Assembly: GCA_905235855.1 (NCBI GenBank)
Contig: CAJONE010000004.1
Location: forward strand, 1-64,000
DNA: 64,000 nucleotides
Reading direction: 5' to 3'
From: an uncultured Bacteroidales bacterium
Lineage (GTDB): Bacteria > Bacteroidota > Bacteroidia > Bacteroidales > P3
Of this stretch, positions 1 to 64,000 are shown one piece after another. Below the pieces are notes generated by a model, which ran no database searches, was not told where the DNA came from, and saw only the letters and a list, made by a program, of their open reading frames with translations. A program made the translations under genes and the position numbers. Numbering within the stretch: the first letter of the stretch is position 1; every line of letters begins with the position of its first letter.

Positions 1-1083
1 GGCAACGAGCCGTCTCACCACGCCGCCTATCTCTACACCTACGTCGGCCAGCCCCAAAAAACGCAAAAAATTGTCGACCGCATACTCAACACCCTCTACA
101 CCTCGCAGCCCGACGGACTATGCGGCAACGAAGACTGCGGACAGATGAGCGCCTGGTACGTGATGAGCGCCATAGGTTTCTACCCCGTATGCCCCGGCAG
201 CGGCGAGTATGTCACCGTCAAACCGCTGTTCAAGAAAGTGACACTGAACGGCACACAGCCTCTGCTAATAGATCAGTCCTCATGGCAGTCCGGCAAGTTC
301 TGGCGCCAGGGAGCGTTTTACGACAAGTCCAGTTCCTCGCTGGCCAACAACGAACGCATCACCCCGGCACCTGTGTTCGGCGACTGGAGCCAACGCTTCG
401 ACAACACTCGCAATCTGTCCTTAGCCATTGCTCTGCCCGAAAACCAGAAAACCAAAATATACTACACCCTCAACGGCAACCTTCCCGACACCAACGCTAC
501 CCCATACACCGAACCCTTCGAGATTAGCCACGACGCGGTGATACAAGCCGTAGCCTATTCGCCCGCCACTGGCTACAGCAACGTCGTGACGCAACGGCTC
601 ACGCGCTTCGCCGCCGACAAGAAGGTCACATATATTGTCGAACCCGACCCGCAGTACTACGAAAACGGAGCCGACGGCCTGGTCGACCGTCTCTACGGAC
701 AGCAAAACTACCGCATAGGCGGCTGGCAGGGATGGCAGAAAGACATGGAGGTGACAATCGACCTCATGCAGCCACGTCCAATACACACTGTCGGTGTCTC
801 GTGCCTCGAGGACACTCGCAGCTGGGTCTTCTTCCCGTCGGCAATAGAGGCCACCGTGTCGGACGACGGCAAGCAATACCGCCCCTTCGCAAGCCGCGCC
901 ACCGGCTACGAACCCATAGCCGACCCAGCCGGCACAAAAGCCCTGCGCACCTTCGAGGTGAAAGGCAACGCCACCGCACGCTACATTCGGCTCAAGGTGA
1001 AAAACTTCGGCCCATTGCCCGCCTGGCACCTCAGCCCCGGCCAGCAGGCCTGGCTCTTCATCGACGAAGTGATCGTGGATTAG
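1..1083 (+). CDS. GH92 family alpha-mannosidase C-terminal part with C-terminal discoidin-like region (5' end outside window)
   Basis: Frame 1 is open from base 1 (GNEPSHHAAYLYTYVGQPQKTQ...GLCGNEDCGQMSAWYVMSAIGFYPVCPG), the characteristic GH92 motif, then a chitobiase/F5-8C-like tail. Confidence 0.9.
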   Translation, partial: GNEPSHHAAYLYTYVGQPQKTQKIVDRILNTLYTSQPDGLCGNEDCGQMSAWYVMSAIGFYPVCPGSGEYVTVKPLFKKVTLNGTQPLLIDQSSWQSGKFWRQGAFYDKSSSSLANNERITPAPVFGDWSQRFDNTRNLSLAIALPENQKTKIYYTLNGNLPDTNATPYTEPFEISHDAVIQAVAYSPATGYSNVVTQRLTRFAADKKVTYIVEPDPQYYENGADGLVDRLYGQQNYRIGGWQGWQKDMEVTIDLMQPRPIHTVGVSCLEDTRSWVFFPSAIEATVSDDGKQYRPFASRATGYEPIADPAGTKALRTFEVKGNATARYIRLKVKNFGPLPAWHLSPGQQAWLFIDEVIVD

Positions 1084-1163
1084 ACCCAAGCTTAGAACAC
1101 TAATGCACAACACATTAATACAATATTAATGAAAGTATTGCAATCAAACAAGATCTCATTGCT

Positions 1164-1271
1164 CCCATAACTCCCATCTGCCCCATTTTTCCCATTAGCC
1201 CTATCAGCCCCATTAGACCCATCAGCCCCATTAGCCCTATCAGTCCTATAACCCCCATAACCCCCATACAA
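1164..1271. repeat. Imperfect 9-bp tandem repeat, 12 units (consensus CCCATNAGC)
   Basis: CCCATAACT|CCCATCTGC|CCCATTTTT|CCCATTAGC|CCTATCAGC|CCCATTAGA|CCCATCAGC|CCCATTAGC|CCTATCAGT|CCTATAACC|CCCATAACC|CCCATACAA, in strict 9-bp register. Confidence 0.9.
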
Positions 1272-1279
1272 TCCAGCAA

Positions 1280-1310
1280 TTTGCAATCTCATGTAATTTT
1301 ACTACCTTTG
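1280..1310 (+). promoter_or_regulatory. Bacteroidetes sigma-type promoter for RM1
   Basis: TTTG (1280-1283), N19, TACCTTTG (1303-1310). Confidence 0.6.
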
Positions 1311-1364
1311 CGCCTGAATCCAAATTTGAAATGTCCACTGGAAAAAGAAAAGAAAGGATAACCT

Positions 1365-3281
1365 ATGCCCAAGAAAGAAGCCGCCACCGACCTTTGGGTC
1401 TACGAACTCTTGAAATAGGCTGGTCTTAAACTTGACCCACAGGGAAGCACTATTCCCGAAGTCGAGCAAGCCCTCAAATCTGCTTCCAAGAAAGGCACAG
1501 GAAAGGCAGGTCGCCCGGAGTTTTGCGGCGTAGTAAAAGATTTTCTCATTGTCATTGAAGACAAACCAAGTCTCGACAAACATATCCATCGAACCCCCAC
1601 CGGCCTGATTGACCTTGATCCGCAGTTCACCACTGCCTACGCTGTTAATGGGGCTTTCCACTATGCCCGTCATATAGCCCTAAACACCAATTTCCACAAG
1701 GTGTTTGCTCTTGGCATCAGCGGCGATGAGAAGCACCATCGCATCACCCCTCTTTTCGTCAACGAACGCGACGACCTCTGGGAACTGGACGATGTTGAAA
1801 CGCTCATATCGTTCAGCGAACAGAACATTGTCGAGTACTACCTGCGCCGTGTACAGAAAGAGCCCACCCCCGACGAGAAACAAACTGCCGACATTCTCCG
1901 TGATGCTCGCCAGCTCCACGAGGATTTGCGCAACTACGGCAATATCCAGGACCAGCAGAAACCCCTTATCGTTTCGGGCATTCTTCTCGCTCTCCGCGAA
2001 GTGAAAGAGAACAATTTCTCAATCGACTCTCTTACTGGCGACCGCGTAAACACCGACGGAAACAAAATTTATGCTGCCATTGAAAGCAACCTCAAACGTG
2101 CCAACGTCACTCCCGACACCAAGCGCGACAAACTTCTCTCGCAGTTCTCTGTCATTCGCGACACAGCCAAAATCAACGAGGTTGACCCCGTTCTGAAAAA
2201 GACACCTCTCCGCTACTATGTCGAGTTCCTGAATAAGAGCGTTTTCCAAAACATACAATACATTCATTCTGCCGAGGATTGGATTGGTCTTTTCTATGGC
2301 GAGTTTATGTCCTATAGTGGTGGCGACGGGCAAAGCCTCGGCATTGTTCTCACACCTAAACATATCACTACACTCTTCTGCGACCTGCTGGATTTGAAAC
2401 CTACCGACCGTGTGCTTGACCCCTGTTGTGGCACTGGTGGTTTTCTCATCGCAGCAATGCACGATATGCTTCGCCAGACGGCCGATGAACAGCAACGTCG
2501 TTCCATCAAACGCGACCAACTCTTTGGCATCGAACTCCAGTCCTATATGTTCACCATCGCCACCACCAATATGATTCTCCGTGGTGATGGCAAGTCCAAT
2601 CTCCACAACCTCGATTTCCTGAAGCAGAATCCGTCGCAGTTGCAACAGAAGCAGTGCACCGTCGGAATGATGAATCCGCCCTATAGTCAGGGTAGCAAGA
2701 CCAACCCCAACCTTTACGAGATTTCTTTCACCGAGCATCTGCTTAACTCAATGGTCGAAGGTGGCCGTGTGGCTGTCATCGTCCCCCAGTCTTCTTTCAC
2801 TGGCAAAACCAAAGAAGAACAAGCCGTCAAAGATTCTATACTGAAAAAGCACACTCTCGAAGGTGTCATCACACTCAACAAAAACACCTTCTATGGCGTT
2901 GGCACTAATCCCTGCATTGCCGTCTTCACCGCTGGCATCCCTCACGACAAAAATCATATCTGCCAGTTTATCAACTTCGAGGACGACGGCTACGAAGTAT
3001 CCAAGCATATCGGCCTTGTCGAGACGGCTTCGGCCAAGGACAAACGCCAACATCTTCTCGATGTTTGGCGCGGTGCAGAGGCACCCTCCAAATTCTGTGT
3101 CCGCACCACCATCGAGGCCGAGGATGAATGGCTCCACGCCTTCTACTATTTCAACGACGAGATTCCTACCGAGGCCGATTTTGAACGCACTATGGCCGAC
3201 TATTTGACTTTCGAGTTCAATATGCTCACCCACGGTCGAGGATACCTCTTTGAAGGCGGAAAGGAGGACACAAATGAATAG
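1365..3281 (+). pseudogene. BcgI-A-like (type IIB/IIG) fused nuclease-N6-adenine methyltransferase, interrupted by TAG at 1416-1418
   Basis: Conceptual translation MPKKEAATDLWVYELLK*AGLKLDPQG...RPEFCGVVKDFLIVIEDKPS (PD-ExK-like), then HsdM-like MTase with DPCCGTGGF and NPPY motifs. The frame is continuous with ORF 1701-3281 apart from the amber. Confidence 0.8.
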
Positions 3282-3987
3282 CCACCGCTGGGCAGATTTT
3301 TATCTGACTGATTTTTTCGATTGTGTCAAGGGTAACCAAAACAATATGGCCACTTTGGCAAATGGCAGTTTACCGCTCGTATCCGCAAAGAAAACCGATA
3401 ATGGGTATAAGCAGTTTGTCGAACCTAACCACAAACGTATTTTCGAGGGCAACATTATAACACTCAATAACGATGGTGATGGTGGTGCTGGTATTGCGTA
3501 CTACCAGCCTCATCGTATGGCCCTCGATAGCCACGTTACGGCTTTGATTCCAAAACAGAACCTTTCCAGATTCCAATTATTGTTTGTCGCTATGTGTATA
3601 ACCAAGCAACGAGAACGCTTTGGTCACGGCTATTCAATTAATGCCTCACGCATCCGCACATTCAAGTATATGCTTCCTGTAACAGCCAACGGCACTCCCG
3701 ACTGGCAGTTTATGGAGAACTATATGCGCCAAAAAGAACAGCAAATCCTCAAACCGACAATAGATAGACTATGCAAGCAGTTGATATACAATCAAATAGG
3801 GGGGGTGAGTATCGCAACCTCCTCAACCACAAGTGGAAAGCATTTGATTTTACCGATGTTTTCACCGATATTCAACGGGGAAAACGACTTAAAAAAGCCG
3901 ACCATTCAGAAGGCAACACCCCTTATGTATCTTCCACTTCGCAGACAAACGGTGTCGATGGCTTTATCGGAAACACGAGCCGCGTAA
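3274..3987 (+). CDS. Specificity subunit half-unit 1 (TRD1) of RM1; frame changes at the G7 tract
   Basis: ATG overlaps the methylase stop; type I/IIB S-like TRD ending in LPVTANGTPDWQFMENYMRQKE. Out-of-frame tail after 3799-3805. Confidence 0.75.
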   Translation: MNSHRWADFYLTDFFDCVKGNQNNMATLANGSLPLVSAKKTDNGYKQFVEPNHKRIFEGNIITLNNDGDGGAGIAYYQPHRMALDSHVTALIPKQNLSRFQLLFVAMCITKQRERFGHGYSINASRIRTFKYMLPVTANGTPDWQFMENYMRQKEQQILKPTIDRLCKQLIYNQIGGVSIATSSTTSGKHLILPMFSPIFNGENDLKKPTIQKATPLMYLPLRRQTVSMALSETRAA

Positions 3988-4358
3988 GAGCCTTTGAAGA
4001 TTGCCTTACTGTTGCAAACAGCGGTAGTGTGGGTAGTGCTTTTTACCATCGTTACCGCTTCGTGGCAAGCGACCATGTCACAAGACTTCAGCGCGAGGGT
4101 TTGGACAAGTACGCCTATCTTTTTATGGTTCCCATCATCAACCGTCTATCCGAGAAATATAGTTTCAACCGAGAAATAAACGATGAGAGGATAAAAAGGG
4201 AGAAGCTTCTGCTTCCCATTGACAACAAAGGAGAAATAGATTTTGCCTTCATGTCCGACTTTATGCGTGAAGTAGAGAAAGATATACTTGGCACAACGCT
4301 AAAGTATTTCGCTGACAAACAGATTGTTACCCCCCCACCAGAAGCAAATAGCGTTTAA
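3771..4358 (+). CDS. Specificity half-unit 2 (TRD2) of RM1
   Basis: HKWKAFDFTDVFTDIQRGKRLKKADHSEGNTPYVSSTSQTNGVDGFIGN...LPIDNKGEIDFAFMSDFMREVE; S-subunit signature in a different frame from TRD1. Confidence 0.75.
   Translation: MQAVDIQSNRGGEYRNLLNHKWKAFDFTDVFTDIQRGKRLKKADHSEGNTPYVSSTSQTNGVDGFIGNTSRVRAFEDCLTVANSGSVGSAFYHRYRFVASDHVTRLQREGLDKYAYLFMVPIINRLSEKYSFNREINDERIKREKLLLPIDNKGEIDFAFMSDFMREVEKDILGTTLKYFADKQIVTPPPEANSV
3799..3805. repeat. G7 homopolymer at TRD1/TRD2 junction
   Basis: AATAGGGGGGGTGAG; G8 would put TRD1 in frame with TRD2. Confidence 0.9.
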
Positions 4359-4902
4359 AGAATTCTTATTCACCGAAATTTTTATCATCCAGAAAGGTTT
4401 TTACAACAAGAAACCTCCCTGCTTTGAGCATGGCAACATCCCTTTCATTGGTGCAACAGAAAACAACAACGGCATAACAGGTTTTACTGACTATTATACA
4501 ATCGAAGCCAATTCAAAAATAGGCTATGGCAAAAACGAGAGCATCGAACGCAAAATCTACAAAGGCAATGCAATATGCGTAACCAACAACGGTTCGGTCG
4601 GCTATGCCTACTATCAGCCAACCGACTTCACATGTACTCACGATGTTAACCCTCTATACATCAAAACGCATGTTCTAAATCATCATATCGCCATGTACCT
4701 TGTTGCTTGCATCGAACAACAGCGTGTCTGTTTCACATATGCACGCAAATGGAGACCCAAACGCATGATACATTCAAAACTGATGCTTCCCGCCACCTCC
4801 AAAGGCAACCCCGATTGGGACTATATGGAAGCCTATATACGTCACATCGAAAACCAGCAAATCCTTTCTGCCCTTACCCACTTCGTCCACCAAACCAATT
4901 AA
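4324..4902 (+). CDS. Specificity half-unit 3 (TRD3) of RM1
   Basis: FKEFLFTEIFIIQKGFYNKKPPCFEHGNIPFIGATENNNGITGF...LPATSKGNPDWDYMEAYIRHIE; preceded by the C7 tract, TTG start. Confidence 0.75.
   Translation: MLPPHQKQIAFKEFLFTEIFIIQKGFYNKKPPCFEHGNIPFIGATENNNGITGFTDYYTIEANSKIGYGKNESIERKIYKGNAICVTNNGSVGYAYYQPTDFTCTHDVNPLYIKTHVLNHHIAMYLVACIEQQRVCFTYARKWRPKRMIHSKLMLPATSKGNPDWDYMEAYIRHIENQQILSALTHFVHQTN
4330..4336. repeat. C7 homopolymer at TRD2/TRD3 junction
   Basis: GTTACCCCCCCACC; C6 (or C9) would put TRD2 in frame with TRD3. Confidence 0.9.
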
Positions 4903-4938
4903 TACCCCACACAAGATAACACCAAAAACCCTTCCGTT

Positions 4939-5724
4939 ATGATACAGTCCCAATTGCTCCGCCTCGACCCGCCCTACCAAATCATCTCCGCAGGCGGCCT
5001 CGTCGGCATACAACTCGCTACACTCATCGTCATCGACGATAAAACCGACCGCGACGGCAACTACGCCGTCGAAACCCACAGCCACCCCGTCGTCTCATAC
5101 AGCCCGAAACTCCTCTACCCTCCCCCCAGAAACTCTGTGGCTCGACGCATCTCCCTCGCACCCGAAGGCGCCGTCTGGAACAAGGTCGAAGTCAGCGACA
5201 TCCATGTCCTCGGCATCGCCGGCGAACAAAACAGCCCCATCTCCCTCGACCAATACATCTCTATCATCCCCACCGACCCTGCTTCCACGCCTATAAAGCG
5301 TATTTGGAACGAAAAATCCATTGTGAAAATGTTCAATATGCCAGCCGAATTACACAAATTCGGCTTCTCATTCCTGCCATCCTCCACCCTTATGAAAAGA
5401 GATTCCGACAGAAACGTCATAATAACCCTCACCCCGGATGTCCATCCAAACTCCACCCCTCTTGTCCGCATCTCGTTTGGAGGCAGTCGCAAAACCTCTC
5501 TCGCCGACTTCTGTGTCCAGCTTTTCGACAACGATAGGCATCCATCAATCAATCGTTGCGTGATCGACGTCACCTACGCCGTCCAAAGCATCTATCAACT
5601 TTTCATCTCTCCAAACAAAATCATATTCTCCTTCGACACCGACTCTACCAACGACAACGTACTTCGCGACACTCTGCAGGAACTCACCTCCCGCCTCAAC
5701 GCCGAACTGCTGAAACAAAAATGA
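4939..5724 (+). CDS. Hypothetical protein (261 aa), no recognised domain
   Basis: Long ORF with consistent codon usage; overlaps the next CDS by ATGA. Confidence 0.65.
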   Translation: MIQSQLLRLDPPYQIISAGGLVGIQLATLIVIDDKTDRDGNYAVETHSHPVVSYSPKLLYPPPRNSVARRISLAPEGAVWNKVEVSDIHVLGIAGEQNSPISLDQYISIIPTDPASTPIKRIWNEKSIVKMFNMPAELHKFGFSFLPSSTLMKRDSDRNVIITLTPDVHPNSTPLVRISFGGSRKTSLADFCVQLFDNDRHPSINRCVIDVTYAVQSIYQLFISPNKIIFSFDTDSTNDNVLRDTLQELTSRLNAELLKQK

Positions 5725-6362
5725 CCTACAAGTCGGCAAATATCGTCCTCGGCGAGGGCGAAACCTGGCCCACAGAAATCCTCGTCCGAAGCCTCACCGT
5801 TCATAACGAAATAAGCGATGCTGAATGGTGGCGGCGTATGGCTATTCTTCTCGATGCTGTAGATCAAACCGGTGACAAAAAGCTGAAAGAAGCCCTCAAC
5901 CTCGCAAAAATACAGCGCTTCGGCTCAGGTTTCCCCGTCCAGGAAGTCGCCTCCCCGCAAAATATCCCTTCCACCGACCGCGACAGCCAACTCAACTTCT
6001 ACGCACCTACATTCCATCTCAAAAACCTTCTCAGCCAACCTTGGTTCGCCACCGTCAGCTCAAACGATCGCTTCAACCAACAGTGGACCGACACCTTCAT
6101 CGAATCCCTCATGAACTCCGAATGGAGCCAAACCATCGCCATCGATTGGGCCTCTACGGGCAAACGATCCAAAGTCCTCCAAATCAAAGCTCACATCGTC
6201 GGCCTCCTCGCCGACAACCAAGTCCTCAAAGGCTCACTAAACTCCATCGCCGAAGCCGTCAATATCACCGATAACCCTCGCACCTTCGCCCGCTATATGT
6301 CCGAGGGCCGCAAACAGCCCTACGCCGACTGGGTGCGCGACTACATTTCCCATTCCATCTGA
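5721..6362 (+). CDS. Hypothetical protein (213 aa), possible C-terminal helical/HTH region
   Basis: ATG overlaps the upstream TGA; C-terminus GSLNSIAEAVNITDNPRTFARYMSEGRKQPYADW; followed by a strong terminator. Confidence 0.6.
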   Translation: MTYKSANIVLGEGETWPTEILVRSLTVHNEISDAEWWRRMAILLDAVDQTGDKKLKEALNLAKIQRFGSGFPVQEVASPQNIPSTDRDSQLNFYAPTFHLKNLLSQPWFATVSSNDRFNQQWTDTFIESLMNSEWSQTIAIDWASTGKRSKVLQIKAHIVGLLADNQVLKGSLNSIAEAVNITDNPRTFARYMSEGRKQPYADWVRDYISHSI

Positions 6363-6389
6363 CACCCCGCACCTCGTCTTTTGCGATTG

Positions 6390-6434
6390 AATAATGCGAT
6401 TGAACTCCCTCATTTCAATCGCATTATTTTTTTT
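6390..6434 (+). terminator. Rho-independent terminator
   Basis: Perfect 15-bp stem AATAATGCGATTGAA/TTCAATCGCATTATT followed by a T-run. Confidence 0.85.
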
Positions 6435-6572
6435 ATCCACCCCAAACGGCGGCCAACACGCACTTTCGCCCAATCTCCCTCTGCGATTGAATTTGCAAAC
6501 CCCAAACGCTAATTCAACCGCATAATCTCACCCTACTTTTGCACTCGGTTTCGATAACAACACCATTCGTCG

Positions 6573-6627
6573 CATAGACAAAACATAGACCGGACATAGA
6601 CAACGCATAGACAAATCATAGACCAAC
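6573..6627. repeat. Iteron-like array, 5 x CATAGACNNNN with exact 11-bp period
   Basis: CATAGAC starts at 6573, 6584, 6595, 6606 and 6617. Confidence 0.9.
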
Positions 6628-6698
6628 GTACCTCAAAAACGAAAAAACATCGATGTTTCTATAATCAATTTTTTTATTAACATTTAAAATTTATCAAC

Positions 6699-7337
6699 AT
6701 GGGTAAATCAAACAATGGGATGAAAATCCACTGGAACGGCCAAGTCGGCCGAATCGTTGGCTACACCTCTCGTGGCCATGACTATTGGCGCTCTCTCGCC
6801 AGCAACTACAACAACCCGCGCACCGACGCTCAAATGCTCCACCGCGCCAAGTTTGCTTTCACATCGGCCTTCATCCACGACATCGGCCCCGCCTACAAGT
6901 CCGGCTACGCTCACTACAACACCTCCAAATGCCAGCGTGCCAACTTCTTCCACCAACTCTACCACGATGCCGTCTCCGGCAACCTTCCAAGCGGCTTCAC
7001 CATCGACCCAGCAAAAGTCCTCGTCTCTCGCGGCAATCTCACACCAGCCTACAACATCCTCGCCTCCATCGCTGCCGCCTCTCACTCCGTCTCCTTCGGC
7101 TGGTCCGACAACTCCGGCGTCGCCGAAGCCAAGGCCGATGACCGCCTCCTCTACTGCATCTTCAACATCTCACGGCGTCAGAGCATCTTCTCCGACAATG
7201 CAGCCACTCGCGCCGACGAGTCTGCCGAAGCCTCCTACCCCTCCGCGTGGGCCGGCGACACTCTCCACATCTACGCTGGTTGGCTCAACCTCTCCTCTGC
7301 CTCCGACTCCTCCTTCCTCGGCACCTTCACCGCCTGA
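6699..7337 (+). CDS. DUF6266-like protein
   Basis: MGKSNNGMKIHWNGQVGRIVGYTSRGHDYWRS...NPRTDAQMLHRAKF resembles the N-terminal signature of this Bacteroidetes family. Confidence 0.65.
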   Translation: MGKSNNGMKIHWNGQVGRIVGYTSRGHDYWRSLASNYNNPRTDAQMLHRAKFAFTSAFIHDIGPAYKSGYAHYNTSKCQRANFFHQLYHDAVSGNLPSGFTIDPAKVLVSRGNLTPAYNILASIAAASHSVSFGWSDNSGVAEAKADDRLLYCIFNISRRQSIFSDNAATRADESAEASYPSAWAGDTLHIYAGWLNLSSASDSSFLGTFTA

Positions 7338-7362
7338 CTCTCCAGGCCGACCCTCTCCACCC

Positions 7363-7388
7363 AAGCCCCGCCTCTCATGGCGGGGCTT
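7363..7388 (+). terminator. GC-rich hairpin after the DUF6266-like gene
   Basis: AAGCCCCGCC-tctcat-GGCGGGGCTT. Confidence 0.65.
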
Positions 7389-7485
7389 GTTCCATCTCTT
7401 CCAAATAACCTGTGTTTTATTGTCAAACCTTGGTATCGGTTTCTCTGACAGATAACACAATTCAACCACCTTACGACCGCTTTGC

Positions 7486-8307
7486 CTATATCTCCGTCAG
7501 AATATTGCGGTAGCCTATCTCTTTCAGAAACTCGTATGCCCCGCAGAACATGTCTGTCTCCTCAGGCTTGTGCGCGTCGCTGCTCACAATCACCGGAATG
7601 TTCATGCAGTCCATGTAGCGTATGATTTCGCGCGACGGGTAGTAGTCATCATAACGCCTCCGGTAGATGCCCCGCGTGTTGATTTCGCATATCGTGCCCG
7701 TTGCAGCTATGGAATCTATCGTGTCGCGCACCAAAGCCCTGACCCACGGTTCGGACTCCGAAAAAAAACGCCCCGCGTTGTGCATAAACACTTTGGTGAA
7801 ATGCCCTATGACGGTGGGACGGCAACGCTCAAGCATCTCTATGTTCTGGCGAAAAAAAGCAGCGACTCCCTTGCGGATATCACCGCCAAACACACGCTGC
7901 AACCCTTCATCATATACATTGCGGTCCTTGCCGTCGATAAACCACAGATTCCGTGGATCCTCGTCACGATTCGACACCTGATGCACACTGCCTATGCAAT
8001 AGTCAAGCCCTCCACGCTTTGACAATGGTTCGAAATCGTCTATCACATGCGGTATGTAGTCGGTCTCCAATCCAAGCCTGATGTCGATGCGTCCAGCATA
8101 CTCGTCCCGCAACGAGCGCACTTCGCTGCAATAGTTGTCATAGTCGCAGTCCTTTATTGCAAACTTGTTCTCGAGCGGAAACGGTGCGTGTCCCGAAAAA
8201 CCAAGACAAGCAAAACCCTTGCCCAAAGCATATTCAACATATTCTCGCAGCTGGCCTGTGCCGTCGCAGTAATGGGAGTGTGTGTGGTAGTTTGTCAGTT
8301 TCATCAT
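7486..8307 (-). CDS. Histidinol-phosphatase, PHP family (HisJ-like)
   Basis: NYHTHSHYCDGTG...GFSGHAP...GLETDYIP; PHP motifs. Confidence 0.85.
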   Translation of the reverse strand: MMKLTNYHTHSHYCDGTGQLREYVEYALGKGFACLGFSGHAPFPLENKFAIKDCDYDNYCSEVRSLRDEYAGRIDIRLGLETDYIPHVIDDFEPLSKRGGLDYCIGSVHQVSNRDEDPRNLWFIDGKDRNVYDEGLQRVFGGDIRKGVAAFFRQNIEMLERCRPTVIGHFTKVFMHNAGRFFSESEPWVRALVRDTIDSIAATGTICEINTRGIYRRRYDDYYPSREIIRYMDCMNIPVIVSSDAHKPEETDMFCGAYEFLKEIGYRNILTEI

Positions 8308-8343
8308 ATTTTTATATCCTTAAAGCCGCACATTTCGCCGTTT

Positions 8344-9216
8344 CTACTCCAAACTGTCATACTGCGCCGCCAAATCTTTGGCCATGTTGAAGAAGAAGGC
8401 TGCCACCGCGTTGAAATCCATGTTCAAGTCGCGGCTCAACCCGACACGGTCCTTGAATATGGCCACATTGTACCACTGCAGGCACTGAAACGAACGGTGA
8501 AAATAGAGGCGCCGCAGCTCGTCGGCCTCTGGCTTGTGGCCAACGTATGCCTCGAGCAGCGACAATGCCTTGTCGAAACCGGCGTTGCCATAGCATGCCA
8601 CATCGTAAATCGGGTCGTTCATACCCGCAAACTCCCAGTCGAGCACGTAAAGCCTGTCGCCGCTCACCACAAGGTTGGTGGGCTGGTAGTCGCAATGGCA
8701 CGGCACATGCGCCACACCGGCATGGGCATCCCTCATGCGTTCCAGCTGCTCGCGCAACTCTACATACTCTTTCGGATGTGTGAACCCCATTTCGCGGCAA
8801 TAGCGCTCATAGTCAGCCAGCCGACCGAATGCGTTGTAGTCGCGAAAACGCATGTCGCTCTCGTGTATTTTCCTCAATGCGGCAACCGACATCGCGTTGT
8901 AGCTCACAACATCAGTCTCCGAAAGGATTGTCCCCTCAACATATTCGGCCAGCTTTTCGCCCGATATAACCTCCACATACGACGTGGCGTTGTTTAGCCC
9001 CAAGCGATTGATCTCCTGTATGTTGTCCCACTCCTCTACCCTATCGACAAATTTCTCGGCAAACTTGCCTGGCACTCGGTAGGTGTATTTCTTTCCACGT
9101 GTCTCGACCACGTAGGTGTAGTTGCTCATGCCACCCTCAAGCCGTTTCACGATTACGGCGTCATCGGTGTGCATCAGCGCATTGACGCGCGCCACTATGT
9201 ATTCTTCTACGTTCAT
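8344..9216 (-). CDS. Choline/ethanolamine kinase-like phosphotransferase (LicA-like)
   Basis: GGMSNYTYVV...HCDYQPTNLVV...VLDWEFAGMNDPIYDVA; APH-fold kinase motifs. Confidence 0.8.
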   Translation of the reverse strand: MNVEEYIVARVNALMHTDDAVIVKRLEGGMSNYTYVVETRGKKYTYRVPGKFAEKFVDRVEEWDNIQEINRLGLNNATSYVEVISGEKLAEYVEGTILSETDVVSYNAMSVAALRKIHESDMRFRDYNAFGRLADYERYCREMGFTHPKEYVELREQLERMRDAHAGVAHVPCHCDYQPTNLVVSGDRLYVLDWEFAGMNDPIYDVACYGNAGFDKALSLLEAYVGHKPEADELRRLYFHRSFQCLQWYNVAIFKDRVGLSRDLNMDFNAVAAFFFNMAKDLAAQYDSLE

Positions 9217-9413
9217 GGTTTGATTTTTTTATGATTTAATTGGTTTGACTTTACTCGTTTTTATTTCAAATGCAGTGCAAATATACACCTTTTTGCACAA
9301 TATCACCGCTTTTCAAATTATATTGGACATGCATCACCACCATTTTCGCGAAAATATTGTATATTTGCACATTCATTTGCCCGAAACTGACAATAACTTA
9401 ACAACAATAAATC

Positions 9414-10058
9414 ATGAAAAAATTTGTCACAGTAAAAGAAGCTGCCGCCATGATTAAAGACGGCATGACTGTTATGGTTGGCGGTTTCCTCGGCGTGGGA
9501 AACCCCATCAAACTTATCGACCAGCTGGTTGAAAATGGTGTGAAAGACCTCACCATCATCTGCAACGACACCGCATATCCCGAAGTGGGTGTCGGCAAAC
9601 TCATCACCAACCACCAAGTTAAGGCTCTCATCGCCACCCATATCGGCACCAACAACAACACCATCGACCAGATGAACTCCGGCGAGCTGAAAGTCACCCT
9701 CCAGCCCCAAGGCACCTTGGCCGAACAAATCCGCGCCGCAGGCGCTGGCCTCGGCGGCATCCTTACCCAGACAGGCCTCGGCACCGTGGTCGAGAACGGC
9801 AAACAGAAAGTCACCGTCGACGGCAAAGAGTATCTCCTCGAGAAACCCGTCCGCGCCGACGTCGCCATCATCGGCGCCAATATCTCCGACGAGGACGGAA
9901 ACCTTGTCTACAAAGGCACCTCGCAAAATTTCTGCCCCATGATGGCCACCGCAGCCGACACCGTCATCGTCGAGCCGCAGGAAATCGTTCCCACCGGCTC
10001 CATCGCCCCAGAAAACGTCAAGACACCCGCTATTTTTGTTGATTATATCATAAAATAA
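9414..10058 (+). CDS. atoD: CoA-transferase subunit A (acetoacetate/butyrate type)
   Basis: MKKFVTVKEAAAMIKDGMTVMVGGFLGVGNP...; class I CoA-transferase alpha subunit. Confidence 0.85.
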   Translation: MKKFVTVKEAAAMIKDGMTVMVGGFLGVGNPIKLIDQLVENGVKDLTIICNDTAYPEVGVGKLITNHQVKALIATHIGTNNNTIDQMNSGELKVTLQPQGTLAEQIRAAGAGLGGILTQTGLGTVVENGKQKVTVDGKEYLLEKPVRADVAIIGANISDEDGNLVYKGTSQNFCPMMATAADTVIVEPQEIVPTGSIAPENVKTPAIFVDYIIK

Positions 10059-10072
10059 AAACCTAATTTAAC

Positions 10073-10465
10073 ATGGCAGTTAAATCTATGCTCCGCGTCC
10101 GCATGAGCGCCAAGGACGCACACTACGGCGGCAACCTCGTCGACGGCGCACACATGCTTCACCTCTTCGGCGATGTGGCCACCGAACTTCTCATAATCCA
10201 GGACGGCGACGAAGGCCTCTTCTGCGCCTACGACATGGTCGAATTCAAAGCCCCAGTCTATGCCGGCGACTACATCGAAGCCTACGGCGAGATAACCCAT
10301 GTGGGCAACACCAGCCGCAAGATGAGCTTCGAAGCCTACAAGGTCATCAAGACCCGCCCCGACATCAGCGACTCGGCAGCCGACGTGCTCGAACAGAAAA
10401 TCCTCGTCTGCCGCGCCTCGGGCACCTGCGTAACCCCAAAGGATTGCCAACGCAAAAACAAATAA
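10073..10465 (+). CDS. kal: 3-aminobutyryl-CoA ammonia-lyase (hotdog fold, lysine fermentation)
   Basis: [37 protein letters not shown]; adjacent to atoD. Confidence 0.75.
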
Positions 10466-10485
10466 AGCTCTGCTTAAAACAACGG

Positions 10486-10523
10486 AAGCGTGGGTACCGC
10501 AGCACAGCACCCACGCTTTTTTT
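10486..10523 (+). terminator. Rho-independent terminator after kal
   Basis: AAGCGTGGGT...ACCCACGCTT plus T-run. Confidence 0.9.
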
Positions 10524-10888
10524 CGTAGTCCAACATCCAAAACCACCGGCTTTTTAGGGATTATGCGTATCTTTGCAAAATGAGATTCAACACAATATAA
10601 TTTCCATGACCACGGAAGCGACGACAATGATAAAATAGATCTGATCGAAGACGGCTGCCTTCTCCCTTTTGCTGCAGAATCGGCCAATCACGACAAAAGA
10701 CTGATATATGAAAAAAGATGAAACCATCTCCGATGACATTCCACAACTGAAGCCAATCACAGAACGATTGATAAAAGAATACAATTGAACAATGCTTCTC
10801 GCATCACAACACCAAAACAACCATCCATGACATAAAGACAACAGAATAGTACAGACATAAAGACACATTAACATAGCATTGACTACCA

Positions 10889-11058
10889 TTTCGCGTTCAA
10901 AATAAGCCTAGGAAACTGATTTTGACAAATCGGAGTAGTTATTTCAAGGTAAGCCTAATCAGGTGAAACTTAGTTATAATGCTGGTAGCCTGCGCCTCTC
11001 GGCGTGAGCAGCATTATAACGAGGGTTCTTTCCTAGGCTTCCCTTGAACGCAACGAAA
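10889..11058. other. Nested inverted-repeat leader element A, upstream of RM2
   Basis: TTTCG/CGAAA, GTTCAA/TTGAAC, AAGCCTAGGAAA (10904-10915)/TTTCCTAGGCTT (11029-11040), TTATAATGCTG (10974-10984)/CAGCATTATAA (11009-11019). Confidence 0.75.
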
Positions 11059-11082
11059 GCTCACGCCTTTCTTGTCGCCGAT

Positions 11083-11118
11083 TTTGTGATTGATAGCAAT
11101 GCGCTAATCAATCACAAA
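11083..11118 (+). promoter_or_regulatory. Inverted repeat reaching the RM2 methylase start codon
   Basis: TTTGTGATTGAT (11083-11094)/ATCAATCACAAA (11107-11118), perfect 12 bp; the last A is the A of ATG at 11118. Confidence 0.75.
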
Positions 11119-12515
11119 TGGCAAGTTCAGTTAAACAACACGGAAGGGTATATACTCCCGACTACCTCGTCAGGCAGATACTCGACTTCGGCGGATATAC
11201 CGGCGAAACAATTATCGGCAAACACGTCATTGACAATAGCTGTGGCGAGGGCGCTTTTTTACGCGCAATTGTCAAACGTTATTGCGAAACATACAAGGGC
11301 GATAGGCTTAAACAGCATCTTGAAACCTATATCCACGGCATAGAATTGGACGAGAATGAACAAAACAAGTGTGTAGAAGCCTTGAATGAAATAGCATTAC
11401 TCTACGGCATCAACCATATTAATTGGGACATTCTCTGTGCCGACGCCCTAACAGTTGACTATCACAATGGCAAGATGGATTTTGTTTTTGGCAACCCTCC
11501 GTATGTGAGAGTACACAACTTGGATAAAAGTTATGATGCTGTAAAACAATTCTCTTTTGCCCAACAGGGGATGACTGACCTGTTCATCGTATTTTTCGAA
11601 CTGGGTTTTCGTATGATGAAAAACGATGGGCGGATGTGCATCATCACACCAAGCTCGTGGTTCAACAGCAAAGCTGGCACCGTATTGCGACAATACATCA
11701 TTCAGCACAAAAATCTGTCGGGTATCATCGATCTCGTTCACTTTCAACCTTTTGCCGCCACAACCTACACCGCAATCTCACGTTTTGAAAAGAACAGCAA
11801 CTTGGTAGAGCTGTATAAGTACACGGACAATCTTACTCCACCTGTGCTCATTGACAAACTGCCGCTCGACAATTTGTATATTACTGGTAACTTCTACTTC
11901 TCCAACCAGAAGCACTTGACGGAACTAACAAATATCCGCACTGGAAAGGCTTTTCGTTACGTGGTGGTCAAAAATGGTTTTGCAACATTGGCGGACAAGA
12001 CATTCATTGGTGATTTCTCTTTCGAAGAAGGAACTATCGATGTTCTCAAAGCCTCAACCGGCAAATGGAGCAAATGCATATTCCCCTACGATTCTAATGG
12101 CAGACCATTGCCCCTTGACGTCATTGAAAAAAATGAACCACTTTACAAATATCTCTTAGAACACAAATCCATGTTGACATCAGGCCGTGACGTTGAAAAC
12201 AAAGAACATTGGTATCTCTTCGGACGCTCTCAAGCCATAAAGGATGTCGGTCGCGACAAACTGGCGTTGAACACCATCATCAAAGACAAATCAAGCATTC
12301 GATTAATGAAAGTGCCCGCCGGCAAGGGGTTATATAGCGGCCTGTATATTCTTACTGATATAGAAGAAAGGGAAATTCGCGAACTTATTGTATGCGATGA
12401 TTTCGTGGAGTATGTCCGAATGTTGGCAAACTACAAAAGCGGTGGATACTACACATTTGCATCCAAAGATGTTGAACAGTACTTAAACCATAAACTATCT
12501 GAAAGATATGAATAA
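11118..12515 (+). CDS. Type II N6-adenine DNA methyltransferase (Eco57I-like class)
   Basis: GRVYTPDYLVRQIL, DNSCGEGAFL, FGNPPYVR motifs. Confidence 0.85.
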   Translation: MASSVKQHGRVYTPDYLVRQILDFGGYTGETIIGKHVIDNSCGEGAFLRAIVKRYCETYKGDRLKQHLETYIHGIELDENEQNKCVEALNEIALLYGINHINWDILCADALTVDYHNGKMDFVFGNPPYVRVHNLDKSYDAVKQFSFAQQGMTDLFIVFFELGFRMMKNDGRMCIITPSSWFNSKAGTVLRQYIIQHKNLSGIIDLVHFQPFAATTYTAISRFEKNSNLVELYKYTDNLTPPVLIDKLPLDNLYITGNFYFSNQKHLTELTNIRTGKAFRYVVVKNGFATLADKTFIGDFSFEEGTIDVLKASTGKWSKCIFPYDSNGRPLPLDVIEKNEPLYKYLLEHKSMLTSGRDVENKEHWYLFGRSQAIKDVGRDKLALNTIIKDKSSIRLMKVPAGKGLYSGLYILTDIEEREIRELIVCDDFVEYVRMLANYKSGGYYTFASKDVEQYLNHKLSERYE

Positions 12516-13215
12516 CCAAGAATTCTTAAGGGTAATCTCGAACTCTTTTACTACGTTCCTTGACACAGGCTCAAGAAGTAACGAGAAACTAAAGATACTG
12601 CATGGCGCTATTGCTAACGACTTGTTGCTCCGTCTTGGGAAAAATTATGATATTAAGTCGCTCGGTTTTGGAGACGGAAGGGAAGGCAACATTGGTGGAA
12701 GATATATCGACAAGAAAGTCGACATTACAATTCTGGAAGGGCACGAAGCGGTGGCAGGCATTGGTGTAAAATTCGTAATGCAGAACTATTCGCAAAACTC
12801 GAACAACTATTTTGAAAATATGCTCGGTGAGACAGCTAACATTCGTTGCTCAAATGTACCTTACTTCCAGATATTCATTGTTCCGGAAAGGATACCATAC
12901 TACAAGAAAAACGGAGACTTTCACGATTGGGAACTCTTTACGGCACACCATGCATACAAGTATCTGAAGCTATCGGAAGACAACACCGAACTATCCATCC
13001 ATACGCCCACAAAGATCTTGCTATACGTAGTCAAACTTCCTGAATTACCTTCTCCGCCACTCGACAGAGATGAATACAACGACTTTTATCGGTCTATGAA
13101 AACAATACCTGTTACATTAAGCAATGCTGACCTCGGACAATTTAGGAAAGCCGTAGTATTCAACGACTACAACACCTTTGCCGTGAAGGTAGTACACCAC
13201 GTGAAATCATTATAG
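12508..13215 (+). CDS. Type II restriction endonuclease, partner of the 11118 methylase
   Basis: Overlaps the methylase stop; IDKKVDITILEGHEAVAGIGVKFVMQNYSQNSNNYFENMLGETANIR, plausible D-(X)n-xK PD-(D/E)XK core. Confidence 0.7.
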   Translation: MNNQEFLRVISNSFTTFLDTGSRSNEKLKILHGAIANDLLLRLGKNYDIKSLGFGDGREGNIGGRYIDKKVDITILEGHEAVAGIGVKFVMQNYSQNSNNYFENMLGETANIRCSNVPYFQIFIVPERIPYYKKNGDFHDWELFTAHHAYKYLKLSEDNTELSIHTPTKILLYVVKLPELPSPPLDRDEYNDFYRSMKTIPVTLSNADLGQFRKAVVFNDYNTFAVKVVHHVKSL

Positions 13216-13333
13216 CATTCTCGCATCCTATGGTTTAACCCAAATCGGTCTTTTGATGGAAAAATTACACAATGCACAACTATAGCACAATTGTATTATA
13301 CCAAACAAACTGATTTGGGTTTATGAGTAAACA

Positions 13334-13362
13334 TAAAAGGACGTCGCTTTGTCAGAACGTCC
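13334..13362 (-). terminator. Terminator of pnp
   Basis: GGACGT/ACGTCC stem with T-run on the minus strand. Confidence 0.6.
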
Positions 13363-13374
13363 TCTTTGCATGCA

Positions 13375-15627
13375 TTAGCGTCTGCGGCCACCGTTTCCGC
13401 TTTGACGGCGATCGTCGTTGTTGCCGTCGCGACGGGGACCTCGGTCGCGGCCTCCACGGTCGCCACCTTCGCGGCGCGGACCGCGGGTGGGTTTCTCCTC
13501 AACATAGCCCTCGGGTTTGGGAAGCAATGCCTTGTGGCTCAGTTTCAGCTTGCCGCTCTTCTCGTCGATGGCAATTATCTTCACCTCTATCTGATCCCCA
13601 ACGTTGATCAGTCCTTCCAAGGTCTCGGTACGACCCCACTGGTATTCGCTGATGTGCATCAAACCCTCTTTGCCTGGCAGGAATTCAAGAAACGCTCCGA
13701 ACTCCACAATACCGGTAACGGTGGCATTGTAAACCTGTCCGACTTCGGGCACCGTGCAAATGTCCTTAATCCACTTGATGGCTGCGGCTATGTCGTCCTT
13801 GTTCTGCGACGCAACATCCACTATGCCCAGCTCGCCAACCTCTTCGATATTGATGATGGTGTTGGTCTCGGCCTGGATTTTCTGTATAACCTCACCACCC
13901 TTGCCGATAACGGCTCCGATGAAGTCCTTCGGTATCTGTATCTGCTCAATGCGCGGCACGAAGTCCTTGTAGTCGGCCCGTGGTTCGGGTATGGTCTCGC
14001 ATATCTTGTCGAGGATGTATAGGCGTCCCTGACGGGCCTGCTCAAGTGCCTTGGCAAGAACGTCGTAGCTGAGACCGTCTACCTTGATGTCCATCTGGCA
14101 GGCGGTGATACCGTCGCGGGTGCCGCAGACCTTGAAGTCCATGTCGCCGAGGTGGTCCTCATCGCCGAGGATGTCGGAGAGCACGGCCCACTTGTCGCCT
14201 TTCGAGATAAGTCCCATGGCGATACCGGCAACTGGCTTGCGGATTTTCACACCCGCATCCATAAGTGCCATGCAGCCGGCACACACGGTAGCCATTGAAC
14301 TGGAACCATTTGACTCGAGAATGTCGGAAACTACACGGATAGTGTAGGGACATTCGGTCTCCGACGGGAGCACTTCCTTGAGAGCGCGCCACGCGAGATG
14401 GCCGTGACCAACCTCGCGACGGCTGGTGCTGCCGGAGCGTTTCACTTCGCCAGTGGCAAAGCCCGGAAAGTTGTAGTGGAGCAGGAAACGACGGGTGCCT
14501 TCGATTACTGCACCGTCAATCTTCTGCTCGTCAAGTTTGGTACCAAGCGTGCAGGTGGATAGTGACTGCGTTTCGCCGCGCGTAAAGATGGCACTGCCGT
14601 GCACTGAGGGGAGATAGTCGGTTTCACACCAAATCGGACGGATCTGGTCGAGCTGACGACCGTCAAGACGCGTGCGCTCGTTGAGCACCATATCGCGCAT
14701 GGCCTCGCGCTCCACATCGTGATAGTAGCGGTCTATCATGAATTTAACATCGTCGGTAAGTGTCTCTTCCGTATAGTTGGCGTCGATAAACTCCTGCTTG
14801 ATCGCGGCAAATCCGTCTTCGCGCTGGTGCTTGTTGGCAATGCCCTGCTTGCTGAAGTCGTAGCACTTCTGATAGACGGCATCGCGCACACGTTGGCGAA
14901 GTTCCTCGTCGTTCACCTCATGGCAGTATTCACGCTTCTCGGTCTTGCCGGTAGCAACTGTGAGCTCGGCAATGACTCGACACTGTGTCTTTATGGCCTC
15001 GTGTGCCGCTTTAAGTGCCCCAAGCATCACATCCTCGGAGACTTCCTTCATCTCGCCTTCCACCATCATGATGTTGTCCTCGGTGGCGGCCACGATAAGG
15101 TCGAGGTCGGCGCGCTCGATGTCCTGCATCGGTGTGTTTATCACATAATGCCCGTCAAGATAGGAAACGCGTACTTCCGAAACAGGTCCGTTGAACGGTA
15201 TGTCGCTGACAGCCAAGGCTGATGCAGCCGCCAAGGCCGCAAGCTGATCGGGCATAGTCTCTTTATCTCCAGATATGAGAGTAATCTGAACCTGAACCTC
15301 GGCATGGAAATTGTCGGGAAACAACGGACGCAATGCACGGTCTACCAAACGGGCAATGAGAATCTCATGCTCCGACGGGCGCGCTTCGCGCTTGAAAAAA
15401 CCACCAGGGAAACGACCCATGGCAGCATATTTCTCCTGATAGTCAACCGTGAGCGGCATAAAGTCCACATTTTCTCCAACCTCTTTCTTCGCACACACTG
15501 TCGCAAGAAGCATGGTGTCGTTCATTCTCACAACGGCTGATCCGTCGGCTTGTTTGGCCAGTTTCCCGGTTTCGATTTCAATCATACGACCGTCACCGAG
15601 GTCAAATCTCTTTGTAATGATGTTCAT
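13375..15627 (-). CDS. pnp: Polyribonucleotide nucleotidyltransferase
   Basis: Full-length PNPase with KH and S1 domains ([44 protein letters not shown]) and a basic RG-rich tail. Confidence 0.98.
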
Positions 15628-15754
15628 TTTCGTGTATCTTTATTATTACTAACTGCAGCCTGGACCACCGTTGGCGCAGGCAAAAAGAATTATCTGTTTA
15701 ATTTTTAAAAAAAGCCCTCGACGCACATAGCGCAGCCGAGGGCCGAACAGTGGT

Positions 15755-16024
15755 TTATTTTCTGAGGTTGAGTTCCTTGATAATGGCACGGTAGCGCTCG
15801 ATATCGACCTTCTTGAGGTAGTCGAGCATACGGCGACGCTTACCGACAAGACCAACCAATGCGCGCTCCGACACCTGATCCTTGCGGTTGCGCTTCATCA
15901 ATTCGGTAAGATGTTGGATTCTGTAGGTGAAGAGCGCAATCTGCGACTCGGCAGAACCTGTGTTGGTTGCACTTTTGCCATACTTGGTAAAGATTTCTTC
16001 TTTCTTTTCTTTTGTGAGATACAT
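15755..16024 (-). CDS. rpsO: 30S ribosomal protein S15
   Basis: GSAESQIALFTYRIQHLTELMKRNRKD...LVGKRRRMLDYLKK. Confidence 0.98.
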   Translation of the reverse strand: MYLTKEKKEEIFTKYGKSATNTGSAESQIALFTYRIQHLTELMKRNRKDQVSERALVGLVGKRRRMLDYLKKVDIERYRAIIKELNLRK

Positions 16025-16150
16025 AGCTGTAAATGTTTATTTTATATTATTTTTTCATTGCTTTGTCAATTTGCAAAGATACATTTTTTGCATTGTTTTT
16101 TTGTTAAAATCATTACTTCAACATGATTTTAACAGATTTTAACACGTCAG

Positions 16151-16396
16151 TTGTTGCTTACGCGGGGCGAGGGCGACTCCGTCCGAAACTTCCGCCTCGA
16201 CCTCCGCAACCAGGCCGCTCTCCTCGACTCCCCGGCTTTCTTCCTCTCCCAAAACGACATCCTCTATATCCCTCCCTCTCCTAAAAAGGCCAGAACCTCT
16301 ACCGTCAACGGAAACACTCTCCTCTCCGCCTCCTTCTGGGTCAGTATCGCCTCGCTTTTGGCCTCCCTCTTAAGCATAGCTCTACGTTACAAATAA
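16151..16396 (+). pseudogene. C-terminal remnant of a Wza-like polysaccharide export protein
   Basis: REGDSVRNFRLDLRNQAALLDSPAFFLSQNDILYIPPSPKKAR...ASLLSIALRYK matches the C-terminal end of Bacteroidetes Wza proteins; the N-terminal ~2/3 is absent and rpsO lies immediately upstream. Confidence 0.75.
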
Positions 16397-16493
16397 ACTC
16401 TATTCCTTTGCTAATTGTGTGGAGTTATATGTCATAATGTCATTATAATTCTACCTTTTTTTCTGTTTTTCTTTTTAATTTTCTCCCTTCACA

Positions 16494-18938
16494 ATGGACG
16501 ACTCCATTAAAGATCAACAATATACAGGGTTCGATTTCAAATCATTTGTTTTCCTTTGCCTTTCCAAATGGTATTGGTTTGCCATATCTGTTTTTGCTGT
16601 TTTTATTATCGGTCTATTCATATACCTATCCGCTACCCCCCTCTACGAACGTTCTATGCAAGTTCTCATCAAGTCGGACGCACAAGGCAGCGGTGGGGTT
16701 ATGGGAAACCTTGATGCCTTTGGGACATTCGGCAATTTTGGAGGCAATGTTGCAACAGCCAATGAAATACAAGCTTTCACCTCCAACGATCTGATGACGC
16801 AAATAGTCAAAAGGATGCACTTGGATGTTGAATACGAGGAACATGGCATATTCCACGACAAGGTACTTTACTCTGAAACACTTCCTTTCAAAGTTGATTT
16901 CTTCAATTTGAAAAATGATGACTTTGCTTCGATGAAGCTCTCTTTGGACACGTCTGACAACATAGTCCTATCCGACTTTATTCTTAACGAAAATGCTATA
17001 AATAAAACAATTTCGATTAAGTTTTTCGACACAACAGAAACCCCACTCGGACGTATCTCAATTGCTCAAGTGGGTGTTGTCGATAGTGAGACGGCTCATG
17101 AGATTACAATTACAAAGTATCCTATACTTACAGCCGTTAAAGACTATAAAAGTCGGCTGACAGCCACAAAGGTTGACAAACAATCAGATGTTATAAGATT
17201 ATCATTTATTGACAAATCCCAAAAAAGAGCTGACGATATACTTGACACTCTAATCTCGTTTTATAATGACCAGTGGATGAAAGACAAGAACCAAATTGCC
17301 GAAGCCACATCCAAATTCATTGATGAGCGTCTCAAGCACATACAAGAAGAGTTGTCCGACGTTGATGCTCATATCTCTAATTACAAAAGTGCAAACCGGC
17401 TTCCTGATGTCAAAGCCGCGGCTAATCTTTACATGAATGAGAGCAATGTCATAAACAACCAGATTATGGATATAAACAACCAGTTGTATATGGCTCAATA
17501 TATCCGTGACTATCTGGTTGACAAAACCAATATAACGAGTCCGATACCATCCATTTCAGGAATAAACAACACAAGCGTAGATCGTCAAATTGCGGAATAC
17601 AACGAGCAAATCCTTCGTCGAAACAATCTTGTTGCCCAAAGCAGTGAACGCAACACTTTGGTTATAAATGCCGACCGCGCACTTGAGACTCTCAGACAGT
17701 CTATTATTTCATCTATGGACAACAACATCTATGCTTTGAACTCACAACTCCAACACCTGAAACAGGGTGCAGCAAAAATCGATGCACGCATTTCAGCCAA
17801 CCCGACACAAGCCAAGCAGCTGCTTTCGGTTGAACGACAACAATCAGTGAAAGAAGCCCTGTATATATATCTACTCCAAAAGCGCGAAGAAAACCAGTTA
17901 TCACAAGCATTTACGGCATACAACACGCGTATTATAGAGCATCCGACGGGCTCGCCATTCCCCAAATCGCCACGCCGCAACATTATTCTCATTGTTGCTG
18001 TTTTCATTGGCTTTGCATTACCCGCCAGCATCATATTCGTGATGGATGCAATGAACACGAAAGTTCGCGGACGCAGCGACCTCAACGAACTTAAACTCTC
18101 GTTTTTGGGCGAAATACCCGAACGAATGTCACGCGAGGATCGAAAACTAATCAACAAACTTAAGAAACAACTCCGCAAGCTTCGCTTGTCGCAAAAAAAG
18201 GTCTCCAACGAAACCACGGCGCCAGTAGTTGTCAAAGAGGGCAAGAGAGATGTGCTCAACGAAGCTTTCCGCGTTCTAAGAACAAACCTTGAATATTTAT
18301 CGAACAAAGACGAATGTACAGTATTCCAGCAGACATCTCTTAATGCCGGAAGCGGAAAAAGTTTTCTGTCACTGAATCTGGGTATCTGCATTGCCATCAA
18401 GAAAAAGAGAGTGCTTTTGATCGACGGAGACCTTCGTCGCGGGACTCTCTCGGTATGCGTTAATAGCCCTCAGAAAGGACTCAGCAATTATCTGAACGGA
18501 ACGGTTGAACTTGACAACATTGAAGATATAATTTACAATTTCTCTGGATGCAGCACCTTGGATGTCATTCCTATCGGAAAAATGCCACCAAACCCCACCG
18601 AACTTGTTGGCAACGGGAGATTTCCTGATCTTATCAAAAAACTACGTCAAAGTTACGACTATATATTCATTGACTGTCCACCTGTTGAAATTGTAGCTGA
18701 TACACAAATCATTGCGAGCGACGTTGACCGAACCATATTTGTTGTACGCGCCGGATTAATGGAAAAATCAGCCCTGCCTGAAGTACAACGTTTTGCCGAC
18801 AGCGGCAAGTTGAAAAATACAGTATTGCTACTCAACGGTACGAAATATGAAGGAGGAAGCTACTATGGCGGTCGACGTGGCTACTATTATGGCAGCTACT
18901 ACCATTCCTATGGCAACAAATACTACAATGCTGACTAA
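16494..18938 (+). CDS. Wzc-like polysaccharide biosynthesis tyrosine autokinase
   Basis: Wzz N-terminus, AAA/BY-kinase motifs (SLNAGSGKSFLSLNLG, VLLIDGDLRRG, YIFIDCPPVE) and Tyr-rich tail YYGGRRGYYYGSYYHSYGNKYYNAD. Confidence 0.92.
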   Translation: MDDSIKDQQYTGFDFKSFVFLCLSKWYWFAISVFAVFIIGLFIYLSATPLYERSMQVLIKSDAQGSGGVMGNLDAFGTFGNFGGNVATANEIQAFTSNDLMTQIVKRMHLDVEYEEHGIFHDKVLYSETLPFKVDFFNLKNDDFASMKLSLDTSDNIVLSDFILNENAINKTISIKFFDTTETPLGRISIAQVGVVDSETAHEITITKYPILTAVKDYKSRLTATKVDKQSDVIRLSFIDKSQKRADDILDTLISFYNDQWMKDKNQIAEATSKFIDERLKHIQEELSDVDAHISNYKSANRLPDVKAAANLYMNESNVINNQIMDINNQLYMAQYIRDYLVDKTNITSPIPSISGINNTSVDRQIAEYNEQILRRNNLVAQSSERNTLVINADRALETLRQSIISSMDNNIYALNSQLQHLKQGAAKIDARISANPTQAKQLLSVERQQSVKEALYIYLLQKREENQLSQAFTAYNTRIIEHPTGSPFPKSPRRNIILIVAVFIGFALPASIIFVMDAMNTKVRGRSDLNELKLSFLGEIPERMSREDRKLINKLKKQLRKLRLSQKKVSNETTAPVVVKEGKRDVLNEAFRVLRTNLEYLSNKDECTVFQQTSLNAGSGKSFLSLNLGICIAIKKKRVLLIDGDLRRGTLSVCVNSPQKGLSNYLNGTVELDNIEDIIYNFSGCSTLDVIPIGKMPPNPTELVGNGRFPDLIKKLRQSYDYIFIDCPPVEIVADTQIIASDVDRTIFVVRAGLMEKSALPEVQRFADSGKLKNTVLLLNGTKYEGGSYYGGRRGYYYGSYYHSYGNKYYNAD

Positions 18939-18952
18939 TTCGATGGCACGCC

Positions 18953-19675
18953 ATGTCACTCTTTAACAGAAAGACGACATTCAAGGACTGCGGTTTTTTC
19001 AAGGGACTTACAGATTACCACAGCCATATCCTACCGGGCGTCGATGACGGCATAAAAATTTTGGACCACTCGCTAAAAGTATTGGAATACTATGAGTTGA
19101 ATGGTGTTTCAACCGTATGGTGTACTCCTCACGTCTATGAGGATCTGCCAAACAAAACTGAAACACTCAAAGAACGATTTGAATACCTAAAGGCTGCCTA
19201 TAGCGGTTCGATAAAGCTGAATCTTGCAGCAGAATATATGCTTGACAACGAATTTGCCTCTCGACTTGAAACAAACGATCTGCTACCGTTGGGCAATGAC
19301 CGCGACCACCTGTTAGTCGAAACGAGCTTCTTCAATGGCCCGGAAAACCTCAACACGCTTTTTGAGCAAATTCTCTCCAAGGGGTACTATCCAGTCTTAG
19401 CACACCCCGAAAGGTACATATACATGGATTTCACGGACTACAAAAAATGGAAATCGAAAAAAGTGAAATTCCAACTTAACTATACATCTCTCGCCGGCTT
19501 CTATGGAAAGGAAGCGCAGAAAAAAGCATCCTGGCTACTCGAAAAGGGCATGTATGACGTATGCGGTAGCGACATACACAATGTGCGATATGCATGCGAT
19601 GAGAAATCCCTAATAGGGAATATGCCCATTAAATCAAAATTGGTCACTCAGCTTTCTGAACTTAGATATATCTAA
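18953..19675 (+). CDS. CpsB/YwqE-type PHP tyrosine phosphatase
   Basis: TDYHSHILPGVDDGI...TPHVYEDLPN...AAEYMLD...VLAHPERY. Confidence 0.88.
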   Translation: MSLFNRKTTFKDCGFFKGLTDYHSHILPGVDDGIKILDHSLKVLEYYELNGVSTVWCTPHVYEDLPNKTETLKERFEYLKAAYSGSIKLNLAAEYMLDNEFASRLETNDLLPLGNDRDHLLVETSFFNGPENLNTLFEQILSKGYYPVLAHPERYIYMDFTDYKKWKSKKVKFQLNYTSLAGFYGKEAQKKASWLLEKGMYDVCGSDIHNVRYACDEKSLIGNMPIKSKLVTQLSELRYI

Positions 19676-19818
19676 CGGGTTATCAACTTTTAATTATGGA
19701 AACTTTTAATGCCATATAAACATTATGTGGTATTAATTTACTAATTTTACAATTTGTTATTTGCTCACACTCCACTTGTTAATCAACTGATTGTCAATAT
19801 TATTTCAGAAACACATCA

Positions 19819-20841
19819 ATGAATTACCGTAATGAATTGAAAAGCAAGCTATCGGCAATATGTGACTACATCGATCACATAGAGCCCGAAACTGAGAATA
19901 TAACTCTTATTGACAAGGATATATTGCTGGAAAAGATACGTTCAACATATGAATATCTTCACAATATTCCGGTATATGCCTCTGATCTATCATTTCAAAA
20001 TAAAGAACATGCCATATTCGATGATTCTGCTCCTGAGGCCATAGAATTTTCCAAAGACACAGACGACAGCACAGTTGAGAGCAAACCACTTTTTCCGAAC
20101 GAACCAATTTTTGCCCCTAAAGAAACCGAAAATGAAATAGCTGTTGTTGCTGAACCGATTATGCAGGGAGTGGAAAACGAGAACTATGTTGAATTGTTCG
20201 ACAACATCCCCCAAACGAACACAACGACACAAATAGGTGATAACGAAACACCACTACAGGAAGGAGTAAGTTCACAGAACGAAATACAGCACCATCACAT
20301 TCAACAAACTGGCAAACAAGAAAACACCCAATCATCCAAAACGACTGATTCATCAGAACAACCAATACAACACTCAAAGCAAACAAAAGAGAACCAGAAA
20401 GGCGAAAAGCAACCAGAACTGCAGCATACTCCACCCGCGTCCGATGAACACCAAGACAAGCCCCAAACGGGACAGTCCCAAACAGAGCCATCGCTATTCG
20501 ATTATCTTTCACGCATCCGGGAAACAAAAAATTCTCAAACAATAGGAGACAAATTTGAAAATGATCAGACAAGGATTGGCGACCACATAGCGCAGCAAAA
20601 CACGTTACACAAGGTTTCAGACCTGCGTACAGTAATCAACATCAATGACAAATTCAGTTTTGTCGGTGCACTTTTCCACAACAACATGCGAGCCTACACC
20701 GACTTCATTCTTCATCTCAATGCCCTCGGCACACGCAACGAGGCCATAAACTACGTAAGCGATATAGCACAGCAATACAACTGGAACATGGACTCACTTG
20801 AAGTGAAGACTTTCAACAAAATCCTCGACCGAAAGTTTTGA
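19819..20841 (+). CDS. Hypothetical protein with long Q/E/T-rich disordered linker and conserved-looking C-terminus
   Basis: Complete ORF upstream of gmk; LRTVININDKFSFVGALFHNNMRAYTDFILHLNALGTRNEAINYV at the C-terminus. Confidence 0.8.
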   Translation: MNYRNELKSKLSAICDYIDHIEPETENITLIDKDILLEKIRSTYEYLHNIPVYASDLSFQNKEHAIFDDSAPEAIEFSKDTDDSTVESKPLFPNEPIFAPKETENEIAVVAEPIMQGVENENYVELFDNIPQTNTTTQIGDNETPLQEGVSSQNEIQHHHIQQTGKQENTQSSKTTDSSEQPIQHSKQTKENQKGEKQPELQHTPPASDEHQDKPQTGQSQTEPSLFDYLSRIRETKNSQTIGDKFENDQTRIGDHIAQQNTLHKVSDLRTVININDKFSFVGALFHNNMRAYTDFILHLNALGTRNEAINYVSDIAQQYNWNMDSLEVKTFNKILDRKF

Positions 20842-20845
20842 CAGC

Positions 20846-21415
20846 ATGAACAATCGCAAAGCAATTCTTTTCTCTGCCCCGTCGGGTTCCGGCAAGACAA
20901 CAATAATAAAACAACTAAGCAAGCACTACGATTGTTTTGAGTTTTCCATTTCGGCGACATCACGGAAACCGAGAGAAGGCGAAAGGGATGCTGTAGACTA
21001 CTACTATATGTCCTACGACGAATTCAAGACTCGTGCAGCTAAAGGCGATTTCCTCGAATGGGAGGAGGTTTATCCTGGGGTATGCTACGGTACACTTAAG
21101 TCGGAAATAAACCGTATCTGGAACAACGGGCACGTTATTATATTCGATGTGGATGTTATGGGAGGGAAGAACATAAAGAATCACTTTCATGATTCGGCAC
21201 TATCAATTTTCGTAAAACCCCCGAGCCTCGAGGTGTTGGAACAGCGCTTACGCAGTCGCGGCACTGAGACGGAAGATTCTATCAAAAAGCGACTTGGGCG
21301 AGCAGAACTGGAGCTGAATCAGGGAGCGTCGTTTGATGTTACAATTTTAAACGATGACCTGCAGACCGCAATACAGGAAACAATAGCAATAGTCGATGCT
21401 TTTTTGAAACAATAG
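20846..21415 (+). CDS. gmk: Guanylate kinase
   Basis: LFSAPSGSGKTTIIKQL...SISATSRKPREGERDAVDYYYMS. Confidence 0.95.
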   Translation: MNNRKAILFSAPSGSGKTTIIKQLSKHYDCFEFSISATSRKPREGERDAVDYYYMSYDEFKTRAAKGDFLEWEEVYPGVCYGTLKSEINRIWNNGHVIIFDVDVMGGKNIKNHFHDSALSIFVKPPSLEVLEQRLRSRGTETEDSIKKRLGRAELELNQGASFDVTILNDDLQTAIQETIAIVDAFLKQ

Positions 21416-21424
21416 TCAATAGTT

Positions 21425-22255
21425 ATGCGCCATCTGTTCGGATTACTGAAAAGACTTGATTACATTCTGGTATTCATGACACTATTGGCAATCTCGATAG
21501 TGCTGATGATTCAAAATACACACTACCAGCAATCCACAGTACTTAACTGGACAACAGCAATTGTAGGTTCCTGGACATCACAAATCAATTCGATTGAAGA
21601 ATATTTCAATCTGAAATCCGAGAACGAAAAACTCGCTGCAGAAAACGCAATGTTACGAGCCCGGATGAAAGAGTCATTCCTGTCATATTCATCTGCCACA
21701 TATTTTTCTAACGACAGCGTTTATGAACAACGCTACACCTACACCGAAGCCAAGGTAATAAAAAACAGCTGGACCAAGCGAAACAACTACCTGATGATCA
21801 ACAAGGGGAGCAGGCAGGGTATAGCACCTGACATGGCCGTCATCTCGCCCCAAGGTGTCGTAGGTGTTGTGTTGAGCTGCACAAAAAACTTTTCAACCGT
21901 TATGCCGGTAATACACGCATCGAGCCAAAATAGCGTGTGCATAAGCCGCACCAAAACAAACGGAACACTCGTCTGGAACGGTACCGACTATAGATATGCC
22001 AATGTCGTCGACATACCTACAACCTATAAGTTATATGACAACGACACTGTGGTTACGTCGGGAATGGCCAATGATTTTCCTGCGGGAATACCTGTTGGAT
22101 ATGTTGAGTCGTTTGATTCAGAAAAAAACAACGGCTTTTATGATATAACTATACGACTCTCGACAGACTTCAACAAACTGGGACACGTTTATGTTATTAC
22201 CGACCGTTTCAAGGAGGAGCAAAAAGAATTGACCGAAGAGATAGAAGACCAATAA
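21425..22255 (+). CDS. mreC: Rod shape-determining protein MreC
   Basis: MreC architecture: N-terminal TM, coiled coil, NKGSRQGIAPDMAVISPQGVVGVV. Confidence 0.92.
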   Translation: MRHLFGLLKRLDYILVFMTLLAISIVLMIQNTHYQQSTVLNWTTAIVGSWTSQINSIEEYFNLKSENEKLAAENAMLRARMKESFLSYSSATYFSNDSVYEQRYTYTEAKVIKNSWTKRNNYLMINKGSRQGIAPDMAVISPQGVVGVVLSCTKNFSTVMPVIHASSQNSVCISRTKTNGTLVWNGTDYRYANVVDIPTTYKLYDNDTVVTSGMANDFPAGIPVGYVESFDSEKNNGFYDITIRLSTDFNKLGHVYVITDRFKEEQKELTEEIEDQ

Positions 22256-22260
22256 CCGTT

Positions 22261-22779
22261 ATGCGAGGAATAGTTACAAGAAATATAATCCGATTTGTCG
22301 CATTACTTGCCGTACAAGTGCTTGTGTTGGACAACATATACTTTGGAGGGCATATCAGCCCAATGCTATACACGCTGTTTATCCTAATGCTTCCAAACCG
22401 ATTAGGAAAGATTTATATGCTGCTTATTGCATTCGCGACGGGACTTTCGGTCGACATATGCTCAAACATGCTAGGTTTTCATGCCTGTGCAAGCACAATT
22501 ATGGCATTTTGCCGCATAACATTTGCGGATCGCATAATAACGCGCGGTGACGACATAACCATCGATATGCCAAGCATTTTCACCGTTGCACCACAGTATT
22601 TTATATACTATTCCATGCTTCTGATTTTCATACATGCATTAGTATTTTTCCTTCTCGACTATTTCAAACTGACTGAAATATTCAACATATTACTTTCTGC
22701 TCTGCTGACTACAGTTGCCACACTTGTATTGGTTGTAGTATGGCAGTTGATTTTCATACATCGGAATCACTTAAAATGA
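22261..22779 (+). CDS. mreD: Rod shape-determining protein MreD
   Basis: Small multi-TM protein directly after mreC. Confidence 0.85.
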   Translation: MRGIVTRNIIRFVALLAVQVLVLDNIYFGGHISPMLYTLFILMLPNRLGKIYMLLIAFATGLSVDICSNMLGFHACASTIMAFCRITFADRIITRGDDITIDMPSIFTVAPQYFIYYSMLLIFIHALVFFLLDYFKLTEIFNILLSALLTTVATLVLVVVWQLIFIHRNHLK

Positions 22780-25088
22780 CAAGAAACGCACGCTGTACAC
22801 TGATACTGTCAATCTACCTACTTGTGGGTCTTACGACGCAGGCACAGCGTATAGGCCAATGGACTTCATATCTGTCATATTCCAGCATACACCATGTGAC
22901 CGATGCGTCAGATCGTGTCTATGCCGCCTCAACTGGTGGGGTATTCTACTACGACAAGGATGACTACACGCTGCATACACTATCGAAGGGCGATGGATTG
23001 AACGACGTGGGGATAAGCACCATTGCCTACGATCGCCAATCCAAATCGCTGGTAGTGGCTTACAATAACGGCAACATTGACATATTGCAAAACGATGTTG
23101 CATACAACATCTCCGGTATCAAGCAGTGGGTATATTCAGGCAACAAAAGCATAAATGCAATAACCTTCAACAAAAATCGTGCATATCTCGCCTGTACATT
23201 CGGTATAGTGGTAATCAATATGACACGCAAAGAGATTGAAGAAACCTATTATTTCACACAAAACAATGGCAGAAATGCAGCCGTATACGACATAGCCTTT
23301 ACAGATACAAGCATCTATGCGACAACCTCGAAAGGACTGCTCCATGCAGGGAAAGACAACACATATCTGAATATCGAGGAGTCGTGGACTACCGACTTAT
23401 CGGATGTCTGGAATACGGTACAACCAGCAGAACTTGCAGTTCTAAACAACAAGCTGGCTGTTGTTGCGAACACATTCGAACCATCTGTAAAAAAGCTTTT
23501 AATACAAAACGATAGCAGTTTCGGTGTACTCACGCAAGGCAACATACGGAATATTCAGGCAAGCGATAAACACCTGATAGTCACAATGAGGGATTCAGTG
23601 GCCGTTTACAGTCACAATTCTACCTGCACGCTTGTCATCCGTGATTTCACATACGGAGAAATGCTTGCATACGATGCTATTGAAACGAGCGACGGGCGTA
23701 TATGGATTGGCCACGAATGGGCAGGACTGGTGGTTGTCGACAGTAATGGCAAGTGCTTTGTCACAGCCCCTGACGGACCAGTATCTGACAATGTTTACCG
23801 CATCCGACCAATACAAGACGGCATCGCCATCTGTCCTGGAGGCAAAACCACGACACAAGCAAATCTCTATATAGCCGGCAACCTTTACCAATACAAAAAC
23901 AGAGAATGGAACCAACTTGACAAATCTCAGACCAACGTATGGTTTCACGACGTTATCGATGTGGCAGAAGACCCGACCGACCCGCTGCATTTGTCAGCTG
24001 CTGCGTGGGGCTACGGTATTCTCGACATCATGGGAAACAAATTGCAAACATTATACACCGATTCGAACTCAAACGGCACACTGCACCCTGTGAGAAACGG
24101 TTCGTTCACATCACTGCGCACTGGCGCAGTAGCCTACGATTTCGGGGGAAACCTATGGATGACCAACTCACTCTCCGACAGTGGGCTTATTGTTCACCGC
24201 GCCGATGGCACATGGCAAGCTTACAACACTCAACCTATTGTACGTGGAGCCGAGATATACAATCTTCTATTCGATACGGTCACGGGATTTCTATGGTTTA
24301 CGGGACGAGACAACAGGATTTATGTACACAACGGCGCAGAAAGTATGGCATGGGTTAATCCAAACCAGGGAAGCAAACTACAGACTTCATTTGTCAATTG
24401 CATTGTGCAAGACCAGAATGGACAATTATGGATTGGAACAGACAAGGGAATAAAAGTGATATATGACGGATACAAGGCATTCGACAACGGAGGCTACGGC
24501 GAAATGTCGCCGGTGAATTGTTCGAACATATTGTTTTCGGAGGGGGAACTTGTAGAGTATTTACTGGCATACGAGTCTATTACAGCCATTGCTGTAGACG
24601 GTGCCAATCGCAAATGGATAGGAACGGCAGCGGGAGGGCTTTACCTTCTGTCGGCAAACGGTCTTGAACAGTTAGAGAATTTCACGACAAGCAACAGTCC
24701 GCTGTATTCAAACAAGATCGTAGCTGTTGGCATACATCCTGTCACCGGCGAGGTGTTTGTTGGGACTGACATGGGCCTACAGTCCTACCGTTCGACTGCT
24801 ACCTACGCTGAGACAGAGCCGCAGAAAAAAATACATGTGTTTCCGAATCCAGTGAGGCCTGAATACGATGGGCCTGTGGCTATCCGAGGTTTCTCGCGCA
24901 ATTCGATAGTACATATCACCGACGAAGCAGGACACGTGGTATACAGCACACGAGCTGACGGTGGCCAAGCAATATGGCACATCCGAAGCAATTCGGGGGA
25001 GAGGGTAAGCAGTGGCGTGTATTTCGTATTCGCTTCGGACGAACAAGGACGCAACAAGGCTGTCGGAAAGGTTTTGGTAATAAAATAA
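22776..25088 (+). CDS. porZ: PorZ-like type IX secretion beta-propeller protein with C-terminal sorting domain
   Basis: IGQWTSYLSYSSIHHVTDASDRVYAASTGGVFYYDKDDYTLHTLSKGDGLND...; C-terminal HVFPNPVRPEYDGPVAIRG...GKVLVIK; ATG overlaps the mreD stop. Confidence 0.85.
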   Translation: MTRNARCTLILSIYLLVGLTTQAQRIGQWTSYLSYSSIHHVTDASDRVYAASTGGVFYYDKDDYTLHTLSKGDGLNDVGISTIAYDRQSKSLVVAYNNGNIDILQNDVAYNISGIKQWVYSGNKSINAITFNKNRAYLACTFGIVVINMTRKEIEETYYFTQNNGRNAAVYDIAFTDTSIYATTSKGLLHAGKDNTYLNIEESWTTDLSDVWNTVQPAELAVLNNKLAVVANTFEPSVKKLLIQNDSSFGVLTQGNIRNIQASDKHLIVTMRDSVAVYSHNSTCTLVIRDFTYGEMLAYDAIETSDGRIWIGHEWAGLVVVDSNGKCFVTAPDGPVSDNVYRIRPIQDGIAICPGGKTTTQANLYIAGNLYQYKNREWNQLDKSQTNVWFHDVIDVAEDPTDPLHLSAAAWGYGILDIMGNKLQTLYTDSNSNGTLHPVRNGSFTSLRTGAVAYDFGGNLWMTNSLSDSGLIVHRADGTWQAYNTQPIVRGAEIYNLLFDTVTGFLWFTGRDNRIYVHNGAESMAWVNPNQGSKLQTSFVNCIVQDQNGQLWIGTDKGIKVIYDGYKAFDNGGYGEMSPVNCSNILFSEGELVEYLLAYESITAIAVDGANRKWIGTAAGGLYLLSANGLEQLENFTTSNSPLYSNKIVAVGIHPVTGEVFVGTDMGLQSYRSTATYAETEPQKKIHVFPNPVRPEYDGPVAIRGFSRNSIVHITDEAGHVVYSTRADGGQAIWHIRSNSGERVSSGVYFVFASDEQGRNKAVGKVLVIK

Positions 25089-25092
25089 GGGC

Positions 25093-25890
25093 ATGCTTGT
25101 CGCGACACAAGGTCTGGTGCTACATACTATCCCCTATTCGGAAAGTTCGCTTATTGTGAAAGTGTTCTCGGAGAGACTTGGGGTACGATCGTATATGGTC
25201 AAGGGTGTACGCAAACCCTCGGTTCGAGCAAGAGGGGCGTTACTGCAACCTCTGTCGTGGCTGGACATGGTGGTATATGACAATCCGCACACCACACTGA
25301 ACTACATCAAAGAATACACACCGATGGCATTAGCGACCGATTACGATCCGGTGTCGAATGCCATACGCTTCTTTATGGACGAACTGCTTTACCGCACGCT
25401 ACGCGAGGGAGTACCGATGCCCGATTTGTTCCAGTATGTGGTTAGTCTACTGACTGACATTTCATATAAGGTCACTGACGAAAACGTTGACATTTTTACG
25501 ACGAGGCAAGGGGGTATGGAACCCATCTCAGCTTTAAGTTTACAATCGCTTCCTATAATATTCCTTCTGAATGTGGCGAGACACCTCGGTATAGCCCCTC
25601 TGGATAACTACAGCACAGCTGAGCCTGTTTTCTGTATCGCAGAGGGCAGGTTTACAGGCGGAATTGCCACGACCGACCAAACATCCACCGAAGGGGGGCA
25701 GATTTCGCGCGAGCTAAGCGCGGCGCTGCATAGCTACCTCGCCTCGGTCTATTCAGGGGAGCCGACACCTCACTACCCTGCTAAAACAAGGACAAGTCTG
25801 ATAGCAATGCTTATAGACTACTACAAGTGCCATGTGTCGTATTTCGGCGACTTCAAATCGCACGAAATACTGCACGGAGTGCTGTCGTGA
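25093..25890 (+). CDS. recO: DNA repair protein RecO
   Basis: MLVATQGLVLHTIPYSESSLIVKVFSERLGVRSYMVKGVRK. Confidence 0.92.
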   Translation: MLVATQGLVLHTIPYSESSLIVKVFSERLGVRSYMVKGVRKPSVRARGALLQPLSWLDMVVYDNPHTTLNYIKEYTPMALATDYDPVSNAIRFFMDELLYRTLREGVPMPDLFQYVVSLLTDISYKVTDENVDIFTTRQGGMEPISALSLQSLPIIFLLNVARHLGIAPLDNYSTAEPVFCIAEGRFTGGIATTDQTSTEGGQISRELSAALHSYLASVYSGEPTPHYPAKTRTSLIAMLIDYYKCHVSYFGDFKSHEILHGVLS

Positions 25891-26110
25891 AAGCGACAAA
25901 AGAATGGAGTATATTGCTATCGGCAAAGAATATGGTCAGGGAATATAGTCCACAATGCCTACAGAATGGTGTTGCGTTTGTTTGGAGAGGTTCTTTTTTA
26001 TCAGAGAGATGACTTCAAATTCTCTTATCCATTCCTACACAAATGTTTGATAAAACATTTTGTCTCTTACGACGACTTCTAGACATACCAGAACACTAAC
26101 ACAAATAGAA

Positions 26111-26134
26111 GAGCCGTCCCAAACGGGACGGCTC
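26111..26134. terminator. Bidirectional terminator between recO and aspC
   Basis: GAGCCGTCCC-aaac-GGGACGGCTC between convergent genes. Confidence 0.85.
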
Positions 26135-26163
26135 TCTCTTATGTGCTTACCGAATGACGAATC

Positions 26164-27366
26164 TTACTTAAGATTGGCAAATGCCTCTTTCATCCGCCGA
26201 AGAGCTTCCCTCAACAGGTCTTCGCTGGTTGCGTAGCTGAGACGAATACAATCGTCGTCGCCGAAGGCCGACCCCATAACAGTTGCCACATTGGCCTCGT
26301 TGAGAAGATAAAAAGCCATATCGGTGGAGTTCTCGATTTTCTTACCGTTAAAAGACTTGCCATAGTAGGCACTTACGTCGGGGAAAAAATAGAATGCCCC
26401 CTCTGGCATGCAGACTTTGAGCCCCGGAATGTCGCAGAGGAGCTTATAAACCATATCGCGTCGTTGACGGAAAATGTCGCGCATAGAGATTATGTCTCTG
26501 CTATTAGCCGGATCCATTAGCATAGCCGCCACAGTGGCCTTCTGCGCAATAGAACAAGTGGCAGAAGTGACCTGACCCTGCAGTTTGTTGCAGGCCTTGG
26601 CTATAACTGCGGGCGCAGCAATAAAACCAATACGCCAACCTGTCATGGCGAAACCCTTGGCCACACCATTGATGGTTACAACACGATCACGAACATCCTC
26701 AAACTGGGCAATGCTCTCATGCCGACCGACAAAATTGATATGTTCGTAAATCTCGTCGGCCATGACAAAGACGTGCGGATGACGAGCCACCACATCGGCT
26801 ATTCCGCGCAATTCCTCTTTGGAGTAGAGCATACCCGTGGGGTTGCTCGGTGTTGAGAACATGATAAGCTTTGTTTTCGGAGTTATCGCTTTCTCGAGCT
26901 GATCGGGTGTAACCTTAAACTTGTTCTCAATGGATGTCTTGACATATACACATTCGCCACCTGCCACACGTGCAATCTCCTTGTATGAAACCCAGAAAGG
27001 AGTCGGGATAACAACCTCGTCACCTGGGTTAATAAGCACCTGGGCCAACTGATATATTGACTGCTTGGCTCCAGTTGAGACAACTATCTGTTCAGACTTG
27101 AAATGCAGACCGTTATCGCGCTCAAACTTTTTGCAAATAGCTTCACGCAGGTCGGGGTAGCCGGGAACCGGCGGATAATGGGTAAAATTGTCGTCAATGG
27201 CTTTCTTGGCGGCCTCTTTCACACAGTCAGGCGTGTTGAAATCTGGTTCGCCTATCGAAAGGCTTATCACATCCTTGCCCTGAGCTTTAAGTTCACGCGC
27301 CTTGGCTGTCATTGCCAGAGTTTCGCTCTCAGACATGTTGAGAATTCTATTGCTGAGTATTTCCAT
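26164..27366 (-). CDS. aspC: Aspartate aminotransferase, class I PLP-dependent
   Basis: SLSIGEPDFNTPD...STGAKQSIYQ...NPSNPTG-like TPSNPTGMLYS...NGVAKGFAMTGWRIGF. Confidence 0.93.
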   Translation of the reverse strand: MEILSNRILNMSESETLAMTAKARELKAQGKDVISLSIGEPDFNTPDCVKEAAKKAIDDNFTHYPPVPGYPDLREAICKKFERDNGLHFKSEQIVVSTGAKQSIYQLAQVLINPGDEVVIPTPFWVSYKEIARVAGGECVYVKTSIENKFKVTPDQLEKAITPKTKLIMFSTPSNPTGMLYSKEELRGIADVVARHPHVFVMADEIYEHINFVGRHESIAQFEDVRDRVVTINGVAKGFAMTGWRIGFIAAPAVIAKACNKLQGQVTSATCSIAQKATVAAMLMDPANSRDIISMRDIFRQRRDMVYKLLCDIPGLKVCMPEGAFYFFPDVSAYYGKSFNGKKIENSTDMAFYLLNEANVATVMGSAFGDDDCIRLSYATSEDLLREALRRMKEAFANLK

Positions 27367-27402
27367 AGCGTTTATTGTGTTAATGTATAATAGAATGAAC
27401 TA

Positions 27403-27672
27403 TCAGTTTGCAAAGTTACGTTTTTTTTCACAACCGCATGTTTTAGCCTCTTGAATGGCATTGACAACAAATCTGCAGATATGCTGTAGCGCAATCTGCA
27501 ACAGATTTTGATACGCATCTGGTGGGAACACGTTTTCTTGTAGCCAAACCTGATGACTTCCCATACATTCCGTGTACTCCTTCAAACGGACATAATTCTT
27601 GAGCCAACTTAAAAAATCCCACATCACGCATGTTGCGGGAACATCCTGTGTATTCAAAATCACATCATTCAA
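27403..27672 (-). CDS. Possible small protein (89 aa) overlapping the purM stop
   Basis: ORF with TTG start overlapping the purM end; no recognised family. Confidence 0.25.
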   Translation of the reverse strand: MNDVILNTQDVPATCVMWDFLSWLKNYVRLKEYTECMGSHQVWLQENVFPPDAYQNLLQIALQHICRFVVNAIQEAKTCGCEKKRNFAN

Positions 27673-28838
27673 TCATATTCAAACACCCCGTGTTCACTCT
27701 TCACCGTCACGTGAGCCTTAGACGCAGCTTCGCACCTTCCAATTACCTGCGCGTCGATATTGAACGACTTTGATATTTTGATAATGTCAGCCGCTGTGCT
27801 TTCATCGGTATAAATTTCCATTCTGTGCCCCATATTGAACACCTTGTACATCTCGTGCCAGTCGGTCACGCTCTGCTCATGTATCATCCTGAACAGCGGT
27901 GGTGTCGGAAAGAGATTATCTTTCACAACATGAATGTTGTCCACAAAGTGCAGAACTTTGGTCTGGGCACCGCCGCTGCAGTGTATCATACCGTTAATCT
28001 TTGGTCTGCATAAATCCAATATCCTGCGAATCACAGGTGCGTATGTCCTTGTGGGCGACAGTACCATGTGGCCTGCATCCACGCTATCCACCTCTGTTGC
28101 TTCGGTCAGCATTTTGTGTCCGCAATAAACTACATCATCAGGCAATGCACTGTCGTATGACATCGGGTAACGACTGGAATAGATTTTCGCGAACACATCG
28201 TGCCGTGCCGAGGTGAGACCGTTGCTTCCCATACCACCGTTGTAAGTGGTTTCGTAGGTCGCCTGCCCGTAAGAAGCAAGTCCGACTATAACATTGCCAG
28301 CTTTGATATTGGCATTGTCTATAACATCGCTGCGCCTCATACGTGCAGTCACCGTCGAGTCTACTATAATGGTACGTACCAGATCTCCAACATCGGCGGT
28401 CTCGCCACCTGTCAGGTATATACCTACGCCAAGCTTGCGCATCTCTGCCAAGAATTCCTCCGTACCGTTTATTACAGCCGCTATAACTTCTCCCGGAATA
28501 AGGTTTTTGTTACGTCCTATTGTCGATGACAAGAGAATATTGTCCACAGCACCTACACACAGCAAATCGTCAAGGTTCATCACCACAGCGTCAATGGCAA
28601 TGCCCTTCCATACAGAGATGTCACCTGTCTCCCTCCAATACATATAAGCCAACGACGACTTTGTTCCAGCTCCGTCGGCATGCATAATATTGCAGTACTC
28701 GGAATCGCCGCCCAAAAAATCTGGCAATATCTTGCAGAAAGCCTTTGGGTAGATACCTTTGTCGATGTTCTTGATAGCGTTGTGCACATCCTCTTTCGAG
28801 GCCGACACCCCACGCGCATTGTATTTCTCTGTGTCCAT
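27669..28838 (-). CDS. purM: AIR synthase (PurM-like)
   Basis: MHADGAGTKSSLAYMYWRETGD...LTGGETADVGDLVRT. Confidence 0.85.
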   Translation of the reverse strand: MDTEKYNARGVSASKEDVHNAIKNIDKGIYPKAFCKILPDFLGGDSEYCNIMHADGAGTKSSLAYMYWRETGDISVWKGIAIDAVVMNLDDLLCVGAVDNILLSSTIGRNKNLIPGEVIAAVINGTEEFLAEMRKLGVGIYLTGGETADVGDLVRTIIVDSTVTARMRRSDVIDNANIKAGNVIVGLASYGQATYETTYNGGMGSNGLTSARHDVFAKIYSSRYPMSYDSALPDDVVYCGHKMLTEATEVDSVDAGHMVLSPTRTYAPVIRRILDLCRPKINGMIHCSGGAQTKVLHFVDNIHVVKDNLFPTPPLFRMIHEQSVTDWHEMYKVFNMGHRMEIYTDESTAADIIKISKSFNIDAQVIGRCEAASKAHVTVKSEHGVFEYD

Positions 28839-28866
28839 GTCTCGTGTTTTTTCTGTTATACCTATA

Positions 28867-30165
28867 TTAGAAGCCCGGTTTGCCGAGCAGCTTGAACATA
28901 TTGGTTTTGTACGCCTCGACTCCTGGCTGATTGAACGGGTTTACACCAAGTGTGTATCCGCTTATCGCACAAGAATACTCGAAAAAGTAAATCATCTGTC
29001 CCAACATTCTTTCATCCAATCGTGGAATTTCCATTCCAATCACAGGAACACCTCCTGCCAAATGAGCTTCGCGCGTTCCCCTCAACGCATTGTTATTCAC
29101 GTATGTCAGCGTTTTGTCTGCTATATAGTTAAGCCCGTCAACGTTTTCGCTGTCGTTAGGCACTGCAAACTCATTATTCGACTGCTCAACCGATATCATC
29201 GTCTCGAATACCATGCGTTCGCCATCCTGCATATACTGTCCAAGCGAGTGAAGATCGGTTGTGAAGTTCATGCTGCACGGCAGAATTCCTTTTCCGTTTT
29301 TCCCTTCGCTCTCGCCGTAAAGCTGCTTCCACCATTCACTGAAATAGCGAAGACCATACTTGAACGAGGTCAGCACTTCAACTTTGTAGCCCTTGCGGTA
29401 AAGCAGGTTTCGCAGGGCAGCGTACATCAAAGCCGGATTATCCTCTAAACGCTTGTTGTTGGCACACTCATATTGCATCTCTTTCGCACCTGCCAAAAGA
29501 TTTGCAATGTCATAACCGGCTACAGCTATCGGTAACAGACCCACCGGCGTAAGTACCGAAAAACGCCCTCCAACACTGTCGGGTATAATAAATTGTGGAT
29601 ACCGTTCAGTCTCAGCAATCGCGTGCAATGCGCCCTTTTGAGAGTCGGTTATAACTGCTATACGCCGTTGAGCCCCTTCTTTACCGTATTTCTTTTCCAA
29701 ATGCTGGCGAAAAAGGCGGAATGCAATCGCGGGTTCGGTGGTAGTGCCAGATTTGGAGATGACAATGACCGAGTAATCCTCATTTTCGATACGCTTCATA
29801 ATGCGCGCGTAATAGTCCGGATCCATCGTGTGGCCTGCATACACAATATCCGCAGCCCTATTTTTTCTATCCTTGTCGAGCAAGGCTTCAACAACAGCCC
29901 GCGTGCCGAGATACGACCCGCCGATACCAATCACCACCACTGTGTCAGACATTTTAGCCATACGCTCCGCTTCGGCCACTATCGCACTTCTTTCCTCATC
30001 GGTTATGACGCACGGCAGTTTCAGCCACCCTAGAAAATCGTTCCCCGCACCGCTGCCAGTAACAAGCATTTCACGCGCATTTTCTATTTCGTCCGATATG
30101 ATCTCCAAATCAGTATCCGTGACATAATTCTCTATCCCTTGTGTGTTAAGTTTTATTGCACTCAT
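28867..30165 (-). CDS. pgi: Glucose-6-phosphate isomerase
   Basis: VVIGIGGSYLGTRAVVEAL...VISKSGTTTEPAIAFR...GVNPFNQPGVEAYK. Confidence 0.96.
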   Translation of the reverse strand: MSAIKLNTQGIENYVTDTDLEIISDEIENAREMLVTGSGAGNDFLGWLKLPCVITDEERSAIVAEAERMAKMSDTVVVIGIGGSYLGTRAVVEALLDKDRKNRAADIVYAGHTMDPDYYARIMKRIENEDYSVIVISKSGTTTEPAIAFRLFRQHLEKKYGKEGAQRRIAVITDSQKGALHAIAETERYPQFIIPDSVGGRFSVLTPVGLLPIAVAGYDIANLLAGAKEMQYECANNKRLEDNPALMYAALRNLLYRKGYKVEVLTSFKYGLRYFSEWWKQLYGESEGKNGKGILPCSMNFTTDLHSLGQYMQDGERMVFETMISVEQSNNEFAVPNDSENVDGLNYIADKTLTYVNNNALRGTREAHLAGGVPVIGMEIPRLDERMLGQMIYFFEYSCAISGYTLGVNPFNQPGVEAYKTNMFKLLGKPGF

Positions 30166-30271
30166 AATACATATTTATATTAAAAACGTCATTCATATTC
30201 AAATGTTATGTATTTGGCTATATTTTTGCGAAAAAATTCCCCAAAACAGTGTCCAAATATGCCTCCATCTT

Positions 30272-30298
30272 CCATCTTTTTTTAGATGGCATTTTTTT
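30272..30298 (+). terminator. Plus-strand terminator-like hairpin with no plus-strand gene upstream
   Basis: CCATCT-ttttttt... AGATGG, then CATTTTTTT. Confidence 0.6.
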
Positions 30299-30522
30299 AT
30301 TTGAAAAAATATTTTTACTACACAAAAGAATATCAGACACTTGAAGCGAACGTTTTTAACGTAGAGAAAAAAAATTGACCTAAATTAAAAAAAAATCATA
30401 TTTTTGCAATTTGAAACTATCAAGTCAAAGTATGGGCATCGGGTTCTCCCGCACGGCGATTAAATGAAGTAAGAACCTCGTATTTTACAAAACAAACGCT
30501 ACGCGTTAAAAATCAAACACAA

Positions 30523-31713
30523 ATGACAAAAAGAATTTTACAATTTGGAGTGCTGCTGTCCATCTTGAGTTTCTCGTTTGGCGTGTCAGCACAGGAAAAG
30601 CCCAGAGTGCAAGACTACCCGCGTATGGGATTCTGGAGCAATTGGTCTATCGGTGCCGACTTCGGCATGAACATCCAGATTAACAAACAGAACGGTGATG
30701 TATTCCGTTCTCTGGGTCTGGGCGCTCACGTCTTCGTTCAGAAGAAATTCCACCCCCTGTGGAACGTAAGACTTTACATCGGTCTCCCACGTTTCACCTC
30801 GACGGCAAAATATCCCGCTGACCGTTACGGTACCGCTGGAGCCGACATGATGTGGTCCATTATGAACGCTTTCAGCTACAACCCCGATCGCAAAGTCGAC
30901 CTCTTCATTATGGCTGGTAGCGGCATTGGCTACAGACTCAGCAACGGTGCCAATGGCAACTGGTGCCTTTACGCCAGAGGTGGTATGGAGTTCGACTGGT
31001 ACATCAACGAGCACAACACTCTCTTCATTGACGGTCTCGTAGGTGTCGACGATGTCTGCAACCCCAAATTCTGGTTCAAAGGCAGCCCTGTGACTGGCAG
31101 ATGCAACTCCTACCTCGGTATCGGTTACATGTACAATTTCGGTCTCACCAAGGCTGACAAAGAACTTGTCGCATGCTGCAATTCAGCCAAAAACGACAAT
31201 TGCGATGCTCTTCAGGAGCAGGTCAACGACCTTGCAAACGAACTCACCAACAGTAAAGACAGAGAGCGCAAACTAGAGTCTCGCATCGAAGACCTCGAAG
31301 ACCAGCTCAAGAATGCACAGAAACCTGTCAACGACGAACTCGCAAAACGCATTGAAGACATGAAGAAAGATCAGTACACCTACTACGCTCTTCCATTCTC
31401 TGTCAACTATGCTACCAACCAAAAAGATGTTACTGATGCCGAGCAGGCAAAGCTTAAGGCTATTGCCAAGATTATGAAAGACAACAGCGACCTCAAGCTT
31501 AATGTTGTCGGTTTCTGCGATGCCACCGGTACGAACGAATACAACCAAAAACTTTCAAAAGAACGTGCCGAGAAGGTAAAAGACATTCTCGTCAATAAAT
31601 ATGGAATTGACTCTGACCGTCTCACCTGCGAAGGCAGAGGTATCGAAGAGACTTTCGGTACTGGCAAGAACGCCATCAGCCGCCGCGTCTCCTTCTACCG
31701 CATGATTGAATAG
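30523..31713 (+). CDS. OmpA family outer-membrane protein
   Basis: Signal peptide, beta-barrel and C-terminal OmpA domain (LNVVGFCDATGTNEYNQKLSKERAEKVKDILV). Confidence 0.92.
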   Translation: MTKRILQFGVLLSILSFSFGVSAQEKPRVQDYPRMGFWSNWSIGADFGMNIQINKQNGDVFRSLGLGAHVFVQKKFHPLWNVRLYIGLPRFTSTAKYPADRYGTAGADMMWSIMNAFSYNPDRKVDLFIMAGSGIGYRLSNGANGNWCLYARGGMEFDWYINEHNTLFIDGLVGVDDVCNPKFWFKGSPVTGRCNSYLGIGYMYNFGLTKADKELVACCNSAKNDNCDALQEQVNDLANELTNSKDRERKLESRIEDLEDQLKNAQKPVNDELAKRIEDMKKDQYTYYALPFSVNYATNQKDVTDAEQAKLKAIAKIMKDNSDLKLNVVGFCDATGTNEYNQKLSKERAEKVKDILVNKYGIDSDRLTCEGRGIEETFGTGKNAISRRVSFYRMIE

Positions 31714-31738
31714 TTCTGTCGGACTTATTCAAACTAAA

Positions 31739-31776
31739 AACAGCTGTTGGTTTCACAACGGCTGTTTTTTTTTTTG
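31739..31776 (+). terminator. Terminator after ompA-family gene
   Basis: CAGC...GCTG hairpin followed by T12. Confidence 0.8.
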
Positions 31777-32027
31777 AGGAGCAACAATAGTCCTGTACAC
31801 CAGCAGAAAGACGACCGAACATCATCACACTCAAAAAACAACCCAAAAGCGTGATAACCTATGATGGTACCCTTTCGAGCCGACCTTAGAATGGATATCA
31901 AAACCATTCAACATCCAGTAGTGCGTCTTTTCAAACGTCGGGTCAAAACCTGAACACGCGAACATACATAAAAAATCGTATCTTTGCACGACTTCACAGC
32001 AAAAATTCCATAGACTATTTTACATAT

Positions 32028-33242
32028 ATGAACTTTAAAGTCAATTCAATAGAAGAGGCTCTCGAGGACTTCAAACAAGGTAAATTTGTGATAGTAGTTG
32101 ACGACGAAGACCGTGAAAACGAAGGTGATTTCATCATTGCCGCCGAAATGATTACCCCCGAAGCAGTGAATTTCATGCTACGCTACGGGCGTGGGGTACT
32201 CTGTTCGCCGATCACCGAAGAACGATGCCACGAGTTGAACCTCGATATGCAAGTACACGACAACACATCACTGTTGGGTACACCCTTCACAACGACTGTC
32301 GATTTGCTCGGCAACGGATGCACGACGGGAGTGTCGATGCACGACCGCGCAATGACCATAAGAGCGTTGGCCGACCCCAATACGAAACCCAACGACTTGG
32401 GCCGTCCAGGTCACATCAACCCACTGCGTGCCCGTAACGGGGGGGTTCTTGTGAGAGCAGGTCATACCGAAGCCTCAATCGACCTCGCACGACTCGCTGG
32501 TCTCTATCCTGCGTGTGCACTAATAGAGATTATCAACGACGACGGCACAATGGCACGCATGCCACAACTGATCAAAGTTGCTGAAAGATTCAGCTTGAAA
32601 ATCATTACCATCAAGGACCTTATCGCCTACCGTGTGGCGCACGAGACTCTTATCCGCAAGGAAGAGGAAGTGTCACTACCCACCAAATGGGGCGATTTTC
32701 GCCTGATTGCCTACACACAACTCGACAACTGCGCCACACACATGGTTCTAAAAAAGGGTGAGTGGACCGACGATGAAGCTGTGCTTGTGCGGGTCCATTC
32801 AAGCTGTGCCACTGGCGATATCTTCGGAAGCTGCAAATGCGATTGCGGCGATCAGTTGCACCGTGCCATGGAGATGATCAATCGTGAAGGAAAAGGTCTC
32901 GTGGTATATATGAGTCAAGAAGGGCGCGGGATCGGGCTGGTCAACAAACTCAAAGCATATCACCTTCAGGAACAGGGGCTCGACACTGTAGATGCAAACC
33001 TACGCCTCGGCTTCAAAGCAGACGAACGCGACTACGGTATTGGAGCTCAAATTCTACGTGATCTCAAGGTCAAGAAAATGCGACTTATTACCAACAATCC
33101 CGTCAAACGAAGCGGACTTGAAGGCTACGGCCTGCAGATAGTGGCCACGGTGCCGATTGTGATTGAACCAAACCCATACAACGTCCGCTATCTCAAGACT
33201 AAACAGGAACGTATGGGGCATATTCTGAAGATTGGGGACTAA
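32028..33242 (+). CDS. ribBA: Bifunctional DHBP synthase/GTP cyclohydrolase II
   Basis: [16 protein letters not shown] (RibB) and [21 protein letters not shown]...SQEGRGIGL (RibA). Confidence 0.96.
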
Positions 33243-33386
33243 TCGCACATATACCATCCGCATGGCTTAATTTCATGTTAGAAGTGCACCTCAAGGTAAA
33301 AGCTGAATAAAATTTAAGCCCAAAAAATGAATCTAAAAATATTTCGTATATTTGCATCGCTGAATGTATGTAAAAAAGCGTGAACC

Positions 33387-33677
33387 ATGTCAGAAGTTGA
33401 TGACTTGTTTGAGCGGATCGAGAAACGTGTCGAGGCACTGGTGAACGAAAACATATCGCTACACGACAGGATAAGAGACCTCGACGGCAAACGCAAAGAC
33501 ATGCAGAAAGCATTGGAAGATAAAAACGTATTAATTAACAATTTAACAGAACAAAACAAAATACTAAAATTAGGAAACGCACTTGCTCAAAAGGGCGATT
33601 CTACAGAGATAAAGTTAAGAATCAACCGACTCATCAAAGAGATCGACAAAAGTCTCTTGATACTGACAAAAAAATAG
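33387..33677 (+). CDS. Small coiled-coil protein upstream of zapA
   Basis: Heptad-rich 96 aa ORF, 10 bp upstream of zapA. Confidence 0.75.
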   Translation: MSEVDDLFERIEKRVEALVNENISLHDRIRDLDGKRKDMQKALEDKNVLINNLTEQNKILKLGNALAQKGDSTEIKLRINRLIKEIDKSLLILTKK

Positions 33678-33687
33678 AAGGCATCCG

Positions 33688-33990
33688 ATGAACGATATAC
33701 CAGTCACGGTGAACATATTGGACAGAAACTACAAACTGAAAGTCGCCCCAGGCGACGAAGCATTCATCCTATCGGCTGCCGAAAAGATCAACGCGCAGAT
33801 TACGGCCTATAAAAAAAACTATGCCTATCAGGACTATCAAGATTTGCTTGCAATGGTTGCCATAGCCAAAACAACCCAACTGACAAAACTTGAACAAGTC
33901 ACCAGCGGCAGCGAAGAAACACTGCGCAAAAGACTCGAGAGTCTGGAGAGGATTCTGGACAAAGCGAGATCCGATGAGTTACAAGTTTAA
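33688..33990 (+). CDS. zapA: Cell division protein ZapA
   Basis: VTVNILDRNYKLKVAPGDEAFILSAAEKINAQI. Confidence 0.88.
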   Translation: MNDIPVTVNILDRNYKLKVAPGDEAFILSAAEKINAQITAYKKNYAYQDYQDLLAMVAIAKTTQLTKLEQVTSGSEETLRKRLESLERILDKARSDELQV

Positions 33991-34034
33991 GTCCACGACC
34001 CAAAAACTTCTGCGCCATAACTCGAAACGAACCT

Positions 34035-34189
34035 CTGCATCAAGCCCGAAACAGTTTGTAAACTCAACATTATTTACATACCGAGTAAGCTCATGGGTGG
34101 GTAGATTGTACAATTGATACACCCGGCACTCAAATCCTAACATTAACAGAGTTTTCTAAGCTCCCGGAGGGTTTTGATGCAGTTTTTTT
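34035..34189 (+). ncRNA. ssrS: 6S RNA-like ncRNA between zapA and rny
   Basis: Terminal helix CTGCATCAA (34035-34043)/TTGATGCAG (34174-34182), then T7; internal hairpins; zapA linkage is typical for 6S RNA. Confidence 0.5.
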
Positions 34190-34246
34190 CTTTGCAAGCG
34201 CCAACTTGAGCAACACATCCGTTTCCTTCACAAAAAAATTAAAACT

Positions 34247-35794
34247 ATGTGGATTGAAATTATTATCGGTATTATCGGACTTGTGGTCGGAGGCGGAGTT
34301 GCAGGGTGGCTCTGCACGACCGTCATGCGAAACAAACTTATGGCTAAGAGCCAGCAGGTTCTCAAAGACGCCGAGGAAAAAGGCGAAATGATTAAAAAAG
34401 AAAAAAACTTGCAGGCGAAAGAAAAATTTTTGCAACTCAAATCGGAACACGAGAAACAGTGCAACGAACGCAACAACAAACTCCAACAGGTGGAGCAGAA
34501 ACTTAAGCAACGCGAGCAGGTGCTTACCCAAAAGGTAGAGGAGCTGCAAAAGAAAAGCAACGAGCTGAAATGCGTTAGCGACAATCTTAACAACCAAATC
34601 GCCGTACTCAACAAACGTCAGGAGGAAGTCGAGAAAGTTCACCGCGAAAGTGTCGAAAAGCTGGAACACATCGCTGGACTCAGTGCCGAAGAAGCCAAAT
34701 CTCAACTTATCGAGGCCATGAAGGACGAGGCCAAGGCCGAAGCAGCAAACAGTATCATTGACATTGTTGAGGAGGCCAAGATGACAGCCAACGAGCAGGC
34801 GAAAAAGATTGTCATACAGTCCATCCAACGCACTGCCACTGAACACGCCGTCGAGAACACCGTAAGCGTTTTCAACCTGGAGAACGAGGAGGTGAAAGGC
34901 CGTATCATTGGTCGCGAAGGTCGCAACATACGCACATTCGAATCGCTCACTGGTGTGGAGGTCATTATCGACGACTCGCCCGATGCGATCATACTGTCTG
35001 GCTTTGACCCCGTACGCCGCGAAATAGCACGACTGGCTCTGCACAAACTCGTGACCGATGGACGCATCCACCCCGCACGTATCGAAGAGGTTGTGGCAAA
35101 AACCCGCCGCCAAATCGAGCAGGAGATAAACGAGGTGGGCAAACGGACCTGCATTGATCTTGGCATACTCAACATGAACCATGAGCTTATGCGAATGATT
35201 GGGCGCATGAAATACCGCTCATCGTATGGCCAAAACCTACTGCAGCACTCGCGCGAGGTGGCCAATCTGGCGGCAACAATGGCCGCTGAACTTGGACTCA
35301 ACACGAAACTGGCGAAAAGAGCGGGGCTGCTCCACGACATCGGCAAAGTACCTGAAAACGAGCCCGACCTGCCACATGCCATCCTCGGAATGCACCTGGC
35401 CGAAAAATACAAAGAACATCCCGACGTTTGCAATGCAATCGGCGCACACCACGACGAAACAGAGATGAACAACCTTATCTCACCTATCATACAGGTGTGC
35501 GATGCAATCAGTGGCGCACGTCCTGGCGCACGCCGTGAAGTGGTGGAAGCCTACATCAACCGCCTCAACAAACTTGAAGAGATGGCCATGACATATCCAG
35601 GCGTAGTGAAAACCTACGCAATACAGGCGGGACGTGAACTGCGCGTCATCGTGGGTGCCGACAAAATTGGCGATACGGATGCCAACAAACTCAGCTACGA
35701 CCTCTCCAAGCAGATTCAGAGCGAAATGACCTATCCCGGACAAATCAAGGTTACCGTTATACGCGAAACACGTTCCATCAACTACGCCAAATAA
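34247..35794 (+). CDS. rny: Ribonuclease Y
   Basis: N-terminal TM and coiled coil, KH ([15 protein letters not shown]), HD (LLHDIGK, GAHHDE). Confidence 0.97.
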
Positions 35795-35872
35795 AACAGC
35801 AGGGCGAATGCCTGACAAAACATAGCCCCAGCATTAACATCTTAATCCATCACATTCAAATGCCCTTTCGCA

Positions 35873-36751
35873 ATGCTTGACCTGCTATACATCCATTGGA
35901 ACGCCGACCCCGTACTGATCCACATAGGCGATTTCAGCCTTAGGTGGTACTCATTCGGTTTTTTATTTGCATTTATTTTCGGCTATCTGATACTTACCCG
36001 GATGTTTAAGCAGCAGAATGTCGATGTACGGCACGCTGATGCGCTGGTGGTATATATGTTTCTCGCGGTACTGATAGGCGCAAGGCTGGGGCACTGCCTA
36101 TTCTACGAGCCGGGGTACTACCTCACGTCCGACCACTGGTGGGAGATGATAATACCCATATCGGACGGCCACTTCACGGGCTATCAGGGTCTCGCCAGCC
36201 ACGGCGCAGCGGTTGGCATTCTGTTTGCCCTATGGCTGTTCTACAAGCAAAAGCATATCAACACCTGGTGGGTGCTCGACCGAATCTGTATCGTCGTGGC
36301 CTTGGGGGGAGCATTCATCCGTTTCGGTAATTTCATGAATTCGGAGATTTGGGGCTACGAAACCACAGTGCCATGGGGGGTTATATTCGAACGAGACCAC
36401 AGCGCTGGTCCCAACCCTCGCCACCCGACACAACTGTACGAGTCCGTCTGTTACCTGATTCTCTTTGTCGTAAGCCTGCTGGTGTATAGAAAAAAGAGAG
36501 GAGACCTGCACAACGGGAGACTTTTCGGATGGTGGCTTATCGCACTTTTCATGATACGCATACTTCTTGAGTTCACAAAAGTGCGTACCGTTGACTTGGG
36601 TAACAGCTTTTTCAGTATGGGGCAATGGTTAAGTGTGCCGTTCGTGCTGCTGGGTGCGACGCTTGTGGTGATGTCTCACAAAGGGCTACTTCACGAAGGA
36701 ATATACACCGAGGGCTATCAACCGCCAAAGGAAACCAAAAAGAAAAAATAG
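35873..36751 (+). CDS. lgt: Prolipoprotein diacylglyceryl transferase
   Basis: RWYSFGFLFAFIFGY...GARLGHCLFYEP...GGAFIRFGNFMNSEIWG...RHPTQLYE. Confidence 0.95.
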   Translation: MLDLLYIHWNADPVLIHIGDFSLRWYSFGFLFAFIFGYLILTRMFKQQNVDVRHADALVVYMFLAVLIGARLGHCLFYEPGYYLTSDHWWEMIIPISDGHFTGYQGLASHGAAVGILFALWLFYKQKHINTWWVLDRICIVVALGGAFIRFGNFMNSEIWGYETTVPWGVIFERDHSAGPNPRHPTQLYESVCYLILFVVSLLVYRKKRGDLHNGRLFGWWLIALFMIRILLEFTKVRTVDLGNSFFSMGQWLSVPFVLLGATLVVMSHKGLLHEGIYTEGYQPPKETKKKK

Positions 36752-36841
36752 TCACCCGACTGCATAAATTTGCACTCAGGTATCCGTACACGTCCGCACA
36801 ACTATTAGTCCACACTTTATAATTTCAATCCCCAAATCATC

Positions 36842-37588
36842 ATGAAAACACTAATCCTTGTACGTCACGGCGAAAGCGCATGGAACAAACTAAATCTTTT
36901 TACGGGCTGGACCGATGTAGACCTCACGGAGTTCGGCTGCCATGAAGCCTACGAGGCTGGCCTATTGCTTAAAAAAGAGGGATACAAGCCAGAGTTGTGT
37001 TTCACCTCATATCTGAAACGCGCCGTAAAGACACTTAACCAGATATTAGACGCAATGGATATGGATTATCTTCCGGTGGAAAAAAGCTGGCGACTGAACG
37101 AGAAAAGCTATGGTGCCATACAAGGCCTTAACAAGGCCGACACTGCCCAGAAATATGGCGACGAGCAGGTGAAACTATGGCGACGCAGTTTTGATGTACA
37201 ACCTCCGAAACTCGATATAGACGACCCTCGCAGCCCCAGAATGGATGCCCGCTATGCCACACTATCCGATGAGGAGATTCCACTCACCGAAGCTTTAAAG
37301 GACACCATCGCACGCCTTATGCCCTACTATCAAGGCACGATTTTGAAAGCATTCGAGAAGCACAACCAAATTATGGTCGTGGCACACGGCAACAGTCTGC
37401 GCGGCATAGTGAAGGAGCTGAAAGGAATGGGCAACGATGAGATAATTGCATTCAATATTCCAACGGCAGTGCCATACGTCTTCGAGTTCGACGATACAAT
37501 GAGGTTACAAAAGGACTATTTCGTCGGCAATCAAGAAGAAATCGCAGCCAAAATGCAAAGCGTTGCAAATCAAGCGAAGAAGAAATAA
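36842..37588 (+). CDS. gpmA: 2,3-bisphosphoglycerate-dependent phosphoglycerate mutase
   Basis: LVRHGESAWNKLNLFTGWTDVDL...VVAHGNSLRGIVK. Confidence 0.97.
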   Translation: MKTLILVRHGESAWNKLNLFTGWTDVDLTEFGCHEAYEAGLLLKKEGYKPELCFTSYLKRAVKTLNQILDAMDMDYLPVEKSWRLNEKSYGAIQGLNKADTAQKYGDEQVKLWRRSFDVQPPKLDIDDPRSPRMDARYATLSDEEIPLTEALKDTIARLMPYYQGTILKAFEKHNQIMVVAHGNSLRGIVKELKGMGNDEIIAFNIPTAVPYVFEFDDTMRLQKDYFVGNQEEIAAKMQSVANQAKKK

Positions 37589-37645
37589 TGTAGCTGCTCT
37601 ATCGGGGTCTTTTAGTGTGATAAACGGTATCAAAAAACAAAAAAA

Positions 37646-37677
37646 TTTGTTTGTTTGAAGGAAAGTTAGTACCTTTG
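37646..37677 (+). promoter_or_regulatory. Promoter of the tRNA cluster
   Basis: TTTG (37646-37649), N20, TACCTTTG (37670-37677). Confidence 0.7.
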
Positions 37678-37717
37678 CACCCGATTTCGCTGGAAGTCTG
37701 GCGGATGATACAGTTAA

Positions 37718-37805
37718 GGAGAGGTGGGTGAGTGGCTGAAACCAACAGTTTGCTAAACTGTCGTACTCGATTAGGGTACCGGGGGTTCGAATCCCCCCTT
37801 CTCCG
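37718..37805 (+). tRNA. tRNA-Ser(GCT)
   Basis: Cloverleaf with long variable arm; anticodon stem ACAGT/ACTGT-type loop with GCT; GGTTCGAATCC T-arm. Confidence 0.92.
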
Positions 37806-37913
37806 CAAAAGACAAAAGGCTTGAAAAAGCCTTTTGTTTTATGAGTGAAAATCGCAGTGTGACCAATTCCTGCGACACAACAGCTCATAAAGAGTTCTTA
37901 CCCAAACAGGATT

Positions 37914-37987
37914 CGGGATATAGTACAGTTGGTTAGTATGCATGCTTTGGGAGCATGAGGTCGCCCGTTCGAGTCGGGCTATCCCGA
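37914..37987 (+). tRNA. tRNA-Pro(TGG)
   Basis: CGGGATA/TATCCCG acceptor; CATGC-TTTGGGA-GCATG anticodon arm. Confidence 0.93.
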
Positions 37988-37999
37988 CAAAGAGAGAGA

Positions 38000-38073
38000 G
38001 GCCCCGTAGCTCAGCTGGATAGAGCAACTGCCTTCTAAGCAGTAGGTCCTGCGTTCGAATCGCAGCAGGGTCA
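38000..38073 (+). tRNA. tRNA-Arg(TCT)
   Basis: ACTGC-CTTCTAA-GCAGT anticodon arm; CTGCG-TTCGAAT-CGCAG T-arm. Confidence 0.93.
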
Positions 38074-38082
38074 CTAACTAAA

Positions 38083-38114
38083 AGCCGGTATGAAAACGAT
38101 ACCGGTTTTTTTTT
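38083..38114 (+). terminator. Terminator of tRNA cluster
   Basis: CCGGTAT-gaaaacg-ATACCGG followed by T9. Confidence 0.85.
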
Positions 38115-38274
38115 TACAATTCTGTTTCCAAAAAAAGGAGTAATTTTGCGTTTGTTTACGAGAGTAAAGCCAACATTGTATTGTATCCAACCATATTAAG
38201 ATAACACAATGATCACAGAAAATAGATTGTAAAAAAAATAAATAACAATAGCGTTTGCTATTTATTCGGTAACG

Positions 38275-38419
38275 GCTCCTTGAACCTGAGAAATTCAATT
38301 GAAAGTTACTAGTTGAATAAATAATAAGCGCCTACAGTTGCGTAGGCGGATTTATTTACAGTAACGGGTATTTCTCAGGACCTAAGGAGCGTAGATAAAA
38401 AAGTCTGCGCTCTTTTTTT
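38275..38419 (+). other. Nested-hairpin leader element B with overlapping terminator, upstream of RM3
   Basis: GCTCCTT/AAGGAGC, CCTGAGAAAT/ATTTCTCAGG, GTTACT/AGTAAC, AATAAAT/ATTTATT, CGCCTAC/GTAGGCG, then GAGCGTAGA/TCTGCGCTC plus T7; its 5' arm overlaps AAGGAGC. Confidence 0.75.
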
Positions 38420-38459
38420 GTCCGAGAAATACCATAGTCTTTTCCGCATAAAAGCTTTC

Positions 38460-38481
38460 GCCATAATGCAAAACTTATGGC
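38460..38481 (+). promoter_or_regulatory. Inverted repeat containing the RM3 methylase start codon
   Basis: GCCATAA (38460-38466)/TTATGGC (38475-38481); ATG at 38477. Confidence 0.55.
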
Positions 38482-39367
38482 AATCGAAAATGATTTTCAT
38501 CCAATTTGGGATAAAGTGTATTTCGGGAGTAGCACTTCAATGCTGGAGATTCCCGACGAAAGTATACACCTTATTGTAACATCTCCGCCTTACTATAACG
38601 TCAAGGATTATTCCAAAAACGGTTATCAGACATTACAGCACTCGAAAAGTAGGAGCGAGGATATCGGAGCATATAATACATTCGATAGATACATTCAGTT
38701 GCTTCTTTCCGTGTGGAAAGAATGCGAAAGAGTGCTTAAGCCTAACGGTAAGCTTTGTGTAAACGTGCCGTTGATGCCAATGTGCAAGCAAGATCTGAAC
38801 ACGCATTACAACCGCCATATCTATGACATTCAAAGTAGTATACAGCAATCTATCTTGTCTGGCACCCATCTGTACCTGATGGATTTGTACATCTGGAACA
38901 GGATTAATTCATCAAAACGGCTGATGTTTGGAAGTTATCCATATCCGCGGAATTTTTATGCACAAAACACAACTGAGTTCATCACAGTGTACGTGAAAGA
39001 CGGTATGCCGGAGAAGGCAAGAATGATTGACAAAGAGCGAAGCAAGATTTCCGAGCAAGAGTGGACCACTTTCACAAAGCAAATTTGGGACATACCTGTT
39101 CCCAACAAAAGCGATATAGCCTATGGAAAACATTCAGCTATTATGCCGGAGGAGATAGCATATAGGTGTATTCGTCTTTTCAGTTTTGAAAATGATGTGA
39201 TCCTTGATCCTTTTGCAGGCAGTGGCACGACACTGAAAGTGGCAAAATCACTCAACCGCCACTACGTGGGATACGAACTGTACGAACACTACAAACCAAT
39301 TATTCAAGCAAAACTACAACTGGCAGACCATGCGTTACAACCGGATTTATTTGGCAGACATTTTTGA
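38477..39367 (+). CDS. DNA methyltransferase (SPPYYN type), RM3 M1
   Basis: IHLIVTSPPYYNVKDY...DVILDPFAGSGTTLKVA. Confidence 0.9.
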   Translation: MAIENDFHPIWDKVYFGSSTSMLEIPDESIHLIVTSPPYYNVKDYSKNGYQTLQHSKSRSEDIGAYNTFDRYIQLLLSVWKECERVLKPNGKLCVNVPLMPMCKQDLNTHYNRHIYDIQSSIQQSILSGTHLYLMDLYIWNRINSSKRLMFGSYPYPRNFYAQNTTEFITVYVKDGMPEKARMIDKERSKISEQEWTTFTKQIWDIPVPNKSDIAYGKHSAIMPEEIAYRCIRLFSFENDVILDPFAGSGTTLKVAKSLNRHYVGYELYEHYKPIIQAKLQLADHALQPDLFGRHF

Positions 39368-40109
39368 TTTCCTGAATTCGCTGGACGATTCGTCAGCTGA
39401 CTTGGTTATAGCCGATCCGCCGTACAATATGGCAAAGGCGGACTGGGATAAATACCAATCCGAAAAGGAATATTTTAATTTCATGTTTCAATGGATTGAC
39501 GCACTACTTCCAAAATGCAAAACAACAGCGTCCTTGTATTTCTTTAACAATGCATATAACTCGGCAATCCTACTTTATCACCTTAGACAAAGGGAACTAA
39601 TACTTCGAAACTGGATAACATGGTATAAGAAAGACGGTTTTAGCTCCACAAGAAAAAGGTATGTAAATACGCAGGAGACAATACTGTTTTATACCATGTC
39701 GGACAAATACACTTTCAACTTCGATGATGTGCGTATCCCATACATATCTACTGAAAGGATGGTTCATGCGGCAAAAAAGGGATTACTAAAGAACGGTAAG
39801 CGATGGTTTCCTAATGAAAAAGGGAAACTCTGCAATGATGTGTGGGAAATTGCATCACAACGACACAAAGTAAAAGTTGACGGAAAAGTACAAAAACCAC
39901 CTCATCCAACAATAAAACCAGATGAGATGATTGAAAGGATGATATGTGCAAGTAGCAACGAGGGCGATTTGGTTCTTGACCTGTTCAGCGGCAGCGGAAC
40001 TACAAGTAAGATTGCCAAGAACACTAACAGACAATTTATTGGATGTGAGGCTAACGAAGAGTATATTAGAATATTAACAAATAACGGATTGACCTATGAC
40101 AAATTATGA
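39330..40109 (+). CDS. DNA methyltransferase (DPPYN type), RM3 M2
   Basis: ADLVIADPPYNMAKADWD...LVLDLFSGSGTTSKIA; overlaps M1. Confidence 0.9.
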   Translation: MRYNRIYLADIFDFLNSLDDSSADLVIADPPYNMAKADWDKYQSEKEYFNFMFQWIDALLPKCKTTASLYFFNNAYNSAILLYHLRQRELILRNWITWYKKDGFSSTRKRYVNTQETILFYTMSDKYTFNFDDVRIPYISTERMVHAAKKGLLKNGKRWFPNEKGKLCNDVWEIASQRHKVKVDGKVQKPPHPTIKPDEMIERMICASSNEGDLVLDLFSGSGTTSKIAKNTNRQFIGCEANEEYIRILTNNGLTYDKL

Positions 40110-41358
40110 AATTCTTAAAAGTATAGAGAACGTGGCCAACCAAAACCTGTTTATCAATTACATTATTGACAGAGTGGAGGATGATAATTACCGTGGTATT
40201 CAAATTTCTCAGCACAATCGACTTACTTATAACTACTGCAAGACATTAATCGACGTCATATATAAAACCGTTGGCGACAAATCGTTTATTATTCATGTGG
40301 GGGACGACAACGGGACCCGTCAATTGGAAGCAGAATATTACTACAAGATTGTGAGCAAAATAAAAGAAAGTGTGGGGAAGGGTACGATCAACTCCATTAA
40401 AAAAAACACTTTTCCAGATTTAGCACGTGCAGGATTGATTGACAGGTTTGATAGAAATAAGGACAGAATTGTCGATGCAATAACGAACGTTGAAAATAAA
40501 GTGAAACAGCATCGGAGTTGTGTTTATAAAGTGTCTCTGTCAAAATTAGGTCTTAAGTTTGCTACCGCAAAAAACGAATTTGAAAGACGGAAATACTTTA
40601 CAGATACAGTGGATTGTTTGACTAAAAACGCAGCCACGGAACTTGTTGAACTACTAACCACGGATGAACGATTTGAAACCATTGACATCTTGGAGTTTAT
40701 GTTTATTCTGTCTGATAGCAGGAAATGCGTTAAATATAATGATAAGCTAATGTATCTTTCCGAATATCGGAGGCTAACTGATTCACAGAGAAATCAAGTT
40801 TATAGTCTTTTGAAAGAATACTGTGACCCTAAAAGAAACGTCGGTACAAAGGTTCATGCACGTGACTTCAGCAATTGGAAAAACGAAAGTCAACAGATTT
40901 TTGGGCTGCTCGGTAACTCAACCTATTTTAAGGTGATAAACGGACAGTTAATGCTTAATGATGGGAATTACGGCTTGTTCACTCAACCTGCAAAACGAAA
41001 ACAAAAACCGAGAGACGAGTATTTTAATTATCACAACATCGAAAAACAACAAAATTATGAACTTCACCACATCATACCTTTCAAAAGGGCTATCAACAAG
41101 AAAGATGCCCAATACATTGACGATAAACGAAATTTGATTTATTTGTCATCCGAAAAACATGCAGAGTTCACAACAAGTGGAAATATAAATATTAGAGCAA
41201 GTTTCCGTGTACCTATGATGTCTTTTTTACGCATAAACGATATTGAAAACATCATAACAGTTGATTTAAACAAAAAAGAAGCGTTATTATCAACACAGAG
41301 AATAGATGAAATTGTGACATACAATAAACAACTTTTGCAATTGTTTTATTCTGCTTGA
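40096..41358 (+). CDS. HNH-type restriction endonuclease of RM3
   Basis: NYELHHIIPFKRAINKKDAQYIDDKRNLIYLSSEKHAEFT; overlaps M2. Confidence 0.8.
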   Translation: MTNYEILKSIENVANQNLFINYIIDRVEDDNYRGIQISQHNRLTYNYCKTLIDVIYKTVGDKSFIIHVGDDNGTRQLEAEYYYKIVSKIKESVGKGTINSIKKNTFPDLARAGLIDRFDRNKDRIVDAITNVENKVKQHRSCVYKVSLSKLGLKFATAKNEFERRKYFTDTVDCLTKNAATELVELLTTDERFETIDILEFMFILSDSRKCVKYNDKLMYLSEYRRLTDSQRNQVYSLLKEYCDPKRNVGTKVHARDFSNWKNESQQIFGLLGNSTYFKVINGQLMLNDGNYGLFTQPAKRKQKPRDEYFNYHNIEKQQNYELHHIIPFKRAINKKDAQYIDDKRNLIYLSSEKHAEFTTSGNINIRASFRVPMMSFLRINDIENIITVDLNKKEALLSTQRIDEIVTYNKQLLQLFYSA

Positions 41359-41509
41359 CAAATTTTTCAGCAGCAGCCATCGGCACGTAACACCTACCAT
41401 CTTAACGCTATAGCATGACCAAATAACAAAACCGCTACACTTTCATATCAGTTCTGCGAATTTATACGCTTTTCTCTAAACAGAAATGGGGATGCAGATT
41501 TTCACGACA

Positions 41510-42562
41510 TCAGATGCGACCGGCGACGTAAGATCTCCATCGTTCGAGAACAGTGGTCATATCGTTGGGCAAGGGGCTTTCGAAATGCATGCGTTTGTGG
41601 GTCGTGGGGTGTTCGAAACCGAGGATAAAAGCATGTAGAGCCTGCCGTGGCATGGCGGCAAAACAAATGTCGACAAACTGCTTGTATTTCGAAAATGTGG
41701 TTCCCTTCAGGATTTTGTCTCCACCATAGGCACTGTCTGCAAAGAGAGGGTGGCCGATATGCTTCATGTGTGCCCTTATCTGGTGTGTGCGTCCTGTTTC
41801 AAGAACACATTCTATAAGAGTTGTATAGCCAAAGCGTTCGACGACGCGCCAATGGGTAACAGCATGTTTTCCCACCTCTGGGTCATCGTATACGGCCATC
41901 ACACGTCGGTCTTTCTGCGAACGGGCTATGTTACCGACCACAGTGCCGGCATCTTCGTCGAAGTCGCCCCAAACCAAAGCGGCATACTTGCGTTCAGTGG
42001 TGTGGTCGAAAAACTGTTTGGCCAACATCACCTGTGCCGCCTCATTCTTCGCTATCAGGAGCAAGCCAGATGTGTCTTTGTCGATACGATGTACCAAGTA
42101 TGGCTTCAGTGGTTGCCCGTCGGCGCCCGTTTCGTCTTTGAGATGGTAAGAGAGTGCATTTACCAGAGTTCCCGTAAAATTGCCGACGGCAGGGTGTACA
42201 ACCATACCTGCAGCTTTGTCGACAACAATTATGTCGTCGTCCTCATATACAATATTTACAGGAATGTCCTCGGCTACAATGTCGTAGACATTCGGTGGAT
42301 ATGGCAACAGCACAGAGATAACGTCGAGGGGCTTTACATTATAACTGGCCTTGCATGGCGATCCGTTGACAAGGACACAAGAGTTGAGCGTGGCCAACTT
42401 TATCTTGGTACGGCTAACACCCGACAACCGTTGCTGCAGAAATTTGTCGACACGCATCGCCTCTTGTCCTGGGTCGACGGTGATGCGATGCCGTTCGTAC
42501 AGTTCGTCGTCCGACACTGTTGCGGAAACGATATTATCTTGATTTACAAGTTCGGTATCCAT
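41510..42562 (-). CDS. rluD: RluA/RluD family pseudouridine synthase
   Basis: S4 domain; VHRIDKDTSGLLLIAK; ETGRTHQIRAHMKHIGHPLFAD. Confidence 0.93.
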   Translation of the reverse strand: MDTELVNQDNIVSATVSDDELYERHRITVDPGQEAMRVDKFLQQRLSGVSRTKIKLATLNSCVLVNGSPCKASYNVKPLDVISVLLPYPPNVYDIVAEDIPVNIVYEDDDIIVVDKAAGMVVHPAVGNFTGTLVNALSYHLKDETGADGQPLKPYLVHRIDKDTSGLLLIAKNEAAQVMLAKQFFDHTTERKYAALVWGDFDEDAGTVVGNIARSQKDRRVMAVYDDPEVGKHAVTHWRVVERFGYTTLIECVLETGRTHQIRAHMKHIGHPLFADSAYGGDKILKGTTFSKYKQFVDICFAAMPRQALHAFILGFEHPTTHKRMHFESPLPNDMTTVLERWRSYVAGRI

Positions 42563-42612
42563 GATGGCAGATGAAATATTGAATTAAAATTGTTAGGTTG
42601 AAACAGTGTGGC

Positions 42613-44580
42613 TTATCTGACAATCAATTTTCTCACGAGACGAGTATCGTTTGACGGTGCGACAATCGACAGAAAATAGACACCTCGGGGCAAATCTGAA
42701 CACGGCAATGTGCACACTGGCTGGCATACACGATATGTCGCCAAGACCACACCCCTCGAATCACAAAGAGTCAACAGAGAACCCGGCACGATGTTTTCAA
42801 CAGTAAACCGGCCAATTGATGTGGGATTGGGAAAAATGTTTGCAATATTCACAATTTTACCAGCATCAGCATTGCCGATTCCCATACTGCCACTAAACGG
42901 CACAAAACAGGGGCGCAACATTATAGAACCAGCCACTGAAGCCCGTTGCCACTCGCTGCCGATTCGGTAGTAGAGCCTGTCGGAATGGTTATAGTTGCGG
43001 TCGAAGCCGATATTGATGTAGTCACCCCCCTCCTGCTCTATTCCGATATATACAAGGCCATTGAGAGGCACAGGATACTCAAGCTCATATTCCACAAAAG
43101 AGTTGAGACCGGCAAATGCCGGATGCCGTGCCGTCTCATCACGGTATATACGCTCGCCAGGGCCATTGCTGCCTGCACGCCACACCGCTATACGAAATGG
43201 CATATTCTCGTTCTCGTCATCGCGTACGTGGTTGAAAAACATGCGGACACTGAGCAATGTGTCGGGTTCGTTGAGCTGAAAGGCACAAGCAAGAAATACG
43301 TTACTGCTTGTGGAAGTCAGACCGTATCCATTTTCAGCAGTTCCATCGTCATAGGCAAAATAGTCGTCAAACACCTGTAGGAAAACGGTTGTATCATTAC
43401 GAGGGAAATCGTCACCCAATACACCCTCCTTCACTACATGAACAACTCTGTAGGACGTTTTTGCGCCGTCGGCGGGGAATGCAAAGGCAACGGGTGGAGC
43501 AGCATGATAAATGTCTGACTGATATTCGCCTGTAGCAGGAAACGACGGAACATTCTGAAAGCCGCCATCATAGTAGTGTACAGTATCCCCATTTTCAGAG
43601 ATTACATAATATTCGTAGTGTGAAGCCACTGTTTGAGAGAAACGGTTGGTTATCAAGGCCGACGTGTTTTCGGTCATTTCCGAGCGTCGATAGTGACGGG
43701 CAGGCATGGCGCAATAGTTTTTCAGCAACGAGCGAGCTTGATGCACAAAAGCCACGTCTCGTTCACAAACGTCATCGAACGACCGATACCTGTCGAGAAA
43801 GACACAGTCGAGATACCACTGGTCGCTGTTGGCAATGATGCCAGGCGTAGTTGAAGGATCAAGGCTGCAAATGTTTCGAAAGCGGAAACGGAAAGAGTCG
43901 GTCATATAAACAGTATCCGTAACAGGTATCATTGCACGCTGCCAGTAAACACCCGTTTGGCGGTACAGGTTGTCTGGGCTAATGCCGGGTGATGACCAAA
44001 CCGTGACCCAGCAATCGGAGGATTTGACATAGAAATCAAGCACGAGCGAATCCTGCGGTTCCGGCACATCGCCTATACGACCACCTGATTCGCCCAACTT
44101 TCCGCCAGGGAGGTAGAAAAAACTGAAATACAGCGAGTCGGCAGGGGAGATTGATTCGGCGAAAGGATAAAAAACGCTGTCCAACCGCACGATAGCCGAA
44201 AGAAGCGTGTCGGCAGAGAAAGGCAAAGAAGAGTGGCGGTAGAGGTTGCCGTTTTCATCCACAGCATCGAGTAGCGCCACACCAAGAGTAGGAGGATAAA
44301 GCCCCCAGCCATTAGTCACAAGAGACTGGGGATTGCACCACCTACGATTGTCGAGCGTCGCTTGTGAGAAATCGTCAAAAAAGGGGATATTATGAGAATA
44401 AAGCTGTTTTTGCCCCTGCCGCTGACCGTTGCGCTCAAAACTTTCATTACCAACACCACCCCACAATGGCACTAATACCTCCTGTGCCTGAATACAGACA
44501 GCAAATGAGCATAACATTATGATGCAAACGGCACGCAACAACTTGATTTTAGAAACTTGTAGATTTCTACCAGATATCAT
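42613..44580 (-). CDS. Type IX secretion sorting-domain protein
   Basis: Signal peptide KIKLLRAVCIIMLCSFAVCIQAQ; C-terminal IANIFPNPTSIGRFTVENI...GVYFLSIV...RKLIVR; ATG at 44580 overlaps the PASTA gene end. Confidence 0.8.
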   Translation of the reverse strand: MISGRNLQVSKIKLLRAVCIIMLCSFAVCIQAQEVLVPLWGGVGNESFERNGQRQGQKQLYSHNIPFFDDFSQATLDNRRWCNPQSLVTNGWGLYPPTLGVALLDAVDENGNLYRHSSLPFSADTLLSAIVRLDSVFYPFAESISPADSLYFSFFYLPGGKLGESGGRIGDVPEPQDSLVLDFYVKSSDCWVTVWSSPGISPDNLYRQTGVYWQRAMIPVTDTVYMTDSFRFRFRNICSLDPSTTPGIIANSDQWYLDCVFLDRYRSFDDVCERDVAFVHQARSLLKNYCAMPARHYRRSEMTENTSALITNRFSQTVASHYEYYVISENGDTVHYYDGGFQNVPSFPATGEYQSDIYHAAPPVAFAFPADGAKTSYRVVHVVKEGVLGDDFPRNDTTVFLQVFDDYFAYDDGTAENGYGLTSTSSNVFLACAFQLNEPDTLLSVRMFFNHVRDDENENMPFRIAVWRAGSNGPGERIYRDETARHPAFAGLNSFVEYELEYPVPLNGLVYIGIEQEGGDYINIGFDRNYNHSDRLYYRIGSEWQRASVAGSIMLRPCFVPFSGSMGIGNADAGKIVNIANIFPNPTSIGRFTVENIVPGSLLTLCDSRGVVLATYRVCQPVCTLPCSDLPRGVYFLSIVAPSNDTRLVRKLIVR

Positions 44581-45469
44581 CAATATCAATGAAATCGAAA
44601 TCAATGTCATCCAGCAAACCCTCGTCCTCCATTTCGAGTGCACGACGCAAACTGTCAGCGACACGCTTGAGCGAATCGATTTCGCGGTCGGCGGCGCGGC
44701 GGTTACGTTCGAACTCGCCCGGATCGCAATACCACACATTCACCGAAGCACCTAACGGGTATTTCTCATCCGAACACACAGGGTCCTGCTTGTATACTTT
44801 AGCATTGGCCTTGTTAGACACATTGGAATTGAAATGTTCGGATATATTAAGCGATGACGAAAAGACAGCCCGCTGCGCCCCTTCACGGTTCTTGCCTATC
44901 AGTACAGGCACCACAGTGCCCACATCGTTGTTGCCTCTGCCGACGGTGAGGTCAACCACCGTGCCGTGCGTAACTTTTTGGCCAGCGATTACCTTACGCC
45001 CCTTAACGCTTGCCGACTGCACAGCATTGCGGTATTGGCTTTCGGCAAAGTAGAGACGGCCTATGGACAATCCCTCGCTCATCAGCTGCGAGACAGCCTG
45101 ACGCAGCGACATATCGACCACGTCGGGCATAAGAACATCGTCGGGTTTAGAAGAGGAAACAGTAAGGTAAACTTTACGGCCTTTTTTTATCGTAGCCCCG
45201 GCGGGCGGATCCTGCGACAGAATAGTTCCTGCCGCATACTCGTCGCTGAAAACAGAGTCGGTCAGAACGAATCTCAACCCAAGAGAGTTTGTAGCCACAA
45301 CCTCGCTATACAACTGCCCGGCGTAGTTTTCGATAGCATATTCCTGCCCGTGGCGGGAATAGATTTTCACAAAGATGAAAACCAATACCACAATTGCAAC
45401 CGAGATGGCCAGCATAAGCAGCAAGTGTTTGACAATTGGGTGTTTCTGCATAAAACCGTTCTTTTTCAT
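44567..45469 (-). CDS. PASTA domain-containing membrane protein
   Basis: N-terminal TM, three PASTA-like repeats (MPDVVDMSLRQAVSQLMSEGLSIGR). Confidence 0.88.
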   Translation of the reverse strand: MKKNGFMQKHPIVKHLLLMLAISVAIVVLVFIFVKIYSRHGQEYAIENYAGQLYSEVVATNSLGLRFVLTDSVFSDEYAAGTILSQDPPAGATIKKGRKVYLTVSSSKPDDVLMPDVVDMSLRQAVSQLMSEGLSIGRLYFAESQYRNAVQSASVKGRKVIAGQKVTHGTVVDLTVGRGNNDVGTVVPVLIGKNREGAQRAVFSSSLNISEHFNSNVSNKANAKVYKQDPVCSDEKYPLGASVNVWYCDPGEFERNRRAADREIDSLKRVADSLRRALEMEDEGLLDDIDFDFIDIDDIW

Positions 45470-45526
45470 GATGAGTTGGGGATTGAGATGAGTGACACAA
45501 TTACGATATGCCGACCTAAAGAGACA

Positions 45527-46882
45527 CTATTCAACCAGCCGGCCCATAAGAGTTGCCGCTGTGCATCCAGTCACCTCGACATTGGCATAAGAACCGGGAA
45601 TGGCATCGCCACGATCGAAAACGATAACCTTGTTCTGACTGTTTCGTCCGAAAAACTGATCTTTAGAACGATGCGACGTACCCTCGACTAACACCCGAAA
45701 ACGTTTGCCGACATCACGTTGATTGTTGCGAAGGGCAATCTCGCCCTGCAACATGATTATTTCCTCAAGCCGACGTTTCTTCACCTCGTCGGGTACGTCG
45801 TCTTTCAGGTGTTTTGCAGCATAGGTGTCGGGGCGCATAGAGAACTTGAACATATAGGCGTAGTCGTATTGTACGCGGCGGAAAATGTCGAGCGTGGCTC
45901 TGTGGTCGTCTTCCGACTCGCCACAAAAACCAGCTATTACGTCTGTCGTTATCGAACAGTCTGGTAAATAACGTCGAACAGCCTCTATTCGATCCATATA
46001 CCATTCTGCGGTATATCTCCGGTTCATCAGCTTTAGCATACGATTGCTTCCGCTCTGAAGCGGTAGGTGGATGCATCTGCAAATATTGGGGTATTCCGCC
46101 ATAGTGGCCAAAAGCTCGTCGGAAAGATCCTTTGGATGCGATGTGGCGAACCGCACGCGCAGCTCAGGTGATATTTCGGCCACATTAGCTATAAGCTGTG
46201 CAAAAGACATGTCGCCAGCCTTGTAGGAGTTTACGTTCTGACCCAAAAGCGTCACTTCCTTATATCCCTCGCCAAAAAGTGCACGTGCCTCGTTTATTAT
46301 AGACCTTGCGTCACGACTACGCTCAAGTCCACGCGTGTATGGCACCACACAATAGGCACAATAGTTCTGGCAACCACGCATAATAGAGATAAAGGCCGAT
46401 ATGCCATTGCCGTCAAACCTAACAGGAGAGATGTCGGAATAGGTTTCGCTTGGGCTCAACACAGTTTCCGAAACCCTGTCTCCTTGGGCGACCCTGCGCA
46501 TTATATCCGGTAACTTGCGGTAAGAGTCGGGTCCAACCAAAAAACTGACATTTTCTTCGTCACGCATGAGCTGCTGCTTCAGCCTCTCGGCCATACAGCC
46601 AAGCACGCCAATATAGGTTTTTTGTATATCATACCCCTTGGCATTCCGTGTGGACTGCCGCTGCTGAACGACTCGCAATTCGCGAAGGCGACGATGAATT
46701 TTCTGTTCCGCGTTGTCGCGGATGGCACAAGTGTTTATTAGCACAAAATCAGCCTCATTTGCCGACAAACAGAAAACACAGCCCTCGCTTTTCAAAATAG
46801 AACGTACCACCTCGCTGTCGGCCACATTCATCTGGCATCCGTATGTCTCGACATACACCTTCTTGTTATTTAATTCGGTCAT
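45527..46882 (-). CDS. miaB: tRNA (N6-isopentenyl adenosine(37)-C2)-methylthiotransferase
   Basis: YVETYGCQMNVADSEVV...SIMRGCQNYCAYCVVPYTRG. Confidence 0.95.
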   Translation of the reverse strand: MTELNNKKVYVETYGCQMNVADSEVVRSILKSEGCVFCLSANEADFVLINTCAIRDNAEQKIHRRLRELRVVQQRQSTRNAKGYDIQKTYIGVLGCMAERLKQQLMRDEENVSFLVGPDSYRKLPDIMRRVAQGDRVSETVLSPSETYSDISPVRFDGNGISAFISIMRGCQNYCAYCVVPYTRGLERSRDARSIINEARALFGEGYKEVTLLGQNVNSYKAGDMSFAQLIANVAEISPELRVRFATSHPKDLSDELLATMAEYPNICRCIHLPLQSGSNRMLKLMNRRYTAEWYMDRIEAVRRYLPDCSITTDVIAGFCGESEDDHRATLDIFRRVQYDYAYMFKFSMRPDTYAAKHLKDDVPDEVKKRRLEEIIMLQGEIALRNNQRDVGKRFRVLVEGTSHRSKDQFFGRNSQNKVIVFDRGDAIPGSYANVEVTGCTAATLMGRLVE

Positions 46883-48126
46883 ATTGTCGGTTTTGCGTGA
46901 TGATGCGTATGCAGACGCGACATAAAGGAGATATTTTCTTTCACGATAGAGGTTATATAGTCCGTGAAACTGTATCCATTCTCATCGTGAAAACGTATAG
47001 ACATGGGGAGAACGTAGATAGGGAGTGCCACGGAAGAAGCTGCGGTTAGAGTGTGTGGGGATTCACTCAACTCACCAGAACCCATCGAGTCCTGGGATTC
47101 GGGCGATACAGTTTCTGCGTACAAATTCTGCTTTGTCACTGCTTTTCCAGGCTTCAACAACTCGCGCAGCCGTATGGCATCCTTCTCGGTCGTAAGGATT
47201 ATTTTCGACGAGCCCTCTATTGCCTCAAAACGTCTCCTTATCTCCTGAATATCCCTGCGGTTGAAATCGTGGTGATCGGAAAAGGGCATATGCACGACTT
47301 TCTTATTGCGACGTCGCAGCTCGTCGAGCAATGGCGAAGGGTTAGCGATGCCTGTGACACAAAGGATGTAGCGAACATCTGACAGTTCGACAGGTTGGGC
47401 ATCGAGAAGCGGCTGAGGTTCGCCATAGTCAATATAGGAGAAAAACATTTTCTGATAGCTTTGAGCTTTCAGCCTGCTGGCAATCATGTGCTTTTCAAGT
47501 CGATTAATCTTCTTGGGCGATTTGGTGACAACAATGACATTGGCACGGCGTGATTCGGCTCGCGGTTCGCGCAAGTCTCCGAAAGGAAGTATGTGGTCGT
47601 CCGAATAGAGTCTGCCGTACTCTGTCAGCAGAATGTTGATAGTAGGCTTGACATAACGATGCTGATAGACATCGTCAAGAATCACAAGCTGGGGCGGATT
47701 ATCCAAGGAGAGCAGTCGGTTAATGGCCTCGTTGCGTTTTTTGCATACGGTAGCTGAAACGCGTGGATGTTTAGAGAGAAGCATGGCGGTCTCATCGCCA
47801 AAATCGGCAACCACAGATTGTCTGGTCTCGCAGGTCTGGTGTGATGCATCGGCCTCGATAACCACGCATCCCCTACTTTTCCGTTTGTAGCCGCGACTGA
47901 CAAATGCAGTGTTGTACGAGTCGCCAAACAGACCCAGCAAATAGTCGGTCATAGGGGTTTTGCCGCTTCCGCCCACAACGAGATTGCCTACGCCGACAGT
48001 CGTCACAGGCGGTATGGTCTGCTTCAGCACACCAAGTTCGAAAAGGATATTGCGTATCGACACAACTATGGCATACGAAATAGTAAAAGGCCATAGAACC
48101 CACGCGAGAGTCTTACGAAGAGACAT
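46879..48126 (-). CDS. lpxK: Tetraacyldisaccharide 4'-kinase
   Basis: VGVGNLVVGGSGKTPMTDYL...ILDDVYQHRYVKPTINILLTEY. Confidence 0.92.
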   Translation of the reverse strand: MSLRKTLAWVLWPFTISYAIVVSIRNILFELGVLKQTIPPVTTVGVGNLVVGGSGKTPMTDYLLGLFGDSYNTAFVSRGYKRKSRGCVVIEADASHQTCETRQSVVADFGDETAMLLSKHPRVSATVCKKRNEAINRLLSLDNPPQLVILDDVYQHRYVKPTINILLTEYGRLYSDDHILPFGDLREPRAESRRANVIVVTKSPKKINRLEKHMIASRLKAQSYQKMFFSYIDYGEPQPLLDAQPVELSDVRYILCVTGIANPSPLLDELRRRNKKVVHMPFSDHHDFNRRDIQEIRRRFEAIEGSSKIILTTEKDAIRLRELLKPGKAVTKQNLYAETVSPESQDSMGSGELSESPHTLTAASSVALPIYVLPMSIRFHDENGYSFTDYITSIVKENISFMSRLHTHHHAKPTI

Positions 48127-48161
48127 TTTCGGTTACTGTTTGAACATTGGATACCGACAGC

Positions 48162-48869
48162 TTATTTCAGATAATACTCTACTGTTGTCACCACACGCAC
48201 TTTTTTCATTTGAGGTGTGGTTTCATCAAGATCGTTCACCTCAAAATAGCCCTGCGAGGCCGTGCGCATTTTTCCGATTTTGCTGTGACTGTTTTTTGCA
48301 AATTCCTCTGCACTTTCGCGGGCTTTTTCCAAACTTTCGGCTATCATGGCTGGTTTTATCTGATTGAGACCCTGAAACTGGTAGTCGGCGTAGCCATTTG
48401 CAAGAATGTCCTCTTTCAGCAGCTCGCTCTCAAGAGTTTTCTGCAGTTTTGCTATCACATCCATCTTCGAGGTGAATACGTTAATGCTTTGCCCCACGTT
48501 ATAGCGGTAGGTTATGCGGGAGACATCGTTGCTCCACGCATAACGGTCGTCCATACTGGGGTTGCCGATGAATATTTCAGAGTCCTCAATGCCAGCCTCT
48601 TTCAGTTTGGCAACCACTGCCTTGCTGTGGTGGTCGATAAGACCGCGGGCCTCGGCCAAAGTGTTGGCTTTTTCGGAATAACTTATGCGGTAAGCCACAC
48701 GATCGGCAGGGACCTCGCGCTCACACAGCCCACGCACGGACACCGTGTCATCGAACGATTTTAGTGTTTTGACGGTGAATATCATCATCAGTCCCAGCAC
48801 AAAGGCCGCGAGGATAATGCTTATCCCCATGATGTAGTTTTTTTTGAACGGTATTTGACTTCCTTTCAT
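48162..48869 (-). CDS. SIMPL domain-containing protein
   Basis: SVRGLCEREVPADRVAYRISYSEKANTLAEA...; N-terminal TM. Confidence 0.8.
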   Translation of the reverse strand: MKGSQIPFKKNYIMGISIILAAFVLGLMMIFTVKTLKSFDDTVSVRGLCEREVPADRVAYRISYSEKANTLAEARGLIDHHSKAVVAKLKEAGIEDSEIFIGNPSMDDRYAWSNDVSRITYRYNVGQSINVFTSKMDVIAKLQKTLESELLKEDILANGYADYQFQGLNQIKPAMIAESLEKARESAEEFAKNSHSKIGKMRTASQGYFEVNDLDETTPQMKKVRVVTTVEYYLK

Positions 48870-49024
48870 TGTAGTGATGTTTTTATTGTTTTTTATTATA
48901 ACGGTACTCCTTGCAGTTTATTGCATTAAAATAATAAACGCCACGAAATAATAAAACGGTTGCCCACAGCGTTAGAATAAAGGTTATGTCAATTAACGAA
49001 CACTTTATGCCATTTATTCATGCC

Positions 49025-49774
49025 ATGAAAAAGCGAACTTTCAGACAATCTGCTGTTTTCTCAACAGTTACAATTCTTGTGGTTGCATTCCTTTTTGCCT
49101 CATGCATTGCCTACCGTCCGCAAGTGGTTGAGATGCCTCTGATTCACGAAAAAGGAGAGCTGCAAGTGAACGGCAGCATAGGGTTGAGTGTTCCATTTGG
49201 CGACGGGTATATTGGAGCCACGGCATCTTACGGAGCCACTGAATGGCTGGCAGTGCAAGCCCATGCCAACTGGAACGGATCCGCCGGTGGTTACGGACAA
49301 GTAGCAACCGGTGCTTTCAAATCATGGAAGAACGCTGTGTTAGAAGGCTACATCGGCTACGGCTATGGCGGAAACAACTGGAACGACAAGAACAACGGGC
49401 GTATGTTCACCGCACGCTACCATTTGCCATTCGCACAAGCCGACTTCGGCTGGGCCGGACTCGCCAACGGCCACATAGACCTCGGTGTTGGAGTTAAAGC
49501 CGGTTGCATGTTGCCAAACATAGTAAACACCAAGTCCGCCACCGAAAGCACTCCCGAAAGCGTTATGCGCTCAACCAGTCCGGTAGCATTGCTGGAGCCA
49601 CAGCTGTTTTTCCGTGTGGGCGGAAAACGACTCAAATGGACACTGAACGTCGGTTACTGCCATCTTTGGGGCGACGGTTCCAACGGAGAGCCTTTTGCCA
49701 ACACCCAAGCCATCTATATGCCATTCACCGTGAACACAGGCATTACATACGACTTTAACGTGACAAACAAATAG
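49025..49774 (+). CDS. Predicted outer-membrane lipoprotein
   Basis: Lipobox LFASC; beta-rich body ending FTVNTGITYDFNV. Confidence 0.75.
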   Translation: MKKRTFRQSAVFSTVTILVVAFLFASCIAYRPQVVEMPLIHEKGELQVNGSIGLSVPFGDGYIGATASYGATEWLAVQAHANWNGSAGGYGQVATGAFKSWKNAVLEGYIGYGYGGNNWNDKNNGRMFTARYHLPFAQADFGWAGLANGHIDLGVGVKAGCMLPNIVNTKSATESTPESVMRSTSPVALLEPQLFFRVGGKRLKWTLNVGYCHLWGDGSNGEPFANTQAIYMPFTVNTGITYDFNVTNK

Positions 49775-49846
49775 CAGGCCTTTCGGTTGTTGTGTCATAT
49801 ACAGACTGCCTGCTCATATCGACCTGTAATTTTAACCATATTTCAC

Positions 49847-50766
49847 ATGAAACCTGGAGTCATCGTGTTGGCATTGCTGCTGATGACCGCCGGCGGCACA
49901 TCGGCGCAAGAGACATATACATACACTTCACACGGCACACAAGAGATGAAACTCGACATCTACAGGCCCGCCAAACCACGTCCCGACCACGCCACTGTGG
50001 TTTACGTTTTTGGCGGCGGATTTGTGCTGGGAGCCCGCAACGACAGCACAGCAACTCGATGCTGCCGACTGCTTGCCGAGCAGGGGTTCACAGCCGTCTC
50101 AATCGACTACCGCCTGTGGCTACGGCGTATGAGCAGAGACAGCATCAAATGGACAAAAGTGCTTACCTATTTCGACAGTGCCATACGCGTTGCGACCGAG
50201 GACTGCTGCGCAGCACTGCGCTATCTGATCGACAACAGCGACCGGCTTGCAATTAATTCTGACAAAATAATACTTACTGGCAACAGTGCTGGAGCCGTGA
50301 CAGTGCTACAGACCGACTACTGCCGTGCCAATTCGCGTGCCGAAGCCTCTGTATTGCCCAAGGGCTGGAAACCGGCAGCCGTGATACCCTACGCCGGCGC
50401 GGTGTATGAGACACACGGCAAACTGAAGTACGCAACACCACCAGCACCCACATGTTTTTTTCATGGCACCGAGGACAAAATTGTGTTTTATCGCACTTTC
50501 CACCTCTGCAAACACCGACTGGCAGGAGCCTCATGGCTTGTGAAACTTTCAAGAAAAACCGCTACCCGCATTGGATTATGCGCTTCAAAGGCCGCGGCCA
50601 CGAGGTGGCTGGCTATCTGCCCGACACAATGCAAGAGTTCGAAGCGTTTGTCGACGCAGCCCTGGCAGGACGCGTAACTTATTATGACGCGACCTGCGAA
50701 GACGAAGCTCTAAAGCCCAACAAATGGACCAAGATGAACATAATCCAACTTTATACCGGCAAATAA
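49847..50766 (+). pseudogene. Alpha/beta hydrolase (esterase) with apparent -1 nt frameshift near 50543
   Basis: VVYVFGGGFVLGARND...GNSAGAV...FFHGTEDKIV in one frame; TFKKNRYPHWIMRFKGRGHEVAGYLPDTM in the next; inserting one A at 50543-50545 restores GASWLVKTFKKNRYPHW. Confidence 0.8.
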
Positions 50767-50770
50767 CCAC

Positions 50771-51925
50771 ATGGAAGCAAACCACAACATAAACAAACTT
50801 GCGGGGCTCACCATCAAACTTGCCGCAGGTGTGGCGATAGTGGCCTTTTGCTGGTTTTTCAGAACGGTTTTGCTTTATCTGGTATTGGCTTTTGTCGTAT
50901 CGCTCATCGGAATGCCCATTATGCGACTCCTCCGCAGAGTACGGTACAAACGTCTCTACATACCCGAATGGGTTGCCGCCATACTTACGATAGTCATAAT
51001 AATTGGTTTTGTGATGCTCACTTTCACACGCATTGTGCCCATGTTTGTCGACATCGTGCGCGATGCGACAGCACTCAATATAACTAATTTATCGAGCAGC
51101 GAACTTATAGACAACCTGAACCAATGGATGAAAGATGTATTCCCCTCGTTAGGCGACAATTTCGACGTGACAGCAGTTGCTTCGCAAAAGCTGAAAGATT
51201 TGGTAAGTGTCAGCGGTGTCAGCGGCTTTGTGGGATCGGTAGCATCGGCAGTATCGACTGCCTTCGTTGGTTTTTTTGCAGTAATATTCATTTCGTTTTT
51301 CTTTATCAAGGACGACCGTCTGTTCGACCGTATCGTATGCGCGCTTGTTTCCGATAAAAACGAGGCATCAGTCGTAGAGATGCTTGAGGATGTCAAGAGG
51401 CTGCTTTCGCGCTATTTTCTTGGGCTGGTGATCGAAATGGTAGGCATCGCACTGATTGACTGGCTCGGACTGTGGCTTATCGCCCGGCTCGATTTTGGCT
51501 ATGCCGTAGGAATAGCATTCTTTGCCGGGGTTATGAACATCATACCCTACGTTGGACCACTCATTGGTGAGGTGGTGGGAGTGCTACTCGGCGTAATCTT
51601 GAAACTTGGAATGGGAGCCGGACTTGACGTGAACGTTTGGATTTTCGCCCTCATCATATTGGCCGTCATGCTTTTCGCCCAATTCATCGACAACACACTG
51701 ATGCAACCGCTAATCTACTCAACCAGCATTAAGGCGCACCCCCTTGAGATATTCCTCGTGCTACTGATGGCTGGCCACATTGGCGGAATGTTCGGAATGC
51801 TAATGGCCATTCCTGCCTATACAGTGCTGCGCCTTGTGGCCGTCAGGTTCTTCTACAATTTCAAACCGATACAGCGTCTCGTGCCACAAAGAGACGAAAA
51901 AGACAACACAAACAACAAAACATAA
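50771..51925 (+). CDS. AI-2E/PerM family membrane transporter
   Basis: Multi-TM; PYVGPLIGEVVGVLLG...FIDNTLMQPLIYSTSIKAHPLEIFLVLLMAGHIGGMFGMLMAIP. Confidence 0.9.
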   Translation: MEANHNINKLAGLTIKLAAGVAIVAFCWFFRTVLLYLVLAFVVSLIGMPIMRLLRRVRYKRLYIPEWVAAILTIVIIIGFVMLTFTRIVPMFVDIVRDATALNITNLSSSELIDNLNQWMKDVFPSLGDNFDVTAVASQKLKDLVSVSGVSGFVGSVASAVSTAFVGFFAVIFISFFFIKDDRLFDRIVCALVSDKNEASVVEMLEDVKRLLSRYFLGLVIEMVGIALIDWLGLWLIARLDFGYAVGIAFFAGVMNIIPYVGPLIGEVVGVLLGVILKLGMGAGLDVNVWIFALIILAVMLFAQFIDNTLMQPLIYSTSIKAHPLEIFLVLLMAGHIGGMFGMLMAIPAYTVLRLVAVRFFYNFKPIQRLVPQRDEKDNTNNKT

Positions 51926-51935
51926 AAAACATATA

Positions 51936-52385
51936 ATGCACATGAAATGTTTAGCCATCCGGCAACCTTGGGCAATGCTTGTAGCCTGCGGCATCAAAGA
52001 TGTCGAGAACCGAAATGCAATGATACCGCCGTGCAAACGATTCCTGATAGCAGCGAGCGTCACACGAGACGCCAAAGACCTTAGAGATTGTTTCGACAGC
52101 CACGGATACAATCTCATAACAAACTACATTAAAAAGGGTATCCTGCCGCCCTATGAGCAGTGGCCCACAGGAGCAATCATAGGATGGGTAGACATAGACC
52201 GTGTGACCCATGACTATGTTGACTCGCCATGGGCTGCCAACGACGGTATAATGTATGTGCTTAAAAACGCACACTTGTTCGACACACCAATCTACGGGAA
52301 AAATAAAGCCACCCCGTTTTTCTACAACGTGGAAGGGATTGACGAAAACCACCTTCCACCGTCGCACGTAGTCAAACTGAGATAA
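51936..52385 (+). CDS. ASCH domain-containing protein
   Basis: MKCLAIRQPWAMLVACGIKDVENRN...GAIIGWVDI. Confidence 0.8.
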   Translation: MHMKCLAIRQPWAMLVACGIKDVENRNAMIPPCKRFLIAASVTRDAKDLRDCFDSHGYNLITNYIKKGILPPYEQWPTGAIIGWVDIDRVTHDYVDSPWAANDGIMYVLKNAHLFDTPIYGKNKATPFFYNVEGIDENHLPPSHVVKLR

Positions 52386-52412
52386 TTCACCAATAGTCCA
52401 AAAAATCCACAC

Positions 52413-53684
52413 TTGAAAGCTCAAGACATCAAAACACGGCAAAAGGTCGAGATTATGGCTCCTGTTGGGTCGTACGAGTCGCTTATGGCGGCTGTTCAGG
52501 CTGGTGCCGACTCGGTTTATTTCGGCGTGGGCAAACTCAACATGCGCTCGCGCTCGGCTAACAACTTCACCCTCGACGATATGCAACGGTTGGCCGACAT
52601 AGCACACTCGCACAGCGTAAGGTCGTATCTAACCGTAAACACAATCATCTACGACGACGAGATTGACGAAATGCACGCCATAATCGACAAGGCACGTGAA
52701 GTGGGAATAAGCGCAATCATAGCATCCGACTTTGCAGTGATGGAATACGCCCGCACAACCGGTATAGAAATCCATGCCTCGACGCAGTGCAACATATCCA
52801 ATCTCGAGGCTGTGCGCTACTATTCACGCTTTGCCGATGTGGTGGTGACCGCCCGCGAGCTTTCCCTCCGCCAGGTGGCGGACATCACAAAAGCCATATC
52901 CGAACAGGACATACGCGGCCCCAAAGGCGACTTGGTGCAGGTGGAGGTCTTTGCTCACGGGGCTCTCTGTATGTCGGTGTCAGGCAAATGCTACCTGAGC
53001 CTCGACAACTGCAACTATTCGGCCAATCGCGGTGCCTGCCTCCAACTATGCCGCAGGCAATATCTGGTCAAAGACCTCGAATCAGACATCGAACTAGTTG
53101 TAGACAACAAATATATCATGTCGCCCAAAGACCTCTGCACCATAGGTTTCCTCGACAAGATAGTGAAAGCCGGGGTTCGTGTCTTGAAGATAGAAGGCCG
53201 GGGTCGGAGTGCCGACTATGTGCAAACGGTTGTCACCTGCTACCGAGAGGCACTACAGGCCATCGAGTCGAACCGCTATACCCCGCAACTGATAGAAGAG
53301 CTCACCGAAAGGCTACGCACCGTATTCAACCGCGGCTTTTGGGACGGATACTACTTGGGGCGCAAATTGGGCGAATGGGCTAATCGATACGGCTCGCAGG
53401 CCACGGAAAAAAAAGTGTTTCTCGGTCCTGTGACCAACTGGTTCAACCGTATAGGCGTTGCCGAGGCACGACTACAGACCGCCGAGACACTATCCGTTGG
53501 TGATGAAATAATGGCGACAGGTCAAACCACAGGCGTTTATCGCGGCACCGTAAACGAACTGCGTCTCGACAAAGGCAATGTAACTACCGTAAGGCAGGGA
53601 GACGTTTTCAGTTTCAAGACAGATACACCTATCCACCGTGGCGACAAACTGTATAAGGTGGTCAAGATTGTCGACGAGTTCTGA
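52413..53684 (+). CDS. U32 family peptidase (TrhP/YegQ-like)
   Basis: MAPVGSYESLMAAVQAGADSVYFG...ALCMSVSGKCYLS...NRGACLQLCRRQY. Confidence 0.92.
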   Translation: MKAQDIKTRQKVEIMAPVGSYESLMAAVQAGADSVYFGVGKLNMRSRSANNFTLDDMQRLADIAHSHSVRSYLTVNTIIYDDEIDEMHAIIDKAREVGISAIIASDFAVMEYARTTGIEIHASTQCNISNLEAVRYYSRFADVVVTARELSLRQVADITKAISEQDIRGPKGDLVQVEVFAHGALCMSVSGKCYLSLDNCNYSANRGACLQLCRRQYLVKDLESDIELVVDNKYIMSPKDLCTIGFLDKIVKAGVRVLKIEGRGRSADYVQTVVTCYREALQAIESNRYTPQLIEELTERLRTVFNRGFWDGYYLGRKLGEWANRYGSQATEKKVFLGPVTNWFNRIGVAEARLQTAETLSVGDEIMATGQTTGVYRGTVNELRLDKGNVTTVRQGDVFSFKTDTPIHRGDKLYKVVKIVDEF

Positions 53685-53724
53685 TCACATCCAAAAAGCA
53701 AACCCACTACACCCACTTCTCCAA

Positions 53725-54621
53725 ATGATTTTTATCCCCCAACACCAATACTCCGACATTATATTCGCTTTCCGAGCTGACTGCGCAAAATATCTGACCA
53801 CCGAGGACACATACCTGTCAAACGGCTGGACAATATGGCAAATACAAGACGGCGAAATCGAATACAGCATAGCAGGCGAGTTGAGGCACGGTTACGCTCA
53901 ACACATACTGATTTTCGCGCCGCAGGACAAAATCCGTGTCCACAGCTTCACCAACAAACTGCAACTCGCGGTTCTCTGCATACCCCAATTGCTAATGAAC
54001 AGCGCTATGCGTACCGACACCTACAAGGAAAAACTGCTCATACTTCCTTTTATTCTGAAGCAACGAGATGGAATCGATATGCACCACGCCGAACTGAACG
54101 AGAAAACCCGCAATGAAATAGACTACTTGTTTGGCATGATAATAGACCGAGTACCGCCTGCCGCCTCCTTGTCCTCTGTCGAGATTGTCATCCCCCTTAT
54201 CGAGGCACTGATTCTTATGATAATCGAAAACCTCGGCGTACCACACAACGCCATCCGTCCGGAGTCGCATATGGAGAAGATGGCCACAGATTTTATGGTG
54301 TCGCTTCAGGGCAATTATATCGAGCACCAGGATGTGGCGTTCTACGCGGCTCAATCGTGCGTTTCGGTCAAGTATTTCACCGCCGTTATCAAAAGCCTCA
54401 CCTCCGCCACTCCCGTCGAGTGGATAAGCCGTATGCTCACCACGCGTGCACGCGAACTGCTCTGGCTTACGGACAGAACGGTGAACGACATATCCGACGA
54501 ACTGAGATTCTCATCGCCATCCGTTTTTATCCGTTTTTTTCACCGACGTACAGGCTTCACCCCGAAACAGTACAAATCACTGCTACAAAAAAAACACACC
54601 CACCCCAAAAAATCAGATTAA
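53725..54621 (+). CDS. AraC family transcriptional regulator
   Basis: C-terminal HTH: SCVSVKYFTAVIKSLTSATPVEWISRMLTTRARELLWLTDRTVNDISDELRFSSPSVFIRFFHRRTGFTPKQYK. Confidence 0.9.
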   Translation: MIFIPQHQYSDIIFAFRADCAKYLTTEDTYLSNGWTIWQIQDGEIEYSIAGELRHGYAQHILIFAPQDKIRVHSFTNKLQLAVLCIPQLLMNSAMRTDTYKEKLLILPFILKQRDGIDMHHAELNEKTRNEIDYLFGMIIDRVPPAASLSSVEIVIPLIEALILMIIENLGVPHNAIRPESHMEKMATDFMVSLQGNYIEHQDVAFYAAQSCVSVKYFTAVIKSLTSATPVEWISRMLTTRARELLWLTDRTVNDISDELRFSSPSVFIRFFHRRTGFTPKQYKSLLQKKHTHPKKSD

Positions 54622-54661
54622 ACAAAAGGCCAACAAGTAAAACATTCAAAATCCAACCATT

Positions 54662-56788
54662 ATGACAAAAATAAGATTATCGACAGCAATAATCAGCTTA
54701 TGCATTCCGCTGCTAACACTGGCCGACGAGGGGATGTGGATTCCGATGCTACTCGGGCGCAACGAAGCCGATATGCAACGAGCCGGCATGCGCATCAGCG
54801 CGAAAGACATCTACGATATCAATAACGCCTGTCTAAAAGATGCCGTGGTGCTCTTCGGTGGCGGCTGCACGGGAGAGTATGTCTCCAGCCAGGGGCTGCT
54901 GCTTACCAACCACCACTGTGGCTATTCGTTCATAGTACGCCACAGCACTGTTGCCAACGACTACCTTACCCACGGCTTTTGGGCGGAGCGTCTCGAGCAG
55001 GAGATACCGTGTCCTGGCTTGAGCGTCACACGGTTGGTAAGAATGGAGGACGTAACCTCACAAGTGCTTGAAGGAGTGAGCGAAAAAGACGATGAGCAAA
55101 CACGCGAATCAAAGATTGAAGAGAATACGGACAGAGTGATAAAGCAGGCCATAAGCGGCACCCACTATAAGGCAGTCATAAAACCATTCTACTATGGAAA
55201 CCAATACTTTATGTATGTCAATGAAGTATTTACCGATGTGAGGCTTGTTGGGGCGCCGCCATCAAACATAGGCAAGTTCGGAGGTGACACCGACAACTGG
55301 ATGTGGCCACGTCACACCGGCGACTTCTCGATGTTTCGTGTCTATGCAGACAAAGACGGCAAACCAGCTGATTTTTCCAAAGACAATATACCATACCGCC
55401 CGCTGAAGCATCTCACCATCTCGCTCAAAGGGGTTGACGAAGGCGACTTTACCTTTGTCTTTGGCTATCCAGGCACAACGAAACGCTACGTGACACACGA
55501 CGAGGTTGATCTGGCAGCCAATGCCGAGAACCCCGTTCGCATAGCAATGCGCGATATAAGACTAAAACACTATAAAAAAGCAATGGAGCAGTCACCCAAG
55601 CAGCGCCTGCGCTATGCCTCAAAAGTAGCGTCTATTGCCAACGGCTGGAAAAAATGGCAGGGCGAAAGCCTCGGAATATCACGACTGAAAGGCGTGGAAC
55701 AGAAAAAAGAGCAGGAAAAGGCGTTTCGCGACTGGGCAAAAAACAATCCTCAATATGCCAAAGTGCTTGACGAGCTGGAACACAGCTACCGTAACCTTAA
55801 GCCTGTCGAATTAGAATGGGTCTACTTCAATGAGGCCTTGATGGCATCGGACTTTATGGTACGCACACATCTGCTGTGGCAAATACAAAACACCACCGAT
55901 TCAGTGAAGGCACAAGAACTCGCCGACAGACTGATTAAGTCGAACGAATCTTACTTTGACGACTTCGAGGAACGCAAAGCCGTGGACAAAGCCATATTTG
56001 TGGAAACCTTCATTGAAATGTGGAAAGCAGGCTACGCCAAATTCTTTACAAAGGGCACTACAACACCAGAAGTGCGCAACGAGCTGAACAAAATATACGA
56101 CAAATCGATTGTCAACAACCGCGAGAAAATCGAGAAACTACTGCGCGAGATAAACCCCAACAAACATAAAACAATCGGAAACGACCCAGCCGTCAATTTG
56201 TTTGCAAGGGGTTACAACTATACCTACAGCAGTGAAAAAAAGGACAAATACTACGAGGCCAAAGAAAACATCAACCGCCTAATGCGCGAATATGTAAAAG
56301 GACAGATGGAGATGTATCCCGACAGCAACTTTTTCCCTGACGCAAACCTGACCCTACGAGTCACCTATGGACATGTGCAGGGCTTCGAACCGACCGATGG
56401 GGTATACTACAAACCCTACTCCACCCTCGACGGAATAATTGAGAAAGAAAATCCCGATATCTACGACTATGTGGTCGAGCCACGACTGAAAGAACTGTGG
56501 CGCACCAAGGACTACGGACGCTACGCTAACGCCAAAGGCGAGATGCCCGTGGGATTCATAGCCACCAACCACACCACCGGCGGCAACTCGGGTAGCCCTG
56601 TACTCAACGCCGACGGGCAACTGGTGGGCATAAACTTTGACCGCTGCTGGGAGGGCACGATGAGCGACCTGCTGTTCGACCCTAACTATTGCCGCAACAT
56701 TTCACTCGACATCCGCTACTGTCTGTTCATTATCGACAAATTTGCTGGTGCACGCCATTTGGTGGACGAGATGAGCATTGCAGATTGA
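54662..56788 (+). CDS. S46 family dipeptidyl-peptidase (DPP7/DPP11-like)
   Basis: DEGMWIPMLL...GGCTGEYVSSQGLLLTNHHCGY...TGGNSGSPVLNADGQLVGINFDRCWEG. Confidence 0.93.
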   Translation: MTKIRLSTAIISLCIPLLTLADEGMWIPMLLGRNEADMQRAGMRISAKDIYDINNACLKDAVVLFGGGCTGEYVSSQGLLLTNHHCGYSFIVRHSTVANDYLTHGFWAERLEQEIPCPGLSVTRLVRMEDVTSQVLEGVSEKDDEQTRESKIEENTDRVIKQAISGTHYKAVIKPFYYGNQYFMYVNEVFTDVRLVGAPPSNIGKFGGDTDNWMWPRHTGDFSMFRVYADKDGKPADFSKDNIPYRPLKHLTISLKGVDEGDFTFVFGYPGTTKRYVTHDEVDLAANAENPVRIAMRDIRLKHYKKAMEQSPKQRLRYASKVASIANGWKKWQGESLGISRLKGVEQKKEQEKAFRDWAKNNPQYAKVLDELEHSYRNLKPVELEWVYFNEALMASDFMVRTHLLWQIQNTTDSVKAQELADRLIKSNESYFDDFEERKAVDKAIFVETFIEMWKAGYAKFFTKGTTTPEVRNELNKIYDKSIVNNREKIEKLLREINPNKHKTIGNDPAVNLFARGYNYTYSSEKKDKYYEAKENINRLMREYVKGQMEMYPDSNFFPDANLTLRVTYGHVQGFEPTDGVYYKPYSTLDGIIEKENPDIYDYVVEPRLKELWRTKDYGRYANAKGEMPVGFIATNHTTGGNSGSPVLNADGQLVGINFDRCWEGTMSDLLFDPNYCRNISLDIRYCLFIIDKFAGARHLVDEMSIAD

Positions 56789-56899
56789 AGCGGACGATTT
56801 AGTGCAGTTTTATCAAACTGATCCCGAACATTTCCCACAAAACAAAGCACGGCTACAATTGCGGCCGTGCTTTATTTGCGTTGAGCGGCAAGGGGACTG

Positions 56900-57526
56900 T
56901 TACGCCTTGCTGAAATCGCTGCTGGGGTGTTTGCACACGGGGCAGATGAAATTCGCGGGCAGTTGGTCGCCCTCGTATACATAGCCACAAACGTCGCAAA
57001 CCCAATGATGCTTAGCCGAAGAGCTGTCGGCCGGTGACACGGCGGCATCTGGCTTCGGTTTGATGTGCTGCTGGTAATAGGCGTAGGTGACGCTTGGAGA
57101 ATCACTGAGTACCTGCGCATCCATCACACGGGCTATGAACATGGTGTGGGAGCCGAGATCGATAGACTTGGTCACAACGCACTGAAAGCAGGCGTTGATA
57201 AACTTGGGTAGACAGAGAAGACCGTTGGCTGTACGGAGTTCTTGCTGACAATGCGCAAACTTATCGATTGTTCGTCCACTTTGGAAGCCGAAATGTTCGA
57301 AAGGTTTCATCGTGGCCTCTTCGCACAAAGGACAAAGGTTGAATTTGGCCGTGCGGATAATCATGTCGTGGGTCAGGTTCTGCTTATTTACACAGATCAT
57401 TAATTGCAATGGGTCACTGGTTAGCTGCTGTGCAACGTTGATTATACAGGCGTTGTCCCTGTCGCCGTGTCGGGCGATGAGCACATAAAGGCCATAGCTG
57501 ATTTTGTGTAATGCGGGTGTATCCAT
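56900..57526 (-). CDS. Flavin reductase-rubredoxin fusion protein
   Basis: Flavin-reductase N-terminus, C-terminal WVCDVCGYVYEGDQLPANFICPVCKHPSSDF. Confidence 0.88.
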   Translation of the reverse strand: MDTPALHKISYGLYVLIARHGDRDNACIINVAQQLTSDPLQLMICVNKQNLTHDMIIRTAKFNLCPLCEEATMKPFEHFGFQSGRTIDKFAHCQQELRTANGLLCLPKFINACFQCVVTKSIDLGSHTMFIARVMDAQVLSDSPSVTYAYYQQHIKPKPDAAVSPADSSSAKHHWVCDVCGYVYEGDQLPANFICPVCKHPSSDFSKA

Positions 57527-57548
57527 TTTGAGGTGTTGAAAAGCCGAA

Positions 57549-58028
57549 TCAAAGTTTCAAAGGAATATCGTTGCCATCAAGACGAGCGGATACAAGGTCG
57601 TCACCCCGATAGACAAGCTTTAACGAGAAGAACGGTCTCGCATCGTCCATTATAAGCCGCAAAAATATGCGGTCGCCAGTCCATAACTGCAAATCGAAGA
57701 CTTGCTGCTTGTCAATCCATTGCAGGTCGCCCTCATTGCAGTCGGAAAGGTTGCCGATCCATTGGTCGGACGTAAAGAGATGCATATATTCGCACGGCCA
57801 AATGTCCGATATGAAAGTCACGATTCCACGGTAGCGCCAGCTGATGATTTCAAGGCCGGTCTCCTCTCGCACCTCGCGTAGCATACACTCGTCGGGACTC
57901 TCGTTTTCCTCACACTTGCCGCCCACGCCAATCCATTTGCCCTGCGAGGCATCATGAGCTTTTTTAATGCGGTGCAGCATAAGATATTGCCCGTCACGTT
58001 CGATATAGCATAGCGTTGTCTGTTTCAT
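57549..58028 (-). CDS. NUDIX hydrolase (MutT-like)
   Basis: GGKCEENESPDECMLREVREETGLEI Nudix box. Confidence 0.92.
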   Translation of the reverse strand: MKQTTLCYIERDGQYLMLHRIKKAHDASQGKWIGVGGKCEENESPDECMLREVREETGLEIISWRYRGIVTFISDIWPCEYMHLFTSDQWIGNLSDCNEGDLQWIDKQQVFDLQLWTGDRIFLRLIMDDARPFFSLKLVYRGDDLVSARLDGNDIPLKL

Positions 58029-59473
58029 TTCAGTACGGTGAACTTGGCCGTGTGGCCGTCGATAGTGCAGAAATAGATACCTGCCGGATAGTCTGACACA
58101 TCTATTGCAATGTCGCCTCCAATCAACTGCTCGCGCAATGTCTGCCCCGTAGCCGAGCGAATACAGACCTTTGAAGCCTGTCCGCTGGGCAGGGCGGATA
58201 TATGGATTGTTGATGTTGCGGGATTAGGATAAATCTTGAACGGCGTATTTATACCGCTGAACGGGTAATCTATATTTTCGGGGTCACGTTCCGGGGCTGG
58301 CTGTATGCCGACAATTGCCACATGCATTGAGGTAAAACGGTAGTTGAAGACAAACAACTGGTTGTTGTAGAGGTCGAACCATCCGTCGCCTCCGCTACCC
58401 CAGCCCCAGTTGACGTGGACAAAGCCGTCGGTCTCGTCGTAACCGTCTATAACAAAGGCATGGCCGGCATCCACCCCTGTGCTGGTGTTGTCGTAGCCAC
58501 AATATAAAACGGGCCTGCCGGCACGGATTTCATTACTTATGATGTCTATCCATTCATCGTCGCCGTATTCCGCACGATACAAGTACCGTACAGTTGTGTC
58601 GTATTTGAAATGATTTACCAGTGCTCTTCGGCAAAAACTTCCTACATTCGACATCCCGACGCCGCTACTGCCCGAAGTGTATTGCATCCATACGCTGACA
58701 CCCGCATGGTAACAAAGTGTGGCGGTGGCCTCTACCATACCGGTGGGACTGTAGAAGTATAGCATGTCGGGCATACTGTCGAAATTATAGTTAACTTCGC
58801 TAAAATCCATGGTTATACGGTCCATACATGCTCCACACATGTAAGATGTCGAACCTTGACCCTGTGCCGGATGTTTCCAATAGCGCAGTATTTGCGACAA
58901 AGCAGTGGCCACACAGCCTACCGGTGCGGTATTGCCGTCGATTACGGGGCAGTATTTGTTGTAAGGCCAACTTTGATTCCATGTGGTTGTGAGCAGGTAG
59001 TCTGGCTCGTCCTTGGCGGGTGAACCCTTATAGTCTGGCGACAATAATTCGCCCCACTGCTTAACAACCGCCTCTGATGCAGTGAGGCTATTGTTTTGCC
59101 CATAGGCTATCTCGTCGCCCCGCATCACAAGCCAACTGTCAAATGCTGGCGAATAGCCGCTGCCGTTGCACCCTGTCAGTGAGTTCTTTCGCGAATAGGC
59201 CAGAATCGGGCTTACACAATTGTCGCCAGCAACAACCACAAAACCTTGATTCTCCAATCCGTCCGCATCCATCATAGAGAAAAGGTATATGACTGGTATG
59301 TGCAAGTTCTCGTTGTCAATGGTTCTTGCCAAAACCGGAATTCCCTTGATGTTATGGATACATGCAAAACGCATCGCCACCGTCCGGGCCTCGACACTGT
59401 CTACGATTCTCGCCCATGCAGTGCCTATCGATAGGCCTATCAGAACAAATAAAACAAAACTACGCTTTTGCAT
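58025..59473 (-). CDS. C10 family (streptopain-like) cysteine protease with type IX sorting domain
   Basis: GCVATALSQILRYWKHPAQG; GHAFVIDGYD; HVNWGWGSGGDGWFDL; C-terminal FKIYPNPATSTIHISAL. ATG at 59473 overlaps the RND gene stop. Confidence 0.88.
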   Translation of the reverse strand: MQKRSFVLFVLIGLSIGTAWARIVDSVEARTVAMRFACIHNIKGIPVLARTIDNENLHIPVIYLFSMMDADGLENQGFVVVAGDNCVSPILAYSRKNSLTGCNGSGYSPAFDSWLVMRGDEIAYGQNNSLTASEAVVKQWGELLSPDYKGSPAKDEPDYLLTTTWNQSWPYNKYCPVIDGNTAPVGCVATALSQILRYWKHPAQGQGSTSYMCGACMDRITMDFSEVNYNFDSMPDMLYFYSPTGMVEATATLCYHAGVSVWMQYTSGSSGVGMSNVGSFCRRALVNHFKYDTTVRYLYRAEYGDDEWIDIISNEIRAGRPVLYCGYDNTSTGVDAGHAFVIDGYDETDGFVHVNWGWGSGGDGWFDLYNNQLFVFNYRFTSMHVAIVGIQPAPERDPENIDYPFSGINTPFKIYPNPATSTIHISALPSGQASKVCIRSATGQTLREQLIGGDIAIDVSDYPAGIYFCTIDGHTAKFTVLK

Positions 59474-62400
59474 CTTTATGCAGTTTTTTATTGGCATACC
59501 ATATATAAACGGTTGGCACCACAAAAATATTGAGCAAAGTGGATGTAAAAAGTCCACCGAGTACAACAATTGCCATTGGAGCTTGAATTTCATTGCCAGC
59601 TTTCGATGCCGACAGTATCATGGGTATAAGCGACAACGCCGTGGTCAAGGCGGTCATTATAATGGGGTTAAGCCTGTCGAGCGACCCTTGCCGCACAACT
59701 TTCACAACGTCCGTCAGCGAATGCAAACCATCGCACGCCAACTGCTGGTACTTGGCTATCAACAATATTCCGTTTCGGGTTGCGATGCCAAAAAGTGTTA
59801 TGAACCCTATTATGGCAGGTATGCTCATAAGGTTTGACGTAAGTTTTACGGCCACGACTCCGCCTATAAGTGCCAGTGGCAAGTTGAGAAGCACAATCAA
59901 CGAGAGTGTGAAGTTGCGAAACTCGGTGTAGAGCAACAGGTAAATGACAGCCAGGCACAGCACAAACACCAGTGCCAGAGTGCGCGAGGCGGTTTTGGCA
60001 GTCTCAAACTGACCTCCATACTCGACACGATAGCCTTCCGGCAGCGTCACCTGTTTGTCTATCGCCCTTTTTATGTCGTCGACAACACTCATAGCATCGC
60101 GTCCGCTCACGTTGGCCGATACAACTAGTTTGCGCTGCACATTCTCGCGCGAGATGCTATTCGGTCCCCCGCACGACACCACGTCGCACACCTCGGACAG
60201 CGGCACTGCCACCATGGAGGACGCTGTGCCGGAAACAATCAAGGCATCTCTCACATCGTCGATTGTAGGGCAGTCGCTTGCACTGTTGAGTTTTACCACA
60301 AGATCGTAAGCGCGCGTTCCCTCATGGATTTCGCACAGTTTTTCGCCTCCAAAAGCAAGTTCGACAAAATGGTTGAACTCTTCAACAGTTATGCCGTATT
60401 GGGCCAATTTGTCACGGTCGGGACGCAACTGCAATTGTGGAACCTCTGTCTGCTGTTCGACGTTGACATCAACCAATCCCTCGATATCAACTGTGGCGGC
60501 CTTTATGCGGTTGCCAAGCATATAGAGCTGGCCGAGGTCGTTGCCAAACAACTTGATGGCAATAGCTGCTTGTGTGCCGCTGACCATGTGCTCAATACGA
60601 TGACCGAGTGGCTGCCCGATACTCACCGCTATGCCCGGCACGACAGCCAAACGCTCACGCACATCTTCCATAAAAGCTTCTTTCGAACGGTGCCGCAGCT
60701 CGAAATTGACATCTATCTCGGCTCCGTTGGTGGCCTGCGAGTGCTCGTCGAGCTCGCCGCGTCCAGTACGCCGCGACGTAGAGGTGATTTCAGGAATATC
60801 GAGCAGTTGCCGCTCAATAAGGTTGCCTATGGCGTTGCTCTCCTCAAGCGAAATGCCTGGCTTTGCAACCGCTGCTATAGTGAGCGACCCTTCGTTGAAT
60901 TCCGGCAGAAATCCCCGCCCCATTGTAAACAATAGCGCCACCGAAACCACAAGCAGGACGCCCGTGGTTGAGACCACAACGGTTTTGTGTCGCAAAGCGG
61001 TGTCAAGCATACGGCTGTAGACAGAGCTCATCCTGCGGCTGATCCAACTCTCTCGGTCGTTTCTCGAAAGATATCGGTCGGACGATAGAAGCATTTTGCA
61101 CAGCAGCGGCGTTATGGTCATTGCCACCACAAGCGACATGAATAATGCAGTAAGATAGGCCACTCCGAGCGGTTTAAGCATACGCCCCTCCAGCCCCGTT
61201 AAGAAAAACAGAGGTACAAAAGTTATCATTATGATAAACGTCGCGTGAATGATCGAACTGCGGATTTCGGACGATCCTCTGAACACAACGTCGTAAGACG
61301 ACAGACGTTCGTTTTCAGGCAGACTGTGGTTTTGCCGCAATCGCTTATAGACATTCTCCACGTCGATTATCGCATCGTCGACGAGCGACCCTATCGCAAT
61401 ACACATACCACCCAATGTCATCGTGTTTATTTCAAGCCCCATGAGGTGTATGCTCAGAATCGTTGCAAGCAACGAAATCGGTATAGCCACAATAGAGATG
61501 AGCGTTGTGCGGATACTGCCGAGAAACAGAAAAAGAACTACAACCACAAACACAGCTCCCTCAATCAGAGATCGTCCCACATTGCCCACCGACGACGAAA
61601 TGAAGTCGGCCTGCCGGAATATGTGAGTGTTCATCTTAACGTCTGGCGGAAAACTTTTCTCAATGTTGGCAAGGTTGCGTTCAATGGCCTCGGTCACCTT
61701 CAGCGTGTTGATGTTCGGCTGTTTCGATACAGACAGTATGATAGCTGGCGAAGCGTTTGCCGAGGCATAGCCCTGCTTTATGGCGTTGCCCACCCTCACC
61801 TCGGCCACGTCGTATAGTCTTACTCCATCTTTGACGAGACTTTTGCCAAGTTCCTCCGTATCGAATGTGCGCACCATTCCACGCAGCGAGTATTCGTTGC
61901 CATAGTCGCGCACAACTCCGCCAGTGGAATTGTTTCCCAGCGACTTGCCCACCTCCTCAACCTCACCCATAGTCACTCCGTATGCAGCCATACGTGCAGG
62001 ATCGGCCACTATCTGATATTGCTTGTATTCTCCGCCGATAATCGTCACCTGCGACACTCCGCCGGTTGCCAATATCGCCGGTTTTACAACCCATTCGGCC
62101 AAGGTCCGGAGATCCTGCATTGTCGTGTGTACACTATCGGACGATGAACTCTGAATACTGTCGTGCTTTTGCTGTAGACTGACAAACAGAATTTCACCCA
62201 TCACACTGCTTTGGGGAGCCATAATAGGTGTCACGTCGGGCGGCAGCTGGCCTCCGAGGGTGGTGAGTTTCTCACTCACAATCTGGCGTGCCTTGAACTG
62301 GTCCATACCCCAGTCGAACTCAACAAATACAAACGAGCTTCCCTGCATTGAAGTGGAACGCACACGACGCACGTTTGTGGCTCCATTTACAGCGGTCTCT

Positions 62401-62606
62401 ATGGGGAATGTGACCATTCGCTCCACCTCCTCCGGCGCCATCCCGTGTGCATCGGTCATCACGACAACGGTCGGTGCCGTAAGGTCGGGAAACACGTCAA
62501 TGTCGGTGTTTCTCCCTGCCCAAATGCCGGCCACAATGAGCAGCACCGCCGCCAGAAGTATGAAAAGCTTGTTGTCTAAACTGAATTTTATAATTTTGTT
62601 TAACAT
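59460..62606 (-). CDS. CusA/CzcA family heavy-metal efflux RND permease
   Basis: MLNKIIKFSLDNKLFILLAAVLLIVAGIWAGRNTDIDVFPDLTAPTVVVMT...; large RND protein. Confidence 0.93.
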   Translation of the reverse strand: MLNKIIKFSLDNKLFILLAAVLLIVAGIWAGRNTDIDVFPDLTAPTVVVMTDAHGMAPEEVERMVTFPIETAVNGATNVRRVRSTSMQGSSFVFVEFDWGMDQFKARQIVSEKLTTLGGQLPPDVTPIMAPQSSVMGEILFVSLQQKHDSIQSSSSDSVHTTMQDLRTLAEWVVKPAILATGGVSQVTIIGGEYKQYQIVADPARMAAYGVTMGEVEEVGKSLGNNSTGGVVRDYGNEYSLRGMVRTFDTEELGKSLVKDGVRLYDVAEVRVGNAIKQGYASANASPAIILSVSKQPNINTLKVTEAIERNLANIEKSFPPDVKMNTHIFRQADFISSSVGNVGRSLIEGAVFVVVVLFLFLGSIRTTLISIVAIPISLLATILSIHLMGLEINTMTLGGMCIAIGSLVDDAIIDVENVYKRLRQNHSLPENERLSSYDVVFRGSSEIRSSIIHATFIIMITFVPLFFLTGLEGRMLKPLGVAYLTALFMSLVVAMTITPLLCKMLLSSDRYLSRNDRESWISRRMSSVYSRMLDTALRHKTVVVSTTGVLLVVSVALLFTMGRGFLPEFNEGSLTIAAVAKPGISLEESNAIGNLIERQLLDIPEITSTSRRTGRGELDEHSQATNGAEIDVNFELRHRSKEAFMEDVRERLAVVPGIAVSIGQPLGHRIEHMVSGTQAAIAIKLFGNDLGQLYMLGNRIKAATVDIEGLVDVNVEQQTEVPQLQLRPDRDKLAQYGITVEEFNHFVELAFGGEKLCEIHEGTRAYDLVVKLNSASDCPTIDDVRDALIVSGTASSMVAVPLSEVCDVVSCGGPNSISRENVQRKLVVSANVSGRDAMSVVDDIKRAIDKQVTLPEGYRVEYGGQFETAKTASRTLALVFVLCLAVIYLLLYTEFRNFTLSLIVLLNLPLALIGGVVAVKLTSNLMSIPAIIGFITLFGIATRNGILLIAKYQQLACDGLHSLTDVVKVVRQGSLDRLNPIIMTALTTALSLIPMILSASKAGNEIQAPMAIVVLGGLFTSTLLNIFVVPTVYIWYANKKLHKDAKA

Positions 62607-62685
62607 CCTGTCTGGTGATTGAAAATTTAAAAAAGTTGTTGTGACAAGTACACGCAACGCGCCTGAACTTTCAGGTACTCTGGCT

Positions 62686-63909
62686 TCAATGCACATGTCC
62701 GGCGTGAGGGTCAAGGGCGGCAGCTCCTTGCGCCAGCTTAACCCAATAAGCACCCTTAGTCACCACAGTTTCGCCTGGATTCAGCCCCGATGTCACAACC
62801 GTACGTCGTCCGTCGCTTCCGCCAATGCACACAAAACGCTTCTCATAGATATCGGTTGCAACCTGTACAAAGACAAACATGTTACCCATTTCCTCGACCA
62901 AGCCACTGTTGTCTATTACGATGGCTTCTTGCATTTCCTCGGTAATAATGTATATCCTGACAAAATTCCCCGCTATCAAAGATTCTCTGTTTCTTACACG
63001 GAAAGTGACTGGAATCAGCGCGTTGCCAGCATCTGTAGATTTGCCATAGCTCACGAAACTTCCGTTCAATTCCTCCAGCGAATAGACGCAACCATCGGGC
63101 ATCTCCACATTGGCTCCTTTAATATACCTCAGACTTGTATAGTAGCGCGGCGAAAGCTCGGCGCGCAGATACAAGTCTTTGTTTTGCGAAATTGTCACCA
63201 CTGCTTGCCCTGACTCTACATAGCCGCCGTTTTGCACATTGATGTTTTTCACATATCCACTCATCGGTGCGGTGACAACAGATCCAACTGGTGAAAAATT
63301 TCTTTTCAGGTTGTCGTAAGCGATTTTGGTCCTTTCGTAGGCGGCACGACTTTTTTCCAAATCCGCCTGCGACACGATGCCGCGCTCTGACAGGTCTCTC
63401 TTTCGTTCATATTCGGATTTTGCAACGTTATAGTCCGACTCGGCTTCCTGATATAGTACCGACATATTTCCATCGGCCAAGCCGCTGCTTTCAATGCTAA
63501 ACAGGCGTTGGCCTTTTTTCACCAACGCACCCTCCACAACGTCGCTGCCAGCGAAACGCACAACTCCCGATGCCCGGCTGACAACAACTTGTTCGTCGCC
63601 CGAAGAAGATACAACCTGCGCACTGGCTTTAATCACACATCCAAACTTTTCGGATTTCACTTCGCCCACGGAAAAATCAACAGCATCTCTCTGCTCTTGG
63701 GTGAATTTCACGCAGTTGGCTGGAATATTATGATGATGTTCATGTTCATCGTGGTTATGCTCCTCATCGTGAGCGTGGCTATGGTTTGCCCCGTGCTCGT
63801 GTTCATGGTTGTGTTCATGGTCGTGGTGATGATGGCAACCTGTCGCCACACCAAGTGCCAACGAAACCATAAATACTAAAAATATTTGTCTTCTGTATTT
63901 TGTTTTCAT
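62686..63909 (-). CDS. CusB/CzcB family periplasmic adaptor with His-rich N-terminal region
   Basis: Lipobox VATGC then HHHHDHEHNHEHEHGANHSHAHDEEHNHDEHEHHHN; HlyD-type barrel-sandwich domain. Confidence 0.92.
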   Translation of the reverse strand: MKTKYRRQIFLVFMVSLALGVATGCHHHHDHEHNHEHEHGANHSHAHDEEHNHDEHEHHHNIPANCVKFTQEQRDAVDFSVGEVKSEKFGCVIKASAQVVSSSGDEQVVVSRASGVVRFAGSDVVEGALVKKGQRLFSIESSGLADGNMSVLYQEAESDYNVAKSEYERKRDLSERGIVSQADLEKSRAAYERTKIAYDNLKRNFSPVGSVVTAPMSGYVKNINVQNGGYVESGQAVVTISQNKDLYLRAELSPRYYTSLRYIKGANVEMPDGCVYSLEELNGSFVSYGKSTDAGNALIPVTFRVRNRESLIAGNFVRIYIITEEMQEAIVIDNSGLVEEMGNMFVFVQVATDIYEKRFVCIGGSDGRRTVVTSGLNPGETVVTKGAYWVKLAQGAAALDPHAGHVH

Positions 63910-64000
63910 ATAAACCGTTGTCTGTTGTTTAATGCCACGCGAAACATCATCGTTTCGCAGACACTCTAAACGTGCAACACCTGCAGGTGTTGCATACCTT

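Follow-up and report, generated by a model that had tools for sequence, protein, structure and literature searches.

A region at about 38247-38433 on the + strand of the window (the whole stretch of 64,000 nucleotides analysed here, from an uncultured Bacteroidales bacterium) probably encodes a cis-acting RNA leader that would control a restriction-modification (R-M) operon by a three-strand attenuation switch. The computed folds of this RNA are conserved and exclude one another, the RNA lies at a fixed position before a gene, and no second promoter is recognisable.

The leader and the operon in the window

The initial annotation had proposed that GCTCCTT (38275-38281) pairs with AAGGAGC (38384-38390) to close a long nested hairpin, that the GAGC of the right arm (38387-38390) is also the first part of a terminator arm, and that this terminator, with T7 behind it, ends 57 nt before a coding sequence. 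We found all of these at the same positions, with a rod-like hairpin and a CDS start at 38477. The observation was correct, yet it understates what is present; the element extends from about 38247 to 38433, beyond the 38275-38419 first reported. Comparison with dinucleotide shuffles gave z values of -6.05 for 38240-38440 and -5.44 for 38262-38403, and none of 200 shuffles was as good in either case. The features of the region are as follows.

38141-38148, + strand: candidate -7 box TAATTTTG, the sole TAnnTTTG match in 38111-38250; a start would fall at about 38155
38247-38262, + strand: H0, 5' hairpin AATAGC-GTTT-GCTATT, seen with 3 bp or more in 71 of 86 diverse members
38259-38267, + strand: 5' strand of P0, TATTTATTC, with its partner GAATAAATA at 38315-38323; P3b is excluded by this pairing
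38275-38281, + strand: left arm of P1, GCTCCTT (strand 1)
38280-38298, + strand: H1, alternative hairpin TTGAA/TTCAA with the left arm of P2 as its loop, 86.1% paired
38285-38294, + strand: left arm of P2, CCTGAGAAAT (strand 1); P2 is 98.2% paired, with compensation at 8 of 8 pairs
38305-38323, + strand: left strand of P3, GTTACT (38305-38310) and GAATAAAT (38315-38322)
38329-38348, + strand: P4, apical hairpin CGCCTAC/GTAGGCG, 95.7% paired, with compensation at 8 of 8 pairs
38350-38365, + strand: right strand of P3, from the diverse alignment
38366-38383, + strand: strand 2, the H2 stem GGGT/ACCT around the right arm of P2, ATTTCTCAGG (38370-38379)
38384-38390, + strand: right arm of P1, AAGGAGC, its final four bases common with T1
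38387-38412, + strand: intrinsic terminator hairpin T1:T2, GAGCGTAGA (38387-38395) and TCTGCGCTC (38404-38412), found by pattern scan
38413-38419, + strand: U-run, T7; most members have a T-rich run 3' of T2
38420-38433, + strand: strand 3, GTCCGAGAAATACC, 3' of the U-run and, in the MFE fold, partner of strand 2 (38367-38381)
38477-39367, + strand: gene 1, DNA methyltransferase (N6_N4_Mtase; PF01555, E 1.5e-46; PADLOC MTase_II, E 4.3e-90)
39330-40109, + strand: gene 2, DNA methyltransferase (N6_N4_Mtase; PF01555, E 8e-57)
40096-41358, + strand: gene 3, type II restriction endonuclease (PADLOC PDLC03506, E 4.9e-58)

The operon is a type II R-M system with two methyltransferases and one endonuclease. 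The H0 stems vary among members (e.g. AAAAGC[GTTA]GCTTTT), and H1 is present in the MFE fold of a longer transcript of the window.

Three tRNA genes (Ser-GCT, Pro-TGG and Arg-TCT; 37718-38074) lie directly upstream of the leader, and this cluster is a possible insertion spot for the R-M operon.

Covariation of the rod

The diverse alignment comprised 87 members (86 distinct sequences). The rod formed by P1-P4 and H2 (41 pairs) was paired in 93.4% of the cells of this alignment, which was fitted to the rod model and thus leans towards the rod, as compared with 67.0% for shuffled alignments and at most 42.6% when the partners were slid. Compensatory (two-sided) changes were seen in 40 of the 41 pairs, and the covariation score was 0.712 for the rod and 0.221 for shuffled alignments. 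Most of our covariation counts are from alignments fitted in this manner; compensation in P1 and P2 was plain already in the first MAFFT alignment, built without structure.

A search for covariation in relatives had been suggested as a check of the GCTCCTT/AAGGAGC pairing, and its outcome was strongly positive. P1 is 94.4% paired in the 87 diverse relatives with compensation at 7 of its 7 pairs, and is therefore paired more than by chance. P3a and P3b are paired in 94.3% and 94.9%, respectively, of the same alignment, and H2 is 89.7% paired, one of its pairs changing from U-A to C-G in 25 sequences. G-U pairs are tolerated throughout, and there are columns of P4 and P0b in which GU/UG is a main type.

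Helices that compete with the rod

A second conserved set of helices, composed of P0/P0b and T1:T2, is incompatible with the rod. Its 5' strand (GCGTTTG...TTTATTC) partners the left strand of P3/P4, with P0 and P0b, which extends it, paired in 90.0% and 92.4%, respectively, and T1:T2 is 77.4% paired across the diverse members, with double changes at all 7 pairs. Taken jointly, P0/P0b and T1:T2 are 86.6% paired, against 82.3% when shuffled, with compensation at 16 of 21 pairs; each measure exceeded that of 499 or more of the 500 shuffles. The 3' arm of the terminator, T2, is also able to partner the right arm of P4 (88.8%). The two sets exclude each other at two places, P0 against P3b and P1 against the foot of the terminator.

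When the RNA ends at the U-run, its energy is -56.9 kcal/mol with P1 enforced and -57.7 kcal/mol with the terminator enforced, a gap of 0.8. The leader thus has the conserved alternative pairing that excludes the terminator in an attenuator, as the two structures have bases in common, both covary and their energies are nearly equal. The overlapping stems beside a terminator had been taken for an attenuator-type layout, and this interpretation is supported, the stems being real and conserved in relatives.

An intrinsic terminator precedes the CDS in the window (38384-38419), and some subclasses are without the hairpin. The foot of the terminator overlaps P1 by only 2-4 nt, so that the inner terminator can still form, in part, beside P2, and the default state may be termination regardless of the rod. 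Classes that precede genes for secreted proteins (e.g. L240-L254) lack T1:T2 and retain the T2 sequence and the U-run; a simple terminator model therefore does not extend to all of the family.

In the flavobacterial-type members (L258-L276) the U-run is followed by a hairpin, in many cases TCACT/AGTGA. Its loop (e.g. GGGACT, GGGTTT or GGAACT) is complementary to AGTCCC, AAACCC or AGTTCC in T2, an apparent covariation judged by eye only.

A third strand beyond the U-run

The sequence that follows the U-run, GTCCGAGAAATACC (38420-38433), is complementary to strand 2, GGTATTTCTCAGGAC (38367-38381). The computed probability of P1 depended on the 3' end of the RNA and fell from 0.97 at 38403 to 0.22 at 38419 and to about 1e-5 at 38433; addition of 38420-38433 removed both P1 and P2 from the computed ensemble. 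In 91 relatives, the mean probability of P2 was 0.91 for the element alone, 0.11 when the natural 55 nt after the U-run were added and 0.87 when these were shuffled. The probability of P2 was below that of the shuffled sequence in 82 of the 91 relatives and above it in one.

Comparison of natural spacers with spacers swapped between loci showed that the mean energy of the duplex between strand 3 and strand 2 was -18.2 kcal/mol for the former and -12.8 kcal/mol for the latter. The duplex with the natural spacer was better than the swapped one in 79 of 91 relatives, and no other segment showed this to the same degree. These comparisons point to selection, in the 91 relatives, of the sequence after the U-run for the refolding of its own strand 2. 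Since only read-through RNA has such a pairing, a constitutive terminator is not expected to select it. A third strand that refolds the leader past the point of termination would be an unusual design.

Promoter

The -7 consensus of the Bacteroidetes is TAnnTTTG, recognised by sigma-ABfr (PMC7366714). No -33 box was seen with the candidate -7 box at 38141-38148. A TAnnTTTG sequence was present within 110 nt upstream of the leader in 63 of 98 relatives, when 5.2 were expected, and was found between the terminator and the ATG in none of 80 relatives, nor in the window. An independent promoter 3' of the terminator, which the initial annotation had named as the finding that would speak against attenuation, is not supported by the sequence, there being no -7 box at that place. 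With boxes upstream of the leader and none in the spacers, expression of the gene most likely requires transcripts that run through the leader. The sigma-70 scan was uninformative for the Bacteroidota phylum.

The 5' motif AGCGTTTGCTATTTATTCGG was considered as the promoter itself. This was dropped because the motif pairs within the RNA, with covariation, and the true -7 boxes are further upstream.

Extent of the RNA family

BLAST searches of related genomes returned divergent copies of the element, including a second one in the genome of the window; all of them start with AGCGTTTGCTATTTATTCGG or a near variant and have a terminator at the end. With a first covariance model (R1), built from ten of these copies, the element was detected in 107 of 120 genomes from the genus, at most 11 copies being found in one genome, and in 107 of 393 sampled genomes of the order, in 73 of 206 genera. 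A broader model (R2) matched 49 of 396 sampled genomes of the phylum. In the genome of the window, R2 matched 18 places at E<=1 and 16 at E<=1.1e-4, and the element of the window itself scored 122.7 bits (E 5.9e-26). Every named carrier in the list comes from a Bacteroidales or Bacteroidetes record; among them are Paludibacteraceae, Candidatus Limimorpha and Colimorpha, Prevotella and Porphyromonas, and rumen and horse-gut genomes are represented. One cultured carrier is Porphyromonas pasteri JCM 30531, in which the element lies at about 1522-1690 of contig NZ_BMPU01000003.1 and is followed by an EcoRI-type methyltransferase.

No Rfam 15 family was matched at the gathering threshold by the window, by 30 loci of the genus and order or by 19 loci of the phylum (L258-L276), nor by the element of the window at E up to 10, its low-scoring matches to trpB and the L20-leader being at chance level (E about 1). 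This is a large Bacteroidota RNA family without a match in Rfam 15, its alternating folds seem suited to switching R-M and other accessory genes, and an earlier description was not found within open-access papers and Rfam 15. As a lead only, a 2017 survey of 224 motifs reportedly includes a D12-methyl motif upstream of DNA methyltransferases.

BLAST of plasmids and phages gave no match to the element. The only hit on a viral contig (L217, IMG/VR) lies at a contig end and covers the 5' third of the element, after which the sequence is unrelated; it is probably a remnant.

Genes associated with the leader

Loci were also drawn by the exact 5' 20-mer alone, in order to avoid the bias of the covariance model; this sample includes near-identical loci, so that the following counts are of loci and not of independent events. 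The RNA was present in 99 of the first 100 loci, two of those being incomplete at the sequence end. The start of a gene on the same strand followed the leader at a median of 62 nt (quartiles 54-71.5) in 93 relatives, the position of a 5' leader, as in an attenuator.

The Pfam families of the 92 first proteins, which overlap, were N6_Mtase (22), MmeI_Mtase (22), Eco57I (17), EcoRI_methylase (12), N6_N4_Mtase (7), HSDR_N (7), cytosine methylase (5) and D12 (5), and PADLOC agreed with Pfam on the first genes. Most first genes of the 20-mer loci are thus methyltransferases or other defence genes; the first proteins without an obvious methyltransferase motif include single DISARM and BREX matches and two type IV enzymes. 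No methyltransferase family was in the top list for 78 control proteins encoded upstream (loci L100-L199). Defence-associated YhcG/DUF1016 nucleases were found in 8 of these 78 upstream control ORFs.

Members of the lower-scoring classes stand before small HTH genes and acyltransferases, and before genes for secreted proteins in other Bacteroidales and in flavobacteria-like genomes, often at about 50-60 nt. The link to R-M systems therefore belongs to the class of the window and not to the whole family, and the downstream genes of the whole family have no common pathway that would name a ligand.

One subclass that starts with TATTTGTTCCGACC (L032, L033, L034 and L039) precedes a small HTH gene (MQIHIG..IRDEL..). 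In three other loci (L270, L271 and L273) the element lies 225-314 nt before genes for SusC/RagA-like TonB receptors, with extra sequence between them, beyond the usual spacing. At L031 8002 (G054:C31 64479-64500), an exact copy of the 22-nt 5' motif directly adjoins the start codon of a gene for a DUF1016 nuclease and is not followed by the RNA. The next DUF1016 gene is preceded by another, partial motif, and a complete element is found 1.5 kb further on; the motif at the start codon looks like a leader that has lost its body.

Proposed mechanism and alternatives

In the attenuation switch that we favour, transcription would start about 100 nt upstream of the element. Strand 1 (the left arms of P1 and P2) would pair with strand 2 (the right arms of P2 and P1) into the rod, the foot of which would compete with the foot of the intrinsic terminator. 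Strand 3, part of it within the 3' arm of the terminator and part beyond the U-run, would capture strand 2 once it is transcribed and so dismantle the rod; the pairing of strands 2 and 3 would amount to a terminator lengthened across the U-run after RNA polymerase has passed. The terminated RNA would thus keep the rod, whereas the read-through mRNA would have a different and very stable 5' fold ending about 40 nt upstream of the start codon. Any factor that keeps 1:2 favoured until the U-run has been cleared by the polymerase would lead to expression and the transcript would otherwise end, so that a signal shifting the balance of 1:2 and 2:3 would set the amount of operon mRNA. We infer on this basis that termination at the leader is regulated. 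The possibility that H1 and H2 form P2 as a kissing loop was set aside, H1 being weak in several classes.

A tentative extension, which we regard as possible and somewhat doubtful, is that members of the window type serve as a shared control panel for operons of anti-phage defence (R-M systems of types I, II and IIG, with single DISARM- and BREX-like cases) and sense one cellular or infection-related signal. The same tentative reading would make the family a new phylum-wide class of switching RNAs, with a three-strand fold that resets after read-through.

Four other explanations were weighed against the attenuation switch. Strand 3 and the fold near the start could set the access of ribosomes, and so control translation or mRNA stability, the U-run not being a real terminator. 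The pairing of strand 3 only about 40 nt from the ATG, which is strongly selected, agrees with this, as do the classes without T1:T2 and the flavobacterial hairpin beyond the U-run whose loop is, by eye only, complementary to T2. The terminator hairpin with T7 in the window and in class A is, however, textbook-like and its arms covary, and we consider this explanation rather unlikely for them; for the family at large it is a serious alternative or addition, since some subclasses keep T2 and the U-run and lack T1. Less likely still is a gene for a trans-acting small RNA, the next gene being served by constant read-through. Such a gene would have its own promoter box and terminator, as seen here, and a compact conserved fold would suit it, as would the copy number, which reached 11 per genome in one scan. 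Against it, the element is found on the strand of the next gene and about 62 nt from its start in almost every sampled locus, the type of that gene is strongly biased and the spacer has no box from which the gene could be transcribed independently; moreover, the RNA appears to be functional past the U-run, because the sequence there seems to be selected to re-pair with the core.

It is very improbable that the pairing reflects recombination at the DNA level, with the element as an attC-like site or folded single strand for the movement of gene cassettes. G-U pairs are tolerated throughout (as in the P4 and P0b columns), there is a U-run, a promoter box upstream and a strict strand and spacing to the ATG, and the vicinity of the window showed no second copy that would delimit a cassette; these outweigh the patchy distribution, the many copies per genome, the cargo-like genes and the exact 22-nt motif that abuts a nuclease ATG without the RNA (L031), all of which such an element would explain. 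The three tRNA genes that end at 38074 could suggest a constitutive terminator of the upstream tRNA unit, without regulation. These genes are already terminated at 38080-38110 by a terminator of their own and the element precedes many genes that have no tRNAs upstream, which makes this explanation hardly credible.

Comparison with known systems

By its predicted folds, the leader would work like a three-strand attenuator that belongs to none of the Rfam families tested. Attenuators of the trp type also have successive strands, exclusive 1:2 and 2:3 pairing, an intrinsic terminator and an operon downstream. They differ in that the leader described here has no leader peptide (there is no ATG between 38251 and 38419 of the window), has a much larger conserved fold and has a third strand that runs beyond the U-run. 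Riboswitches with expression platforms share the complex conserved fold that overlaps a terminator, with genes on the same strand behind it, and the 41 covarying pairs in 86 distinct sequences form a conserved fold of the aptamer-like kind; unlike them, the leader has no Rfam match or known ligand and its downstream genes have no common pathway. 6S RNA, our initial guess from the rod shape, is likewise a long rod with internal loops. It was rejected, as the family has multiple copies per genome, is fixed to downstream genes and gave no match to the Rfam 6S or 6S-Flavo models.

Known means of R-M regulation are C proteins, autorepression by the methyltransferase and antisense RNA in EcoRI and Eco29kI (PMC3874152, PMC12707154); riboswitch or attenuator leaders were not found in the text of these two reviews. 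R-M expression is regulated in those systems, sometimes by RNA, as we infer for the present leader, but here one RNA family stands before many unrelated R-M types. Defence would then be under a shared type of control that differs from the known ones, and the question of which signal sets restriction levels would become directly testable.

Flavo-1 (RF01705), among the Bacteroidetes motifs of Weinberg 2010 (PMC2864571), resembles the present family, as do other motifs of that study, in being a multi-copy structured Bacteroidetes RNA without an assigned function. Hits of Flavo-1 were on either strand of transcripts (PMC9723704), whereas the present family has an upstream, sense position in almost every locus examined, and the RF01705 model matched neither the element of the window nor L258-L276, which include flavobacteria-like genomes. 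Gut and rumen bacteria carry this large family, for which Rfam has no model, and the genome of the window has 16 copies of it. Just downstream of one member (L090, 1605-1797) lie the Rfam motifs DUF805b and DUF805, a possible tandem of cis-regulatory RNAs.
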